From NCBI GenBank assembly GCA_019358855.1, contig JAHHII010000004.1, positions 186,001 through 250,000 on the forward strand: 64,000 bases of DNA. Reading direction: 5' to 3'. Every line of letters begins with the position of its first letter. Positions within the stretch are counted from its first letter, which is position 1. Below, piece after piece: positions 1-64,000 of the stretch. The translations under genes were made by a program, and so were the position numbers. The notes under the pieces were generated by a model. The model saw only the letters and a list, made by a program, of their open reading frames with translations. It was not told where the DNA came from and searched no databases. The DNA comes from Timaviella obliquedivisa GSE-PSE-MK23-08B. Lineage in GTDB: Bacteria > Cyanobacteriota > Cyanobacteriia > Elainellales > Elainellaceae.

Positions 1-77
1 CCCGTCACTTCAGCTTCTAATGCTGGATGTTGAGGTAACGCCACAGGCAACACAGCCAGTAATTCTTTTAATTTCAT
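1..77 (-). CDS. murE: UDP-N-acetylmuramoyl-tripeptide synthetase, N-terminal fragment (cut by window edge)
   Basis: Only the first 25 codons lie in the window, read leftward and running off position 1. The peptide begins MKLKELLAVLPVALPQHPAL, which resembles the start of cyanobacterial MurE, the cytoplasmic ligase that adds the third amino acid to the peptidoglycan precursor. A good ribosome site (AGGAGAT) precedes the ATG on the minus strand. The glutaredoxin-like gene lies just upstream on the same strand, an arrangement I recall from other cyanobacteria. The call rests on a short N-terminus, so confidence is moderate. Confidence 0.6.
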   Translation of the reverse strand, partial: MKLKELLAVLPVALPQHPALEAEVT

Positions 78-115
78 TGCGATCTCCTGATGCCTCTACT
101 GCACGTCGCCTATTT

Positions 116-379
116 TTAACTCTTTTCAGCGCGATCGGCACAATATTTTGTTAACAATTGGGCAATTTGTGGCACAGACGATCGGGGAGAAAACCGAGGC
201 AGCGGTACAGCAGCAGGCATCATCAGCACGACTGGAACTTCGTACTCATACAATTGAAACCACTCATTACGGGTAGTAATATCTCGAACTTCTAGCTCAA
301 CGCCCTGAATCTGTCGCAGCTTTTCTTCCAAGCCTTCACACAAATGACATCCAGGCTTACTGTACAAAACAAGCTGCAT
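116..379 (-). CDS. Glutaredoxin-like (DUF836) thiol protein
   Basis: An 87-residue protein that starts MQLVLYSKPGCHLCEGLEEK. It has a thioredoxin-fold beta strand followed by a CHLC redox motif near residues 11-14, as in DUF836/glutaredoxin family proteins. The later VPVVLM segment fits the cis-proline loop of the fold. It is probably a cytoplasmic disulphide or glutathione-linked oxidoreductase; its partner is unknown. It is co-directional with murE, with about 38 bases between them, so they may be co-transcribed. The family call is secure; the physiological role is not. Confidence 0.8.
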   Translation of the reverse strand: MQLVLYSKPGCHLCEGLEEKLRQIQGVELEVRDITTRNEWFQLYEYEVPVVLMMPAAVPLPRFSPRSSVPQIAQLLTKYCADRAEKS

Positions 380-412
380 ATTTTTCTCTTGTATAAATGA
401 CGAGACGATCTA

Positions 413-1912
413 CTAATCATCTACCCTACGATTATCTAACGGCAAGAAAATAGTTAGCACTTCTCCCTGCTGAGGATGCTGCCGCACAATTAACTTACCG
501 CCTAACGCTTGGAAAAAATTCTTTGTCACAGGCATACTCAAACTCAAATTCCCTGTTTCTGGCTGAAACATTAATAGCTGCCCTAACGACTTAAGCACGG
601 GTGCAAAACCATATTTGTCTTTACCGTCGACACTACAATCAGCTTGTGATTGCGACTTAAATTGCAGCTTCAATTGATGCCCTGCTAACGTTACCTGTAC
701 CTCAATATGACTACCCGGCGGCAAGCTATGGGTAATGCGATCGATTAATCCCGTTAACGCCTGGTCTAACATCGTCGGATCAGTCACAACCATCGGCATT
801 TTCTGCGGCAAGATAATGTCTAGCGTATGGCGATGCTGCTGGGCTTGCTGCTGCCAGCGGGGTGTGTTCTGCTGAAAAACCTGTGCCAGACAGATAGGCG
901 CGAGGGGTGAAAGGGGAGTGCTAGTATCGGTAGTTTCTAGCTCCACGGCTTTGAAAATTAGGCTGAACCGATCGATTTGTTCAGTGCATTCTTGATCGAT
1001 CATTTTTAGACGCTTAATGACATCTGCACCCAGTTCCTTGCGTTTTAGTAATAAGCGGGTCAGGGTACGAATCGTAGTCAGCGGCGTGCGCACTTCGTGG
1101 GCGATCGCTTGTAATAATTCTGTATCTGCCCCCCCCTTCTTCTGCGATTTTTTGGCTTGCCAAGGCTTACTGAAAGACGATGCAAACGACATTGCTGCAA
1201 ACTTAGCTCCCGTTTGAGCCGCTTTGGGCACAATGTGAACCCGCTTCCCCTCTGTTTCCGAGTCAGATAAATTCGCTAGCATTAAGCGGCTAAACTGCAT
1301 CACGGTACGATAGTCGGGCGCAACTGTAGGGAATTGCTCGACTAATCCATTGAGCAAACTCAGCGGCTGAGGCGCAACCAACATAAGACGAGCTTGCAAC
1401 GATCGCCAGACTTGCCAGACAACTTCTGGTTCAAAGGAAAATAAGAATGCAGGCGTGCCATCCTCTGTTTCGCCCAACGCCATCGCCAAACTAAAGTGAG
1501 ACGTTAACACTAAACAAAATGGCTCAGCCGCCAGCGGGTCATCGGGTAGCAAGGGTAGAGTGGGCGGCGCAGTCTCACAACCCTTGCCCCCCATGGCTGC
1601 CGGAAGCCGCAGAGAAACCTGACCTGTGTTACCCACGGTAAAAGTCCAAGTCGCCACTTGGTTAACTAAATCAGGTTGAGTTAAGACTGGCAAAGGCCCA
1701 GAGAGCAGAATACCCTTCACTGAGCCAGGAGTTTCTGTCGACGCGATCGCCTGTTGCAAAAGCTGATTCAAAGCCGCGATCGCCCCAAACCATTCGCGCT
1801 CAGCCTTAACCCGCCGCTGTGCTACAGACCTAGGGCGTGAGCTTAAATTTGGCTTATCAAGAGCCAGAATTTCACTAAAAGTTGGCAGATACCACTTGTA
1901 CACAGGTTCCAT
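413..1912 (-). CDS. Sensor histidine kinase with degenerate ATP-binding domain
   Basis: 499 residues. The first ~255 form a region with no TM segment that I cannot assign. A clear HisKA dimerisation domain follows, with the H-box AHEVRTPL (His ~272). The catalytic domain is eroded. The N-box position reads DQALTGLIDRITHS, where functional kinases have NLL.NA, so the metal-binding Asn is replaced. No DxGxG box is visible. Only the terminal region (LGGKLIVRQHPQQGEVLTIFLP) still looks like the end of a HATPase domain. The protein may be a phospho-acceptor or scaffold rather than an active kinase. No response regulator is adjacent. The ATG at 1912 has no strong ribosome site. Confidence 0.75.
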   Translation of the reverse strand: MEPVYKWYLPTFSEILALDKPNLSSRPRSVAQRRVKAEREWFGAIAALNQLLQQAIASTETPGSVKGILLSGPLPVLTQPDLVNQVATWTFTVGNTGQVSLRLPAAMGGKGCETAPPTLPLLPDDPLAAEPFCLVLTSHFSLAMALGETEDGTPAFLFSFEPEVVWQVWRSLQARLMLVAPQPLSLLNGLVEQFPTVAPDYRTVMQFSRLMLANLSDSETEGKRVHIVPKAAQTGAKFAAMSFASSFSKPWQAKKSQKKGGADTELLQAIAHEVRTPLTTIRTLTRLLLKRKELGADVIKRLKMIDQECTEQIDRFSLIFKAVELETTDTSTPLSPLAPICLAQVFQQNTPRWQQQAQQHRHTLDIILPQKMPMVVTDPTMLDQALTGLIDRITHSLPPGSHIEVQVTLAGHQLKLQFKSQSQADCSVDGKDKYGFAPVLKSLGQLLMFQPETGNLSLSMPVTKNFFQALGGKLIVRQHPQQGEVLTIFLPLDNRRVDD

Positions 1913-2476
1913 CCGATTGATCGTAAGCGTAGCTTCTTAGAGCGCACCCTTCGAGATACCCACAAGGGGTCGCTCCTCCAACGTTGCTATTACGACAATA
2001 CTGGCATGGGACAATCACAGCCAACCGACAAACCGAACAAAAGAGTCGCAATCACCGATTGCCCAACCCAGTAACTTAGCAATAAGGCGTGTATCCTCCT
2101 AATGAGCAATCCCTCTTTGGGTTACCTGAATCCGCGAAAAGTCATAGACCCAACTTTCCTGTCTTCCATCTCCTCATAAGCTCCTGTGTCGATCGCCACT
2201 TGAGGCAGACTTTTGATGAGCAGATCCTGAATTCCCCGATGAATTAAAGTCTCCACTTGTTGACGCTGTTCAGGAGAACAATGCAACGGCTCTTCTAAAC
2301 GAATTAGTAAAAGGATTCAAAACTCGATTTTTTGAGGGTATTTGAGATCAAGAATTCTTGTGGGAGTTAGATTTCTTAGAGACTGCACCCGTAAATTTCA
2401 GCAAAACATACATCTGAACTTTACAAAAGCCCAATCGTTGCTCAAATATAGTTATTGCTCAAATAAAAAATTAAAA
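1913..2476. other. Gene-poor stretch between the degenerate kinase and the hydrolase
   Basis: About 560 bases with no intact gene. It contains the decayed minus-strand coding remnant described separately (about 2099-2325). The left part (1913-2098) has no recognisable promoter, RNA or repeat. The AT-rich right part (2326-2476) is the leader of the hydrolase gene; a reading frame extends upstream there from a TTG at 2342, but it looks like leader and not protein. Confidence 0.5.
2099..2325 (-). pseudogene. Decayed coding remnant with a frameshift, family not recognised
   Basis: Read on the minus strand, the frame gives about 60 residues of protein-like sequence (RLEEPLHCSPEQRQQVETL and on to AIDTGAYEEMED). 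It then runs into a short tail. Shifting by one base at about 2160 gives a natural-looking C-terminus, SWVYDFSRIQVTQRGIAH, and a stop at 2099-2101. Upstream the frame is closed by a stop near 2330. The pattern fits the C-terminal end of a gene that lost its 5' part and gained a one-base shift. I do not recognise the family. Confidence 0.4.
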
Positions 2477-3091
2477 ATGAGTGTTATTATTTGCCCTGGA
2501 GTGCATCCGCCGGAACTAACTCAAGATTTTTTAGAAGGAATCGGCAAATTGCTCAACCTTAAAGAGGTTTATGTCTTTCCAACAAGACAATTTCCAGCAT
2601 ATTCAGCCCTTCACATCTTAAAGTTTTTGAGTGTACAGCCCTCGGCTCAGAGTTCGCAATTACAACATTGCACCTTGCATCCGCTGCTGTTAATCGGGTT
2701 TAGTGCCGGAGTGGTGGGAGCCATTGGTGCAGCCCAAATCTTACAAACCCTTGGAGTTCAAGTGAAGGCTGTGATTGCATTTGACGGTTGGGGAGTACCA
2801 CTACTAGGTAATTTTCCAATTCATCGAATTAGCCACGATCGCTTTACTGATTGGAGTTCTACCCTTTGGGGAAGGAGTGATTCTAGCTTTTATGCCGACC
2901 CCGCTGTCACCCATTTAGAACTGTGGCGATCGCCCCAAACCATTTCAGGGTGGACTCATGAAGCCATAGACGCAGCCTCAGCGGCTCGGCTCAGCGGATA
3001 TGGACAAAAACAGTATTCCACGACCGCTGCTCAGTTTTTGAAACACCTGCTCATTCACTATCAAGAGGCAGAAGCTGCGTCCATCACTTAA
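2477..3091 (+). CDS. Alpha/beta-hydrolase-like protein
   Basis: 204 residues from the ATG at 2477; the frame is open back to a TTG at 2342, but that extension is AT-rich and unlike the rest. The protein starts MSVIICPGVHPPELTQDFL and contains the nucleophile elbow GFSAG (about residues 73-77), followed by a small-residue helix, as in alpha/beta hydrolases. FDGWG and the His of GWTHEAID are candidate acid and base positions. There is no signal peptide, so a cytoplasmic location is likely. The substrate is unknown. Similar short hydrolases occur in cyanobacteria as uncharacterised proteins. Confidence 0.7.
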   Translation: MSVIICPGVHPPELTQDFLEGIGKLLNLKEVYVFPTRQFPAYSALHILKFLSVQPSAQSSQLQHCTLHPLLLIGFSAGVVGAIGAAQILQTLGVQVKAVIAFDGWGVPLLGNFPIHRISHDRFTDWSSTLWGRSDSSFYADPAVTHLELWRSPQTISGWTHEAIDAASAARLSGYGQKQYSTTAAQFLKHLLIHYQEAEAASIT

Positions 3092-3202
3092 AAACACATT
3101 ATTTTCCACTAGAAACCTTACTTAACAATCGTCTATTGCCACGTTAGTACTGGCTATACGAGAGTATTCGGAAACCGTCCAACATCATTAGGGTAGTCTT
3201 AC

Positions 3203-4363
3203 ATGGATAATCGACCGGGATCAGGAACAAACGGTAATGGACATACTAATGGGAATGGCAACGGCAACGGTAAGAGCAACGGGTCTATGCATAGCAAAAT
3301 TTCTTCTAAAAATGGCTCATACCCAGTTTTAGAACGAAGATGGCGGCACATGCCGAAAACGACTCACTCGCGATCGCTACCCCTACTACCCGTAGCCATT
3401 TTATGTCTAGCCATTGGGACAGCCGTTGGCATTACTACCCTCAAAGACTCTAACCTGCCTACCCTTAAACCCTCTTCTCAAACCGACACATTTCGTTGGG
3501 CAGTCAATCGTGCGATGAGCGCTGCCGACATGACTCAAGTCGCTAAAACCAAAGATGAATGGCTGACTATTGTAGATTGGTGGAAAGACTCAATTCGCCT
3601 GATGCAATCGGTGGCTTACACCAGCGAAGACCGCAAGATTGCCCAAGAAAAAATTAAAGAGTATCAACAAAATCTTGCCTACGCCCAACGCAAAAGCCAA
3701 GCTAAAGATCCTGATACCTCTGCAACCGTACATCTGTGGACAACGGGATCTCGGAAAGCCGATGTCTTGAGAATTCAAGGCAAACCAACTCAATCAGTGC
3801 GATATGATGCTTTGTGTCAAGAAGTTCTGACCTATGGCAGCAGTACTGTAGAACTCAATAACAGCATTGTTGTTAACTTTGAAGACATCGATCGCAACCT
3901 CAAAGCCGCCAAAGAATCTATGCCCACGACCGCTATGGCAGATGGTTTGTCTTGGACGCTAGGCTCTACCAAAGAAGAGGTTTTCAGAGTGCAAGGCACA
4001 CCCGCTCGGGTCGAGCGTTATGATGCGCCTAGCAAAGAAATTTTGCACTATGGCAACAGTACAATTCAAATTACCGATAACCGAGTGACCAGCTATGCCA
4101 ACTTTAGCGGCAATCTTAAAGTTGCGGTAAGACCCTTGCCCAGCGAAAAGTTTAGTGACCCAAATAGCCAACCGAACTCTTGGTCATTGGGAGCAGACCG
4201 CAACGAAATTTTTAGAGTACAGGGCACTCCGACCGAAGTCAGTTTAGATGGGTCGTCATGCCGTGAAGAATTAAGATATGGCAGCAGTGTGGTAGAGCTA
4301 CAGAACGGCGTAGTTGCTGGGTATAACAACTCAGGTGGCGATCTGAGTGTTCAGGTTAAGTAG
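3203..4363 (+). CDS. Membrane-anchored protein with three BamE/OmlA-like repeats
   Basis: 386 residues. The N-terminus (residues ~1-35) is a low-complexity Asn/Gly tract, followed by one TM helix (about 58-80, LPLLPVAILCLAIGTAVGIT). A helical Trp-rich part follows (DEWLTIVDWWKDSIRLM). Three repeats of about 50 residues end the protein. Each has the pattern W..G....ev.R.QG.P..v......E.L.YG.S.v.l....V, the third starting SWSLGADRNEIFRVQGTP. The pattern recalls SmpA/OmlA/BamE-type modules that bind outer-membrane or periplasmic proteins. A periplasmic or cell-envelope location is inferred. The gene stands alone and converges on the SemiSWEET gene. Confidence 0.7.
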   Translation: MDNRPGSGTNGNGHTNGNGNGNGKSNGSMHSKISSKNGSYPVLERRWRHMPKTTHSRSLPLLPVAILCLAIGTAVGITTLKDSNLPTLKPSSQTDTFRWAVNRAMSAADMTQVAKTKDEWLTIVDWWKDSIRLMQSVAYTSEDRKIAQEKIKEYQQNLAYAQRKSQAKDPDTSATVHLWTTGSRKADVLRIQGKPTQSVRYDALCQEVLTYGSSTVELNNSIVVNFEDIDRNLKAAKESMPTTAMADGLSWTLGSTKEEVFRVQGTPARVERYDAPSKEILHYGNSTIQITDNRVTSYANFSGNLKVAVRPLPSEKFSDPNSQPNSWSLGADRNEIFRVQGTPTEVSLDGSSCREELRYGSSVVELQNGVVAGYNNSGGDLSVQVK

Positions 4364-4378
4364 CTCTGGATTAAGTAA

Positions 4379-4630
4379 CTAGCGATATTTCAATTTGCAT
4401 CCCAAAATTACCCCTGTCAATCCTAAGGTCACGGCGTTTGCCAGCACAATGGGTAACTGCCCTAGCAACAAGCCATAAATTAACCAAAGCAAGATACCGC
4501 CACTGAATGTTACCAACCAAGTCATAGAAATATCTTTAGCTGACTTCGATCGCCAAACCTTCAAAAGCTGAGGCAAAAAAGCGATCGTCGTCAAAGTCCC
4601 AGCGATCATTCCTAACAGTGTGATGCCCAC
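4379..4630 (-). CDS. SemiSWEET (MtN3/saliva) family transporter
   Basis: 83 residues and three hydrophobic helices, the size of a bacterial SemiSWEET half-transporter that works as a dimer in sugar transport. The PQ-loop motif is present (FLPQLLKVWRSKSAKDISMT, about residues 18-37), followed by a Trp/Tyr-containing helix 2 and a hydrophobic helix 3. The start is GTG at 4630. It converges on the repeat protein at 3203-4363, with only 15 bases between stops. The substrate cannot be read from sequence; small sugars are the family precedent. Confidence 0.85.
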   Translation of the reverse strand: MGITLLGMIAGTLTTIAFLPQLLKVWRSKSAKDISMTWLVTFSGGILLWLIYGLLLGQLPIVLANAVTLGLTGVILGCKLKYR

Positions 4631-4731
4631 AGATCATCTCCTCAAAACGGGTTTGCACAGTAAACGTTATCAAAAGCAGAATTTGGGGTCTAATGAATGC
4701 AGGTCTTTGAATGGTCGTCTGCGGAGTGGCA

Positions 4732-5355
4732 ATGGAGTGGCATATCACCGACGCTCAAAGTTTGAGGGTCATCGATCGGGAAATGGGCGAGAATTCATTC
4801 TCTCCGTCTGAATATGAGATTGTGCGTCGGGTCATTTATGCTACCGCCGATTTTGAATACAAGCATTTAATTCAATTTTCTGACCAGGCGCTCCAGGGCG
4901 GAGCCGCTGCCCTTGCCGCTCGTAGTACTTTAATTGTGGATGTGCCCATGGTGCAGGTTGGCATTGCTGGTAATATTCAAAACACCTTTGCCAATCCAGT
5001 CTATTGCAGTATGGAAACCCTCACCCGTCCACAAAAAGATAGAACGATCGCGGCATGGGGAATTGAAACTTTAGCAAAGCGCTACCCTGAAGGAATTTTT
5101 ATTGTGGGTGAGTCACAAACGGCTTTGGCGGCTCTAGTTGACCTGATTGTTGCCGAAGAAATTAAGCCAGCTTTAGTGATTGGCACTCCCGCCCAGTTTA
5201 TTAGCCAAGATAAAATCGTGCAACAGCTTCAAGATTCTTTGGTGCCCCATATTCGGATTGAGGGACGTAAAGGCAGCGCAGTCGTAGCAGCGGCGATCGC
5301 CAATGGTCTGATTGAACTCGCATGGCAAGCCTACGGGAAAGAAACTGGAGCGTGA
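4732..5355 (+). CDS. cobH: Precorrin-8X methylmutase (cobalamin pathway)
   Basis: 207 residues from the ATG at 4732 (MEWHITDAQSLRVIDREMG), preceded by GGAG; an earlier ATG at 4711 would add seven atypical residues. CobH/CbiC moves a methyl group from C-11 to C-12 to make hydrogenobyrinate or cobyrinate. The family features are the N-terminal His-containing segment, the IFIVGESQTALAALV stretch, the LVIGTPAQF strand and the RKGSAVVAAAIANGL turn near the end. No other cobalamin gene is nearby, as is usual for the scattered cobalamin genes of cyanobacteria. No cobalamin riboswitch is seen upstream. Confidence 0.9.
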   Translation: MEWHITDAQSLRVIDREMGENSFSPSEYEIVRRVIYATADFEYKHLIQFSDQALQGGAAALAARSTLIVDVPMVQVGIAGNIQNTFANPVYCSMETLTRPQKDRTIAAWGIETLAKRYPEGIFIVGESQTALAALVDLIVAEEIKPALVIGTPAQFISQDKIVQQLQDSLVPHIRIEGRKGSAVVAAAIANGLIELAWQAYGKETGA

Positions 5356-5442
5356 TCAGCCTTTACAGCCTTTATAAAAGTTTAAATATAATAAAAGGAG
5401 AGGCAATCCTCATCAGTCTGCTCGTGAGATGAGGTTGAGTCG

Positions 5443-5500
5443 GCAACGCAGCGAGATAGACCTCTCCCCAGCCCCTCTCCTGAAGGAAAGAGGGGCTGAG
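5443..5500 (-). repeat. Dispersed palindromic repeat, copy A
   Basis: A G/C-rich palindromic stretch (CAGCCCCTCTCCTGAAGG, then AAAGAGGGGCTGAG) lies in the cobH/PRC intergenic gap. It matches, in reverse orientation, copies at 34467-34560 and 59261-59362. They share the AGCCCCTCTCC..AAGGAAAG.GGG core and a GAGGT..CTCGCTGC(G/A)TTG-type arm. It can form a hairpin and may act as a bidirectional terminator. It encodes nothing. Confidence 0.65.
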
Positions 5501-5537
5501 CAGATTTAATCCTTTCATTCACCCATGCGCCCGATCG

Positions 5538-6548
5538 CTAATAATCTGTCTCTTCCTCATATTCCACCACCCGTTTGCGCTCAGGAATCTCAACCTTGGG
5601 GGCACGGTAAGGCTTAGGGTTCTCATCATCTTCCCAAAGGTCTTTTTCAGTATCTGTATCGAGTTCTAGGGGCGGTGATTCTTCTAGAACTGGATTTGCG
5701 GCATTAGCCACAGGGGCATCACTGATGATTTGGTAATCAACGTCTTCGTACTCCTCAAGGTCATCGTCATCACCCCAGTTAGCGGCGGGTTCTTCGTCGT
5801 AAGGGAGAGGAGCCTGTTGGCGTAAGGGTTCGCGTTGCCGTTGGGGTTCGTTCCAGTTGTCGTCGTCCCAAGTTTCTTGAGCGGCGATCGGGGTGCGGGT
5901 TTTTAGGGGTTCGACAGGAACACGCGCACCCGAAGGCAGCTGGTTTTGCGTAGACATAGGCTTGGGATAGGCATTCATATCGTCTTTTTCCCCAGGCGAT
6001 TTACCAATGCCGATCCGTTCTAGTAACCCGACGGAAAGTTGGTTCAGTTTTTCTTCCGCCCCTTCAAACACAATGAGGCGATCGGGTCCACTACTGACCA
6101 CTTCATCCATTGATAGCTCATAGGTACTAATGAGTTGATCGGGAATTTGAGGCAAACCAAAAGAAGCAATAATAATCGTTTCGACTTTTCCACTTAAAGG
6201 GGAAAACCGAAAGCCCCGAACTTTGCCCAGCATATCGCCTGTTTCTGTGATCACTTCGCTGTTAATCAGGCTGCTGTAAAGCTCAGTGTTGAAGCTGTCT
6301 TCAACGACCGTGTCGGTATCTACTAAAATCACGTCGCCCACTTGGCGAACGCTGCTCAGAAGCATGGTTTGTTGGATGTTGGAGAGAACGCCAGAAAGAA
6401 TATTCTCGCGCATCCCGATCGCCACGACCTCGCGCTGGTCTACATCAATCCAGAGTTGACTAACCACGCCCAAGCGTTTGCCATTGTCGCGGGTAATGAT
6501 TTGAGTGCCAATAATATCAGAGCGTTGCCAGGATTGTTCAGATGTCAT
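5538..6548 (-). CDS. PRC-barrel domain protein
   Basis: 336 residues. Two PRC-barrel-like units lie in the first ~170: residues ~10-70 (SDIIGTQIITRDNGKRLGVV) and ~90-170 (NSEVITETGDMLGKVRGFRF). The rest is a disordered, acidic, Pro-rich tail (DDDDLEEYEDVDYQ and similar). PRC-barrel proteins bind partners in RNA maturation or photosynthetic complexes; this one has no TM helix and its partner is unknown. Its ribosome-site region lies inside a tandem 14-bp repeat (see 6550-6577), which duplicates the AGGACTCGA ribosome-site sequence. Confidence 0.8.
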   Translation of the reverse strand: MTSEQSWQRSDIIGTQIITRDNGKRLGVVSQLWIDVDQREVVAIGMRENILSGVLSNIQQTMLLSSVRQVGDVILVDTDTVVEDSFNTELYSSLINSEVITETGDMLGKVRGFRFSPLSGKVETIIIASFGLPQIPDQLISTYELSMDEVVSSGPDRLIVFEGAEEKLNQLSVGLLERIGIGKSPGEKDDMNAYPKPMSTQNQLPSGARVPVEPLKTRTPIAAQETWDDDNWNEPQRQREPLRQQAPLPYDEEPAANWGDDDDLEEYEDVDYQIISDAPVANAANPVLEESPPLELDTDTEKDLWEDDENPKPYRAPKVEIPERKRVVEYEEETDY

Positions 6549-6549
6549 T

Positions 6550-6577
6550 TTCGAGTCCTAAATTTCGAGTCCTAAAT
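6550..6577. repeat. Tandem 14-bp duplication over a ribosome-binding site
   Basis: TTCGAGTCCTAAAT occurs twice in a row, followed by a partial CTCGA unit. It lies immediately upstream of the PRC-barrel ATG at 6548. On the minus strand each unit carries AGGACTCGAA, so the ribosome-site sequence is duplicated. Confidence 0.75.
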
Positions 6578-6668
6578 CTCGAAGTGGGCTAGACGTGCGA
6601 TCGATTGAGTTTAGAACCAAGAGATCTCTAAATTCAATCGAATTAACCCAACATTATACGGATGCGCA

Positions 6669-9600
6669 TTATAAAGATGCGCTTTGCGGCTGCAAGTCCA
6701 GACCCAGCACTTGGGTATAAGCCCCCCGCGCCTGAGTCACCCCAATTGTACGATCTGCTGACTCAATCATGGGACGACGGAGACTTACAACAATAAATTG
6801 TGCCTGTTGAGCTTGATGTCTGATCATTTTAGCTAATCGTTCTACGTTTGCTCCATCCAGAAACATATCGACCTCGTCGAAGGCGTAAAACGGCGAAGGA
6901 CGGTAGCGTTGTAGCGCAAAAATAAAGCTGAGTGCTGTCAGCGATTTTTCACCACCTGACATGGAAGCCAGACGACGAACAGGCTTACCTTTGGGGTGAG
7001 CAACTAAGTTTAGGCCGCTGCCAAACGGATCTTGGGGATCATCAAGTTGCAAGTAGCCATCGCCATCAGATAGTTCGGCAAAGATGCCCTGAAAGTTGAT
7101 GTTGACGGCATCGAAGGCTTCTTTAAAGGCTTTTTGGCGAAGGGTTGTGAAGTTTTCGATGCGGAGCAATAGCTCGGTGCGTTCTTCGTCGAGGGTTTCT
7201 AGCTTTTGGGTGAGTTCTTCCAGACGGGTTTGGGTGCGATCGTATTCTTCCAGCGCCATCATATTGACGGGTTCCATTGCCTGCAAACGCTTTTGCAGCG
7301 ATCGCAATTCCTGCTGTAGTTGCTCTAGTCCCAAGTCTTCTGGAATTTCGGGCAATGGGTCAGGTAACTCTACCCGCTTCGCCTCAATTTGAGCTTCCAG
7401 CGTGATCAATTCTTCGCGGCGGGCTTGCTGAGTTTCGATCAGCTTTTGACGCTGCCACTCGACTTGCTGTTGCGAGGTTTGATAATCGCGCAGCAACCGT
7501 TCAGCGCGATCGCGGGCTTGCTTCTCGGCGGCTAAGGTTTGTTCTAAGGTTGCTAAGGAAGTTCGATTCTGGGCAATTTGATCCATTAAGACCGTCTGCT
7601 GTTGGCTGAGGGTCGCCTGCTGATCTAACTGGGCGGTTTGCTGAGTGCCATATTCTTGAACTCGCTGCTGGAATAGCTCAATTTTTTCTTGAATCCGCAG
7701 CCGTTGATTGTCCAAATCTTTTAACCGTTGCTCAGCAGTTTGCAGTGTCAGTTGGCGATCGTTCAACTGCGCTTCTTTCTCACGGATGCTGTTCTGAATC
7801 TGTTGCCATTCGCTTTGGGCATAGGATTGCTCTAGGGCTGCTAATGCCTGTCGCTGGTTTTGCAGATGGGTTTCCCGCTGGGGCAGATCGTTCTCCAGAA
7901 TTTGCAGACGCTCCTGAGCCGTCGTCAACTCTTGCGTGTTCTGCGACAACTGCGCCCGAATATGTCCTTCCTGCGCCACCTGAGTCGCAATTTGATTTTG
8001 AATCTGCTCAGCTTGAAGTTGAATTTCTCGGTGCTGTTGGCGCGAATCGTTGAATGCCTGTGAGTTTTCTCTAACTTTGTCAACAGCTTGGGCGATCGCC
8101 TCTTGGCAGCGCCTCAAAATTCGATCAAGTTCTTGAAGCCGTTCCCGTAAGGCGATCGCCTCTAAGGATTCCGTAGGCTCCACGCGCCCAAAGTGTAAGG
8201 AACTCTGCCGCGAAGAACTGCCCCCAGTCATTGCCCCGCTAGTTTCTAGAAGCTCTCCATCTATCGTCACAATACGATATTGCCCCATTTCCTGCCGCGC
8301 TTGCTGTAAGGTGGAGAAAATCACGGTACTGCCGAAAACGTAGGCAAAGACTTGCAAGTAGCGATCGTCGCATTCAATCAAGTTGCGAGCATAGTCGATA
8401 AACCCCTCTGGGCGATTCCAAGCGGCGATCGGTGAGAAATGGGGTGCTTTGATTTTATTGAGCGGTAGGAACGTGGCTCGTCCTGCCCGTCTTTGTTTCA
8501 ATAGGTCGATCGCCCTTGCCCCAACGCCGTCATCATCTACTACCAAATTTGCCAGCCGTGCCCCTGCCGCAATCTCTAGCGCCAGTTGATATTGTGGCTC
8601 TACCCGCCCCAACTGCGCCACCAACCCACAGATGCCCTCTAGCTTTGCCTTATGCAGCACCTCAATGATTCCCGTGCCCTGGGTTTCCTGAATTGCTTGG
8701 GCTTGCGCCTCTAGTTTGTCTAGCTGCCGCTGCTTGTCGCGTTGTTCGTTGATCAGTCGGTCTTGGGTTTCTTGCTGTACCCTCAGGTCTTGCTCGGCTT
8801 GGGCGAACGACTGCTGTGCCGTTTCGGTGCGCTTCTGTGCGCCCCGCAGGTCTGCCGACTGTTGATTATGCTGGGTTTGCTTCGTGGTTATCCCTTCTGC
8901 AATGCTTGCTAAAGCACCACTGTGTTCCTGGATTTTCAGCCGCAGCTGCTCTACCCGCTCCTGCAATCTTGCCTGCTCGGTACGCTGAGGCTCAAGAGTC
9001 TTCAATAACGCCTCAATTTGATGACGGAGAACAGCCTGCTCCTGAATCCAGGCATCAGAAGCCGCCGCTACAGCCGTCGAATCTTCCCGACTTCGATCCA
9101 AGGCTCTCTTCGCTTCGTCTCGCTCTCGCCTAAAAATCGACAGTTCTTTTATTTCTAAATTTTGATGCTCTTGTCCCAACTTTTCTAGGGCTTGCGTTTG
9201 TTCCTGAATTTCCTGCTGAGTCTGAGCGATCGCCCCTGCCGCTGCTCTCTCCGCTGTTGCCAATTCTTGCTGCTGCCGCTGCAACTGCCGTAGCTCTGCC
9301 TCGCGCGTTGCCAGGGTTGCCTGAATCGCCAACTGTTCATCTTCACCTAAGGCTTTGACGTGGGCATTCAACCGCTCTAGTTCAGCCGTTGCTAATTGAA
9401 TTTCAACCACAAGCACCTGAAGTTGCTCATTAAGGCTAGTTTGAGAGCGATCGCCCTCCTCCAATTGCCCCACCAGTTTTTTTGCCTGCCGCTCCTGGGC
9501 TTTCCAACCTAGAATCGCTTCCCATTGGCTCTTGTTCTCTAGCTCTGCTCGGAGGCGCTGATACTTCTCAGCCTTGATGCGATCTTGCGCCAGGCGATCG

Positions 9601-10343
9601 CGCTGCACCATCAGTTCCCGCTCAACAATTCGGAATTTTTCTTCTCGTTCTTTAACCGCGTCTAGCTTTTCCTTCGCCTGCCTAATCTTGCGATCGAACG
9701 CTCCTACACCTGCCAGCTCATCAATAATTTCTCGCCGTTCCCGTGGGTTCATAGAAATAATACTGGTCACGTCTCCCTGCAAAACGACGTTGTAGCCTTC
9801 AGGGTAAATGCGCAGCTTATGCAATTGCTCATGTAAATCGGTCAAGGTACAGGGCAACCCATTGATGGCATAGCTCGAAGTATAAGAACCCTGCTGGGTA
9901 ACCCGTAGTTTTCGAGTCACGACCCATTCATTTAGCACAGGTAGGGGGGCAACATGACCGCTGCCTAGATGACCATTTTCAGGGCGATCGCTCTCGAAAG
10001 GATGCTCCGTAGACTGATTTACAGACAGATCTGCCTCCAACCCTTCCTCTTCGAGGTCATCTCGTATCCAGTCTTCTTCATCTAAGGCAAACGTCGCCGT
10101 CACGCTGGCTTCTACAATCGATCGCCCTCGTCCTGCCTGGGTTTGATTGACAAGATCTGGCAATCGCTCTGCCCGCATCCCTTTAGAGCTAGAAAGACCT
10201 AAGCAGAACAGTAGGGCATCTAAAATATTTGACTTTCCTGACCCGTTAGGACCAGAAATGACAGTAAACCCTGGCAGCAAAGGCACACCCGTTGTGCCAC
10301 CAAAGGACTTAAAGTTTGTGAGTTCGACGCGCTTAATGTACAC
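6669..10343 (-). CDS. smc: Chromosome segregation protein SMC
   Basis: 1224 residues, the usual SMC length. The N-terminal ABC head has the Walker A GPNGSGKSNILDAL (about residue 33-46). Two long Gln/Glu-rich coiled coils flank a hinge (about 530-690, with GLVAQLGRVEPQYQLALEIA). The C-terminal head has the signature SMSGGEKSLTALSF and Walker B YAFDEVDMFLD. SMC dimers entrap and compact DNA with ScpA and ScpB, which are not in this window. The start is GTG at 10343 (VYIKRVELTNFKSFGG). A short acidic insert follows the Walker A part (EEDWIRDDLEEEGLEADL). Confidence 0.97.
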   Translation of the reverse strand: MYIKRVELTNFKSFGGTTGVPLLPGFTVISGPNGSGKSNILDALLFCLGLSSSKGMRAERLPDLVNQTQAGRGRSIVEASVTATFALDEEDWIRDDLEEEGLEADLSVNQSTEHPFESDRPENGHLGSGHVAPLPVLNEWVVTRKLRVTQQGSYTSSYAINGLPCTLTDLHEQLHKLRIYPEGYNVVLQGDVTSIISMNPRERREIIDELAGVGAFDRKIRQAKEKLDAVKEREEKFRIVERELMVQRDRLAQDRIKAEKYQRLRAELENKSQWEAILGWKAQERQAKKLVGQLEEGDRSQTSLNEQLQVLVVEIQLATAELERLNAHVKALGEDEQLAIQATLATREAELRQLQRQQQELATAERAAAGAIAQTQQEIQEQTQALEKLGQEHQNLEIKELSIFRRERDEAKRALDRSREDSTAVAAASDAWIQEQAVLRHQIEALLKTLEPQRTEQARLQERVEQLRLKIQEHSGALASIAEGITTKQTQHNQQSADLRGAQKRTETAQQSFAQAEQDLRVQQETQDRLINEQRDKQRQLDKLEAQAQAIQETQGTGIIEVLHKAKLEGICGLVAQLGRVEPQYQLALEIAAGARLANLVVDDDGVGARAIDLLKQRRAGRATFLPLNKIKAPHFSPIAAWNRPEGFIDYARNLIECDDRYLQVFAYVFGSTVIFSTLQQARQEMGQYRIVTIDGELLETSGAMTGGSSSRQSSLHFGRVEPTESLEAIALRERLQELDRILRRCQEAIAQAVDKVRENSQAFNDSRQQHREIQLQAEQIQNQIATQVAQEGHIRAQLSQNTQELTTAQERLQILENDLPQRETHLQNQRQALAALEQSYAQSEWQQIQNSIREKEAQLNDRQLTLQTAEQRLKDLDNQRLRIQEKIELFQQRVQEYGTQQTAQLDQQATLSQQQTVLMDQIAQNRTSLATLEQTLAAEKQARDRAERLLRDYQTSQQQVEWQRQKLIETQQARREELITLEAQIEAKRVELPDPLPEIPEDLGLEQLQQELRSLQKRLQAMEPVNMMALEEYDRTQTRLEELTQKLETLDEERTELLLRIENFTTLRQKAFKEAFDAVNINFQGIFAELSDGDGYLQLDDPQDPFGSGLNLVAHPKGKPVRRLASMSGGEKSLTALSFIFALQRYRPSPFYAFDEVDMFLDGANVERLAKMIRHQAQQAQFIVVSLRRPMIESADRTIGVTQARGAYTQVLGLDLQPQSASL

Positions 10344-10685
10344 TCGTCAGCCTAATCAGTTTGGTACAAAAATACTATAAATTCCAATATTGATCAACAA
10401 CATGGGATCATTACCCCGGAATCATATCTGCAAAATTGAAAATTGGCTTGAAACTCTAAAAAGGATTACCACGAGAGAAGCTGCCAGCAGACTATCAACA
10501 GGCATTTCAAGTTACGTCTGCTGTTGTGGATGGCTAGTGTTATGGATGACTAAATTAAATTGCTGACTAGTCTAATAGGTTCCTCTGTGCTTTCAGACAC
10601 AAGCCTTGTCTGGGTAAAAAAACCATAATAGGAGCAGCAATGTGAGGCTAAGAAATGTGAGGCTGAGAAAATCGCAAGCACCCAA
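10344..10685. other. Intergenic region between smc and the DUF2062 gene
   Basis: About 340 bases between divergent genes, which should hold both promoters. No clear sigma-70 boxes can be assigned. A near-direct repeat, AATGTGAGGCTAAGA / AATGTGAGGCTGAGA, lies at about 10640-10670, just before the DUF2062 GTG. A 56-codon plus-strand frame starts at 10402, but its composition (Cys/Trp cluster at the end) gives no reason to believe it is expressed. Confidence 0.4.
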
Positions 10686-11150
10686 GTGAAACGGAAGCTC
10701 CGCTACTTCTATTTACGATTCATCCGCTTAAAAGCCACCCCAGAACACCTGGCGCGTGGGTTCGCCATTGGTGTGTTTTGGGGAATGTTCCCTTTGCCTG
10801 GAGTGCAAATGCTGACTGCTATTGTAACGGCAGCAGTTTTGCGCGGGAGTAAGGTGGCGGCGATCGCTGGAACTTGGCTGGGTAACCCACTGACGACGCT
10901 TCCGCTAACCGCTTTAAACTTCCACGTGGGGCAAACACTGCTAGGACGAACTTGGACTGCTCCTCCTCAAGAAATCTATACCGTTGATGGATTTTTACAG
11001 CTAGGAAGAGCCGCGATCGGGGCATACCTTGTAGGATGCTTAACGACAGGCATTGTCGGTGGATTGGGTAGCTACATTCTGGGCATTCCTCTCGTGACCT
11101 TCTTTCAGAAACGGGCAAGCGAACAGCGCAGCAAAAAACGCGCAAAGTGA
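10686..11150 (+). CDS. DUF2062 membrane protein
   Basis: 154 residues from a GTG start (MKRKLRYFYLRFIRLKATPE). DUF2062 features are visible: a basic amphipathic N-terminus, then ARGFAIGVFWGMFPLPGVQML and a Gly-rich hydrophobic pair (AAIAGTWLGNPLTTLPL). A last TM segment follows (YLVGCLTTGIVGGLGSYILGI) with a basic tail. Two or three membrane passes are expected. The function of the family is unknown; it often lies beside envelope genes. It is followed by a small 55-residue gene on the same strand. Confidence 0.8.
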   Translation: MKRKLRYFYLRFIRLKATPEHLARGFAIGVFWGMFPLPGVQMLTAIVTAAVLRGSKVAAIAGTWLGNPLTTLPLTALNFHVGQTLLGRTWTAPPQEIYTVDGFLQLGRAAIGAYLVGCLTTGIVGGLGSYILGIPLVTFFQKRASEQRSKKRAK

Positions 11151-11223
11151 CGGTTATCACTTCTTTCATCGCAACAAGAAGTATAAAATAGCACTAACGT
11201 CATACTGGACAGTAGCAACCGCC

Positions 11224-11391
11224 ATGAAAGCAAGTGGTATCTCAGGCAAAAAATACCCCGACCCCAGAAACGTCAGCCTCATTCAAAAGCAACAAATCCA
11301 GTTGCAGATTTGTTATAAACCGCTGAGGGCTAACCCTTTTACAACCTACCGCGATGAAACCGGACGCTGGGTTGTGGTGAGACAGGCTTAA
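11224..11391 (+). CDS. Small conserved-looking hypothetical protein (55 aa)
   Basis: A short frame with a plausible protein: MKASGISGKKYPDPRNVSLI at the start and NPFTTYRDETGRWVVVRQA at the end. The basic N-terminus and the aromatic strand-like C-terminus look like a real small domain. It lies 73 bases downstream of the DUF2062 gene, on the same strand, and converges on the SpoIID gene. No family is recognised. The AT-rich gap upstream (AAGTATAAAATAGCAC) could hold its own promoter. Confidence 0.55.
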   Translation: MKASGISGKKYPDPRNVSLIQKQQIQLQICYKPLRANPFTTYRDETGRWVVVRQA

Positions 11392-11413
11392 GATTTTAAG
11401 GTATCTTCAGGTT

Positions 11414-12490
11414 CTAGTAATCCTGCTGAAACCGTCCTACTTTTGTTCCAGGATAGTACTTTCCTAAAATTTGTTGATAGGTAAAACCTTGCTCTGCCAA
11501 GCTCAAGGCACCAAGCTGGCTCATTCCTTGTCCCTGAAAAGCTTCCGACACAATGTCTTCTGATGCAGCATACAACGATTCAACGACCTCGCCTTTGTAG
11601 CTGACATACTCTCCCGCAGTCGCATCGACGGCTTGGTTAGTGGCACTTGCTTCGCGGGCAATACCGCTGTAGACCTGATAGTACTCGGTTGAGCCTAAGT
11701 CAAACAGTGAGCTAATGGGCTTGAAGTGATAGGTGAGAGCATAGGAACGAGCAGCGATCGCCTGTGCCTTGAGCGCATCGGCTTCCCAATCGGGCGAGAC
11801 TTCGCTGGCAACAACGCTGTAGAGATATTGGCGAAGGTTCACCAGATTTACAGCCCAAAGCTTGCCAGCGTCATTGACAATTACAAATCTGCCTCGGTAA
11901 GTGCGATCGCCTAGGGTGATATTTCCTCCAGATGAAGGCTCAATTCTCACCGCAAAGGGCAACGATTGACCATCTAACTGAATGCCGTCCCCACTGGGCT
12001 GGAGAGAATAAGCCCCAGAAAGCTCTTGAATTTGGCGACCCGTCTGAGCGTCAATTAAGACTGCTCCTTGGGTGAGGGTCAGAGACAAAGCCAGAACGCC
12101 TTGGGCGATCGCCACCCGCATTTCCACTAAACCATCGACTGAAGCTGCCCCCGCTCCAGCAAGCTCTTGCTTTGCCGCTTCGTTCAAGGCTTTTTCTTCA
12201 GATGTCAGGGCATTAGGATCAACGGCTACGGCTGAGCTAGGGGAAGGGGTGTAACTTTGGCTAGGGCTTGCAGTTGGCGCCGTCAGGGGCGATGGGAGAA
12301 CCGCGATCGGGGTAGGCAGCGTTGGGACGGCAGGCGTTGTACTGGAGGGCGAAACGATAGGTGCAGTGAGAGACGTGGCGTTTGGCGTTCTTTGCCTCCA
12401 CAAGATGCCGCCGATCGCCAAGATTGCCAAGAGCGAAGCGGCTAACCAGATTCGTTGTTTAAAGAACAGAAGTATGCTTTGTCTGGTCAT
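11414..12490 (-). CDS. SpoIID/LytB-domain protein
   Basis: 358 residues. One N-terminal TM or uncleaved signal (residues ~13-28) is followed by a Pro/Ser/Thr-rich linker to about 85. The SpoIID domain fills the rest: YRGRFVIVNDAGKLWAVN, then LRQYLYSVVASEVSPDWEAD, ALKAQAIAARSYAL and QGMSQLGALSLAEQGFTYQQ. SpoIID enzymes cut peptidoglycan glycan strands; the catalytic Glu of the SEVSPDW motif is present. Cyanobacteria do not sporulate, so a role in wall remodelling is inferred. Its leader has a tandem 11-bp repeat. Confidence 0.88.
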   Translation of the reverse strand: MTRQSILLFFKQRIWLAASLLAILAIGGILWRQRTPNATSLTAPIVSPSSTTPAVPTLPTPIAVLPSPLTAPTASPSQSYTPSPSSAVAVDPNALTSEEKALNEAAKQELAGAGAASVDGLVEMRVAIAQGVLALSLTLTQGAVLIDAQTGRQIQELSGAYSLQPSGDGIQLDGQSLPFAVRIEPSSGGNITLGDRTYRGRFVIVNDAGKLWAVNLVNLRQYLYSVVASEVSPDWEADALKAQAIAARSYALTYHFKPISSLFDLGSTEYYQVYSGIAREASATNQAVDATAGEYVSYKGEVVESLYAASEDIVSEAFQGQGMSQLGALSLAEQGFTYQQILGKYYPGTKVGRFQQDY

Positions 12491-12494
12491 ATGA

Positions 12495-12526
12495 CTCAGT
12501 AATTGCTCAGTAATTGCTCAGTAATT
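12495..12526. repeat. Tandem 11-bp repeat, three units
   Basis: CTCAGTAATTG occurs three times head to tail, the last unit ending CTCAGTAATTC. It starts five bases upstream of the SpoIID start at 12490. It may affect translation of that gene and could vary in copy number between strains. Confidence 0.8.
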
Positions 12527-12604
12527 CCGCAAGATTTTTGTAGAAGCAGTCTTCGTATTGACAGGAGTACTTTGTAATTCCTTCAAATTTCTATGGAAGG
12601 GAAG

Positions 12605-12633
12605 TCGAAATGTAACAGTTTGCAACATATAAT
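12605..12633 (+). promoter_or_regulatory. Predicted sigma-70-type promoter of crtP
   Basis: A perfect TATAAT lies at 12628-12633. A weak -35 (TCGAAA, 12605-12610) sits 17 bases upstream of it. The implied start near 12640 leaves a short leader with GAGGG 11 bases before the crtP ATG at 12677. Prediction from sequence only. Confidence 0.5.
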
Positions 12634-12646
12634 GTAATCCTAGTAA

Positions 12647-14095
<1,449 letters not shown>

Positions 14096-14236
14096 TCCGG
14101 CTGTGATTTCTTGCGATTTTCTGTGATTAGGGCTGCGATCGCTCGATACTGTTTCCTTAGAGTCCCATCTAAGTAGATACTGGAGAGCGTGGCGAACAGC
14201 CCAGTCACCTGAAGTTAACCCCCAGTCTGCAATGTA

Positions 14237-15166
14237 ATGCTGCAATTGCCTGAATCTCCCCGCGTCATGACTCTTGTGCCCTTGGAGGAAGCTTACGAAC
14301 TTTGCCGTCAAGTGACCGCAGAGTACGCCAAAACGTTTTATTTAGGAACTCGGCTCATGTCTGCGGAGAAGCGTCGAGCTATCTGGGCAATCTATGTCTG
14401 GTGTCGCCGCACCGATGAATTAGTCGATGGTGCCCAAGCGGCGACCACCACCGATGCAACCCTCGATCACTGGGAACGTAACCTGGAGTCGATTTTTGCG
14501 GGGCATCCCGTAGACGATGCAGACGTGGCGCTAGTCGATACCTTAGAGCGATTTCCCATCGACATCCAACCCTTCCGCGACATGATTGCGGGACAGCGTA
14601 TGGATTTATACCGGAGCCGCTACGAAACTTTTGAGGAGCTAGAGCTTTACTGTTATCGCGTGGCGGGTACAGTCGGCTTAATGTCTACCTCGGTAATGGG
14701 TATTGATACGAGTTTAGGGAGTGCTCCCTGGAGTCGGGCGCAGCCGCAGCCTAACCCGGCACCGGAAGCGATCGCTCTGGGCATTGCCAATCAACTGACC
14801 AACATCCTCCGAGATGTGGGCGAAGATGCACGGCGCGGCAGAATTTACTTGCCTTTAGAAGATTTAGAGCGGTTTAACTACACCGAAAAAGACCTGATTA
14901 AGGGTGTGGTAGACGATCGCTGGCGATCGATCATGCGGTTTCAAATTCAACGAGCCCGTAAGTTTTACGCTGAAGCTGAAAAAGGCATTAGCCAGCTTAG
15001 TCCTGACGCGCGTTTCCCAGTTTGGTCGGCGCTGCTGCTCTACAGCCAAATTTTAGATGCGATCGAGCGCAATCAGTACGATGTATTCCGCAAACGAGCT
15101 TTTGTACCCAAGTGGCAAAAGTTTTTGAGTTTGCCGATCGCCCGGTTGCGAGCAGATGTGTTGTAG
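14237..15166 (+). CDS. crtB: Phytoene synthase
   Basis: 309 residues, normal for the family. CrtB joins two geranylgeranyl diphosphates to make phytoene, the substrate of the upstream CrtP. Both Asp-rich metal sites are visible: DELVD near residue 58-62 and [18 protein letters not shown] near 195-212. The conserved segments [23 protein letters not shown] and [10 protein letters not shown] are present. The start at 14237 matches the usual N-terminus but has no clear ribosome site. Expression through read-through from crtP is likely. Confidence 0.97.
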
Positions 15167-15232
15167 TAAATCATCAATCATTGACGACGGCGCTGCTCTA
15201 AACTTCAGCGGTGCTTGCGATAGACTTGATAA

Positions 15233-15481
15233 ATGCCTACAGAAAATGTTTTAAGAACCCATCCAATAATGGAAACCCATGAGTTGAGGCAGTTAGTTAA
15301 AGAAAGCGTGCGGGAGGTTCTCCGTGAAGAACGGTTGCGCCTCTGCCAAATTCTTATTCCCTGGGTTAGTGATAAAGAAATGCAGGGAATTCAAGCTAAG
15401 TTAGGCGATGCTCTTAACGACAGCCAAACTGAATATATCAATATGACAAATTGGGTCAGGAATGGAGATTGTCCTCAGTAA
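15233..15481 (+). CDS. Putative antitoxin of a RelE-type pair
   Basis: 82 residues, or 70 if the ATG at 15269 (METHELRQLVKESVREVL) is the true start. It is a charged helical protein with no recognised DNA-binding motif. Its 3' end overlaps the start of a RelE/ParE-like toxin frame by 20 bases, the usual order and overlap of antitoxin and toxin. Codon usage is more AT-rich than in the neighbouring crt genes, suggesting acquisition. The antitoxin role is inferred from context only. Confidence 0.55.
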   Translation: MPTENVLRTHPIMETHELRQLVKESVREVLREERLRLCQILIPWVSDKEMQGIQAKLGDALNDSQTEYINMTNWVRNGDCPQ

Positions 15482-15780
15482 AACCGCTGTGAAGTTTCTT
15501 GAAAAAATTTCTGCCAAGGAAACTGAAAAGATTCGAGAAAAGCTAGCTTTTCTTTTGCAAGTAATTGAAAGAGAAGGCATTATTCCGTCTAATGTAATTG
15601 GATATTAAAACCTTAAAAGGCGATTGGAAAGGTTATTTAAGGATGCGTGTTGGTAAAGTTCGGATAGTCTTCACGGTCAATTCTGATCTCGATCGAGTTG
15701 AAGTTTACGACATTGATTTTAGAGGCAATGTCTACAAGTCTCTGAAACTCTGTACAGAGGAAAATTACGTTGCGCTCTAG
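15462..15780 (+). pseudogene. RelE/ParE-like toxin with a one-base frameshift
   Basis: The ATG at 15462 opens a toxin-like frame (MEIVLSKTAVKFLEKISAKE, then KIREKLAFLLQVIEREGIIP) that stops at 15606-15608. The second half continues one frame over from about 15598: LDIKTLKGDWKGYLRMRVGK, then VRIVFTVNSDLDRVEVYDID, ending at 15780. Joined, they give the full RelE/ParE beta-sheet domain, with the usual LDIK.LKG.W.GY.R.RVGK.R motif. A single-base insertion near AATGTAATTGGAT explains it. The toxin is therefore probably inactive, unless this is a sequencing error or programmed frameshift. Confidence 0.75.
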
Positions 15781-15794
15781 AAGATACCTGTCCT

Positions 15795-17099
15795 CTAAAG
15801 CTGTCCCCGCGCTTTTACCTGCAAATAGCGATCGACCAATCGATCAGTAATTTGGTGAGCGGGCGCATCTAAAATCAACACGCCTTTTTGCTCCAGCGTT
15901 GCTAATGCAATTTGCCGCTGAGCCAGTAAATCTAGGGCGACGGCACGGGTGTAGAGGGTGTCTATGTCTGGGGCGATCGCATTTGCCTGAACATCTACTT
16001 GGGGGTCGCGCAAAGTGACGCAAAAGGGCAGGTAGCGGGGTGTCAGCCGTGTCATTGCCAGGAGTAGATCGGCAGAGGCAGTTTGGTCGATGATGTCGGT
16101 GAGCAGGACAACGAGGGCGCGTCGGGTTTGCTGTTGGTTGACGGTCGTGACTGCACCAATGTAGTCAGGCTCCATTAAAACGGGCTGGATGGGGGTCAGG
16201 CGTTCGATCAGTTTGGGTAGATGGGCTTGTCCGCGTTCGGGCGGAATCCAGGCGTGCATTTGCCGATCGAACACGCCCATGCCGACGCGATCGCCCCGAC
16301 TCAATCCAGCTAGAGCTAGTGATAATGCCGCATTTAGCCCCCAATCAAACCGGGCTAGCCCCTTGACTTGAGCGGTCATTAGCCGTCCGCGATCGAGCAA
16401 AATAATCAGGGTTTGCTCTTGCTCGGGTTCTAACACCCGCAGCAAAAGCCGACTTCGCCGAGCCGTAGCTTTCCAGTCAATTAGCCGAGGATCATCGCCT
16501 GTGCTGTATTCGCGCAGTTCAGCAAATTCTGTGCCTGTGCCGAGCCGTTTTGCCTGTTTGAGGTTGCCTGTCGTTTGGAGAGAAAGACGGATAGAGAGCG
16601 ATCGTAGCCCAATCAAATCGGGATAAACCGCTACAGTCTCATTTTGGGGCACTTTCCAGTTGCGCCATCCCAAGCCCCAGGCTCCTAGCTGTCGTATTTG
16701 GATAGCCCCCCAGTTGTATTCGCCTCGCTGGGCTGGAAAAACTTTGTAAGTCAGGAGTTCTTGCGTCTGAGGCGGCAGGGTGACTTTTAGAACTTCGGGA
16801 GTCGTGGTGAATGCTTGGGGCGAGTAATCGCGGATTTGTAAGATCGCGGTAGTCTTACCCGATTCTACGGTGAGATGCACCGGATTATCTCGACCAATGG
16901 AAAGACGGGATAAGGACTGACGGGATACCTTAATACGCTGCACCCGCTGGCTATCTAGAATTGTCAAGCCCAAGAGGATTAGATCCCAGGTCAAAGTCAG
17001 CGCCAAACTGGGCATAGAATTATTGCTTAACAGCGCTATCGTTAACCCGCCAACTGTACTCACTAGTAATCCTTGATAAACCCGACTCGAAGGAATCAT
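15795..17099 (-). CDS. DUF58 protein (VWA-like, MoxR-associated type)
   Basis: 434 residues. Two hydrophobic N-terminal helices (about 7-22 and 33-48) anchor it. A beta-rich segment follows, then the DUF58 core with the diagnostic motif EFAELREYSTGDDPRLIDWKATAR (shown in part: TGDDPRLIDWKATAR, about 200-215). A VWA-like fold follows (TLIILLDRGRLM). DUF58 proteins usually work with MoxR AAA+ ATPases in assembling or activating enzyme complexes; no MoxR gene is in the window. The broken aminotransferase lies directly upstream on the same strand, so they may once have been co-transcribed. Confidence 0.85.
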   Translation of the reverse strand: MIPSSRVYQGLLVSTVGGLTIALLSNNSMPSLALTLTWDLILLGLTILDSQRVQRIKVSRQSLSRLSIGRDNPVHLTVESGKTTAILQIRDYSPQAFTTTPEVLKVTLPPQTQELLTYKVFPAQRGEYNWGAIQIRQLGAWGLGWRNWKVPQNETVAVYPDLIGLRSLSIRLSLQTTGNLKQAKRLGTGTEFAELREYSTGDDPRLIDWKATARRSRLLLRVLEPEQEQTLIILLDRGRLMTAQVKGLARFDWGLNAALSLALAGLSRGDRVGMGVFDRQMHAWIPPERGQAHLPKLIERLTPIQPVLMEPDYIGAVTTVNQQQTRRALVVLLTDIIDQTASADLLLAMTRLTPRYLPFCVTLRDPQVDVQANAIAPDIDTLYTRAVALDLLAQRQIALATLEQKGVLILDAPAHQITDRLVDRYLQVKARGQL

Positions 17100-17102
17100 G
17101 CA

Positions 17103-17291
17103 TTACCCTTGTAAAAACTTTGCCATTCTAACAACGGCTGTCTCTAGAATCTTCGGTTCATGGACGAGCGCAAACCGCACGTAGCCCTTTCCCGATTTGC
17201 CAAAGCCTGTACCCGGAGAAACGGCAACGCCTGTAGCTTCGACTAGCTCCGAACAGAAGTGAATGAAGTTAGTGAAAGAGTGATCCCCATA
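17103..17291 (-). pseudogene. C-terminal fragment of a class I/II (LL-DAP-type) aminotransferase
   Basis: The minus strand encodes about 60 residues typical of the C-terminus of cyanobacterial LL-diaminopimelate-aminotransferase-like enzymes: HFCSELVEATGVAVSPGTGF, then GKSGKGYVRFALVHEPKILE, ending ..MAKFLQG and a stop at 17103-17105. Similarity fades upstream of about 17290, where AT-rich sequence starts. The N-terminus of what looks like the same gene lies at 18752-18868 on the same strand. The central ~300 residues, with the PLP lysine, are absent. Confidence 0.8.
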
Positions 17292-17414
17292 TTTTGACTA
17301 CAAGGGTTTAGTATGCAAGTCTTACAAAACCTTAGAGTTCTCTCTAGAATAATCTTGTATATTATGTTGATGTAGTATTTTAATCAAGAATTCTAGAGCT
17401 TTTACTGAGTATAT

Positions 17415-18446
17415 ATGCTGCGTAAAAACACGAGTGGAAGACAGCACTCTACTAGTGCACCTTGGCTTGGGCTTGAAAGATATTTACCTGAAATTTTGGC
17501 TATATTGATTTCAACTATGATCGGTATTTGCTATGGCTTAATTACGTTGCATTTCACCGATAACCAGTTTGATGCTACTACTTATGGTTTGTTCATTTCA
17601 GTCATTTTATCTTGCTTGACGCTACTCATTCAGCAAGTAAGAAGAGTTCCTCGTATTCAAGATATCTTACAAAGGATTCAACTTCAACAGGTTGAATTGA
17701 AAAGACTCATTGATGTTCTAAGCCTGGATGGGAATAGAGTTCATGAACTTAGGACACATCTATCATTTCTTAATGGTGCTATTAAAGCCGTAGGCTCTGA
17801 TGTTCTAGATAGCTATCTCGAAAGCATTAAGAAAACTGAGCATGGATTTGCCGTTGATGGTTCATTTTGGGCTTTAAAGAGTTACGAAAAACTATGGAGG
17901 TTCCTCGTCGCCGAGCAAAAAAAAATAGGTTCTGATCCCGATAAATGTTTAATCGCAAGAATTACGCATACAAACGATATAAATTTATGGATCCCTGAAA
18001 AGGAAATGAGATCTCGTGCTCTGCTGAGATATCAGAAGGAATTCATTGAAGCAGGCGGAAAAATTGTGAGAATTCTGATTGGCTCAGCAAAAGACATACG
18101 TCATCTAGAAGCAGAGGACTATAGACATGCTAAAAGGCTTATGGAAGAGAGTGGCGTAGAAGTGAAATATATTCCAAAAATGGGAGAGGATTACTCCTAT
18201 GATTTTATGTGGATCTCTAACAAGGATTATGTAGTTAAATGGTACTCTGGCGTGGGCGGACAAGCTCTGGATAAGTGTGAAATTCTTGACCAAGTTGATG
18301 AAACGATTATTGATATGTGGCGTTCACTGGCAGACAGAGCGGAGCATGAAGATAGCAAGATTTGGTCAATACCACCGGGAAGGTCGATTGACCAATATGA
18401 AGATGAGAGAGAACTTTTGGATCAGTACAGCCAAGACTCAATATGA
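17415..18446 (+). CDS. Unrecognised two-TM protein in an inserted AT-rich block
   Basis: 343 residues, no family recognised. Two hydrophobic helices lie near the N-terminus (about 29-48, ILAILISTMIGICYGLITLH, and 57-75). A basic helical stretch follows (about 78-125). The cytoplasmic-type domain (about 140-310) contains FWALKSYEKLWRFLVAEQKK, IARITHTNDINLWIPEKEMR and a strand-rich part around VKYIPKMGEDYSYDFMWISN. No HKD, kinase, nuclease or TIR motif is seen. The domain has the feel of a ligand- or lipid-binding effector, but that is a guess. The gene is clearly AT-richer than its neighbours and sits between the two remnants of a broken aminotransferase gene, on the opposite strand: strong signs of insertion. 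Confidence 0.7.
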   Translation: MLRKNTSGRQHSTSAPWLGLERYLPEILAILISTMIGICYGLITLHFTDNQFDATTYGLFISVILSCLTLLIQQVRRVPRIQDILQRIQLQQVELKRLIDVLSLDGNRVHELRTHLSFLNGAIKAVGSDVLDSYLESIKKTEHGFAVDGSFWALKSYEKLWRFLVAEQKKIGSDPDKCLIARITHTNDINLWIPEKEMRSRALLRYQKEFIEAGGKIVRILIGSAKDIRHLEAEDYRHAKRLMEESGVEVKYIPKMGEDYSYDFMWISNKDYVVKWYSGVGGQALDKCEILDQVDETIIDMWRSLADRAEHEDSKIWSIPPGRSIDQYEDERELLDQYSQDSI

Positions 18447-18574
18447 AGTTTTCTTTTCCTGCCCTAATTGACTAAGTAACATCGATCTGCCCCCTCAACC
18501 TCTTGGCCAAAGTGGGAAAGGAGCCTTAAACTCAAATCAATCTTAGATTAAAGTTTCAAAGCCCCTCTCCAATG

Positions 18575-18712
18575 AGCAGGGCTGATCTATTGATTAGAGG
18601 AAAACCTCATAACCCGCATTCTTGGGTTTGAGCTTATATGGGTGTCTACCGATACTCAACAGAAGGATAAGGAGCAGAGGTATTTTCCTTCTTTCAATAG
18701 ATCAGCCCTGCT
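18575..18712. mobile_element. 138-bp MITE with 17-19 bp perfect terminal inverted repeats
   Basis: AGCAGGGCTGATCTATTGA at 18575-18593 is repeated exactly in inverted form at 18694-18712. The flanks repeat directly: CTCCAATG stands just outside each end, and 12 identical bases (CTCTCCAATGAG) if the ends are read as CAGGG...CCCTG. The target was a copy of the palindromic AGCCCCTCTCC repeat, now split. A CAGGG end with an 8-10 bp duplication recalls the ISAs1 family, but no transposase is present. The surrounding gene-free stretch (18447-18937) otherwise holds only the aminotransferase N-terminal remnant. Confidence 0.85.
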
Positions 18713-18751
18713 CTCCAATGAGGGGTCTGAGGAAGAGGATGGGAAGATTTA

Positions 18752-18868
18752 TCAGTCAACCGACTTTCTAAATTCCTGTCCAGATTCTCCTGCCCTGGCT
18801 TCTCCCTGATCCATATCAGCAAACACATTGGACTGCACAAGTTGGAGGCGCTGGGCAAACTGGAGCAT
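18752..18868 (-). pseudogene. N-terminal fragment of the same aminotransferase
   Basis: On the minus strand an ATG at 18868 starts MLQFAQRLQLVQSNVFADMD, then QGEARAGESGQE. This is close to the recalled start (QFA.RL..LQSNVFADMD) of cyanobacterial LL-DAP-type aminotransferases. After ~32 residues similarity ends and a stop follows at 18752-18754. With the C-terminal remnant at 17103-17291 it indicates one gene broken by the intervening ~1.5 kb block. Confidence 0.75.
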
Positions 18869-18937
18869 AGTGACCTGATTTTACAAAAGCGGAGGTTTCA
18901 GTAGAATAGATTGATAGACTGCTCGATCAGCATAGGC

Positions 18938-19267
18938 TTAAGCAGGTAAATGAGTTGTCAAAAAGCTGCCAAGTTTGTCCTTATTCAAGGCTCCTTCTGA
19001 AGCTGCGAGGAGTTCTCCAGCTTTAATCAGGCGAAGAGCAGGAACGCCTTCTACTTGATATTTGGCGACGGTTTCAGGGTTAGGATCAATTTCCATTTTA
19101 ACAATCTTGAGGCGATCGCCATATTCTGCCGCCGCCCAATCTACAGAAGGAGCCATCAGGCGGCAAGGACCACACCAAGAAGCCCAAAAATAAACCAAAA
19201 CGGGTGGGTTAGCGCTGAGTACCTCGTTAGTGAACTCGGCATCGGTGATAGTCAGCACTTTACTCAT
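18938..19267 (-). CDS. trxA: Thioredoxin family protein
   Basis: 109 residues, the length of a classical thioredoxin. The active site WASWCGPCRLMAP is at about residues 28-40. The cis-Pro loop is seen in EGVPALRLIKAGE (Pro ~76). It reduces protein disulphides in the cytoplasm, including Calvin-cycle enzymes in cyanobacteria. Cyanobacteria have several thioredoxins and I cannot assign the isoform, so the symbol is the generic family name. A terminator-like hairpin separates it from vipp1 upstream. Confidence 0.85.
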   Translation of the reverse strand: MSKVLTITDAEFTNEVLSANPPVLVYFWASWCGPCRLMAPSVDWAAAEYGDRLKIVKMEIDPNPETVAKYQVEGVPALRLIKAGELLAASEGALNKDKLGSFLTTHLPA

Positions 19268-19311
19268 GGTTAAAATTAGGACAAAAATTACTACCTCCTA
19301 GTTTAAAGCAG

Positions 19312-19346
19312 AAGCCCCCCGGCTCTTAAAAAAGTCGGAGGGCTTT
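19312..19346 (-). terminator. Hairpin terminator between vipp1 and the thioredoxin gene
   Basis: AAGCCCCCCGGCT and AGTCGGAGGGCTTT form an 11-12 bp stem with a short A-rich loop, 40 bases after the vipp1 stop. On the minus strand it is followed by TTCTGCTTT, a weak U-tract. It probably ends vipp1 transcription, so the thioredoxin gene has its own promoter. Confidence 0.55.
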
Positions 19347-19385
19347 GATGTGAGATTGAGGTTTAAATTCTGAAATCCAAAATTG

Positions 19386-20189
19386 CTAGAGTTGGTCAAG
19401 CTGCCGCTTCAAATCTTCTAATTCGGCATCCACAACCGCATCTTTGGGCGCAGCAGGTGTACTAGTTGTCGATGCACCAGATGCACCCGCAGTCGCACCC
19501 GCAGGCAGCGCTTGGTTAGAGGAAGATGAACCCGTCAAAAGCTGTGCTTTCATAGCTTCTAGCTCGTCATCCACATCCCCACCCGACTCTAATGCTGCAA
19601 ACTGGCTTTCCAAATCAGCTCCTGCAATTTCAGCCGCTGCTTGTCCACGGGCTTCCATTTGCAAGACTTTTTCTTCCATGCGCTCGAACGCACCCATTGC
19701 CGTACTAGTGCCCAATGCGCCAACAGCCGACTGAAGCTGTTCATTAGCTTTAGCGGCTTGCGCTCTGGCTTTGAGCATATCTTTCTTGGTCTTTGCCTCA
19801 GAAATCTTGCTTTCTAAACCTATTAAGTTGCGCTTGAGGGTATCGACTGTGCCAGATTGTTGGTCAAGCTGGGCTTTGATGGCAGCAGCGGTTTCCGACT
19901 GAACTTTTTTGCGGCTAAGGGCTTCTCGTGCCAGGTTCTCGTCGCCTTTTTGGAGGGCTAACTGCGCCCGTTGTTGCCAGTTGTTTGCTTCGGTTTGCGC
20001 TTGGTTTGACTGCTGCTGCATTCGCTTTTGACTGGCGATCGCGCTGGCAACTGCCATCCGCAATTGCACCAAGTCTTCCTGCATATCAATAATGGCTTGA
20101 TCGAGAATTTTGGCTGGATCTTCAGCAGCACTGACGGCAGCGTTAAGATTCGATCGGACGACGCGGCTAACACGGTCAAATAATCCCAT
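19386..20189 (-). CDS. vipp1: VIPP1/IM30 (PspA family) thylakoid membrane protein
   Basis: 267 residues. The N-terminal amphipathic helix (MGLFDRVSRVVRSNLNAAVS) and PspA core with long coiled coil (AEDPAKILDQAIIDMQEDLV) are clear. After the core comes a Gly/Ala/Ser linker and a separate short C-terminal helix (VVDAELEDLKRQLDQL). That extension separates VIPP1 from plain PspA. VIPP1 forms ESCRT-III-like rings and is needed for thylakoid biogenesis and repair. A ribosome site GGAAGAT precedes the ATG. Confidence 0.9.
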   Translation of the reverse strand: MGLFDRVSRVVRSNLNAAVSAAEDPAKILDQAIIDMQEDLVQLRMAVASAIASQKRMQQQSNQAQTEANNWQQRAQLALQKGDENLAREALSRKKVQSETAAAIKAQLDQQSGTVDTLKRNLIGLESKISEAKTKKDMLKARAQAAKANEQLQSAVGALGTSTAMGAFERMEEKVLQMEARGQAAAEIAGADLESQFAALESGGDVDDELEAMKAQLLTGSSSSNQALPAGATAGASGASTTSTPAAPKDAVVDAELEDLKRQLDQL

Positions 20190-20354
20190 GACTATCTTCC
20201 TTTTAAGGGTGTGAAGTGAGAGGGTTTAAGCTTTGTCCTTAGTCTTAGCATAGGTTTTGCTAGCCAGAGAACAAGTTTAAAGGTTGTGGCGCTTTGCCTT
20301 ACCTGAACATTCTACGAATTTAAAGGGGCGATCGCTGCAAACCAAAGATTGACT

Positions 20355-21131
20355 CTACCAATAAGTCAATGATTTCAGGGCAAACTGGGGCAGCGCCATC
20401 ATTCGCCGCCAGCGCCAAGGCTCTTGATAAAGTCGGTAAGTCCACTCTAGGTTATTGTTACGGAGCCAGCCGGGGGCGCGATCTTTGCTGCCTGCCCAAA
20501 TATCAAAACTGCCGCCTACGCCAATCCAAATGGCATTGGGGCAAATGTGGCGGTGTTCAGCAATCCAAAATTCTTGCCGAGGTACGCCTAGCCCTACGAG
20601 GATAATGCGGGGCTGAAGCTCGGCTAGGGTTTGTAGAAGCTGGGGTTGTTCGGCGGGGGTGATATAGCCGTTTTGGGTACCTACGATCGCTACTCCCGGC
20701 GCTCGTCTTTGCCATTCTACTGCTGCTGCCTCGCTGACTCCGGGCGCACCACCGTAGAAGAAAATAGGACAAGGCGCAAGTTCGGGCGACCCTTGCGGTA
20801 TCTGCGAAGCAGCGCGCGTTAACAGCATTTCGGCTAACTCAATTCCAGGACATCGGTTTACCAATTTGCCGCGCAACCTCAGGTAAAACACTACGCCTGC
20901 CCCATCAGGAATGACCAACTCGGCTTGACGAATCACAGTTGCCAGGGCTTCGTCTTGTTCTGCTTGCATCGCCATTTCAGCATTGAGCGTGACAATATGC
21001 ACACCCTTTTTTTGCTGCAATTGGGATAGGAGCCAGTCTACATAGTTGGATTGTAGATGCACAGGCAGCCCCATGACAGAGGCTTGGGGTGGTAGTGAAG
21101 GGAGCGATCGGGGCATGGCTTTCTTTAACAT
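20355..21131 (-). CDS. WecG/TagA/CpsF family glycosyltransferase
   Basis: 258 residues from the ATG at 21131; a GTG precedes it at 21134. Family motifs are present: HIVTLNAEMAMQAEQDEAL, the acidic LVIPDGAGVVFYLRLRG, GVSEAAAVEWQRRAPGVAIV, and ILVGLGVPRQEFWIAEHR near 180-197. GT26 enzymes add N-acetylmannosaminuronate or similar sugars to lipid-linked intermediates in exopolysaccharide or teichoic-acid synthesis. The acceptor here is unknown, and no other polysaccharide gene is adjacent. Confidence 0.88.
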   Translation of the reverse strand: MLKKAMPRSLPSLPPQASVMGLPVHLQSNYVDWLLSQLQQKKGVHIVTLNAEMAMQAEQDEALATVIRQAELVIPDGAGVVFYLRLRGKLVNRCPGIELAEMLLTRAASQIPQGSPELAPCPIFFYGGAPGVSEAAAVEWQRRAPGVAIVGTQNGYITPAEQPQLLQTLAELQPRIILVGLGVPRQEFWIAEHRHICPNAIWIGVGGSFDIWAGSKDRAPGWLRNNNLEWTYRLYQEPWRWRRMMALPQFALKSLTYW

Positions 21132-21221
21132 CACATAACGCCATTCATTATAAAGAGCGAGTGTTCTCTATAAACCAATTCTTAGTAGACTCGCTTATTA
21201 GAGACTCTTTACTGTCACTGT

Positions 21222-21623
21222 TTACCAAATTGTTTCAACACTAGACATTTGAATTTTGCGATCGCGACTAATCAGCGGCAACCTCAAAAAAAGCGCTGTC
21301 GCCGCGATAATCCGATCAGGCAAGTCTGGAACCTGCGATCGCTCCACCTGTTGCATCGCCTGAGCAACATATTTGTCAAATGGGATCTCCACGAATAAGC
21401 CATATTCACTGTCTACCTCGCTCAATAGCCGTGTCAGTGTAGTCCTATCAATTCGTTCCTTTTCGCCAAGATAAACAATTTCTGCCAAGGTGATGGATGA
21501 GAAAGCAACTTGGTTACCCTCGAACGCAATTTGCTCAATTAGATTACGAGCAGTTATAGAAAGACGCGGGTCTGCAAATAGGTACCAAATAACAGCATGA
21601 GTATCAAGAACAAGTCGTGGCAT
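21222..21623 (-). CDS. PIN-domain toxin (VapC-like)
   Basis: 133 residues from the ATG at 21623 (MPRLVLDTHAVIWYLFADPR). PIN acidic residues are visible: LVLDTHAV (first Asp), the middle Glu of FSSITLAEIVYL, and VPDLPDRIIAATAL with its Asp pair. They form a metal-dependent RNase site. Its ATG shares a base with the TGA of the antitoxin (TGATG), the usual arrangement of such pairs. Probably an RNase neutralised by the upstream partner. Confidence 0.88.
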   Translation of the reverse strand: MPRLVLDTHAVIWYLFADPRLSITARNLIEQIAFEGNQVAFSSITLAEIVYLGEKERIDRTTLTRLLSEVDSEYGLFVEIPFDKYVAQAMQQVERSQVPDLPDRIIAATALFLRLPLISRDRKIQMSSVETIW

Positions 21624-21853
21624 CAAAAATCTTCCCTCGGAAAGTTCGCCCACTCTTCCTGCCGAACTTGCTCAATCTCATCCGCTGAGGGTGCACCTCC
21701 TAAGTCGGCACACAGTCCCCACAGAGATTTCCGAGGACTAACCTTATCTGTCGTTAGCTCTCGCTCAATTTCAGGGGCAACTCGCTCAATTAACCGGACT
21801 TTATCTATTAAGGAAAGCTGCTTGACCTGGTTTAGCACTTCTTCCAAAGTCAC
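21623..21853 (-). CDS. Antitoxin partner of the PIN toxin
   Basis: 76 residues from a GTG start (MTLEEVLNQVKQLSLIDKVR). It has a helical N-terminal part (LIERVAPEIERELTTDKV) and a tail that could wrap the toxin (ADEIEQVRQEEWANFPREDF). Such cyanobacterial antitoxins lack an obvious DNA-binding motif. It is upstream of the toxin and overlaps it by one base. The function is inferred from this pairing. Confidence 0.75.
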   Translation of the reverse strand: MTLEEVLNQVKQLSLIDKVRLIERVAPEIERELTTDKVSPRKSLWGLCADLGGAPSADEIEQVRQEEWANFPREDF

Positions 21854-21934
21854 AGATTTTGTCCCAATTCATAAGGTTTCAACAACTTCTATCATTATGG
21901 TGTAGAGATTAAGTATTTCCATAGCCTCTTTGCC

Positions 21935-24847
21935 ATGCCCCTCGACTCTTCTGCCCCCAAGCTCATTCTGATTGATGGGCATTCTCTTGCTTTTCGCTCG
22001 TATTATGCCCATGCCAAAGGGCGAGACGGTGGGCTGAGAACTTCGACGGGTATTCCTACGAGCGTTTCCTACGGTTTTCTCAAATCTTTGCTCGATACGT
22101 TGGATCAAGAAAAGCCGGAATATGTGGCGATCGCTTTCGACCTGAGCGACCCAACATTTCGTCACGAAGCCGACGAAACCTACAAGGCAGGCAGGGCAGA
22201 AACGCCAGAGGATTTTATTCCCGATATTCTGAACCTTCAGGAAATTTTGACGGCGCTCAATTTGCCTGTGTTGAAGCTGTCGGGCTATGAGGCAGACGAT
22301 ATTATTGGCACGTTGGCAACCCAGGCTAAAGCGATCGGGATGCGGGTGCAGATTTTATCGGGCGATCGGGATTTGTTTCAACTGGTCGATCCTGAAGGAC
22401 TGGTGACGGTGCTTTATCTCAGCACTAGCTATGGCAAAGGCACACCCCCACCCAAGGAATTTGGGACTGAGGAAGTGACCCTGAAGATGAGCGTTTCGCC
22501 GTCTCAAATTGTGGATTACAAAGCATTATGTGGCGATGCATCGGATAATATTCCGGGCGTGCGCGGCATTGGTGACAAAACAGCGGTGCAGTTGTTGAAG
22601 ACCTACGGCTCGTTGGAGAAAATTTATGAGTCGTTGGATAAAATCAAGGGCGCTGTTAAAACCAAGCTGGAAGACGGCAAGGACATGGCGCGGCATTCAC
22701 AATACATGGCGCAAATTCATTTAGATGTGCCGATCGCTGCCAACATAGAAGACTTTCGACTCAAGGGTTTTGATGCCGATGCCGTAGTGCCGCTGTTGGA
22801 GAAACTAGAGTTCAAGCTTTTCCTCAGCAAAATTAATCAGTTGCAGCATCAATTTGGGGGCGAAGTTGCCCCAGAGCTTCTGACTCCTGCTCCTCAGCCC
22901 GATCGCCAGAAAGTTGTGCCGATTTTTGAAGGGGGCGACACCTGGTTTTTTAGTGCAGAAGAGACTAAAACCAGCCAGCGGATGACTGAAGCGGCGATCG
23001 TGCCTCAAATTATTGATACGCCTACCAAGCTGGCTGAACTGGTAGAACGCCTGAAAACTCATCGAGATGCAGTTTCGCCTGTGGCGTGGGACACGGAGAC
23101 AACTGCTCTAGAGCCGCGAAATGCTGCTTTGGTGGGCATTGGTTGCTGCTGGGGAGCAGGCTTAAGCGATATGGCGTATATTCCTACGGGGCATCAGGTT
23201 GGAAAAAATCTAGAACTGGCGATCGTGCTGGAAGCGCTGCGCCCCATTTTAGAAAGTACGGACTATCCCAAATCACTGCAAAATGCCAAGTTCGATCGCC
23301 GAGTCTTGCATTTTCAAGGCATTGAGCTTCAGGGCGTGGTGTTCGACACGATGCTGGCTAGCTATGTGCTGAATCCTGAGGCAAAGCATGGCTTGAGCGA
23401 ACTAGGATTGCGCTATTTAGAGTTTTCGTCCCAAAGCTATGTAGACTTAGTGCCCAAGGGTAAAAACATTGCAGATATTGCTATCTCGGCTGTGGCACAT
23501 TACTGCGGCATGGATGTGCATTTTACTTACCAACTGGTCGGCAAAATGCTGGCAGAGCTAGAAGAGGCACCAGAACTCTATGCCTTGCTGTTAGAGGTAG
23601 AGCTTGCTTTGGAGCCCGTTTTGGCGGCAATGGAAAATCGGGGCATTCGGATAGATCAGGCATATTTAAAGGAATTTTCTAAGCGGTTAGAGATTGATTT
23701 GCAGGCGATCGAGAAACGGGCATATGGGGCGGCAGGGAAAGAATTTAACCTTAGCTCACCCAAGCAACTGAGCGAACTATTATTCGACACGCTGAAACTT
23801 GATCTGGGAAAATCTCGCAAAACTAAAACGGGCTATTCCACCGATGCGGCTGTCTTAGAAAAACTACAGGGCGATCATCCCGTCATTGATGAAATTTTAG
23901 AGCACCGCACGCTGACTAAACTGAAATCTACCTACGTCGATGCCTTGCCCCAGTTAGTGCGTTCAGACACAGTACGGGTTCATACTGACTTCAACCAGGC
24001 GGTTACCTCAACAGGGCGGCTGTCATCCTCTGACCCTAACTTACAAAATATTCCGATTCGCACAGCATTTAGCCGCCAAATTCGGGCTGCCTTTATTCCA
24101 GAATCAGGTTGGCTGATGGTGGCTGCCGATTATTCCCAAATTGAACTGCGCATCTTAGCGCATCTGAGCCAAGAGCCTGTGTTGTTGGAGGCATATCGCA
24201 ACCATGATGATGTCCATGCCATTACCGCCAAGCTGATCTTCGAGAAGGACGAGATTACTGCCGAGGAGCGACGGTTTGGTAAGGTCATCAACTTTGGCGT
24301 GATTTATGGCATGGGGGCACAGCGGTTTGCGCGGGAAGTAGGAGTTGGGAAAAACGAGGCAAAGATCTTTATCGATCGCTTCAACGAGCGTTACTCTGGT
24401 ATTTTTCACTATCTCCAGCGAATGCAGCAAGAGGCGATCGCGTTGGGCTACGTCACCACGATCAAAGGACGGCGGCGGTATTTCAACTTCAACAGCGAAA
24501 GCCTCAGACAACTTAAAGGCTCTGACCCTAATAGCATTAATCTCGAGCGCTTAAAACTGCGCGACCAGTACGATGCCCAAATGCTGCGCCAAGCCGCCAA
24601 CGCTCCTATTCAAGGCTCCAGCGCCGACATTATTAAGATCGCCATGGTGCGGCTGCACGAAATCCTCAAGCCGTACCAGGCAAAGCTCTTGCTGCAAGTG
24701 CATGATGAACTGGTGTTTGAAGTGCCGTCCGATGAATGGGAAATCTTACAACCTCAAATTAAAACCACCATGGAAGCGGCGGCAGAATTGAGTGTACCGC
24801 TGTTAGTCGAGATAGGTGCTGGAGAGAATTGGATGGTAGCAAAGTAG
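21935..24847 (+). CDS. polA: DNA polymerase I
   Basis: 970 residues with all three domains. The 5'-3' exonuclease (residues 1-290) has LILIDGHSLAFRSYYA and LSGDRDLFQLV. The 3'-5' exonuclease (about 350-550) keeps its acidic start (AWDTETTALE) and the NAKFDRRVLHFQGI motif, so proofreading is probably intact. The polymerase domain has MVAADYSQIELRILAHLSQE (motif A), RRFGKVINFGVIYGMGAQ (motif B) and LLLQVHDELVFEVPSDE (motif C). PolA fills gaps in repair and removes Okazaki primers. The upstream toxin-antitoxin pair is divergent. Confidence 0.97.
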   Translation: MPLDSSAPKLILIDGHSLAFRSYYAHAKGRDGGLRTSTGIPTSVSYGFLKSLLDTLDQEKPEYVAIAFDLSDPTFRHEADETYKAGRAETPEDFIPDILNLQEILTALNLPVLKLSGYEADDIIGTLATQAKAIGMRVQILSGDRDLFQLVDPEGLVTVLYLSTSYGKGTPPPKEFGTEEVTLKMSVSPSQIVDYKALCGDASDNIPGVRGIGDKTAVQLLKTYGSLEKIYESLDKIKGAVKTKLEDGKDMARHSQYMAQIHLDVPIAANIEDFRLKGFDADAVVPLLEKLEFKLFLSKINQLQHQFGGEVAPELLTPAPQPDRQKVVPIFEGGDTWFFSAEETKTSQRMTEAAIVPQIIDTPTKLAELVERLKTHRDAVSPVAWDTETTALEPRNAALVGIGCCWGAGLSDMAYIPTGHQVGKNLELAIVLEALRPILESTDYPKSLQNAKFDRRVLHFQGIELQGVVFDTMLASYVLNPEAKHGLSELGLRYLEFSSQSYVDLVPKGKNIADIAISAVAHYCGMDVHFTYQLVGKMLAELEEAPELYALLLEVELALEPVLAAMENRGIRIDQAYLKEFSKRLEIDLQAIEKRAYGAAGKEFNLSSPKQLSELLFDTLKLDLGKSRKTKTGYSTDAAVLEKLQGDHPVIDEILEHRTLTKLKSTYVDALPQLVRSDTVRVHTDFNQAVTSTGRLSSSDPNLQNIPIRTAFSRQIRAAFIPESGWLMVAADYSQIELRILAHLSQEPVLLEAYRNHDDVHAITAKLIFEKDEITAEERRFGKVINFGVIYGMGAQRFAREVGVGKNEAKIFIDRFNERYSGIFHYLQRMQQEAIALGYVTTIKGRRRYFNFNSESLRQLKGSDPNSINLERLKLRDQYDAQMLRQAANAPIQGSSADIIKIAMVRLHEILKPYQAKLLLQVHDELVFEVPSDEWEILQPQIKTTMEAAAELSVPLLVEIGAGENWMVAK

Positions 24848-24973
24848 AATTTCAAAAACAGTTGAGACTTCTGAAAGCGATCGAGATTCACTTCCCTTTG
24901 GCACAAGTCTGATGAATCCCGTCGTACTTTATTAAATCAGATCGCTAGGATTGACCCGATCGCGACGATGGAC

Positions 24974-25414
24974 TCACCACTTTTTGTAGGGTAGAAATTT
25001 ACCATTCATAGTAACTTTGACCCGATCGCCCTTGGGGTCTTCTTCCTTCTCAATATCCAAGGTGAAGTCGATCGCGCTCATGATCCCATCACCAAACTTT
25101 TCATGAATGATTGCCTTCATCGGCATTCCATAGACTTGCATGATTTCATAAAATCGGTAAAGGAGCGGGTCTGTGGGCACTACTCCCCCCAAGCCTTTAA
25201 CCCCAGAAGTCATTAAAGGCTCCACCAGTTCAGCGCCTAAGCCTAGGAACGACAGCAGCTTAGTGGCTTCATCTTCTGAAGCGATCGCTTGCCCATAAAA
25301 CAAAGCTGCAATCCAAACCTCATCTCGCCCTATCACCGTTTCAAGATCAGCAAAACTCAGCCCCTTAGCTTTTTTTGCATCTAAAAGCGTTTGGGTCATT
25401 TCTAAAGTGTTCAT
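24974..25414 (-). CDS. cynS: Cyanate hydratase (cyanase)
   Basis: 146 residues from the ATG at 25414 ([20 protein letters not shown]), which aligns with the usual start better than the frame's upstream codon. Cyanase turns cyanate and bicarbonate into ammonia and CO2. The catalytic Arg and Glu are in [14 protein letters not shown] and the catalytic Ser in [15 protein letters not shown]. The N-terminal helix-turn-helix-like domain ([20 protein letters not shown]) and the C-terminal GKFLPYKKW match the family. No cyanate transporter genes (cynABD) lie beside it. Confidence 0.95.
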
Positions 25415-25510
25415 AACCAACCTAAAGCACATCGGCTTCAGTGTGCCAGAAGTTTAGCGTTTCGATTTGTTGCTAATGAACAAATTTTTTGGAATCAACC
25501 GGAGAGAAGA

Positions 25511-25547
25511 ATGCTTCAGCGAAAAGCATACTGAGAGGCTTGAGCCT
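25511..25547 (+). promoter_or_regulatory. Two small hairpins in the leader of the PPC-domain gene
   Basis: ATGCTT/AAGCAT (25511-25516 and 25524-25529) and AGGCT/AGCCT (25536-25540 and 25543-25547) form adjacent stem-loops 40-76 bases before the ATG at 25587. They could be a structured 5' leader. No riboswitch class is recognised. Confidence 0.35.
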
Positions 25548-25586
25548 AAAGCTCCTTAGCCCGAAGATCTTTTGCAAAAAAAACAA

Positions 25587-25961
25587 ATGTATCAAGACCT
25601 TGCCGGAAACACCCCCACCCAAGCCTATAACTTGGGTAGCCCGATAACTGCCCAATTTAGAAGTACAGTAAAAACCGCGTTCGTCGGCACGAATGATCCA
25701 GTAGATTTCTATCGCTTTACCTTAACGAGATCCAGCAGTATTTCCCTTTCCCTGCGCAACCGAAATCAAGGAAACGCTGATCTTCAGCTTTTAAACCAGC
25801 CAAGGAAAGTACTTTTCTCTTCGCAAAAAGGTAGCCAGCAGCGCGATACTATTACGGCTGAACTGGCAGAGGGAACGTACTATATTCGCGTTTTTCCTCG
25901 AAAAGGCGATGTAACATATCAGTTAATTTTGGCGATCGCCCAGAAGTTTTTGCCAACCTAG
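25587..25961 (+). CDS. Small protein made of one pre-peptidase C-terminal (PPC) domain
   Basis: 124 residues from the ATG at 25587 (MYQDLAGNTPTQAYNLGSPI). Nearly all of it is one PPC beta-sandwich, with NDPVDFYRFTLTRSSSISLS, DLQLLNQPRKVLFSS and ELAEGTYYIRVFPRKGDVTY. PPC domains usually end secreted proteases or calcium-rich surface proteins. No signal peptide and no protease domain are present. It is either a stand-alone PPC protein or the tail of a lost larger gene. A related protein with three such domains is at 28474-29607. Confidence 0.75.
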   Translation: MYQDLAGNTPTQAYNLGSPITAQFRSTVKTAFVGTNDPVDFYRFTLTRSSSISLSLRNRNQGNADLQLLNQPRKVLFSSQKGSQQRDTITAELAEGTYYIRVFPRKGDVTYQLILAIAQKFLPT

Positions 25962-26093
25962 CCTGCTAAGACTCTGGGGCGTGTTTTATTTCTGATCCTG
26001 CTTAGCAAGGGCGATTTGAAGCCTGTCTCTTCAAATTCCGCTAACCGACCAAGTCCTGTTAACCTGAGAATAATCAGCACTTTTGTTTGCCCC

Positions 26094-27311
26094 ATGACTG
26101 CTACCTCCAACTCTGCCACCCCCAATTCTGCCAAGCATAAGAAAGCTAAAGCACTTCAGCCTAATAGCCGCCGTCCTGCCAAAGAACTTTGCAGCGAATG
26201 CGGATTGTGCGATACCTACTACGTTCATTATGTCAAAGAAGCCTGTGCGTTCATTAATCAGCAAATTGCGCCGTTAGAGGAGCAGACCCACGGACGCAGC
26301 CGCAACTTAGAGGATCAGAACGATTGGTATTTTGGGGTAAACCAGGAAATGATGGCAGCCCGAAAGCTGGAGCCGATCGCCGGGGCACAGTGGACAGGCA
26401 TTGTCAGCACGATCGCCATTGAAATGCTCAATCGGGGCTGGGTCGAAGGAGTCGTTTGCGTTCAAAATACCCAGGAAGATCGCTTCCAGCCAATGCCCAT
26501 CATCGCCCGCACAGCCGAAGAAATTTTGGCAGCACGAGTTAATAAACCCACCCTATCTCCCAATTTGTCGGTGCTAGAGCAAATTGAGAAATCTGGCATG
26601 AAGCGGCTGCTGGTCATTGGCGTGGGCTGTCAGATTCAAGCATTACGGGCAGTAGAAAAAGAGTTAGGGCTAGAAAAGCTCTATGTGTTGGGTACGCCCT
26701 GCGTCGATAACGTGACTCGCGCCGGATTGCAGAAGTTTTTAGACACAACTAGCCGATCGCCTGATACCGTGGTTTCCTACGAGTTTATGCAAGATTTTCG
26801 GGTGCATTTTAAGCACGAAGATGGCTCAACTGAAACCGTTCCTTTCTTTGGCTTAAAAACGAATCAGCTTAAGGATGTCTTTGCGCCCTCCTGCATGAGT
26901 TGTTTCGACTACGTGAATTCTCTTGCCGATTTGGTGGTGGGATACATGGGCGCACCCTTTGGCTGGCAGTGGATTGTAGTTCGCAATCAGCAAGGGCGAG
27001 AGATGTTGGACTTGGTGCAAGATTTAATTGAAACCCAGGCTGTGATGTCGGTGGGCGATCGCCATAATGCCGTTCAACAAAGCATTCCTGCCTATGATAA
27101 AGGGGTAACCCTGCCAATGTGGGCAGCCAAAATCATGGGCGTTGTCATTGAAAAGATTGGACCCAAAGGTTTGGAATACGCCCGTTTCTCTATCGACTCG
27201 CACTTTACCCGCAATTACCTTTACGTCAAGCGGAACCATCCTGAAAAGCTAGAAGCCCATGTGCCTGAGTACGCGAAACGGATTGTAGCGCAATATAAAC
27301 TGCCCGAGTAG
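26094..27311 (+). CDS. bciB: F420H2-dehydrogenase beta-type reductase, probable ferredoxin-dependent divinyl chlorophyllide 8-vinyl reductase
   Basis: 405 residues from the ATG at 26094; the open frame extends further to 26016 but that part is Ser/Asn-rich and atypical. Family features are an N-terminal 4Fe-4S site (ELCSECGLCDTYYV), VIGVGCQIQALRAVEKELGL, LGTPCVDNVTR and APSCMSCFDYVNSLADLVVG, so at least two Fe-S clusters are expected, with FAD. The close cyanobacterial relative is slr1923, required to reduce the 8-vinyl group in chlorophyll synthesis. The relative 7-hydroxymethyl-chlorophyll reductase family is an alternative. Confidence 0.85.
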   Translation: MTATSNSATPNSAKHKKAKALQPNSRRPAKELCSECGLCDTYYVHYVKEACAFINQQIAPLEEQTHGRSRNLEDQNDWYFGVNQEMMAARKLEPIAGAQWTGIVSTIAIEMLNRGWVEGVVCVQNTQEDRFQPMPIIARTAEEILAARVNKPTLSPNLSVLEQIEKSGMKRLLVIGVGCQIQALRAVEKELGLEKLYVLGTPCVDNVTRAGLQKFLDTTSRSPDTVVSYEFMQDFRVHFKHEDGSTETVPFFGLKTNQLKDVFAPSCMSCFDYVNSLADLVVGYMGAPFGWQWIVVRNQQGREMLDLVQDLIETQAVMSVGDRHNAVQQSIPAYDKGVTLPMWAAKIMGVVIEKIGPKGLEYARFSIDSHFTRNYLYVKRNHPEKLEAHVPEYAKRIVAQYKLPE

Positions 27312-27457
27312 CAAAAGCGAATCGTCTGATATTGTGTACCTGTAGCGTTTGCTTGCTAGCGATATCGGCAACATCCTGGCAATATCTGCAAAGTTCATCG
27401 TTACCTGTGTATTGCTCGTCAGCTTCGATTCACTTTTATTACCACAGCAGTAAAAAT

Positions 27458-28402
27458 ATGCTTAAACAATCTGTTCTTAAATCTCTAATGCCCGCTTGCG
27501 CAGTGACTGCACTTCTGAGCATTGGTGCCTTGTCTATAGCCTCTGCTCAGACTCAAACCCGCCCACAAATTCAACCTCCTCGCCCACAACCCGGTACCAC
27601 CTGTAGTTTTGATGCCAATTCAGGAAAACAAAATCCGCTGGGCATGAGAGCCTTTGTGACAATCCGTGAGGCTGAAGGCAACACAACGTTTATTTATGAA
27701 CAACTTCCCTCTCCAGTAAGTGGAAGCCAAACGGCTGTGACGATCGCCCAACGTCGAGAACTGACTTTTTACAACACCAATGTTGCTGCTGCCCGTCAGT
27801 TAATGTTGAACACGCCTACTTATTACACAACCTTACTGGGGAATGATGATCCTGAAGGTTTTGCACCTGTAAATGCAGTTTTAACCTGCCAAACCAGGGC
27901 GATACCGTCGCCCTCTCCCACTCCAATACCCTCTCCTACCCTGACGCCCTCTCCTACCCCAACCTCCTCCCCTAACGCAACAAGACCACCTGCCACGCTT
28001 ATTTCCAATCTGCCAGATGGTAACTATCGATATTGGACAGGTCGTCCTAGCGGTGCGATCGTCAGCGATGAGGAATTGTTGCAGAATGGCGGCATTCTGT
28101 TTGTGTTTCGTAAGCAAGGCAACCAAGTTACCGGGAATTATGGGCAAATTGACAACGTAGGAATTTGTCTGAATGGTCAAGTTAGAGAAAATACCTTAAC
28201 TGGAATTGCAGTTGAGCAGGGAGATGCATCGGTCATTAGCGCAGGCGATCGCTTTGCGGTTTGGGATGCTGCGGGTTTCTTGCGAGTACGGCGAGGCGTG
28301 AAAACGGGCGATCGCATTCAATATAACAGCGCGATCGTTAACTTAAATAATTTCACCCGCATTAACGCTGGAACCAGAGAACCCGTGACTCGCTGTCCTT
28401 AG
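27458..28402 (+). CDS. Secreted Pro-rich protein of unknown function
   Basis: 314 residues from the ATG at 27458. A signal peptide is clear (MLKQSVLKSLMPACAVTALL, then ..ASAQTQ). A first domain (about 30-150) includes TFIYEQLPSPVSGSQTAVTI. A Ser/Pro linker (SPSPTPIPSPTLTPSPTPTS) joins it to a second domain (about 180-310) starting LPDGNYRYWTGRPSGAIVSD. The periplasm or outside is the expected location. I do not recognise either domain. The linker DNA is a pyrimidine-rich, slippage-prone repeat. A terminator-like stem follows the stop. Confidence 0.7.
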   Translation: MLKQSVLKSLMPACAVTALLSIGALSIASAQTQTRPQIQPPRPQPGTTCSFDANSGKQNPLGMRAFVTIREAEGNTTFIYEQLPSPVSGSQTAVTIAQRRELTFYNTNVAAARQLMLNTPTYYTTLLGNDDPEGFAPVNAVLTCQTRAIPSPSPTPIPSPTLTPSPTPTSSPNATRPPATLISNLPDGNYRYWTGRPSGAIVSDEELLQNGGILFVFRKQGNQVTGNYGQIDNVGICLNGQVRENTLTGIAVEQGDASVISAGDRFAVWDAAGFLRVRRGVKTGDRIQYNSAIVNLNNFTRINAGTREPVTRCP

Positions 28403-28428
28403 TTTTTAATTCTCGTAGAAATTCTTGT

Positions 28429-28458
28429 GGGGTGGGTATCGTTCAAAATGCCCACTCC
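28429..28458. terminator. Shared hairpin terminator between convergent genes
   Basis: GGGGTGGGTAT and ATGCCCACTCC form an 11-bp stem with two G-U pairs and an 8-base loop, between the stops at 28402 and 28474. No long U-tract is present on either side. Confidence 0.5.
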
Positions 28459-28473
28459 AACCCTTTGGTGAGT

Positions 28474-29607
28474 TTAGCCTTGAATAGTAAGGGTATAAAC
28501 TAAGTTGTCAGAAAAACCTCGTCGATCAACGCTCAAGAAATACGTCCCCGCATCTAGAGTACGGCTAATAGTTTGAGCTACGCTACCGCTAGAAAAGATG
28601 CGAGAGGTAACTCGCTCCCCGCTATCTATAAGATTATTAGTATTATTATCTTTGAATAAAGTAACGTCTACAGAATTCTCAGAGATGCTACCAACGTTGA
28701 TATTAGCGGTTACAACTGTGTTCACAGTAAATCGATAAACGTCTACGTTATCGAGTTCACCAATATAGTCTTTCGCAACTAATGTATTTGGCAGGCTACC
28801 TAAGGCAAAAGCAGTTGGTGCCTCGCTGCCTGGATCAGGCGAGATGTTGCCAGGATTTTGGGTGGTTGAGAGGATCAAATCATAACCTACTGAGTTATTG
28901 AAACTATTAGATTTGACCTGAAGAATGTAATTACCCGCAGGCAAAGCTGTCGCCGAGACAGGCGAACTTGCTCCATTGGAACCACTCCCAGACAAAAAGG
29001 ATTCCGAACTGTCTGCTACACCATTACCGTTAGAGTCAAGGTAAAGTTGCATAGCAGCATTGCCAATGACATTGCTCACTGTCGCATTAAAGCTGCCAAT
29101 TTGAGACAAAGTGAATCGATATGAATCGGTAGGATTGGCGCTACCTCCAACAGCCTGCCTTGGAAGGATCTGTGTACCTGTAAGAATTCCGACATCAACA
29201 GTGGATGGGACAGGTGCTGGGGGAACACCTGAACCTGAAGGCATACCTGGGACTGAAGGAATTGTAGTGGGAACCGAAGCTTCGCTAACAAGGCTGTAGC
29301 GGACTGGTTTATTACTAGCAGACCGTACTCGGATGTAGTAAATGCCAGTTTGAAGCGTTGTGTTGATAGGCTTAGTGCGACCATTCGAGCGATCGCCCTT
29401 GCCAATTGTGGCTCCACTGCTATTGAGTAGTGAAAAGTTAATATCAGAGAACCGTGGCGATTTCAACTTGAGCGATAAGGTCTGTTGTCCGGATATATTA
29501 AATTGATAGAAGTCAAGTTTATCCGTTCTTCCAACTGCGTTTCGTACTCGATTTTTTCCACTTAAAAGCCCAAAATCACGAGCCTTAGCTAAAGAGTTAT
29601 CTGCCAC
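28474..29607 (-). CDS. Protein with three PPC-like domains
   Basis: 377 residues from a GTG start with AGGAG nine bases upstream. Three PPC-type beta-sandwiches fill it: residues ~10-110 (TDKLDFYQFNISGQQTLSLK), ~145-250 (NPTDSYRFTLSQIGSFNATV) and ~275-375 (DNVDVYRFTVNTVVTANINV). A Pro-rich linker lies between the first and second. Each ends with a 'G.Y.L.V' strand (TGIYYIRVRSASNKPVRYSL). No signal peptide is visible; cyanobacterial multi-PPC proteins may use other export routes. A protein-binding or surface role is inferred. Confidence 0.75.
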   Translation of the reverse strand: MADNSLAKARDFGLLSGKNRVRNAVGRTDKLDFYQFNISGQQTLSLKLKSPRFSDINFSLLNSSGATIGKGDRSNGRTKPINTTLQTGIYYIRVRSASNKPVRYSLVSEASVPTTIPSVPGMPSGSGVPPAPVPSTVDVGILTGTQILPRQAVGGSANPTDSYRFTLSQIGSFNATVSNVIGNAAMQLYLDSNGNGVADSSESFLSGSGSNGASSPVSATALPAGNYILQVKSNSFNNSVGYDLILSTTQNPGNISPDPGSEAPTAFALGSLPNTLVAKDYIGELDNVDVYRFTVNTVVTANINVGSISENSVDVTLFKDNNTNNLIDSGERVTSRIFSSGSVAQTISRTLDAGTYFLSVDRRGFSDNLVYTLTIQG

Positions 29608-29696
29608 TGATATAAGCTCCTTACGTTTACATAAACTGGTTAGAGTTTATCGTCGCATGAGAGAAAGGTCTGAGAGATTACTCAGAAGTTTTTAGC

Positions 29697-32600
29697 CTAT
29701 TTGCCTGCTGGATGCTGCTTCAACACTTGCTTCAAATACTGCCCCGTATACGATCGCTCATTCTTCGCCACTTCTTCCGGTGTGCCGATCGCCACAATTT
29801 CGCCGCCGCGATCGCCCCCTTCAGGGCCCAGATCAATCACCCAATCGCTACAGCGAATCACGTCCAAATTATGCTCAATCACTAAGATTGAGTTGCCCAT
29901 ATCTGCCAGCCTTTGCAATACATCCAGCAGCTTGTGAACATCGTAAAATGAAAGCCCAGTTGTCGGTTCGTCAATCAAATACAGCGTTTTGCCTGTTGCC
30001 CGCCGCGAAAGTTCCGTTGCCAGCTTTAAGCGCTGTGCCTCTCCACCAGAAAGAGTGGGCGCAGTTTGCCCAAGTCGGACATAGCCCAAACCCACATCTA
30101 CCATGGTTTGCAGGCGGGCAGCGGCTTTAGGGATGTTTTGGAAAAAGTCTTGCGCCTCTTCTGCAGTCATGCTAAGAACATCGGCGATCGACTTGCCCTT
30201 GTACTTCACTTGTAGCGTATCTCGGTTGTACCGTGCGCCTCTACACACTTCGCATTGAACATACACATCAGGTAAGAAGTTCATCTCAATGACGTTCACA
30301 CCCTGTCCGCTGCAAGCTTCACAGCGTCCGCCCTTAACGTTGAACGAAAACTGTCCTGGCTTATAACCTCTAGCTTTCGCCTCAATGGTTTCACAAAAGA
30401 GATCACGAATAACATCAAAGACACCTGTATAGGTCGCAGGATTCGATCGGGGTGTGCGTCCAATGGGTGACTGATCAATCACAATTACTTTATCAAGCGC
30501 GTTCAGTCCACCAATCTCCTCCATGTCTTTGGGATGGGGAATTTTGTGTCCAAAATGGTGCTGGAGTGCTGGATAAAGTAATTCACTCACCAGAGTTGAT
30601 TTGCCTGAGCCAGATACGCCTGTGACGCACACCAGTTTGCCTAGGGGAATATCAACATCAATGTGTTGCAAGTTATTGCGGTAGGCATCCCGAATGCGCA
30701 AACTGCGACCGTTACCTTCCCGGCGTTCAGCGGGAGTACCAATCACTTGCCGCCCAGAAAGGTAAGCCCCAGTCAGCGATTCTTCACAGTTCAACAAATC
30801 TTCGAGTGAACCCGAAGAAACGATCCGCCCACCATGAACCCCTGCACCAGGGCCAATATCAACGATGTAGTCTGCTGCCCGCATGGTGTCTTCGTCATGC
30901 TCCACGACGATTAGTGTATTACCCAAGTCTCGCAATTTCGTTAGGGTGTTGAGTAGCCGTGCATTATCGCGCTGATGCAGTCCAATGCTGGGTTCATCCA
31001 AAACGTACAAAACTCCGGTTAAGCCTGCCCCAATTTGGGTGGCTAGGCGAATCCGCTGTGCCTCGCCGCCAGAGAGCGTCATGGCAGTACGATCGAGTGT
31101 TAGATAATCTAGCCCGACATCCAGCAAAAACTGGAGACGCGCTTTGATTTCTTTGAGTACCAGTTCACCGATTTGTGCCTGACGAGCGGTGAGGTTGGCA
31201 TCGTTGACCCGCTCTAAACATTCCCGGATTGAGGCACCTGTAAAGTCTTTGATGCCGTACTGCCCAATCCGAACCGAGAGCGCTTCAGGCTTGAGGCGAT
31301 CGCCCTGACACACTTCGCAAGGTTGATCGACCAAATACTGCTCTAGCTTCTGCTTGTATAAATCTGAGGTAGTGTCTTTATACTGCCGATCTAACATCGG
31401 CAAAACGCCTTCATACTTACGCGAATAGCCCTTCGTGTCGCGGTAGCGGGAGTCGGATTCGATGTAGATTTTCTCATCTGAGCCGTGCAAAATAATCTGA
31501 TGCTGATCGGGTGTGAGTTGATTCCAGGGGGTTTGGATCTCGAACCCGAAAGCTTGCCCGACGCTGTAAAGAAGTGAGAAGTAATAGGTGTTGTCTTTTT
31601 CTGACCAGGGGGCGATCGCGGCGTACACAGGCAAACTAGGATCGGGCACCACCAATTCTGCTGAAAAAGTTCTCAGCGTGCCTAAGCCGTGGCAGTTAGG
31701 GCAAGCGCCATAGGGCGAGTTGAAAGAAAACAATCGCGGCGATAGCTCCTCCATGACTGCCCCGTGTTCTGGACAAGCAAAGTTTTCTGAGAAAACCAAA
31801 TCGACAGATTTTAGATCAGTGTCTTTTTCTCTACCGTATTTGCCTGCTGGTTCTGCCGCCATAGCTGGCAATACCGCCAATTGCAGGTCAGGATTTTTGA
31901 GTTCCACCACATTGTTCTCAGCGTCGGGCATGACTTCGACAATCACAATCCCTTCCGATCGCTTCAAACAGGTGCCTAGCGAATCGACAATGCGGTCTTG
32001 AATACCTTCTTTTTTGACTAAGCGATCGACCACAATTTCAACATTGTGAAACTGATTTTTCTCTAATTCGATCGAATCGCTCAGTTCCCGCACCTCGCCA
32101 TCAATCCGCACCCGCACAAAGCCCTCCGAGGCAAGACTCGAAATGAGCTTTTTGTGCGTTCCCTTCTTGCCCCGCACCACAGGTGCAAGAATTTGAAACC
32201 GAGTCCGATCGGGCAGTAGCATGATGCGATCGTACATTTGATCAATCGTCTGCGGCACGATGGAACGATCGCATTGAGGACAGTGGGGTTCGCCTGCTCG
32301 CCCATATAACAATCGCATATAGTCATAAATTTCTGTCACCGTGCCGACAGTCGATCGCGGGTTGTGAGAGGTTGATTTTTGATCAATCGAGATCGCTGGA
32401 CTTAACCCCTCAATGGCATCGACATCCGGTTTATCAACCTGTCCCAAAAACTGACGGGCGTAGGCACTTAAAGATTCAACATAGCGCCGCTGTCCCTCTG
32501 CAAAAATTGTGTCGAAGGCAAGGGAAGACTTGCCTGAGCCAGAAACTCCAGTCAGGACAACGAGGCGATCGCGAGGAATTTCCAGATCAATATTCTTGAG

Positions 32601-32738
32601 GTTGTGCTGCCGTGCTCCCCGAATGCGAATTGTATTTTGGGGGTTGGCTGGCGAGTATTTGCCATTGCCATTCTGAAGTTCAGCACTAGGAGGATGATCA
32701 GCACTGGAAATATCAGCGGTGCGGGTGCGCTTGGGCAT
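29697..32738 (-). CDS. uvrA: Excinuclease ABC subunit A
   Basis: 1013 residues, slightly longer than E. coli UvrA because of an N-terminal extension rich in Asn/Gly (residues 1-35). Two ABC ATPase halves are clear: Walker [19 protein letters not shown] and [17 protein letters not shown], and signatures [17 protein letters not shown] and [17 protein letters not shown]. Zn-finger Cys pairs occur in [29 protein letters not shown] and [10 protein letters not shown]. UvrA detects bulky DNA damage and loads UvrB. The gene stands alone. Confidence 0.98.
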
Positions 32739-32883
32739 AGGGGGCGGCTAGAGGAGGACAGGGACTAAAGAAAACTAGGGGCAAGGCAGGAAATAGTTCT
32801 TAACAATTCTATCGTTAACTCTCCAGGGAGTTGATCCGATCCCATAAAGTTTCTAACCTCTAAGGTTAAAGTCAGTTTGCTAA

Positions 32884-33034
32884 GAGAGTTGCATGAAAAT
32901 ACAACCCCAGTGAGATGCATTGACTTTTCAGCCCCCTAAATCCCCCATTCTGGGGGACTTCCGAACCACCTTTCAAAGTCCCCCAGAATGGGGAATTTAG
33001 GGGGCGATTCAGGGTGTTATTTAATTGCAACTCC
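32884..33034. mobile_element. 151-bp MITE with CTAA duplication
   Basis: CTAA at 32880-32883 and at 33035-33038 flank a 151-bp element. Its ends are GAGAGTTGCA on the left and the inverse GGAGTTGCA on the right. The centre is a large palindrome (CCCCCTAAATCCCCCATTCT and its inverse) like that in the MITEs at 34257 and 48407, but the ends differ. The rest of the 32739-33218 gap is the divergent promoter area of uvrA and glpX; no clear boxes apart from TTGACT at 33061-33066. Confidence 0.7.
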
Positions 33035-33218
33035 CTAACGTGAATCGATCCTAGCGTGATTTGACTAATTAGTTTCTCTGTACTAATCAAAAAAGTACCT
33101 GCTCTTCGTCTCTGCATAACGTGCTGATCCCGACTTCTGATAGACTTTCTTACTAGGGCATAGTCCAGGTCAGAGTCCACAGAACAGCGTTAAATCAATA
33201 GTTATAGAGGGTATCCCG

Positions 33219-34256
33219 GTGGAAAGTACATTAGGTTTAGAAATTATTGAAGTCGTTGAGCAAGCGGCGATCGCGTCGGCTCGGTGGATGGGAAAAGGCG
33301 ATAAGAACATGGCTGACCATGTGGCAGTAGAAGCCATGCGGGAACGGATGAATAAAATTCATATGCGCGGTCGGATCGTGATTGGTGAAGGCGAACGAGA
33401 CGATGCGCCCATGCTCTACATCGGTGAAGAAGTGGGAGTTTGTACCCAGCCCGATGCCAAGGACTTTTGTAACCCTGAAGAACTGGTAGAAATTGACATC
33501 GCTGTTGACCCTTGCGAAGGCACAAACCTCTGCGCCTATGGTCAACCTGGCTCTATGGCGGTTCTGGCGATCGCTGAGAAAGGTGGCTTATTTGCCGCCC
33601 CCGACTTTTATATGAAGAAACTGGCTGCGCCCCAAGCTGCTAAAGGTCATGTTGACATTAATAAGTCAGCCACCGAAAACCTCAAAATTCTAGCTGAGTG
33701 CCTTGATCGGGCGATCGAAGAACTCGTGATTGTGGTGATGAAGCGCGATCGTCACACTGACTTAATTCAAGAAATTCGGGATGCAGGCGCTAGAGTTCGC
33801 CTAATTTCAGATGGTGATGTCTCAGCAGCTATTTCCTGTGGTTTCTCTGGAACCAACATTCACGCCCTGATGGGAATCGGTGCTGCTCCTGAAGGCGTTA
33901 TTTCAGCGGCGGCAATGGTCTGCTTGGACGCACATTTCCAAGGTCAATTGATTTACGATCCTGCCATTGTTAAGACGGGTCTGATTGGCGAGAGTCGCGA
34001 AAGCAACGTCGATCGCCTCAAGTCTATGAACATCACTGACCCTGACAAAGTTTATGAGGCAAATGAGCTAGCTTCAGGCAAAACCCTCTTGTTTGCGGGT
34101 TGTGGCATTACCTCTGGCACATTAATGGAAGGTGTACGCTTCTTTAACGGCGGCGCTCGTACTGAAAGCTTAGTTATCTCCAATCAGTCCAAAACTGCTC
34201 GGTTTGTAGATTCTGTCCACATGTGGAACAAGCCCAAGCACATCGAATTGAAGTAA
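33219..34256 (+). CDS. glpX: Class II fructose-1,6-/sedoheptulose-1,7-bisphosphatase
   Basis: 345 residues from a GTG start with AGAGGG eight bases upstream. It belongs to the GlpX/FBP-SBPase class, which in cyanobacteria hydrolyses both Calvin-cycle bisphosphates. Metal-site segments are [19 protein letters not shown] and [19 protein letters not shown]. Also visible: [18 protein letters not shown] and [20 protein letters not shown]. The stop codon TAA is also the target duplication of a MITE that starts at the next base, so the element did not change the protein. Confidence 0.95.
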
Positions 34257-34409
34257 GAGGTTGTCTGAGAAGTCTAGGTTGCTATCCAATCCACCCCCTA
34301 AATCCCCCATTTTGGGGGACTTTGAAGAAGGACTGGCTCGGAAGTCCTGCCCCAAAATGGGGGGTTGGGGGGCGAGTGTCAGAATCTTTGATACTTCTCA
34401 GACATCCTC
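34257..34409 (+). mobile_element. 153-bp MITE (copy 1) with TAA duplication at the glpX stop codon
   Basis: The ends GAGGTTGTCTGAGAAGT and the inverse of GAGGATGTCTGAGAAGT form 17-bp terminal inverted repeats with one mismatch. TAA stands at both borders (34254-34256 and 34410-34412); the left one is the glpX stop. The core has CCCCCTAAATCCCCCATTTT with a long inverted partner. Nearly the same sequence lies inverted at 48407-48561. TNA-type 3-bp duplications are known for part of the IS5 family; no transposase is encoded. Confidence 0.9.
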
Positions 34410-34466
34410 TAAGGAACTGAGTTATTTTCAAATCTAATGTTGACGAGTGAAAGTATGAGCCGATAT

Positions 34467-34560
34467 CAAAGCCCCTCTCCTGAAGGAAAGGGGTTTAGGG
34501 AGAGGTTTCTCTCGCTGCACTTAACCCTTTAGCCTCTTCCTTAAGAGAGCAGAGGAAGCG
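34467..34560 (+). repeat. Dispersed palindromic repeat, copy B
   Basis: CAAAGCCCCTCTCCTGAAGG starts a G/C-rich palindromic repeat that continues with GGGAGAGGTTTCTCTCGCTG and a second arm (TAGCCTCTTCCTTAAGAG). It matches the copies at 5443-5500 (inverted) and 59261-59362. It lies between MITE copy 1 and the hemA leader. Confidence 0.7.
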
Positions 34561-34584
34561 GAGTTCACGCTGCGATTCACTAAT

Positions 34585-34613
34585 GACGAGCCGTTCTAGT
34601 AGAGTGGCTCGTC
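34585..34613 (+). terminator. Strong hairpin after glpX
   Basis: GACGAGCC (34585-34592) pairs exactly with GGCTCGTC (34606-34613) over a 13-base loop, followed by TGTCTTTC. It is the best candidate terminator for glpX, now ~330 bases from its stop because the MITE and a repeat lie in between. Confidence 0.55.
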
Positions 34614-34624
34614 TGTCTTTCACT

Positions 34625-34678
34625 GTCTCTTGCATTCACAAAAGTCTCTTGTATTCGCAGTCTCTTGCATTCACAAAA
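34625..34678 (+). repeat. Three imperfect tandem units upstream of hemA
   Basis: GTCTCTTGCATTCACAAAA, a shortened GTCTCTTGTATTCGCA, and the first unit again, head to tail. They lie about 215 bases before the hemA start. The stretch 34679-34891 is AT-rich and should hold the hemA promoter; TATAAG at 34806-34811 is a possible -10, without a good -35. Confidence 0.7.
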
Positions 34679-34891
34679 ATTTACGTTGTCTGTCCTCTCT
34701 AACGCAAACATTGCTGCTCTAAGGATTACAGAGAATTGGTAAACTTTCTGTTAATTGGTGTTTGAGTGATGTTCGCACTCACGTATTTGTTTAAAACACG
34801 CAAACTATAAGAAACGCTCGTTTTTTAGCCTGTTAGATTTGCCCTAATTAGCGATGCTAACAGACAGTCAGATAAAATTTTGGGAGGAAGG

Positions 34892-36175
34892 ATGAACATA
34901 ATTGTCGTGGGACTGAGCCATAAAACAGCCCCTGTAGAAGTGCGCGAAAAACTGAGCATTCCCACCCCGCAAATGGAAGCGGCGATCGCTCACCTTTGCA
35001 GCTACCCCCACATTGAAGAAGCAACTATCCTTAGCACTTGCAACCGCTTCGAAGTTTATCTAGTCGTCCGCGAAACTGAGCAAGGAGTCCGGGAAGTCTG
35101 CCAGTTTTTAGCAGAATACAGCAAGCTTGCTCTGCTCCAACTTCGTCCCTACCTATTTACTCTGCTCCACCAAGATGCTGTCAGCCATCTGATGCGTGTC
35201 TCTGCCGGACTCGACAGCCTAGTCCTGGGTGAGGGGCAAATTCTAGCCCAAGTCAAGCACACTCACAAAGTAGGGCAACAGTGCGAAGGCATTGGGCGCG
35301 TCCTTAACCAACTTTTTAAGCAAGCTCTAACCGCCGGCAAACGAGTCCGCACCGAAACCAGCATTGGTACAGGTGCTGTTTCCATTAGCTCGGCAGCCGT
35401 CGAACTGGCACAAATGAAGGTGAAAAACCTTGCTGCTAGTCAAATTGCCGTTATTGGCGCAGGCAAGATGTCGCGCCTTGTGGTGCAACATCTATTATCT
35501 AAAGGCGCGACGCAAATCACGATCGTCAACCGCTCTATGCAAGGCGCTGAAGAACTGGCGCAGCAGTTTAAGGATGCAGATTTGAAGCTTTGCATCCTAG
35601 CAGATCTCATCCCCGTCGTTGCTGCATCAGATCTGGTATTTACTGCCGCCACAACTAGCGAACCCCTGCTCGATCGCACTAGCTTAGAAGCTGTCCTAGA
35701 ACCTCATCAAACCCTTATGCTGTTCGATATCGCCGTGCCGCGCAACGTTGCCGCCGATGCCAACGAACTGCCCCATGTTTGGGTGTTTAACGTGGATGAC
35801 CTGAAGGCAGTAGTGGCGCAAAATCAGGAAAGTCGCCGCCAAATGGCGTTGGAAGCAGAAGGAATTTTGGAAGAAGAAGTAGAAGCATTTGATATTTGGT
35901 GGCGATCGCTCGACACGATTTCCACCATTAGCAGCCTTCGCAACAAAATCGAAACTATCCGTAGTCAGGAAATGGAAAAAGCACTCTCGCGCCTAGGCTC
36001 CGAGTTTGGCGAAAAGCATCAAGAAGTTATTGAAGCCTTAACACGCGGCATTGTTAACAAAATTCTCCACGACCCAATGGTACAACTTCGCGCTCAACAA
36101 GACATTGAGGCACGCCGGAAAGCCATGCAGACGTTGCAGGTATTGTTCAATCTCGAGACTCAACAAATAATTTAG
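34892..36175 (+). CDS. hemA: Glutamyl-tRNA reductase
   Basis: 427 residues from the ATG at 34892 ([20 protein letters not shown]), preceded by an excellent GGGAGGAAGG. HemA reduces glutamyl-tRNA to glutamate-1-semialdehyde, the first committed step to chlorophyll, haem and bilins. The catalytic Cys is in [14 protein letters not shown] (~50). NADPH binding is seen in [20 protein letters not shown]. The C-terminal dimerisation domain is complete. The ~480-base leader with repeats may host regulation. No hemL or hemB is nearby. Confidence 0.97.
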
Positions 36176-36243
36176 AAACCCCAGACATCTGGCTGGCTAG
36201 CGAAGTCAGATGTCTTGACAGTCGGATTCTATACGACAGTATC

Positions 36244-37245
36244 CTATAGCTTGACCGATTTCAACTGACTACGAGGGTCAAACACTCGACTCGCTCGTAC
36301 CTTTTCGTACAACTCTCGCTCCACCTCGGTTAAATCAGTCGGCGGCACAATGATGACCTTGACAAGCTGATCCCCTCTGCCATCTTTAACTTTCCGCCAT
36401 CCCTTGCCCCGCAGCCGCAAAGTTTGCCCTGAGCGAATGCCTGCGGGAATATTCATCGTGACAGAACCCTCGGGGGTCGGCACTTCAATCGAGGCACCTA
36501 AGACCGCTTCATCAGGGGCGATCGCGACCTCGCACAACAAATTATCCCCATCAAACTGAAAGAACGGATGGGGCTGCGTTTCCATCACTAAATATAAATC
36601 GCCCCGCTGCTGATTGTAAGGATTAATCTGTCCCTTACCCTTCACCCGAATCCGACTCCCTGGCTTTGCCCCAGCTGGAATCCGTACCGTTACCATTTCG
36701 CCATTCAAACTTAGGCGCTTTTGCACGCCATGAAACGCTTCAGCCAGTGTCAGGGCGATCGGCGACTCAATATCCTGTCCTGCCCCTGCCGGATCGCCAC
36801 CATAGCCAGAAAAATCTCCATACCCTGACCCTGGTGCGCCCGGACGATAGGTATAGCTACTGCTACTGCTGCTTCTGCGCTGCGCTCCTGGAGGAGTGCT
36901 CCCAAAGCGACCCAACAGTTCATCAATAAACTCATCAAAATTGTTGTATTTACCAAAGTCAACGCTATTTGCACCCACTCCGCCACCATAAGGTGAGCCA
37001 GATGTGCCCGCCTGCTTCCAATACTGACCAAACTGGTCATACTTCCGCCGCTTATCTGGATCTGACAGCACCTCGTAAGCTTCACCGACTTCTTTAAATT
37101 TTGCTTCTGCCGACTTGTCTCCAGGGTTTACGTCCGGGTGGTATTTCCGCGCCTGTTTGCGATAGCTCTGCTTAATCTCATCAGCAGTGGCGCTTTTCCC
37201 TACACCCAGCGTCGCATAATAATCTTTGAAATCAGTCGCAGCCAT
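36244..37245 (-). CDS. DnaJ-type co-chaperone without zinc finger (CbpA-like)
   Basis: 333 residues. The J domain (1-70) has the HPD motif in ARKYHPDVNPGDKSAEAKFK. A Gly/Ser-rich linker follows (about 75-165). Two beta-rich C-terminal substrate domains come next (IPAGAKPGSRIRVKGKGQIN; IPAGIRSGQTLRLRGKGWRK). No CxxCxGxG zinc finger is present, so it is class B. J proteins stimulate Hsp70 (DnaK) ATPase. No dnaK gene is in the window. Confidence 0.92.
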   Translation of the reverse strand: MAATDFKDYYATLGVGKSATADEIKQSYRKQARKYHPDVNPGDKSAEAKFKEVGEAYEVLSDPDKRRKYDQFGQYWKQAGTSGSPYGGGVGANSVDFGKYNNFDEFIDELLGRFGSTPPGAQRRSSSSSSYTYRPGAPGSGYGDFSGYGGDPAGAGQDIESPIALTLAEAFHGVQKRLSLNGEMVTVRIPAGAKPGSRIRVKGKGQINPYNQQRGDLYLVMETQPHPFFQFDGDNLLCEVAIAPDEAVLGASIEVPTPEGSVTMNIPAGIRSGQTLRLRGKGWRKVKDGRGDQLVKVIIVPPTDLTEVERELYEKVRASRVFDPRSQLKSVKL

Positions 37246-37375
37246 TCCGGTTTCCCTATGGATTTTACATAAAACACCTATCCTTAACCTATCAGGACTT
37301 TGAGTGATTTAGGTTCGGTTCCAAAGCTGGAAATAGGGAAATTGCCGTACCTAGCTCAAAATGCCTAACTCGACT

Positions 37376-38866
37376 TTATTCTTCAGGTAGGTCAGAATTA
37401 TAGCCTTCACCATCAATCCAATCTAAAAGGCTAATCCAAAGCTCATGGAAAGCATAGGTCAACCAACTAAGTTGCTGAATGTTGTTATGAACTGCGTCTA
37501 ATTCTTGAGGATATTGATCCAATAACCATTGTTGTAGCTCTCCATTATGAACAGTTTCCAAATGGGCAAAAATATTTTCTTGCTCAACATCAATCAATTC
37601 TCTAAAGGATTCATGCTCCTGATCAAATTGACAGGGATCAGTCAGAGCCAGCTTGGGATGATCTTGAACCGCGACCTTAACAAACTCAATGATTCTTCGG
37701 AAGGCTTGCAAGGCTTCGTTCAAGTCATCATAACGTCGCGTAATGTTATCTTTGGCTTCGTTGATTTGACACAAGGTTTCTAACTCAGTTTGACCCAGTA
37801 TTGCTGGATATAGATAACGAGGAATCAGCATGACGATCGCCCCTCTCTGGCTCAGATCATCTCTTAGTCTTTCATCAATCCCCAAACTTCCTTCAAACCG
37901 AGTTGCAATAACATGGGCACCCTGCAAATTGACTCTGGTTAAGTTGGCGCTGCTCAGGTTTGCATCATTCAAAGTTGCTCCACTCAAATCAGCTTCGTTT
38001 AAATATGCCCGATTGAGTAAAGCGTGACAGAGTTCTGCCCCTTGCAAGCACGCACGCAGCAAAATCACCTCAGTCATTTCAGCCCGATTCAAGGTCGTAT
38101 TTTTAAGATTGGCACCGCTTAAGTAAGCGCGGCTTAATTTTGCATCATCAAGGTTACAGCCTTCTAGAATGGCATCACTTAAATTAGCCCGAAACAGCTT
38201 AGCATTTTGCAGGTTGGCACCCTGCAAATTTGCTGCTACTAAAAGAGCACCGCTCAAGTCTGCGTTGGCTAACTGGGCATTGCTTAAGTTGATGCCTCGC
38301 ATGTCTGCCCCAATAAGCCTTGCACCCTGAAGATTGGCTTGGTGGAGGGTGGCAAAGGTCAAGTTGGCTCGGTTCAGCGACACTGCCTGAAGATCAGCAT
38401 GGCTTAAATCTGTTCCTCTTAATCTAGCGCCATCCAGTCTGGCACAGGTTAATTGAGCACTATTTAGCTTGGCGCGCCGCAAGCGCGTTCCCAAGAGTTG
38501 GGCTTCGATCAGAAAAGCATGATTCAAATCAGCGCGTTCCAGGTTAGCGCGCTGTAAATCGGTACGGTATAGGCTGGCGTTGCTCAAATTCGCATTAATT
38601 AAATCGGCACCTGTGAGGTTTGTGTCACTTAGATTTGCATGGCACAGGTTGGCATTATTAAGGTCAACGCGCCGTAGGTCTGCACCTGAGAGGTCGGCAC
38701 CCGAAAGATTAGCGCTTGAAAGATTAGCGCCGGAAAGATTAGCTCCCCTTAAGTTAGCGCTACTTAAGTCGCAGCCTCGTAAGTCAAAACCTTGTAGGTC
38801 AGCCCCTTGTAAATCAGTTCCGGGGCAATTTCCATAAGCACACAAATCAGCAGGTAAGTTTGTCAT
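37376..38866 (-). CDS. Pentapeptide-repeat protein with a helical C-terminal domain
   Basis: 496 residues from the ATG at 38866; the frame extends to a TTG at 38896. Residues ~10-325 are continuous A(D/N)LxX pentapeptides (for example LSGADLSGADLRRVDLNNAN), expected to form a right-handed four-sided beta helix. The last ~170 residues are not repeats: they include a segment rich in Gln, Glu, Leu and aromatics (SWLTYAFHELWISLLDWIDG) that looks helical. Pentapeptide helices can mimic DNA, but most cyanobacterial ones have no known role. It is divergent from the putative regulator at 39156. Confidence 0.85.
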   Translation of the reverse strand: MTNLPADLCAYGNCPGTDLQGADLQGFDLRGCDLSSANLRGANLSGANLSSANLSGADLSGADLRRVDLNNANLCHANLSDTNLTGADLINANLSNASLYRTDLQRANLERADLNHAFLIEAQLLGTRLRRAKLNSAQLTCARLDGARLRGTDLSHADLQAVSLNRANLTFATLHQANLQGARLIGADMRGINLSNAQLANADLSGALLVAANLQGANLQNAKLFRANLSDAILEGCNLDDAKLSRAYLSGANLKNTTLNRAEMTEVILLRACLQGAELCHALLNRAYLNEADLSGATLNDANLSSANLTRVNLQGAHVIATRFEGSLGIDERLRDDLSQRGAIVMLIPRYLYPAILGQTELETLCQINEAKDNITRRYDDLNEALQAFRRIIEFVKVAVQDHPKLALTDPCQFDQEHESFRELIDVEQENIFAHLETVHNGELQQWLLDQYPQELDAVHNNIQQLSWLTYAFHELWISLLDWIDGEGYNSDLPEE

Positions 38867-39155
38867 GGGCTTTTGTCCATCACGACTAGTTTTCAATCAT
38901 TCAGTTAATGTTTTGGATAAATTTAACGAGGATCAGCGCCGATCGGGAAATCAAAGCGATCGCCCCGTCAGAGCAGTTTAAGCCAGATCAACCGTTATTT
39001 TTGTACAGATGGACACATATGTACGCATTGTGCGCATGTCATTTCTAAGAGAATCCAGAGCCAGTGCTTATCTACAAATCAGTTTACAAACGTATGATTC
39101 ACGACAAATCAAATAACAATGCGCATATAAAATAAGCCCTATCACTTTAAGTTGG

Positions 39156-40364
39156 ATGAGACAAATGACAAGCTTGGATCAAACCTTAAACAGCCGTCAT
39201 CGTGGCAGACCCATGCTCTCCAAAGCTGAACGAAAGCGGGCAAGAAACTTATCAGTCTCTGATGAAGCTTGGAAAAAATTAGAAGAACAAATTCAGAGCT
39301 TATCGGTCAAAACGGCTTCTGAACTGGTTGAGAAAATTGGGCTAGGTCAGATTCAGTTAATCACAGCAGAATCATCAACCTTAGGAGATATCCCCATTTG
39401 CCGTCGGCTGAAGGCGTTGATGGAAAAGCCTATTGCTGCGTTTGGATCAATTTTGGCATTTGTGCGCCGTACCTGTTGGCAACTCAATCTTGAACCCTCT
39501 GATGCACGGGTTTATGACATTACGTTGAAGGCAAGCACCATCGTTTTCTATGCGGGTTATACCCATCCTGATGTTCTCATTAATAATCCCAGCGCTTTGA
39601 CCAAGTGGCTGTGCTATGAAATTTTGCAAGCTGAAGCCGATCGCCAACCCCCGCAACAATCGCCCCTGGCTTGCACAAGGGGTGAACTCTCTGAAATTGA
39701 ACCGTCTGAAGTTGAACGAATTTTTTGGCAAATTAACCACGCCTTCGATCGCCTAGAAATGGCAGCGCGATCGCCTGAATACAAAGCTCTCAAAATGAAA
39801 ACCATGGACGGCTTAACTATCAAACAAATTAGCCGCATCTTCAAGCTGCAAAAACACGAAGTCAGCAAAGTTGAAGTGAGCCGCATGATTAAGCAAGGCT
39901 TGGTAAATTTTCGAGAGTTATTCTACGATGTCCAAGAAGACGTGTCGCACACCCTTGATGTAGCCCCTTCTCAAAACAGGCAACAGGTACAACAAACTGC
40001 CCAAAATTACCTAGAACTAGCACTGCAAAAAACTTTGACCGATAAAGCGTTAGGACAATTGCAGGATATTCTCTTGGCAACCAGCCATGACCCCTATTTA
40101 GATTTCTGGTTAAACGAAATTGATTACTGTCTGCGCGATCGCATCCCTTTTCTACAAAAGCACAACAGTAAAACGCTCGAACCTGATGCAGCCGTCGGAG
40201 ACTTACTAGCAGAAAACCTCGAAGAACATCTTCTACAGAAAAAGAAAGAGATCGATCGAGAGTTAGCGTTTTGTCAGACTGCCCAACAGATCCAACAGGT
40301 GCTAGAAACCTATGCTGAAAAGGAGGCGATCGCCAAGCTATCCATTAAGCACCTGCTTAGCTAA
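39156..40364 (+). CDS. Putative DNA-binding protein with a sigma-region-4-like HTH
   Basis: 402 residues, family not recognised. Residues ~15-65 are basic then helical (RHRGRPMLSKAERKRARNLS, then ASELVEKIGLGQIQLI). The middle (about 85-160) recalls core helices of sigma-like proteins (LCYEILQAEADRQ). At ~205-255 there is an HTH-like stretch: MKTMDGLTIKQISRIFKLQK, then EVSRMIKQGLVNFRELF, which resembles sigma region 4 (a conserved turn before a recognition helix). The C-terminus is long and helical. It is divergent from the pentapeptide gene, with 289 AT-rich bases between them, so it may regulate that gene. Confidence 0.55.
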   Translation: MRQMTSLDQTLNSRHRGRPMLSKAERKRARNLSVSDEAWKKLEEQIQSLSVKTASELVEKIGLGQIQLITAESSTLGDIPICRRLKALMEKPIAAFGSILAFVRRTCWQLNLEPSDARVYDITLKASTIVFYAGYTHPDVLINNPSALTKWLCYEILQAEADRQPPQQSPLACTRGELSEIEPSEVERIFWQINHAFDRLEMAARSPEYKALKMKTMDGLTIKQISRIFKLQKHEVSKVEVSRMIKQGLVNFRELFYDVQEDVSHTLDVAPSQNRQQVQQTAQNYLELALQKTLTDKALGQLQDILLATSHDPYLDFWLNEIDYCLRDRIPFLQKHNSKTLEPDAAVGDLLAENLEEHLLQKKKEIDRELAFCQTAQQIQQVLETYAEKEAIAKLSIKHLLS

Positions 40365-40402
40365 ACGACCCATTGGGGTTCATGAAGGAATGAGAATGAG
40401 AA

Positions 40403-41692
40403 TTAAATGATTGTGTTGTCGGCGATCGTCGCTCCTTTAATCGTGACAATAATGCCACTGCGAATATAGAAGCCCAAATCTTCACGCTCCGCCTCTTGAA
40501 CATTGTCCTTATTGATGATTTGGACATTTCGACCGATGCGCCCGTTCTTATCAATAATGGCCCGCCGAATAGTTGTATTCATACCAATGCCAATTGGCAC
40601 ACTGCCCCGCGCGATATCAGCTTCTCGGTCTGGAAGAGGCTGATAGAAATCTGCCCCCATCAACAAGGAATCTTGAATGGTGCAGCCCGACTCAATCCGA
40701 GTCCGAATTCCTAAAATTGAATGGTGAATTTGACAGTCTTTCATAATTGAGCCATCGCCAATCATGGAATCTGTCACTCGACAGTTTTGCATCTTGCTAG
40801 GTGGCAAGGCACGACCTCTAGTATAAATAGGAGCCTTTTCGTCGTAGAAGCTGAACGCAGGATGGGGATGCTGGGTCAGCGCCAAGTTGGCATCATAGAA
40901 TGCTTCAATGGTTCCAATGTCTTCCCAGTAGCCATTGAATAAATACGCCTGAATATTATGGTCTATGGAAGCCGCCGGAATAATCTCTTTACCAAAGTCT
41001 GTTTGATCAGGATATTTCTTGAGAAGATCAACCAAAACCTGAGTGCTAAATACATAGATGCCCATTGAGGCAATATAAGGGCTGGCGATCGCCTGCTCAG
41101 GCGTTAGTCCCAAGGTTGTTGTATCGACCTGCATCTCATGAAGGGCATCGCCTTTAGGCTTCTCACTAAAGTCAATGATCTTTCCGTGGTCATCAATTTT
41201 CACGAGTCCAAAGTCAGAGGCGCGCTTCTCATCTACGGGCAACACCGAAATTGTAATGTCGGCTCCAGTATCTCGGTGGCGCTGCACAAACTTGGCATAG
41301 TCCATGCGATAGAGATGATCGCCTGAGAGAATTAAAAACTCGCTCACGTCCCATTCTTTGAACAAGGGAAGATACTGACGCACTGCATCTGCTGTGCCTT
41401 GAAACCAGTTGGGGTTTTCGGGAGTTCGTTGAGCCGCTAAAACTTCTACAAAACCCTCATGGAAGCCAGAAAAGCTGTAAGTACGAGAAAGATGTCGATT
41501 AAGAGAGGCTGAGTTGAACTGAGTTAGAACGTAAATCTTATAGATGTCTGAGTTAATGCAATTACTAACTGGAATATCGATCAAGCGATACTTCCCGGCA
41601 AGAGGCACGGCAGGTTTTGCTCGTAGCTTCGTTAAAGGATATAAACGGGTGCCAGCACCGCCGCCCAAAATGATTGCTAATACTTTTTTCAC
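40403..41692 (-). CDS. glgC: Glucose-1-phosphate adenylyltransferase
   Basis: 429 residues from a GTG start with AGAGG just upstream. GlgC makes ADP-glucose, the first committed step of glycogen synthesis. It has the nucleotide-binding [20 protein letters not shown] (residues ~8-27), the catalytic segment [20 protein letters not shown] and the [13 protein letters not shown] substrate site. The C-terminal left-handed beta helix is present ([20 protein letters not shown]). As in other cyanobacteria it should be activated by 3-phosphoglycerate. Confidence 0.97.
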
Positions 41693-41865
41693 AAAGACCT
41701 CTTAACCGTTTCTTTATACTTCACGTACTCCCAAACTTTAGTGTCTGATGGTATGTGGAAGTTGGCAAGAGGTTATAGATACAAGATCATGAGGTCGCTA
41801 GAAGTTTGATCCCCATTTAGTCCGCTAGAGGATTGAGATCAGTTCACAGAACTAACTTAGGGGAG

Positions 41866-41908
41866 ATCAGATTTACTAGAGTGATGAGTGTTGTTCTAGT
41901 GATCTGAT
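41866..41908 (-). terminator. Stem-loop over the stop of the hybrid kinase gene
   Basis: ATCAGATTTACTAGA (41866-41880) pairs with TTCTAGTGATCTGAT (41894-41908), with one mismatch and one bulge and a 13-base loop. It includes the TAG stop at 41896-41898. No U-tract follows on the minus strand, so termination is a guess. The rest of the glgC/hybrid-kinase gap shows nothing. Confidence 0.4.
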
Positions 41909-44900
41909 TTCATTTTTACAGAGGGATCAGGATGGACAGAGAAGGTGAGGACAGTCTCGTCAACGCCTTTTAGTTGCAGCGGGCTGAACTTGGTAATGGT
42001 GTCTTCTTCTAGTTCTAAGTAATCTGCGACAGCCGCGGAAACGAGGATAGAGCTAGGTTCGGCAGCTTCTTGAATCCGGGCGGCAATGTTGACGCTAGGA
42101 CCGATCGCCGTATAGTCCGATCGCACCGGACCGCCAAACATGCCTACAACAGCAGTGCCCTGATGAATGCCGCAGCGAAACTGCACCCTAGGGATGCCTT
42201 GAGCTTCCCACCGATCGTTGAGAGCCGCGAGGGAGCGATACATTTGGCGGGCAGCGGCGATCGCGCGTTTCACCTGCTCGTTAGGGCTAAGTTCTTCGGG
42301 GGCACCAAAAATTGCCAGAATTGCATCTCCCATAAACTTGTCTACTGTGCCGCCATTCTCAAAAATAGCGTGGGTCATTTCGGTCAAATATTCGTTGAGT
42401 AGTTCGGCAACCCGGCGCGATCGCAAATTGTTCGAGAGCTGCGTAAACCCAATAATGTCGCTAAACAAAATAGTAATCATCCGCGGTTCTGGACGTAAAT
42501 CCAACGTCAGGTTGCCCTCAGCCGCTTTCTTCACTAACGATGGCGGCAAGAAGCGCCCTAAAACCGATTCGGTCAGGTAGGTATTCAACGCAGCGACCCG
42601 TTGCTCGTTTTCTTTGAGGGCAAGCAGGTTGCGCACCTCTGCCACTAGCTCCCGGTTATTAAAAGGCTTTGACAGGTAAGCATCTGCTCCTTTTTCGGCT
42701 CCTTCTAGTCGCGTGTCTTCATCCGCTTTAGCCGTTAACAGAATGATTGGAGTTCCTCTTAACGCCTCGTCTTGACGAATCATGCCGATCATTTCTAGCC
42801 CAGATACCATTGGCATCATCAGATCAGTAATGATGAGGTTAGGGCGATGGGATTGGACAACCTGGAAACCCTCAGCGCCATTCCGAGCAGTCAAAATCCG
42901 ATGTCCCATCTGTTGCAGCACACCAGAAACATAGTTCCGCATATCGGCATTGTCTTCTACCACCAAAATTGTGGCGGTTTTTGCCAGTTCTGCCTCACCT
43001 GGCGCAGTGGGCAACGGGGAAGTTGGGGCGACTGCCAAAGCAGAGGGCAGCGGATTTTCGGTTTGTTGATGTGGGTCAGTGTCTACATCTGCCAGTTCAA
43101 CCTGTGCCCGACTTTGTTCAATCTCTACTGGAATCTCAATGATCTGAGCCGTTGGTAAGTGAGTCGTCCCTGTTTGTAACCACACAGAAAAGCTCGTACC
43201 TTCGCCGTAAATTGATTCAACCGTAACTTGCCCACTATGCATTTCCACCAATTCTTTCACTAGAGACAGCCCTAAGCCGCTGCCTTCATGGCTGCGACTT
43301 GCTGAGCCGTCGGCTTGGCGAAAGCGATCGAACAAATGAGGAATTTGGTCAGGACGAATGCCAATGCCCGTATCTTTAACCTGCATTAAGCAATGATCGC
43401 CCTCCTGCCTGAGGATGATCTCAATTTTGCCGCCTGCTTCGGTAAACTTAATGGCATTGGATAGCAAGTTGTAGAGAACTTTATCAAATTTTTCTAGATC
43501 TAAATAAACTGCTGGACATTCTTCTAAATGAGGCAATAGGCGGATTTGCTTCTTTTCGCAGTAGGAGGCGAAGGAGCCGACCACTTGGTTGACAAACTCC
43601 AAGAGATTGCAAGGACGGAACTTGGGCTGCATCAGTCCTGCATCTAGGCGCTGCAAATCGAGCAGTTGGTTAACCAAGCGGAGTAAGCGGCGGGAGTTAC
43701 GAAGGGCAATGACAGACTGGTCGTAGGAAAGTCCTTCTTCTTGGGCAACCGCAGATTCTAGAGGCCCAATTGTTAACGTTAAGGGTGTGCGGAACTCGTG
43801 GGAGACGTTTTGAAAAAACTCGGTTTTTTGTTTGTCGAGTTCAAGCAATTGCTCTGCCTGCTGCCGCATGGTTTGGTACAGCCGAGACTGCTGCACGGCG
43901 ATCGCTGCTTGAGCGGCTACAGCCTGAGCCAGACCTATTTCAGCCGTTTCCCAGCGCCGAGGCTGGCGAGTTTGGCGCAAGGAAATGCTGCCAATGATCT
44001 TGCCATCGTATAGCAGGGGCACGACTAAGAGGGCACGAGCAGGCGATCGGAGCAGCATATCAGTCACATTCAGTTCTAACTGATCGCTCACATCATCAAT
44101 CACGACTGGAGCCTGCGTCTCCAGTAATTGCTTCAGAACAGGATTTCCCTCAATAGGAGCTTTAGACTGCGGTAACAGTGGCTGTTGCTCTTCGTTGGCA
44201 TCATGTAAACCCACGCACTGGACAAACTCATCTTCTTCAGTCCACAAAGACAAAGCACAGCCATCGGCATGAAGCGCTTGCCCAAGCTGCTGAGTAATAG
44301 CAGCAAAAATTTCCTGAGGATCGAGGCTAGAGCGAATCGCCGCCGTAATGGTGTTAACTAATGCCTCTCGTTTCGCCAAAGCTCGGACTTGCTCATAGGC
44401 TCTTGCCTGAGACAAAGCCAGGGCAGCTTGATCTGCCACCATCCTAATCAGCTGAACTTCGTCGTCTTCCCAGGTGCGCGGCTTACCGCATTGGTGCAAC
44501 GCCAGAACTGCCATCAAATCTTGCTGAAGGACAAGGGGGACAATCAAGCTAGAGACGATTCCAGCCGCCTGGTATGCCTGCCGACGGAGATCTTTTACAT
44601 CTCCCTGGATTCGTTCGTCAGTTTGAGCCTCATTAATGACCTGAACTTGACGGGTTTCCCAAAGGGTATGCGCCAGGCTGCTGGAGCTACCATCCATTCG
44701 TGACAAAGAGATTTCTGAAGTCGCTTGTCCTGCACCAGGAGCCGGAATCGTGTAGACAAACCACTCGTCTTCTAAGTGTCCGTTTTGAAAAGGACGGAGA
44801 AGGCAGCAGTCTACCTCAAACATGTGCCCGACTGTCTCCACAATGGTTTGGAGAATTTCTTGGTAACTGAGGGCACTGCGAATGGTGTTGGTGACTGCAT

Positions 44901-45345
44901 TGAGCAACGACTCTTGCCGCAGCGTGCGCTGAAGCTCTTGAGTACGGGCTTTGAGAATGCTATGGGTATCTGCGGCTTGGCGCACCACGACTTTGAGTTC
45001 GTCGTCGTCCCACGGCTTAGTAACATATTTGAAGACTTTGCCAGAGTTAATGGCTTCTACCAAATCGCCCACGTCGGTATAACCCGTGAGAATGATTCGA
45101 ATCGTATCGGGATATTGGGTTGCCGTCAGACCCAAAAACTCCGTGCCGCTCATGAGCGGCATTCGTTGGTCTGAAATGATGACAGCGACCTCGCCCTGGC
45201 GATCGAGAATCTCTAGGGCAGCCGGGCCGCTTTCTGCTTTCAGCACCTTGAACTCGCGGTGAAAGATGCGATAAAGCAGATCTAGGTTATCCGGTTCGTC
45301 ATCAACAACAAGGATCGTGAACTTGGTTTTAGTCTTTACATTCAT
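41896..45345 (-). CDS. Hybrid signalling protein: REC-GAF-GAF-histidine kinase-REC-adenylate cyclase
   Basis: 1149 residues from the ATG at 45345 (MNVKTKTKFTILVVDDEPDN); in-frame ATG 45357 is also possible. Order: REC1 (~8-125; ISDQRMPLMSG), GAF1 and GAF2 (~150-490), HisKA (NVSHEFRTPLTLTIGPLESA), HATPase (VLYNLLSNAIKFTEAGGKIE; GSGLGLSLVKELVEMHSGQV), REC2 (LVVEDNADMRNYVSGVLQQM; IITDLMMPMVSG) and a class III cyclase (ILFSDIIGFTQLSNNLRSRR; TVDKFMGDAILAIFGAPEEL). The two metal-binding Asp, the Lys of VDKF and the Asp of VRSDYTAIG fit an adenylate rather than guanylate cyclase. Both receivers keep their phospho-acceptor Asp. It has no TM helix. Confidence 0.93.
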   Translation of the reverse strand: MNVKTKTKFTILVVDDEPDNLDLLYRIFHREFKVLKAESGPAALEILDRQGEVAVIISDQRMPLMSGTEFLGLTATQYPDTIRIILTGYTDVGDLVEAINSGKVFKYVTKPWDDDELKVVVRQAADTHSILKARTQELQRTLRQESLLNAVTNTIRSALSYQEILQTIVETVGHMFEVDCCLLRPFQNGHLEDEWFVYTIPAPGAGQATSEISLSRMDGSSSSLAHTLWETRQVQVINEAQTDERIQGDVKDLRRQAYQAAGIVSSLIVPLVLQQDLMAVLALHQCGKPRTWEDDEVQLIRMVADQAALALSQARAYEQVRALAKREALVNTITAAIRSSLDPQEIFAAITQQLGQALHADGCALSLWTEEDEFVQCVGLHDANEEQQPLLPQSKAPIEGNPVLKQLLETQAPVVIDDVSDQLELNVTDMLLRSPARALLVVPLLYDGKIIGSISLRQTRQPRRWETAEIGLAQAVAAQAAIAVQQSRLYQTMRQQAEQLLELDKQKTEFFQNVSHEFRTPLTLTIGPLESAVAQEEGLSYDQSVIALRNSRRLLRLVNQLLDLQRLDAGLMQPKFRPCNLLEFVNQVVGSFASYCEKKQIRLLPHLEECPAVYLDLEKFDKVLYNLLSNAIKFTEAGGKIEIILRQEGDHCLMQVKDTGIGIRPDQIPHLFDRFRQADGSASRSHEGSGLGLSLVKELVEMHSGQVTVESIYGEGTSFSVWLQTGTTHLPTAQIIEIPVEIEQSRAQVELADVDTDPHQQTENPLPSALAVAPTSPLPTAPGEAELAKTATILVVEDNADMRNYVSGVLQQMGHRILTARNGAEGFQVVQSHRPNLIITDLMMPMVSGLEMIGMIRQDEALRGTPIILLTAKADEDTRLEGAEKGADAYLSKPFNNRELVAEVRNLLALKENEQRVAALNTYLTESVLGRFLPPSLVKKAAEGNLTLDLRPEPRMITILFSDIIGFTQLSNNLRSRRVAELLNEYLTEMTHAIFENGGTVDKFMGDAILAIFGAPEELSPNEQVKRAIAAARQMYRSLAALNDRWEAQGIPRVQFRCGIHQGTAVVGMFGGPVRSDYTAIGPSVNIAARIQEAAEPSSILVSAAVADYLELEEDTITKFSPLQLKGVDETVLTFSVHPDPSVKMKSDH

Positions 45346-45563
45346 AGCTTTCAGCATTGATCTCGGAGAGATGCCTGCATAAAGAGTTCCCAATTCTGGA
45401 AGAGCATAACCTTGAGAAAAGTAAAAGAAGGCAAAGAAATTTGATGCTTTTTGTTTTTTCCTTAACGAATCAGTAGCGAGTTCTCAGGAATTCCTTTGAT
45501 CGAGTCGTAAAAGCTAGGTCGAAAATGCCAGACTAAAATAGAGGCATTCCATTTCATTCAGCC

Positions 45564-46244
45564 ATGTCTACATCTCCTTTCCCTCGCAACTGGTCGGGTG
45601 ACTTACCTCAAAATGGAGGTGCAAGTCCTTGGGGCAGAACACTTCCTGTGGCAGTTCGATCTGTTCAGCAACAGGACTTGGCAAGCTTGGCGGAGGTTTT
45701 GGTCAATAGCTTTCATTCCAAGGCAGGCATATTGGGGCTTCTTTACCCCTTATTAAGAATGGGAATTTACGAGGACTTACGGAGCCGATTGCGGAATAAG
45801 ACCCACCGATATGTCTGTTTAGTTGCGGTTCATACCTCTAAAACAGAGACGTTCAATGCGGCACATCTGCACCAGTTAGCCACGATACCGAGGATGGTCG
45901 ATTGTCCGATCGGCACCGTCGAGCTAACGGTTCGAGCCTCTCAGCCCTGGCACACACGTCAAGGCACTGGATATCTTTACCTTTCTAACTTGGCAGTGCA
46001 AGCTGAATATCGCTGTCATGGGGTTGCTCAGCAGCTATTACAAGCTTGCGAACAAACAGCGCTGGACTGGGGATTTGAAAATATTTATCTTCATGTTTTG
46101 GAAAATAACGCTTCTGCACGGCGGCTGTACCGGAAGGCGGGTTACCAACTTCATGAAGTAGAGACAGGGATAGGGACGTGGTTATTGGGGCAGCCGAAGC
46201 AATTGTTTCTGCGAAAGGTTTTGGTCAATCGGTCAGTAACTTGA
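45564..46244 (+). CDS. GNAT family N-acetyltransferase
   Basis: 226 residues. The acetyl-CoA-binding core lies at ~125-200: YLYLSNLAVQAEYRCHGVAQ (with the R..G.A-type loop), QLLQACEQTALDWGFENIYL, and LHVLENNASARRLYRKAGYQ. The N-terminal ~30 residues are a basic, polar extension. RimI-like proteins acetylate protein N-termini or small amines; the substrate here is unknown. Its stop overlaps the ribosome site of the next gene, so they are probably co-transcribed. Confidence 0.9.
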   Translation: MSTSPFPRNWSGDLPQNGGASPWGRTLPVAVRSVQQQDLASLAEVLVNSFHSKAGILGLLYPLLRMGIYEDLRSRLRNKTHRYVCLVAVHTSKTETFNAAHLHQLATIPRMVDCPIGTVELTVRASQPWHTRQGTGYLYLSNLAVQAEYRCHGVAQQLLQACEQTALDWGFENIYLHVLENNASARRLYRKAGYQLHEVETGIGTWLLGQPKQLFLRKVLVNRSVT

Positions 46245-46258
46245 AGGAGGATCGACCT

Positions 46259-47146
46259 ATGTTTTTAGTGACAGGTGCAACGGGGGAGCTAGGACGTAAG
46301 ATTGTGAGCTTGCTTCGACAAAGAGCGATCGCGGTAAGAGCATTTGTACGCCTTACCTCTCGGTATGGAGAGTTGGAGCAGCGGGGCGCAGAAGTTTTTA
46401 TTGGAGATTTGCAGCAGGAGCGGGATATTCAGAAGGCTTGTCAGGGAGCGCAGTATGTGATCAGTGCCCATGGCTCGAATGAGTTTAATCGAGGTAAACC
46501 TGAGGCGATCGATTATCGAGCAAATGTTGATTTGATTGATGCGGCTAAAGCGGCAGGTGTGCAGCACTTCGTCTTTATTTCGGTGCTCGGAGCCGATCGC
46601 GGCTATGAAGATGCGCCTGTGTTCAAAGCAAAGTGGGCAGTCGAGCAATATCTCAGAGCCAGTGGGTTGAACTTCACGATTTTGCGTCCCTCTGGGTTTT
46701 CATCTAATTTACTGCCTTTGGCAGAACGATTTCAGCAAACGGGCATTTATCTATTGATTGGTGATCCCAAAAACCGATCGTCTATTGTCAGTATCGACGA
46801 CTTAGCACGAATTGCTGTTGACTCAGTAAGCGTGGAAGGGGCGCGTAATCAAGCTTTGCCTGTAGGAGGGGCGCAGGCTTTAACACGAGATGAAGTTCCT
46901 CAAATTTTTGGGCGAATTTTTAACCGACAGCCACTGATTATCAATCCGCCTTTGGCAGCGCTAGATGGAGTAAGGGCACTGTTGGGCTTTGTGAACCCAG
47001 ACTCGCAGGAAGCTTTAGGAACCTTGCGATCGCTCCTGGCTAACGAGTTCTTCTGCACGCCCACCGAGATTCAGCACCTAGAAACGTTGTTTAATTTCAA
47101 GCTAGAAACGTTGGAAAGCTACTTGCGGCGCTATCTTAGCGTTTAA
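46259..47146 (+). CDS. NmrA-like NAD(P)-binding oxidoreductase
   Basis: 295 residues from the ATG at 46259 with GAAGGAGGA upstream; upstream codons in the open frame are part of the GNAT gene. The Rossmann motif MFLVTGATGELGRKIVSLLR opens the protein. Further atypical-SDR features are VFIGDLQQERDIQKACQGAQ, QHFVFISVLGADRGYEDAPV and LNFTILRPSGFSSNLLPLAE. The canonical YxxxK is not present in the classical place, as usual in NmrA/Ycf39-type proteins. Role unknown; redox sensing or isoprenoid modification are family precedents. Confidence 0.88.
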   Translation: MFLVTGATGELGRKIVSLLRQRAIAVRAFVRLTSRYGELEQRGAEVFIGDLQQERDIQKACQGAQYVISAHGSNEFNRGKPEAIDYRANVDLIDAAKAAGVQHFVFISVLGADRGYEDAPVFKAKWAVEQYLRASGLNFTILRPSGFSSNLLPLAERFQQTGIYLLIGDPKNRSSIVSIDDLARIAVDSVSVEGARNQALPVGGAQALTRDEVPQIFGRIFNRQPLIINPPLAALDGVRALLGFVNPDSQEALGTLRSLLANEFFCTPTEIQHLETLFNFKLETLESYLRRYLSV

Positions 47147-47157
47147 GATCTTAGTGT

Positions 47158-47526
47158 TTAAGCCAATCCAGATACCAGTGACAGCCCATTGCGATCTGGA
47201 TCAAGGAGGCTAACGGTGGTGCCTCCCCACGCCTGCTCTTGCGGTTTGCCCATGAACTCTACGCCACGGGTCGCCAGATCCCTATAGACTTTATCAACAT
47301 CTTCAACGCTAAAAGATAGCCCTGCAAACCGTCCTACTAAGTTTGGCTGGCTGCCTTCGGTAACCTTTTCAACGACTAGAGAGACGCTGCCCAAGTCAAA
47401 AAGTAGAAAGCCTTTATCTCTGCCATCTGCCTTAAGAGGCATTTCTAGCAGATCGCAGTAAAACTGTTTGGCGCGTTCAATATCAGTGACAAACAAACGA
47501 ACGGTGTTGAGCATCCAAGCGTTCAT
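47158..47526 (-). CDS. VOC-family (glyoxalase/bleomycin-resistance fold) protein
   Basis: 122 residues, one full VOC domain with two beta-alpha-beta-beta-beta units: VRLFVTDIERAKQFYCDLLE and GLSFSVEDVDKVYRDLATRG. The C-terminal strand GGTTVSLLDPDRNGLSLV carries the usual end of the fold. The His/Glu metal ligands of glyoxalase I are not all evident, so it may bind or modify a small molecule other than methylglyoxal. A GAGGACAAG ribosome site precedes the ATG. Confidence 0.85.
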   Translation of the reverse strand: MNAWMLNTVRLFVTDIERAKQFYCDLLEMPLKADGRDKGFLLFDLGSVSLVVEKVTEGSQPNLVGRFAGLSFSVEDVDKVYRDLATRGVEFMGKPQEQAWGGTTVSLLDPDRNGLSLVSGLA

Positions 47527-47603
47527 GGTCTTGTCCTCTCTCAGGTAAAAGGGTAGAAATTATCTCTATTGCGTCATTATTCCCTAACTTTATTTTGTTA
47601 TTT

Positions 47604-48365
47604 TTACAGACCGGATGGCAATGCTAAAGCGATCAAAATAGCGACGATCGCTCCAATTAAAGTATTCAAAATATTGACCACATCATGGGTGAGCCAGCCT
47701 ACCTTGCCTTCAATGGTCGCTCCAATCAAGCTTTCAATATTGGTAGCAATGAAAGCCGCGATCGCACAAATCCCAATTCCCACGGGGCTAATTAGACCCA
47801 CTAGCCAGGCTAGGGTGGCGATCGCAATGGAACCTACGATTCCGGCTAACGTTCCCTCTAAGCTAACGGCTCCCTCAGTGCCCCGAGGGACAGCCTGTAA
47901 GGTCGTGATCAAAAACGTTCGCTGTCCGTAAGCTTTGCCAATCTCTGTGCCACACGTATCTGCTAGTTTGGTGCCAATACTAGCCACGTAGGCCAACTGT
48001 AAAAGCGGCACCCAACTTTGAGCATCACTAGAGCCATTCCAGTTTGCCCAATAAACTCCCAGCGCACAAAACGCGCCAATTAACGCCGATCCCCAAACGT
48101 TCTCAGGGCCTCTCGCCCCCGATCGCTTTTCGGCAATTCCTAGCGCCTCTTTTTGTGCTATTCCAATCCGAGTCACAGCAGAACCTACCAGAAAGTAAAA
48201 CATCATCACCCCATAGCCTCGCCACCCCAACGTGCCCCAAAGGATAATACCTAGCGCTCCAGCGTGGAGAAGTCCGGCAGGGGTCAACAGCTTTTTGGGG
48301 GCGAGGGCAGCGATCGCCATCAGTCCAGCATTTAGTCCAAAGCCAATCAGCCAAGGAGTAACCAT
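47604..48365 (-). CDS. DUF92 membrane protein, VTE6 (phytyl-phosphate kinase) homologue
   Basis: 253 residues from the ATG at 48365 (MVTPWLIGFGLNAGLMAIAA). A longer frame reaches 48428, but its first codons are MITE sequence. Six or seven hydrophobic segments are seen, with GTLGWRGYGVMMFYFLVGSA, GPENVWGSALIGAFCALG and YVASIGTKLADTCGTEIGKA (conserved polar motif). Cyanobacterial and plant members phosphorylate phytyl phosphate for tocopherol and phylloquinone synthesis. The function is inferred from the family; menE and menC are nearby but on separate units. Confidence 0.82.
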   Translation of the reverse strand: MVTPWLIGFGLNAGLMAIAALAPKKLLTPAGLLHAGALGIILWGTLGWRGYGVMMFYFLVGSAVTRIGIAQKEALGIAEKRSGARGPENVWGSALIGAFCALGVYWANWNGSSDAQSWVPLLQLAYVASIGTKLADTCGTEIGKAYGQRTFLITTLQAVPRGTEGAVSLEGTLAGIVGSIAIATLAWLVGLISPVGIGICAIAAFIATNIESLIGATIEGKVGWLTHDVVNILNTLIGAIVAILIALALPSGL

Positions 48366-48406
48366 AGGAAAATTTAAGAAGGAATTGAAGTGAGAAGACA
48401 GTCTTA

Positions 48407-48561
48407 GAGGATGTCTGAGAAGTATCAAAGATTCTTACACTCGCCCCCCAAATCCCCCATTTTGGGGCAGGGACTTCCGAGCCACTCCTTCTTCAAAGTC
48501 CCCCAAAATGGGGGATTTAGGGGGCGGATTGGATAGCAACCTAGACTTCTCAGACAACCTC
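48407..48561 (-). mobile_element. 155-bp MITE (copy 2) with TTA duplication
   Basis: This is the inverted counterpart of the element at 34257-34409: same ends (GAGGATGTCTGAGAAGT on the left, inverse of GAGGTTGTCTGAGAAGT on the right) and the same palindromic core. TTA flanks it at 48404-48406 and 48562-48564. It lies between the divergent DUF92 and phytochrome-kinase genes, 41 bases from the DUF92 start. Confidence 0.9.
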
Positions 48562-48711
48562 TTAGTGATTTTCGCATAAGTGCTGAGAAGCGTCACACCA
48601 TCTAGGAAACTATTGGCACTATCAAAAATCAAAGAAATGTTTAAGAAATTGTAGTGATGCTACAGCAATGGGAAACCTACCAGAGAAGACCGAACTTAGC
48701 GATGCCTGCCC

Positions 48712-51492
48712 ATGACTCCCTTAACAGCCGCAGAGAAGAACCATTTTGCCAAGGAAAGTAGCCTTCTCCGTCGAATTAATCAACAAATTCGCCGATCAAT
48801 AGAGCTTAAAGATATTTTGAGCACTACAACAAACGAGGTGCGAGCATTTTTAGGGAGCGATCGCGTCAAAATCTATCAGTTTCACGCAGACAGTAGTGGT
48901 GAAGTGGTCGCTGAATCCATCCATAACCATCGGCTGCCGCCGTTGATGGGGCTAAGTTTTCCAGCCGATGATATTCCTGCCCAAGCACGACAGCTTTTTG
49001 TAGAAATTCAAGCGCGGGTCATGGTAGATGTCGCTAATCGACTCGTTGGACAAAGTTTTTGCCGCAATCTAGAAACCGGAGAACAGATTGCCGAGGAGGT
49101 TCGCTATCGACCCATCGATCCTTGTCATGCCGAGTATTTAACGGCGATGGGGGTTAAGTCTTCGATGACGCTGCCCATTCTTTATCACGATCAATTATGG
49201 GGATTGCTAGTTGCGCATCATTCAGAACCGCAAGAAATCTCAATGGACGACTTACAGGCAGTGCAAGGAGTAGTGGATCAAATTTCTGTCGCGATCGCTC
49301 AGTCTACGCTGCTTGCCCAAGCCCACGATCGTGCCGAGCGAGAAGCACAGCTTAATCACATTACCAACCTACTTCACTCCCGCTCCACCATAGAACTACA
49401 GGCGGCTTTAGAAACAGCCGTGACGACCTTTAAAGGTTCTGGCGGCAGGCTCTGCATCAAATCTGAATCGTTTAACAACAAAGGAAACGATGCGTCTCTC
49501 AGCTTTGCGAACTGTACAGAGGCAAACTGTTGTGCCATTCAGCTTTACCTGGATGGTAAACAGCCCCTCATGCCTGAACTAGCGATGTACCCTTTAATGG
49601 AGCAGTACTCGGTTTGGCAAGAGTACTTTCAAGCCCATAAGTTTCAGCCGTGGGCAATTTCAGATATTTACAACACGCCGCCGCTCCGGAACCTCCAACC
49701 CGCCTTCCGCGCCACAAAAATCCGGGGGATGTTGGTGGTACCTCTCCAGTACCGTCAACGCACCTTGGGTTACTTGAGCATTTTTCGAGATGAGTTTGCT
49801 ACTGAAACGCTTTGGGCAGGACAGTTTGACCCAGATCAGCGACAGCTTTATCCCCGGCAATCCTTTGAACTTTGGCGCGATACCCGTAAAGCCCAGTCTT
49901 GTGAGTGGACGGCGCAGGAAATCAAACTAGGGCGTACCCTGGGCATTCACTTTGCCACAGCAATTCAACAGTCAGAAACCCATCAACAACTTCAAATTCT
50001 TAATGACAATTTAGAACATCTCAATGCGGGATTAGAGCAAAAAATATTTGAGCAAACTTCGGCACTCTGGCAGACTCATGAGCTACAGCAGATTTTGTTT
50101 CAGGTTGTTGTTAAAATGCGGAACTCGCTTGACCTGGACACGATTTTTAAGACCACGGCTCAGGAAGTGAGGCGATCGCTCAAGGTCGATCGGGTTGGTA
50201 TATATCGGTTTACACCTGGCTCAGCCTGCTATGAAGGAGAGTTCGTCTCAGAAGATTGCTTACCTAAAGTTCTTTCTAATTTAGGTAAGAAAATCTATGA
50301 CCACCACTTTCAAAAAGAATATGCAACTTCTTACCATCAAGGACGGATGCAGGTTCTTAATGATATCCGCACGTCCGGTTTACAGCAGTGCCATATAGAG
50401 TTGCTCGAAGGTTTACAGGTTAGGGCACAAATTGTTGTCCCTCTGGTGCGGCAAGAAGAGCTATGGGGACTTTTATGCATTCATCAATGCACCCAGCCTC
50501 GGGAATGGGAGCGTTCGGAAATTCAGTTTATTACCCAAATTGCCGCCCAGCTTGACGTGGCGATCCAGCAAGCCGAGTTACTTGCCCGAACTCAACAGCA
50601 ATCCCATCAGCTTGCAGAAACTCTGGCTAATCTTCAAGAAACGCAACTCCAGCTCGTGCAAACCGAAAAAATGTCTAGTTTGGGGCATTTAGTTGCAGGC
50701 ATTGCCCATGAAATCAACAATCCGATCAACTTTATCCATGGCAATGTTCATCATATTAATCACTATATTGAGGACATTCTAAATCTGCTGGATCTTTACC
50801 AGAAGCACTATGCTGATCCTCCAGCAGAAATTTATAACCGAGAGCAAGAACTAGACCTTAACTTCTTACGAGCAGACTTCCCAAAAATTCTTACGTCAAT
50901 GAAGATAGGAACTGAGCGGATTCGTCAGATTGTCCTGTCTCTCAGAAATTTCTCGCGTCTTGACCAAGCCGACATGAAGCAGGTCGATATTCATGAAGGC
51001 ATTGATAGCACCCTTTTAATTCTGCAACATCGCTTGAAAACTCAATCTATTAATGAGATCGAACTGATTAGAGAGTATGGTGATTTGCCGTTGGTGGAAT
51101 GTTATGCCGGACAGGTCAATCAGGTGTTAATGAATTTGTTGAGTAATGCGATCGATGCCCTTGAAGAAAGCCCAGATTTTCTATCTGTTAATGCTGATGA
51201 GGATAGCCATGAGGTGATGATACGCCCCAGAATCCATATCCGGACTGAGGTTCTAGAAAATCAGCGGGTGGCAATTCGGATTGCTGACAATGGCAAGGGT
51301 ATTCCCGAAAAAGCTCGAAACAATCTGTTTGATCCTTTCTTTACAACTAAGCCTGTCGGGAAGGGAACTGGGCTAGGGTTATCAATTAGTTACCAAATTA
51401 TTGCAGATAAACATCAAGGTAGCCTTAAATATTTCTCGGCTCTAGGGAAAGGGACAGAATTTGTCATAGAACTACCCATTCGACAATCCTGA
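48712..51492 (+). CDS. Knotless phytochrome histidine kinase (GAF-PHY-GAF-HisKA-HATPase)
   Basis: 926 residues, no PAS or knot at the N-terminus. GAF1 (~35-190) has the phytochrome motif FPADDIPAQARQLF and a bilin-attachment-type DPCHAEYLTAMGVKSSM (Cys138-His139). The second domain (~215-420) looks like PHY: a tongue with LWAGQFDPDQRQLYPRQSFE contains the WxG and PRxSF motifs. A third GAF (~465-620) has QQCHIELLEGLQVRAQIVVP (Cys560-His561), as in cyanobacteriochromes. HisKA has AGIAHEINNPINFIHG (His666), and the HATPase has NQVLMNLLSNAIDA, DNGKGIPEKA and GTGLGLSISYQI. Bilin binding at either GAF is inferred. Confidence 0.85.
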   Translation: MTPLTAAEKNHFAKESSLLRRINQQIRRSIELKDILSTTTNEVRAFLGSDRVKIYQFHADSSGEVVAESIHNHRLPPLMGLSFPADDIPAQARQLFVEIQARVMVDVANRLVGQSFCRNLETGEQIAEEVRYRPIDPCHAEYLTAMGVKSSMTLPILYHDQLWGLLVAHHSEPQEISMDDLQAVQGVVDQISVAIAQSTLLAQAHDRAEREAQLNHITNLLHSRSTIELQAALETAVTTFKGSGGRLCIKSESFNNKGNDASLSFANCTEANCCAIQLYLDGKQPLMPELAMYPLMEQYSVWQEYFQAHKFQPWAISDIYNTPPLRNLQPAFRATKIRGMLVVPLQYRQRTLGYLSIFRDEFATETLWAGQFDPDQRQLYPRQSFELWRDTRKAQSCEWTAQEIKLGRTLGIHFATAIQQSETHQQLQILNDNLEHLNAGLEQKIFEQTSALWQTHELQQILFQVVVKMRNSLDLDTIFKTTAQEVRRSLKVDRVGIYRFTPGSACYEGEFVSEDCLPKVLSNLGKKIYDHHFQKEYATSYHQGRMQVLNDIRTSGLQQCHIELLEGLQVRAQIVVPLVRQEELWGLLCIHQCTQPREWERSEIQFITQIAAQLDVAIQQAELLARTQQQSHQLAETLANLQETQLQLVQTEKMSSLGHLVAGIAHEINNPINFIHGNVHHINHYIEDILNLLDLYQKHYADPPAEIYNREQELDLNFLRADFPKILTSMKIGTERIRQIVLSLRNFSRLDQADMKQVDIHEGIDSTLLILQHRLKTQSINEIELIREYGDLPLVECYAGQVNQVLMNLLSNAIDALEESPDFLSVNADEDSHEVMIRPRIHIRTEVLENQRVAIRIADNGKGIPEKARNNLFDPFFTTKPVGKGTGLGLSISYQIIADKHQGSLKYFSALGKGTEFVIELPIRQS

Positions 51493-51533
51493 TGCGATCC
51501 AGACGCGATCGCGCAGTTTTTTGACAATCTGGA

Positions 51534-52844
51534 CTAAGAGTTCTGTTGAAATGACAGGAGTTTTGTGCGAATGAGCGTATCATTAATTTTTCCTTGTTCG
51601 TTCCGAGGCAGTTTCTCAACACAAATCCACTGCTTCGGATGTTTGTATTTACTCAGTGCTTGGTTGAGAAAAAATTGAATCATCAAAACGGTTACTTTTA
51701 CGTTCACCGGGACATAAACCACCGTGATCATTTCTCCCCAATGAGGCTCGGCTAATCCTAATACATAAACATCTCTAACCAGTCCACTTGCCCGAATTGC
51801 AGCCTCAACTTCAGCCGGAAAAACGTTTTCCCCTCCGGTAATAATTTTCTGACTATTGCGACCGATGATATGAAGATAGTTTGCGGCATCGAAGTAGCCC
51901 AAGTCATCGGTTTGGAACAGGGGCGTTGAGAACAAATGAGGATAGTAGCCTAAGGCAAGGGAGCGAGCCTGAATTGCGATCGCTCCATTTTCTGCGATCG
52001 TAAGCTGCGCATGGGGCAAAACCTGTCCGCACCCGGTCTTTCCCTGCAAAAAATCCTTTGGCTTGAGCGTTGCTATTTGTGAAGCTGTTTCAGTCATGCC
52101 ATAGGTTGGAGCCAATTGAATCTGCTGCTGCCTGGCAATTTCTAGTAATTCTGCCCAGGCGGGTGCGCCCCCCAGTAAGACTGTCTGAAACTGGGATAGC
52201 TGTGAGGATGCACTTTGTAATAGTCTCTGAAGCTGGGTCGGAACAAGGGATAGAAAAAATTCTGATGGATCAATGGAGATAAAATCAAGGCTTTTGCATG
52301 AAGAAATAACAAATTTTCCCTTCGTGAGGAGCGATCGCAAGAACTGCATTAAACCACTGACATGATAGAGCGGCAAAACACAAAAAGAACTCACTTTCTC
52401 GACCTGAAAATACTCATAAAATCCCATCACTGAGAATGATAATGTCTCATAGGTATGAATGACAAAGCGAACCTTTCCCGACGATCCGCCAGTCGGAATC
52501 ATAATCCAACCCGGCGTTGTAGGGGGCAACTCGATTTGCAAAAGATTCGGCGGAGTTATTCCCCAAATTAAATCAGGGTTAACTTGCTGGAATACTTGCT
52601 GCCATTCTGATTCAGTCCAACCAGAATTTGCTAAAAACACGGGACAATGGGCGGTAGAGGCAGCAATAAAGCCAGCTAAAAAATAGAGTGGATCACGCTC
52701 TGAAATCAAGATAGTTGGATATTTCTTGGGGTGCTGAACGATCGCTTGATATCGATCTTCAGCTAGGTGAACTAGCGTCTGGCGATCGATGCCTCTCAGC
52801 CAGTCATCCTGACGGCTTTGAAGAATGACTAAAGGCTCTGCCAT
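51534..52844 (-). CDS. menE: 2-succinylbenzoate-CoA ligase
   Basis: 436 residues, an ANL-superfamily acyl-CoA synthetase. AMP-binding motifs: IMIPTGGSSGKVRFVIHTYE, APTYGMTETASQIATL and QTDDLGYFDAANYLHIIGRN. The C-terminal Lys (PRNEQGKINDTLI) is present. It activates o-succinylbenzoate in phylloquinone synthesis. It overlaps the 3' end of menC by 16 bases, so the two genes are translationally coupled. The next step (menB) is elsewhere. Confidence 0.92.
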   Translation of the reverse strand: MAEPLVILQSRQDDWLRGIDRQTLVHLAEDRYQAIVQHPKKYPTILISERDPLYFLAGFIAASTAHCPVFLANSGWTESEWQQVFQQVNPDLIWGITPPNLLQIELPPTTPGWIMIPTGGSSGKVRFVIHTYETLSFSVMGFYEYFQVEKVSSFCVLPLYHVSGLMQFLRSLLTKGKFVISSCKSLDFISIDPSEFFLSLVPTQLQRLLQSASSQLSQFQTVLLGGAPAWAELLEIARQQQIQLAPTYGMTETASQIATLKPKDFLQGKTGCGQVLPHAQLTIAENGAIAIQARSLALGYYPHLFSTPLFQTDDLGYFDAANYLHIIGRNSQKIITGGENVFPAEVEAAIRASGLVRDVYVLGLAEPHWGEMITVVYVPVNVKVTVLMIQFFLNQALSKYKHPKQWICVEKLPRNEQGKINDTLIRTKLLSFQQNS

Positions 52845-53770
52845 AGTTGTTCACCGTCAAGTTGATTCAAATCATCATCAAACCAGTGATTGACTCCAAA
52901 CCCGATCGCTCTTTCCTGTGTTGAAAGCGATGGAATTAAATGATCTTGAATGTAGCGTTGAGCGATCGCGGTTTCAAATACCGACGACCAAACGATATCG
53001 ATCCCATGGTTATTACAAAATGCTCGTAACCTTGAAGGAGAACCCGCGATCGCAGCTTTCACCACAAAAATGCCGCGCCATCCTAATTCATAGCAGTGTT
53101 CAAGTTGCTCAATAGTTGCCACAGATTCGTCCAGGGCGATCGGGGTTTGGTGCTGGTGGCTAAGCTGTAGCATTGCATCGAATTGAGCGGGCGGTAGGGG
53201 CTGCTCTAAAAACTCTACACCGTAGCGATCGCATTTTTGCAACCATAAATTTGCGTCTTCCCAACTCAAACCCCCATTGGCATCAAGCCGAAGCCGAGTC
53301 TGAGTTGGAAGAGCAGTCACAAGTTTTTCAAAGATTGCCATCTCCTGATGAATAGGTGCAACGCCAATCTTCCACTTAAAGGTACGCGTACCTTGGTTCC
53401 AGAGCGATCGCCAAGCCTGAATGGCAGCAGATCCAGTGGGCAGCAGAGTGCTGTAAGTTAGCCTTCTCGCTAGAGCATGATTCTTTAAGCCCTCCCAAGC
53501 TGACTCGAAACCGAAGCGGCAGGCTGGTAGGTAAGCAGGAATCTGAGAAATTTTGGATTGGTCGATCTCAGTCAACGATTGGCACAACCGTAGCGCTTGC
53601 TCAAAGCTTTCGCTGCCAAATGCCTCAAGCGGTGCAATTTCGCCCCAGCTTGTTTGCTGGCGATCGCTAAGGCGTAAAATAATGCCCTCTCGCACCTTCC
53701 ATAGTCCATGATGCGTGACAAGGGGCTGTTTAAAAGAGCGCTGATAGCAGCGAAACTCGACTTTTAGCAT
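52829..53770 (-). CDS. menC: o-Succinylbenzoate synthase
   Basis: 313 residues, enolase superfamily. The catalytic Lys is in GTRTFKWKIGVAPI (~135). Metal ligands are in TRLRLDANGGLSWEDANLWL, EFLEQPLPPAQF and PIALDESVATIEQLEHC, and the second Lys in GIFVVKAAIAGSPSRLR. It dehydrates SHCHC to o-succinylbenzoate in the phylloquinone pathway. It precedes menE on the same strand with an overlap. Upstream a hairpin separates it from the DUF3318 gene. Confidence 0.93.
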   Translation of the reverse strand: MLKVEFRCYQRSFKQPLVTHHGLWKVREGIILRLSDRQQTSWGEIAPLEAFGSESFEQALRLCQSLTEIDQSKISQIPAYLPACRFGFESAWEGLKNHALARRLTYSTLLPTGSAAIQAWRSLWNQGTRTFKWKIGVAPIHQEMAIFEKLVTALPTQTRLRLDANGGLSWEDANLWLQKCDRYGVEFLEQPLPPAQFDAMLQLSHQHQTPIALDESVATIEQLEHCYELGWRGIFVVKAAIAGSPSRLRAFCNNHGIDIVWSSVFETAIAQRYIQDHLIPSLSTQERAIGFGVNHWFDDDLNQLDGEQLWQSL

Positions 53771-53794
53771 AAGAGATGCTCTTTAAACACTTTA

Positions 53795-53825
53795 AGGGGA
53801 ACCCCTAAAGCTCAAAAGTTCCCCT
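53795..53825 (-). terminator. Hairpin terminator of the DUF3318 gene
   Basis: AGGGGAAC (53795-53802) pairs with GTTCCCCT (53818-53825) over a 15-base loop, 20-50 bases after the DUF3318 stop. It lies in front of menC and probably insulates it. The U-tract is weak. Confidence 0.5.
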
Positions 53826-53847
53826 CACCAGTATTCGATAACCTTGA

Positions 53848-54498
53848 CTAAGAATAGTAATCGGCTTCGGCGGGTGCTTTAGAACGAGATTTAGCCTTAT
53901 TGGCGCTCTTCTTCAAAGCTTCGAGCCGCGCTTCGTACTTTTTACGCTGCTTCTTTTTCGGCGTTTGTTCAATCAATACTTTCAACGCGCTCCCCAAACT
54001 CTTATAAGCATTAGGCAACGTGTAGCCAAAACGTGTCGCGAGGGCGATCGCCTTTTCATCGGCTTCAATGGCTTCATTGAGAATCTTTTGGCTATTGTTT
54101 CGTTGATACAAGCGATAGCCCGAAACGCCACAGAGCGCTGTCGCCAAAAGCAGCAGCAGCCCATCCTGAACCCAAAGCTCACCGACTGCACCGCCTAACC
54201 CGATCGCCAGCGCCGCCATTTCCCAACCGTCTCTAGGAATCGTGTCGTTTTGAACACGAGCCACTTCATGCCAGAACATCAGGTTGCGCTGGTCTAGAGC
54301 TAATTGATCCCATTTAACTAAATCGACCTGGACTTCTATTTCATCCTTGCCGATTTCTTCGCTAGTGATGAGGGGCGGATTCACAGCCGTTGCCGCCTCA
54401 ATCATGACCCAGCTTTTTAGTTCGGGGGGCAGTAAGGTCTTTAGCCGTCGGAGTTCGCTCAGATCGGATCGAGCTGTAGAAGTGGCGAATGAGGTCAT
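53848..54498 (-). CDS. DUF3318 protein
   Basis: 216 residues. The first ~90 residues are soluble (SDLSELRRLKTLLPPELKSW, then FWHEVARVQNDTIPRDGWEM). A hydrophobic pair follows (MAALAIGLGGAVGELWVQDG and LLLLLATALCGVSGYRLY). The C-terminus is helical and strongly basic, ending KKSANKAKSRSKAPAEADYY. DUF3318 is a cyanobacterial family of unknown function. The HEVARVQ segment recalls a zinc-peptidase helix but lacks the second His at the right spacing. Confidence 0.8.
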   Translation of the reverse strand: MTSFATSTARSDLSELRRLKTLLPPELKSWVMIEAATAVNPPLITSEEIGKDEIEVQVDLVKWDQLALDQRNLMFWHEVARVQNDTIPRDGWEMAALAIGLGGAVGELWVQDGLLLLLATALCGVSGYRLYQRNNSQKILNEAIEADEKAIALATRFGYTLPNAYKSLGSALKVLIEQTPKKKQRKKYEARLEALKKSANKAKSRSKAPAEADYYS

Positions 54499-54601
54499 AA
54501 TCCGGGGGTTGATACGGAGGTTTAATTTAGGAGTATAGCGGTCTTTTTCACTATCTTCCTATCTTAACTTTTGGTTTAACAGATGGGGCGAACGGATGGG
54601 G

Positions 54602-55789
54602 CTAGGCAATACTGTTGCGTTTCCGAGATTCTTTGTAGGAGGTGCCGATATTTTTCAGCCCAGCGCGAATCATTTGTTGCTCAAGGAGGGCAAAGAAGCG
54701 GGTGCGATCGCCCCCTCTAACTACCGCCTGATTATGTGCCTCTGCTAAAGCCACCGGATAGCCATAGCCCTTGTGCACCTGTGTTAGCGTCAGGCTCAGC
54801 GCCGAATCTAAAAGCACTGGATCTTCGGCAACCCACGCCGGAAACTCCACCCGCGCCACTTCAGACCCCATATGGATATAGCAAAAATAAACGACATGAT
54901 CGCCATAGGCTTCGAGAACTTTGGCAGAGCTTTTCCAAATCAAACTTCGCTGTCCGGGCGTTAGGAGCATTGACCAGAGCGCCGTATCTCGCAAGGGTGA
55001 AAAGACTTGACAGGGAGCCTGATCGGTTTTTCCGGGGCAGTTGGTCGAGCAATCGGGAGCCATGAAGGGGCAAGTGTGCAGGCGTAGAAAATTGACAGCC
55101 TCGCTGCTTCGGGCGGCACTAATATAGCTGACGAGGGGAACACCAGCAGCACGAAGTTGCTCCCAGGCTTGGAGCATGGGCGGTAGGATGCGATCGCGGG
55201 CATCGGCGGGTAATGACTCTAGAAACCAGTGAATTAGGGAGCCATCGACCATGGCTAAGGTAGGGGAATTTTGAAGTGGGTCTGCTGCCAGACTGATGCC
55301 AATTTCAGCTAACACGACTGCCTCTGAAACTGTGCGCTGATAGCCTATCCATTCTTCAGTACGAATGCCCCATTGCCGAGAAACATAAAGATCTTCGGGG
55401 CGGTAAAAAATCTCGGGCAGGCTGTCTAGAAGCGGGTGACGGTTTTGCCCATAGTGGAAGACGACACGCCCAACGTTGATCAAGTAACAGTAGGCGATTT
55501 CGTGGTGGCTGGGCGCAATTTGCGAGCCATCTGTGGCGATAACGGTATGGCTAGGGGGCGCGGCAGTCAGATCGATGCGCGTGTCTAGGGGTTCGATGGG
55601 TTCAGCGGCGGTAAACCCAAGGCGATCGCGCCAAATTTGCTGCTGGGCTACCAGGTCTGCTTGCCGTTCTCTGGCTTGCTCTAGCAGTCGGTGTGCTAAG
55701 TCTAGGCGTTGCCGAGTAGCAGCAGCTTCTTGGTTCAAATGTTGACCAATGCCCTGCATTTGGCAAGCGAGTTTCGTCAGGTCGAGCAT
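54602..55789 (-). CDS. NurA-domain nuclease
   Basis: 395 residues. The N-terminus is coiled coil (~10-55). The NurA core starts with VIATDGSQIAPSHHEIAYCY (first catalytic Asp region, ~85) and continues with LAMVDGSLIHWFLESLPADA (second acidic site, ~180). PVALAEAHNQAVVRGGDRTR closes it. NurA is a 5'-3' nuclease that in archaea works with HerA helicase in end resection. No HerA gene is in the window. A Cys-rich loop (TCPFMAPDCSTNCPGKTDQA) could bind metal and is less usual. Confidence 0.85.
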   Translation of the reverse strand: MLDLTKLACQMQGIGQHLNQEAAATRQRLDLAHRLLEQARERQADLVAQQQIWRDRLGFTAAEPIEPLDTRIDLTAAPPSHTVIATDGSQIAPSHHEIAYCYLINVGRVVFHYGQNRHPLLDSLPEIFYRPEDLYVSRQWGIRTEEWIGYQRTVSEAVVLAEIGISLAADPLQNSPTLAMVDGSLIHWFLESLPADARDRILPPMLQAWEQLRAAGVPLVSYISAARSSEAVNFLRLHTCPFMAPDCSTNCPGKTDQAPCQVFSPLRDTALWSMLLTPGQRSLIWKSSAKVLEAYGDHVVYFCYIHMGSEVARVEFPAWVAEDPVLLDSALSLTLTQVHKGYGYPVALAEAHNQAVVRGGDRTRFFALLEQQMIRAGLKNIGTSYKESRKRNSIA

Positions 55790-55824
55790 GGGCGACGATC
55801 CATCAAATCGTTTGTACTAGTAGC

Positions 55825-57384
55825 TTATACTGTACTCTGATTCGTTGGGGTGGCAATGATAATTGTTTTTTGTAATTGTGGATGTTCAAAATGCAGTTCT
55901 TGGGCATGGAGATGGAGTCGCGTTGCCGCTGCAACGCATCCATAGAGGCGATCGCCCAAAATTGGCATTCCCAATCCTTCAACCGCATGAACTCTAAGCT
56001 GATGTGTTCGCCCCGTCACAGGGATAAGTTCTACCCGTGTTCCGTTTTTTGTTTCGTCTATGACTCGAAACTTTGTAATACTCGGCTTTCCCCGTTGCCA
56101 ATCAACTTTTTGCCGAGGGCGCTCTTGCGGATCTCCCCAAATCGGGAGTTCGATGGTGCCTTGCTGGGGCAAGAGTGCTCCTGCCAAAACAGCCTCATAC
56201 TTTTTATAAATCTGTCGCTGTTGAAACTGCTGGCTGAGATGACGATGAGTTTTTTGATCTTTCGCCAGCACTAAAACTCCCGATGTCTCTTGGTCGAGGC
56301 GATGCACTGGAAAGACTGTTTTACCCTGGAGGTGCAGACGAGTCAAAACGCTGTCTTGGCGATCGCCATATCGCCCAGGTACAGATAATAATCCAGGAGG
56401 TTTATCTACCACAATTAACCACGGGTCTTCGTGAAGGATGGAGAGTTCTGTGGCAGGCAACCCGGATAGTAAAAAACCCATTAAAGGCTGACAGCGATCG
56501 GCACAAGCTCCATAGAATTTTCCTGGCACTTTGTCAGCAGCAGCCGTGCCCCACCAAAATTCAGCCATGGCAATGGGCTTAAGATGATGAGTAGCGGCGT
56601 GGTGCAATAGTTTAGGGGCACAGCAATCTCCTGTTCCAGTCGGCATTCCAGCAGGCATGAGTTGCTGAAGTGTAGCGGATGTGCCCAGAAAGTTGATCAG
56701 ACGATAGTTTTCATACAGTTGAGATTGAAGTGTTTGCGATCGCGCTTTCCGTTGCTTTTTTAGTTCACAAATCCGCATATCTGCTTGTTCAATGATTTGT
56801 TTAAGTGGCTGAATAACTGTGTCTCGATTTCGTTTCAGATTGCGTCGTTCTATTCCGTTCTGCTGGCTCTGCTGCTCTAATTTTCTTAGAGTATGTAAAT
56901 CATTGGTAGTTTGGCGATCGCGCTGCCGTTGTTCTTTCTGTTGCTTATGAATCACTGCTAGTGTTTGCAAACGAGCCTCAAACTCGTGGGCTAAAGCCTG
57001 ATATTGATGCCGCTCTGGGATTTGCTGTAAGGTAGTTATTTCTTGTTTTAGGTCGGCTAGAATTGCCAAAGTCTCGGCTTCTAAACTCGCGACTCGGTCA
57101 CGTCCAGGTATGGGCGGCACCCATCCTTCTACCTCAGATAAACCATTCAATAAACCTGAAAATGCTTTGAGAACTTGTTGTTCACCTGTTGTAGATTCTG
57201 CTAATAATATGCCATACATTTTTCCTTCATGGACATATCGCTCATTACAGGAAAGCTGTTTCATTAAGATGTGAGCGATCGCTTCTACCTCTCGTGTCCG
57301 AGGTAGTCGCAACCGCGTACTACTTTGAGGACAACGTCCTTCATAGTAATAGGTCGGCACCTCACCCAAGTCGTCTCTAGGCAT
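55825..57384 (-). CDS. RluA-family pseudouridine synthase with a long coiled-coil N-terminus
   Basis: 519 residues from the ATG at 57384 (MPRDDLGEVPTYYYEG); the frame extends to 57462. The first ~270 residues hold a Gln/Glu/Arg-rich coiled coil (about 120-220). The RluA catalytic domain starts near 320 (HEDPWLIVVDKPPGLLSVPG). The catalytic Asp is in VFPVHRLDQETSGVLVLAKD. Other RluA parts: GRTHQLRVHAVEGLGMPILG. It isomerises uridines in rRNA or tRNA; the substrate is unknown. The long N-terminal part seems typical of a cyanobacterial subgroup. The start overlaps the end of the DUF4126 gene by 8 bases. Confidence 0.88.
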   Translation of the reverse strand: MPRDDLGEVPTYYYEGRCPQSSTRLRLPRTREVEAIAHILMKQLSCNERYVHEGKMYGILLAESTTGEQQVLKAFSGLLNGLSEVEGWVPPIPGRDRVASLEAETLAILADLKQEITTLQQIPERHQYQALAHEFEARLQTLAVIHKQQKEQRQRDRQTTNDLHTLRKLEQQSQQNGIERRNLKRNRDTVIQPLKQIIEQADMRICELKKQRKARSQTLQSQLYENYRLINFLGTSATLQQLMPAGMPTGTGDCCAPKLLHHAATHHLKPIAMAEFWWGTAAADKVPGKFYGACADRCQPLMGFLLSGLPATELSILHEDPWLIVVDKPPGLLSVPGRYGDRQDSVLTRLHLQGKTVFPVHRLDQETSGVLVLAKDQKTHRHLSQQFQQRQIYKKYEAVLAGALLPQQGTIELPIWGDPQERPRQKVDWQRGKPSITKFRVIDETKNGTRVELIPVTGRTHQLRVHAVEGLGMPILGDRLYGCVAAATRLHLHAQELHFEHPQLQKTIIIATPTNQSTV

Positions 57385-57970
57385 TGGTCGGGCGGTCTGG
57401 AGTCTTGACCAGTAATCTGATTTTGTAGACCGCAAAACCGATCGCCCCAATAACAACGGCAATTGCGATCGCCGGGACAGTAAGTGCCAACGCTGATAAC
57501 ACCGCTGCTGCCACTAACTCCAATGCTGAGAAAATTGGATTCGTCAATCCGCCTGAAACGGCTGTTGAGGTAGCGCGGAGAATATTCATTAAGCCCTTAG
57601 TGAGTCCTGCTGTGCCACCACCTGCTGCCAGCGCCAATGTCCACTTCACCAGTGGATCCATTTCGGGTGCAACGGATGCAGCAACAATGGTGCCTGTGAT
57701 GATAGCAGCGGGTGTAGCGAGAATATCGAGTAAATGATCTACCCAGGGAATAGAGTAGCCAATGATTTCTAAAACACAGGCGATCGAAAATAGCCCTAAC
57801 GCTTGAGGATTCTCGATCCAGTCAAAATTAGGAGGCAAATCAACATGACCTAAGACAGAAGCAGCACTCAAAGCTAGCAGTGGCACAAATACTCGAAAGC
57901 CAGCAGCAGCGCTTAAACTAATGGCAAGCATCAGTTCAATTAAGGTATCGAAGTTGAGAACTTGAGGCAC
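57377..57970 (-). CDS. DUF4126 membrane protein
   Basis: 197 residues from a GTG start with AGGAGAATC upstream. Hydrophobic segments fill most of it (LMLAISLSAAAGFRVFVPLL; ITGTIVAASVAPEMDPLVKW; LALAAGGGTAGLTKGLMNIL; AAAVLSALALTVPAIAIAVV). The Gly-rich GGGTAGLTKG is typical of DUF4126. The function is unknown. It overlaps the RluA gene downstream and is probably co-transcribed with it. Confidence 0.85.
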   Translation of the reverse strand: MPQVLNFDTLIELMLAISLSAAAGFRVFVPLLALSAASVLGHVDLPPNFDWIENPQALGLFSIACVLEIIGYSIPWVDHLLDILATPAAIITGTIVAASVAPEMDPLVKWTLALAAGGGTAGLTKGLMNILRATSTAVSGGLTNPIFSALELVAAAVLSALALTVPAIAIAVVIGAIGFAVYKIRLLVKTPDRPTNA

Positions 57971-58032
57971 AGGATTCTCCTGATTTTTGATTGTTCATTA
58001 AACTTTGATTTCAGCTAAATCATACCCGATCG

Positions 58033-59070
58033 CTAAAGTCCCATTAAATTGCATAGTTTGTAAACTGCCCTTGCCCCCACATTGCCATCCCATTCCCCAT
58101 TCCCCACCTCAGAAACATCAAACCCAATCAACTGTCGCCCGCTGTTTACCACTTCACGGAATAAGCAAAAGGTCTGTTCTAGCTCCAGCCCGCCAGGAAC
58201 AGGTGTGCCTGTATTGGGGCAAAGTTTGGGGTCTAGTCCATCGACATCAAAGCTGACATAGACTTGTTGAGGAAGTTCGGCGACGATTTGTTTGCACAGA
58301 TCCAGCCAAGTCGTGCCAGCGTATAGCTTTTGCTTCAGCATGGGATCGTAATAGGCAGAAACTCGTCCGTCCGATTCTCGGATCAAAGTTACTTCCTCTT
58401 GACACAGATCCCGAACACCAACCTGAACGAGTTTGGATATCTGAGGAATCTTTAATGCATTAAACATAATAGATGCATGAGAATACTGAAATCCCTCGTA
58501 GGCATCACGTAAGTCTGCATGGGCATCGATATGCAAAATACCAAAGTCAGGATACTGTCCAGCTAGTGCTTGCAGATAGCCCAAAGGAACGCTGTGATCA
58601 CCGCCAATGACTGCAACTCGTTTACCTTGTTTCAGAGCAGATTGGGATTGGTTGAATAGCCATTGGTTAACGGTTTGGCATTCCTGATTAATGGTTTGGA
58701 GGAGTTGAGCCAGGGCAGGATCATCTTCAACGCGATCGCCTCTCTCTAAACAGTCAATGATCTGCTTTGCATCTTGCCGCACTAACGTACTTTTCTGCTG
58801 AATCTCTGTCGGAATTTCTGCCATAAAAATTCCCTGCTTCCAGCCATCAGGATTATCAAAATCAAATACATCCAATTGCCGAGAAGCCTCTAAAACAACC
58901 TGTGGGGCAGCAGCGGTTCCAGCACCATAGGAAACCGTGACTTCCCAAGGCACACCAAAAATAATGATCTCTGCCGAGTCGTAATCAAACGGCAATCCTA
59001 GCAGGTTACCATTATCAACCCCAATAGCATTGGGGTCGTAAGTCCTAAGGATTTCTTCTTTAGTTGCCAT
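58033..59070 (-). CDS. speB: Ureohydrolase (agmatinase/arginase family)
   Basis: 345 residues from the ATG at 59070 (MATKEEILRTYDPNAIGVDN). The family's di-metal motifs are all present: VIGGDHSVPLGYLQ, HIDAHADLRDAYEG and SFDVDGLDPKLCPNTGTPVPGG. These enzymes hydrolyse agmatine, arginine or other guanidino compounds. Cyanobacteria carry several paralogues, and one (Synechocystis Sll1077) was shown to hydrolyse free guanidine, so the substrate here is not settled. The symbol reflects the usual annotation. Confidence 0.85.
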   Translation of the reverse strand: MATKEEILRTYDPNAIGVDNGNLLGLPFDYDSAEIIIFGVPWEVTVSYGAGTAAAPQVVLEASRQLDVFDFDNPDGWKQGIFMAEIPTEIQQKSTLVRQDAKQIIDCLERGDRVEDDPALAQLLQTINQECQTVNQWLFNQSQSALKQGKRVAVIGGDHSVPLGYLQALAGQYPDFGILHIDAHADLRDAYEGFQYSHASIMFNALKIPQISKLVQVGVRDLCQEEVTLIRESDGRVSAYYDPMLKQKLYAGTTWLDLCKQIVAELPQQVYVSFDVDGLDPKLCPNTGTPVPGGLELEQTFCLFREVVNSGRQLIGFDVSEVGNGEWDGNVGARAVYKLCNLMGL

Positions 59071-59260
59071 GACTCGCCTACGTAGGGACATTTTTAACAA
59101 AGCAGATATCTATTATAGAAAAAGTGACGTTGCTAAATGGAGCAATTCCCGAACAGATGCAGGATTGGGGAGGGGTTCTCAGTTAAAACCTGGTCTTAAA
59201 TCTCCATGATTCCAGGCAGACTCCTCCGTTAGGCGCTGCTGAAGGAAAGTATGAATCCCT

Positions 59261-59362
59261 TCAAAGCCCCTCTCCTAAAGGAAAGGGGTTGGGGGAGGGG
59301 TCTTTCTAGCTGCGTTGTAGAAACCTAACCCCTAGCCCCTTCCCTGCGAGGGCAGGGGAACA
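59261..59362 (+). repeat. Dispersed palindromic repeat, copy C
   Basis: TCAAAGCCCCTCTCCTAAAG starts a G/C-rich palindromic repeat that continues with GGGTTGGGGGAGGGGTCTTT and a second arm (CCCTAGCCCCTTCCCTGCGA). It is the longest of three copies (5443-5500 inverted; 34467-34560). It fills most of the gap between the ureohydrolase and thiL; the remaining 59071-59260 is unremarkable. Confidence 0.7.
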
Positions 59363-59396
59363 TGATTTTCATATCGCAATTCGGCAACGCCCTCTG

Positions 59397-60428
59397 TCAA
59401 AAATGTTGGAAACCTCTCGTTAAATTCAACTCTTCATGGGGATGAGTACCGTAGCTATCGGTCAGGACAACACCTGTTTTTTGAGTAATTGTGCCGATAA
59501 TTGCGGCATCTTCGCTCAAGCGTTGTACTAGCATTTGCGCCAGATGGGGAGCTAAACACAGCACTAGCTCAAAATCTTCGCCGCCGTACAATGCCCAGTT
59601 CAGCGCCTGCGGCTCTGAAAGCCAGGTTTTAAAGCACGACGGCAGAGAGATTTTCCGGCGATCGATCGCTGCCCCCACGCCGCTCGCCCGACAAATCTGC
59701 AACACTGCATCTGCCAAGCCATCACTGCTATCCATGCCGGCAATTCGGACAGAGGACTCGGTAACCTGCATTAACTTTTCAGATAGCAAAATTTCTTCTA
59801 TGGCAGCCAAAGCATCGAATCGGGGCACGGGATATTGATGTTTCTTGAGCAACATCTGGCGATCGCGCTCTTCCAACTCGCTACCCTGCTCAGGATGCAA
59901 CAAAAGCTCCAAACCTGCCTTCGATGCCCCGTGGGATCCCGTCACAACAATGGCATCCCCAGGCTGTGCTGCATTCCGTCGAATCGCGCGATTGGGAAAG
60001 ACTTGCCCAAATGCTGCGATCGCCACTGTTACTACTCCTGCCCGACAAATATCTCCGCCTACAATTGGCGTATTATACTTGCCCAAACAAGCTGTCAGCC
60101 CTTGATAAAGTTGCTCTACCCAAGAAATCTTGATAGAACCGGGTAAACTCAACCCCACCGTAACGCCTAAAGGCGTTGCCCCCATTGCCGCCAAGTCCGA
60201 CAAATTAGCGGCGGCGGCTCGCCAACCCGCGGCAGCAGCAGGCGTGGTGCGATCGCTAAAATGCACCCCGTCTACTAATAGATCTGTCGTTACTACCAGC
60301 GATTGACCAGGGGCGATCGGCATCAACGCCCCATCATCCCCTACCACATCGGCACAAAAGGGCAGGAGCCGCGCCAGCAACCCCTGCTCCCCTAAATCTT
60401 CCACCCGTTCACTCATAGCACCGTTCAT
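59397..60428 (-). CDS. thiL: Thiamine-monophosphate kinase
   Basis: 343 residues from the ATG at 60428; GTG 60437 and ATG 60416 (MSERVEDLGEQGLLARLLPF) are also in frame. ThiL makes thiamine diphosphate from the monophosphate. Motifs: DVVGDDGALMPIAPG (ATP/Mg), TTDLLVDGVHFSDRTTPAAA, NLSDLAAMGATPLGVTVGLS and RIAGMDSSDGLADAVLQICR. The cyclophilin gene lies 41 bases upstream on the plus side of the coordinates, same strand, and reads toward thiL's stop no further; the two are in one direction. No TPP riboswitch is seen. Confidence 0.93.
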   Translation of the reverse strand: MNGAMSERVEDLGEQGLLARLLPFCADVVGDDGALMPIAPGQSLVVTTDLLVDGVHFSDRTTPAAAAGWRAAAANLSDLAAMGATPLGVTVGLSLPGSIKISWVEQLYQGLTACLGKYNTPIVGGDICRAGVVTVAIAAFGQVFPNRAIRRNAAQPGDAIVVTGSHGASKAGLELLLHPEQGSELEERDRQMLLKKHQYPVPRFDALAAIEEILLSEKLMQVTESSVRIAGMDSSDGLADAVLQICRASGVGAAIDRRKISLPSCFKTWLSEPQALNWALYGGEDFELVLCLAPHLAQMLVQRLSEDAAIIGTITQKTGVVLTDSYGTHPHEELNLTRGFQHF

Positions 60429-60468
60429 TCGTAGCACTCTTCACTCATAACGCTCTTCTCTTATAGCG

Positions 60469-61617
60469 CTACAATTCAGGCTGCATCAAGTTTTCTGCTC
60501 CTTGAATCACCTTGGCAGAAATAATCTTGTCGCCCTGCTTTAGTTCTCTCAATACATCATTATTCTCAGTTACATAGCCAAACACAGCATAGCGACCATC
60601 CATGAGGTTGCGTCCAGCAGGGGTTAACTCGGCTTCAAATAAGAAAAAGAAAAACTGTGAAGAACCGCCATCGACATTATCTGCCGGACGCGCCATTCCT
60701 AAAGCACCATAGGACGAGAAAGGCAAAGCAGGCGCAGCCGTATAAAGCCCAGCATCTTCTAGGGTAATGCCATAGATAGGCTTGCTGTCTCCATCTACCA
60801 TTACTTCCATGGGAATCGTGCGATATTTCTGCGTCTTGGGGTCAGTAAAGCCATCTTCCTTTCCTGGAGGATCACCAATTTGCACCACGTAGAAATCTTC
60901 TGCCCGCGTAAACTCTAACCCGTCATAGAAGCCTCGCTGCACCAAATCGACAAAATTCCCGGCTGTGATGGGAGCGTTGTAGCCATCCACTACCACTGTC
61001 ATCGTGCCCTTTGTAGTTTCGATCGCCACTGTTGCCCGACCCTTCAGTTGAGGCAAATTGCTGTATTCCTCAGGCACCTCAAAGGGAAACTTCGTCACCA
61101 TCAGTTCTTCAAGCTCACCAACACGATTCAACAACGCCGATCGCTTTGTCCAAATGGCATCCTTATCCTTTGCTTCGACATCGGCGCGCATCTCCTCAAC
61201 GCCCGATCGCATCTCAGCAATTAGCTCTTCGGCACGGGGCTTTTTATCTTCAGGAATGCTTGCCAATAGCTCTGTCTGCTTTCGCTCTAAAACTTTCTGC
61301 GCCGTGTCTAAATTGCGATTCAGCGCTGCTAGCCGCCTGGCTCGGATGGCATCCGTCATTCGCTCCAGGCTGGTTTGCAATTCCCGTACAGGCTTATTAT
61401 CGATAGGCAAAGAATAACGCAACAGCGCTTTGCCATCTGTAATGGCGTTACCAGGAGGCAAAGAAGCGAGCAAGCTAGCTGCTGCCGGACGAGCCCACGC
61501 CACGCTGCTGCTAAGTAACACCGTTGCAAGCAGCAAAGTCAGCAAACCATTTCGGAGCGCAGCCGCCAGCCGCAGCCCAATTGAGGATATTCCTAAATTG
61601 GCAGGAGTTCTAATCAT
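60469..61617 (-). CDS. Lumenal cyclophilin-type peptidyl-prolyl isomerase (TLP40/CYP38 homologue)
   Basis: 382 residues from the ATG at 61617 (MIRTPANLGISSIGLRLAAA). A signal peptide (LRNGLLTLLLATVLLSSSVA, then WARPAAA) targets it to the lumen or periplasm. Residues ~60-185 are helical and resemble the PsbQ-like domain of TLP40 (LETLDTAQ-type helices, here NRNLDTAQKVLERKQTELLA). The C-terminal cyclophilin domain starts at VAIETTKGTMTVVVDGYNAP and ends GRYAVFGYVTENNDVLRELK. Plant CYP38 assists photosystem II assembly. The catalytic Arg region is degenerate, as in that family, so isomerase activity is uncertain. Confidence 0.88.
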   Translation of the reverse strand: MIRTPANLGISSIGLRLAAALRNGLLTLLLATVLLSSSVAWARPAAASLLASLPPGNAITDGKALLRYSLPIDNKPVRELQTSLERMTDAIRARRLAALNRNLDTAQKVLERKQTELLASIPEDKKPRAEELIAEMRSGVEEMRADVEAKDKDAIWTKRSALLNRVGELEELMVTKFPFEVPEEYSNLPQLKGRATVAIETTKGTMTVVVDGYNAPITAGNFVDLVQRGFYDGLEFTRAEDFYVVQIGDPPGKEDGFTDPKTQKYRTIPMEVMVDGDSKPIYGITLEDAGLYTAAPALPFSSYGALGMARPADNVDGGSSQFFFFLFEAELTPAGRNLMDGRYAVFGYVTENNDVLRELKQGDKIISAKVIQGAENLMQPEL

Positions 61618-61712
61618 GGAGTCACACAAGATAGCTCGGTAAAAATATTGTCCCACAACACGGTCGGGGCACTGCTCCAACCTGAATCTATGCAAATTAA
61701 TATTGAGACGTG

Positions 61713-61739
61713 ACCGATCCGCACCGAGAGCGGTAAAAT
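61713..61739 (+). promoter_or_regulatory. Predicted promoter of efp
   Basis: TTGAGA (61713-61718) and TAAAAT (61734-61739) are spaced 15 bases, or 16 to AAAATA. The ATG of efp is at 61776, so the leader would be ~30 bases. The region is divergent to the cyclophilin gene. Sequence prediction only. Confidence 0.4.
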
Positions 61740-61775
61740 AAATTGCCGAATGTTTTCCCAGAAACAGCAGGATTC

Positions 61776-62339
61776 ATGATTTCTAGTAACGATTTTCGTC
61801 CCGGTGTCAGTATTGAGATAGATGGTGCAGTTTGGAAAGTTGTGGAGTTTCTCCATGTCAAGCCTGGTAAAGGCTCAGCTTTTGTGCGTACCAAGTTAAA
61901 AAATGCCCAAACGGGAAGCGTTATCGAACGCACCTTCCGTGCAGGTGAAACCTTGCCCCAAGCCACTCTTGAAAAAAGCGTGATGCAGCATACTTATAAA
62001 GAAGGGGATGAGTTAGTCTTCATGGATATGGAGACCTATGACGAAGGTCGTTTAACAGCCGCTCAGATTGGTTCTGGCGTTAAATACCTAAAGGAAGGCA
62101 TGGAAGTCAGTGTCGTCAAGTGGGGCGCACAGGTGATGGAAGTAGAACTTCCTAACACGGTTGTGCTTGAAATTACCCAAACTGATCCGGGTGTTAAAGG
62201 TGATACTGCGACAGGCGGCACCAAACCTGCGATCGTTGAAACAGGTGCCCAAGTCATGGTGCCCCTCTTCATCACGACTGGAGAACGGATCAAAATCGAC
62301 ACCCGTACCGACTCTTATTTAGGTCGAGAAACCAGCTAG
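61776..62339 (+). CDS. efp: Elongation factor P
   Basis: 187 residues from the ATG at 61776 ([20 protein letters not shown]); the frame opens earlier but the conserved start is here. EF-P helps the ribosome make Pro-Pro bonds. The loop [16 protein letters not shown] has Lys ~32, the position modified in some bacteria. The three OB-fold domains are complete, ending [17 protein letters not shown]. accB follows after 59 bases, a pairing common in cyanobacteria. Confidence 0.97.
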
Positions 62340-62398
62340 CAACCTTGGGTTTAACCCACTGCTTAGACACGTGTAGGATATCCAGGTTAGATAAAATT

Positions 62399-62881
62399 GT
62401 GGAACTAGACTTTAACGGACTCCGAGAATTACTGGCAGCCATTAATCAGACAGATGTCTCAGAGTTCATCTTGAAGAAGGGCGATTTTGAGCTAGTTGTG
62501 CGTAAAGGAGGAGCACCATCCTACTCTGCACCCTCTAGCCTTCCCATTCCTGAGCCGTCGGCAGCCGTGTCTTTACCGCCTGTAGCTCTGCCGCCCCCTG
62601 TTGCACCACAGCCTCTTGCCGTTTCACCCTTGGCTGACAAGCTAGCAGAAGTCACTTCTCCCATGGTCGGTACATTTTATAGTGCGCCAGGGCCAGACGA
62701 GCCTGCCTTTGTGCGAGTGGGCGATCGCATTCGTCTTGGGCAAACCGTCTGCATCATCGAAGCCATGAAGCTTATGAACGAGTTGGAAGCGGAAGTAGCA
62801 GGCGAGGTCGTTGAGATCTTGACACAGAATGGCGAACCTGTGGAGTACGGACAAGTCTTGATGCGGGTAAAGTCAGCTTGA
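62399..62881 (+). CDS. accB: Biotin carboxyl carrier protein of acetyl-CoA carboxylase
   Basis: 160 residues from a GTG at 62399 (VELDFNGLRELLAAINQTDV). AccB carries biotin between the carboxylase and transferase parts of acetyl-CoA carboxylase, the first step of fatty acid synthesis. The biotin-accepting Lys is in CIIEAMKLMNELEAEVAG. A Pro/Ala-rich linker (SSLPIPEPSAAVSLPPVALP) precedes the biotinyl domain. Linked to efp upstream. accC is not in the window. Confidence 0.96.
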   Translation: MELDFNGLRELLAAINQTDVSEFILKKGDFELVVRKGGAPSYSAPSSLPIPEPSAAVSLPPVALPPPVAPQPLAVSPLADKLAEVTSPMVGTFYSAPGPDEPAFVRVGDRIRLGQTVCIIEAMKLMNELEAEVAGEVVEILTQNGEPVEYGQVLMRVKSA

Positions 62882-62961
62882 ATCTCTTAAGCCTCACCAA
62901 ATTTCCTCTCACTCGTTATCATAGAAACTCCAAAATAGAGTAAGGCTAATCTGGAGGAACT

Positions 62962-63558
62962 CTGTCAGTTTATACTCGCCCACTCGCTCGATTAATTGAG
63001 CAACTTCAACACTTGCCTGGTGTCGGACCTAAAACCGCCCAAAGGCTAGCTTTGCACATTCTACGGCGACCCGAAGCAGAAGTCGAAGCACTCGCCCAAG
63101 CCCTGATCGAGGCTAAGCAGCAAGTCGGTATGTGTTCTGTTTGCTTCCACCTCTCTGCTGAACCCGTCTGTGACATTTGTCGATCGCCCAGCCGCGATTC
63201 CTCGACTCTCTGCGTTGTGAGTGACTCCCGCGATGTCATTGCCCTAGAAAGAACCCGCGAGTATCCAGGCAAATACCATGTCCTCGGTGGTTTGATCTCA
63301 CCGATGGATGGCATTGGTCCCGACCAACTCAACATTACTCCCCTGGTGCGTCGTGTCAGCCAGCAAAGTATCAAGGAAGTGATCATGGCGATTAGTCCCA
63401 GCGTTGAAGGCGAAACCACTACGCTGTACGTGGGGCAACTAATTAAACCTTTCACAAAAGTTACCCGCATTGCCTTCGGTCTGCCCATGGGCGGAGACTT
63501 GGAATACGCCGACGAAGTAACCTTAGCCCGCGCCTTAGAGGGTCGCCGGGAAATCTAG
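62962..63558 (+). CDS. recR: Recombination protein RecR, likely non-AUG start
   Basis: About 198 residues. RecR works with RecF/RecO to load RecA on gapped DNA. The HhH motif is [20 protein letters not shown], the zinc finger [17 protein letters not shown] and the Toprim part [20 protein letters not shown], then [11 protein letters not shown]. Family members begin near (M)..[14 protein letters not shown]. Here that segment has no ATG, GTG or TTG before it: the frame is closed at 62947 and opens [19 protein letters not shown] site (62953-62958) suggests starting at CTG (62962) or GTT (62968). A TTG at 63013 would cut off the HhH start. Confidence 0.9.
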
Positions 63559-64000
63559 CTAGTACCGTACTAACTGTCCTCTTCTAAAAAACTGCCGATT
63601 TACACCACCCACCACCAAAATTGTCGCGACCAAAGTCCCGATCGCCATCATAAATAAAATCAAAATCTGATACCCTGCCGCCACTAAAGGACTCGCTCCT
63701 CCTAGCAACTGCCCTGTAAAAACCCCTGGTAACGTCACTACTCCCACCACCAGCATCGTATTGATCGTCGGGATCAATCCTGCCTTGATCGCATCCCGGC
63801 GGTACTGCGTTGTTGCTTGTTGAGGTGTTGCCCCTAAACTCAAGTGCGTCTCAATTTCTACCTGGCTGCTATTGAGAATACTGACCAATCGATCGCCCGC
63901 GATCGCTGCTGCATTCATGGTATTTCCCAACAAAATGCCCATCAACGGAATCAAATTCTGTGGCTCGTACCAAGGATTGGGGCGCAAAACCAGCCAGTTA
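63559..64000 (-). CDS. fetB: FetB-type (UPF0014) ABC transporter permease, C-terminal part
   Basis: The C-terminal ~147 residues are present; the gene runs off the window's right end. It matches the UPF0014/FetB permease family: YEPQNLIPLMGILLGNTMNA, then HLSLGATPQQATTQYRRDAI (cytoplasmic coupling part), INTMLVVGVVTLPGVFTGQL and LILFMMAIGTLVATILVVGG. In E. coli FetAB exports iron and protects from peroxide. The ATPase partner (fetA) is not visible. It converges on recR. Confidence 0.9.
   Translation of the reverse strand, partial: NWLVLRPNPWYEPQNLIPLMGILLGNTMNAAAIAGDRLVSILNSSQVEIETHLSLGATPQQATTQYRRDAIKAGLIPTINTMLVVGVVTLPGVFTGQLLGGASPLVAAGYQILILFMMAIGTLVATILVVGGVNRQFFRRGQLVRY

Follow-up and report, generated by a model that had tools for sequence, protein, structure and literature searches.

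A predicted two-sensor All2699-type phytochrome kinase of Timaviella obliquedivisa with a third GAF domain from a different cyanobacteriochrome group

What kind of photoreceptor is encoded by a 926-residue reading frame of Timaviella obliquedivisa GSE-PSE-MK23-08B in which two GAF domains each carry a Cys-His pair, and is it unusual for one histidine kinase to hold two such sites? The gene lies in a 64,000-nucleotide stretch of DNA, the whole of which we call the window. Its product is composed of GAF1, a PHY-like domain, GAF3, and a histidine kinase part (Table 1). In the 926-residue protein, Pfam reports GAF in two stretches (3.8e-48), PHY at residues 317–421 (5.5e-12; 45.8 bits vs a cut-off of 27), and HATPase_c at residues 801–924 (3.2e-23). 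Neither a PAS family nor HisKA is reported at E ≤ 0.001, and the latter result counts against the kinase reading. A motif scan located DIP at residue 87, CH at 138, WAG at 368, PRQSF at 381, CH at 560, and HEINN at 666. The full-length AlphaFold model, calculated from a nine-row alignment, has a mean pLDDT of 52.8 and a pTM of 0.31, with most of the PHY region below 50, and is too poor to support structural claims. We consider the protein, with a probability of roughly 0.8, to be a group II (knotless) phytochrome histidine kinase of the All2699 type that carries a cyanobacteriochrome-type domain as its second sensor.

Table 1 Features of the predicted two-sensor kinase gene, in positions of the window. 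Row counts refer to aligned full-length proteins among the matches listed.
Feature	Position	Strand	Evidence
Whole gene, GAF1-PHY-GAF3-histidine kinase, 926 aa, ATG start	48712..51492	+	ORF list; Pfam; 88% full-length orthologue L001
GAF1, residues about 16–200, predicted red/far-red bilin pocket	48757..49311	+	Pfam GAF; 6oza/6ozb match at 12–203
DIP motif, residues 87–89	48970..48978	+	motif scan; 43/43 rows
Cys138-His139, predicted GAF1 bilin attachment	49123..49128	+	motif scan; 43/43 rows
PHY-like domain, residues about 201–445	49312..50046	+	Pfam PHY 317–421; 4bwi, 8w26
Tongue motifs WAG (368–370), PRQSF (381–385), WRD (388–390)	49813..49881	+	motif scan; alignments
GAF3, cyanobacteriochrome-type, residues about 461–640	50092..50631	+	Pfam GAF 474–618; PDB matches
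D530-H-H-F533, DXCF position, second Cys replaced by His	50299..50310	+	alignments; DRHF in L001
Cys560-His561, predicted GAF3 bilin attachment	50389..50394	+	motif scan; Cys 42/43, His 37/43 rows
Histidine kinase part, residues about 645–924; phospho-acceptor His666, codon 50707–50709	50644..51483	+	HATPase_c 801–924; His666 43/43 rows

GAF1 is located at the N terminus, from about residue 16, without a PAS domain. It contains the DIP motif and the bilin Cys-His pair of group II phytochromes, and the tongue of the PHY-like domain contains their W(G/A)G, PRXSF, and WX(D/E) motifs. The structure of Cph2 from Synechocystis (4BWI), the group II prototype, has the same knotless GAF1-PHY module and aligns over residues 17–420 (2.5e-51). 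Residues 201–445 on their own match the PHY parts of 8w26 (4.4e-18), 4bwi (2.3e-8), and Cph1 (2vea, 1.7e-4). Therefore, the second domain, for which the earlier note had allowed the lack of a PHY fold, is PHY-type by sequence. The output differs from that of Cph2, being a histidine kinase in the Timaviella protein. In Cph2 the outputs are GGDEF/EAL, and a third GAF domain of the cyanobacteriochrome type is present as well. The earlier note had also described the protein as a knotless, PAS-less phytochrome module with WxG and PRxSF motifs in the second domain, followed by a cyanobacteriochrome-like GAF with Cys560-His561 in a histidine kinase. The structural and PHY matches, D87-I-P, Cys138-His139, and the Pfam result for PAS bear out the first part, and the motif scan, Pfam, and PDB matches of GAF3 bear out the second.

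All2699 of Nostoc sp. PCC 7120 is described as three consecutive GAF domains with a C-terminal histidine kinase, in which g1 and g3 each bind phycocyanobilin (PCB), with dark maxima at ~638 and ~645 nm, respectively (PMC6696110). The photoproducts given there absorb at ~595 nm for g3 and at ~685 nm for g1, or at 705 nm when GAF2, which carries a PHY-like tongue, is included (PMC6696110). The Timaviella protein resembles this description in its three GAF domains followed by a kinase, in the DIP motif and Cys138-His139 of GAF1 (GAF1 crystal 6OZA), in the PHY-like GAF2 with WAG, PRXSF, and WX(D/E) in its tongue, and in a predicted bilin-binding GAF3. Residues D87, C138, H139, H169, W366, P379, R380, and W386 of All2699 correspond to D87, C138, H139, H169, W368, P381, R382, and W388. 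The difference lies in GAF3, which is red/orange or red/green in All2699 by its description, and DXCF-like with the second Cys lost in the Timaviella protein. The earlier note had called it unusual for one histidine kinase to combine two bilin sites that differ in photocycle. This does not stand, and we rejected the idea of an unusual architecture, because All2699 as described has the same arrangement (PMC6696110) and full-length relatives are common. The GAF1-PHY module is most likely a red/far-red switch. Phycocyanobilin would be attached to Cys138, and GAF1 would toggle between a red-absorbing and a far-red-absorbing state. A contact of Arg382 with Asp87, as expected from the R380-D87 pair of All2699, may let the PHY tongue cap the pigment.

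Relatives were searched for at E ≤ 1e-150 in 291 sampled genomes of the phylum and 36 genomes of the order, with the Timaviella genome counted in both. Matches, some of them partial, were found in 41 of the 291 and 27 of the 36 genomes. The matches listed include 44 full-length proteins, which give 43 distinct rows after omission of L062, whose figures equal those of the nearest orthologue, L001. The GAF1-PHY-GAF3-histidine kinase order is common to these 43 rows over their full length. Among the matches listed, DIP, C138, H139, H169, W368, S384, F385, and H666 are present in every row, R382 in 40 and P381 in 38 of the 43, and the GAF1 and GAF3 cysteines occur together in 42. The conservation over 43 rows indicates that the motifs are not due to chance. 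Compared with L001, dN/dS is 0.067 for GAF1, 0.061 for PHY, 0.111 for GAF3, and 0.103 for the kinase, and the low value in each domain indicates purifying selection throughout the protein. With 82% identity to L001 vs 88–91% elsewhere, GAF3 is conserved least, which is a point against our main reading. The overall identity to Nostoc-like relatives, which share the architecture, is 53–57%. Frames of ~1100 residues in genomes of the phylum (e.g. G164:C3:2896982-2900236 and G122:C1:26944-30207) are matched by the query in two overlapping parts, 15–635 and 447–925, which suggests relatives with two cyanobacteriochrome GAF domains after the phytochrome module.

The best PDB match of GAF3 is PPHK (6oap, 2.3e-38), followed by 6bhn (2.2e-35) and AnPixJg2 (3w2z, 1.5e-32). 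GAF3 lacks the WxDxxL motif of XRG-type domains and is only 40–46% identical to the XRG-type GAF3s of Nostoc-like relatives. It also lacks the second Cys that defines the DXCF type. By our own motif rules, under which L077 (no Trp) and L060 (WNSADL) were scored as XRG, the 43 GAF3s among the matches listed comprise 19 XRG, seven DXCF, four DXCF-like without the Cys, and 13 other domains. The four DXCF-like domains, which retain the D and the F but have His or Trp instead of the Cys, belong to the Timaviella protein, L001, L063, and L068. Of the rows, L033 is closest to the crystallised All2699 GAF1 (82%), and its GAF3 is XRG-type. Domain order, motifs, the ancestry of GAF3, and purifying selection on all parts are read from the sequence itself. 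On this reading GAF3 probably descends from DXCF-like domains and has lost their second Cys, in contrast to Nostoc-like relatives, whose GAF3 is XRG-type. PPHK of Leptolyngbya sp. JSC-1 (6OAP) resembles it in missing the DXCF Cys (DQYF), but only the GAF of PPHK matches GAF3, without a match to the knotless phytochrome, and this GAF is placed elsewhere in the GAF3 tree. Stand-alone DXCF GAF-histidine kinases of the same order are ~54–59% identical to the GAF3-kinase half and match the query without the GAF1 part; unlike the Timaviella GAF3, they keep the DxCF Cys in 15 of 16 aligned proteins.

The second Cys of DXCF domains is described as having a role in the isomerisation of PCB to phycoviolobilin (PVB) and in the C10 bond that gives blue-absorbing states, and the DXCF domain AM1_6305g1 as isomerising without it (PMC11284453). 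Table 1 of PMC11480761 lists the Pg state of PPHK at 562 nm. As the second Cys is a His, a blue adduct formed via the DXCF position should be impossible, and since PPHK also lacks this Cys, a single-Cys green-to-red photocycle would be expected. GAF3 is thus most likely a single-Cys sensor of the green-to-red range, although the sequence does not fix its colours. The pigment is expected to be PCB or PVB, between which the sequence cannot tell. It would be bound to Cys560, with His532 in place of the second Cys and no reversible C10-Cys adduct at that position. The further GAF3 cysteines 506, 516, 589, and 593 could react with bilin and count against the single-Cys reading. If the reversible second Cys had moved, with Cys516 as the best candidate, a blue-shifted state would still be reached; Cys506 and Cys516 also occur in L001, and PPHK has a Cys aligned with 516. 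This is unlikely, as two other proteins that lost the DXCF Cys have none there (L063, EDVLP; L068, EDVVP), so that compensation is not general; on the same two sequences we rejected a general rule that proteins without the DXCF Cys have gained one at 516. That GAF3 is decaying or light-insensitive and retained only for dimer geometry would fit the lost Cys and the fact that GAF3 differs more between the two close species than any other domain. We regard this as very improbable given that, among the matches listed, 42 of the 43 rows retain C560 and 37 retain H561, and that the GAF3 dN/dS of 0.11 is near that of the kinase.

The trees of GAF3 and of the remaining protein differ. The XRG set clusters in the GAF3 tree with L051 and two red/green PDB domains on one side of a branch (100/100), and the Timaviella GAF3 is not among them; the XRG-labelled GAF3s and L051 also split off, without the Timaviella GAF3, at 100/99. 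The Timaviella GAF3 groups with those of the DXCF-type L063, L064, L035, L037, and L083, a grouping whose support of 91/88 falls short of the starred level. An ordinary red/green GAF3 was rejected, as the domain lacks WxDxxL and falls outside the XRG clade. The same observations and the 40–46% identity to XRG GAF3s argue against a plain All2699 orthologue whose GAF3 would have the red/orange photocycle of All2699g3; the shared architecture and the overall identity to Nostoc-like relatives speak for one, and we hold it to be improbable. In the core tree, built from GAF1-PHY and the kinase, the sister group of the Timaviella protein plus L001 consists of three kinases of the same family that bear an XRG domain (97/92). 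In topology tests, which are weakened because the choice of groups followed inspection of the first tree, a single clade of XRG-bearing kinases was rejected in the core tree (AU p 2.9e-4), whereas their GAF3s with L051 form a clade; placement of the Timaviella GAF3 with its three XRG-bearing core neighbours was rejected (p 3.6e-6), and holding the six DXCF-like neighbourhood kinases together in the core tree was only just rejected (p 0.043). The kinase alone places the Timaviella protein with L063, L064, and L083 (96/78), not directly with the XRG three, and GAF1-PHY alone joins it to the XRG three, with support of 90/89 that does not reach the starred level. The half-length L002, L003, L004, and L028 were left out of the kinase-only, GAF1-PHY-only, and 91/88 GAF3 trees because no Cys-His GAF could be aligned in their GAF region. 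The conflict of the GAF1-PHY and kinase trees with the GAF3 trees indicates that the GAF3 slot was exchanged in the All2699-type family. Exchange within the family appears well supported by these comparisons. The changed branch near the Timaviella gene may be its own lineage or that of the XRG three, with mixed evidence. Tentatively, at odds slightly short of even, we propose that the phytochrome module and kinase are passed on as a unit, and that the third GAF is a colour slot open to exchange between XRG (red/green) and DXCF types. Here, a DXCF-type domain without the second Cys would let the kinase compare red/far-red with green-to-orange, not red/orange, light. Literature searches on exchange of the third-GAF slot, and on a knotless phytochrome and a cyanobacteriochrome in one protein, returned no papers; we do not claim absence from print.

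The kinase part has the features of a sensor histidine kinase, with His666 in the H-box HEINNP and the HATPase_c domain. Helical linkers may carry the signals of both sensors onto a single kinase dimer, on which the two inputs would be combined. The dimer would phosphorylate His666, and a response regulator from another locus would receive the signal. No response regulator gene directly adjoins the gene, which stands alone between two genes of the opposite strand. The upstream neighbour encodes a DUF92 membrane protein and the downstream one an AMP-binding enzyme, probably menE-like by its position beside a MenC-type gene. Four upstream neighbours that were tested are conserved beside the L001 orthologue (81–90%). 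The nearby gene at 41896-45393 (-) encodes a hybrid kinase-cyclase of 1165 residues with a receiver, two GAF domains, HisKA-HATPase, a second receiver, and a class III nucleotide cyclase. Nested inverted repeats lie just upstream of the phytochrome kinase gene (48403-48565), with 26-nt inner arms (48442-48467/48501-48526, 96%) and 21-nt outer arms (48403-48423/48545-48565, 90%). Further pairs of the inner arm occur at 32941-32995 and 34303-34364 (six matches vs 0.05 expected), and the element looks like a small mobile repeat.

The Timaviella genome (4.9 Mb, 29 contigs) contains four PHY-domain matches, including the phytochrome kinase gene. Two more phytochrome-like genes match GAF1-PHY over nearly the full span (C2:232889-234202, in a 701-aa frame, and C7:57413-58759, in a 926-aa frame), and a fuller PHY match is present on C15 in a 792-aa frame. 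Two full-length genes of ferredoxin-dependent bilin reductases are present; therefore, bilin should be available. A bilin reductase fragment with an internal stop codon is located at C28:322-540.

The All2699-type kinase of Timaviella, a predicted two-sensor protein, is real and well conserved, and its third GAF domain comes from a different cyanobacteriochrome group. The architecture is already established, and the gene mainly adds a well-conserved example. As a naturally occurring DXCF-like domain that lacks the second Cys, GAF3 could be used for testing phycoviolobilin formation. If the exchange is true, the family would offer naturally occurring two-sensor kinases with one colour input replaced and with the other input and the output preserved, and the rule of integration (AND, OR, or override) would be measurable across natural variants.
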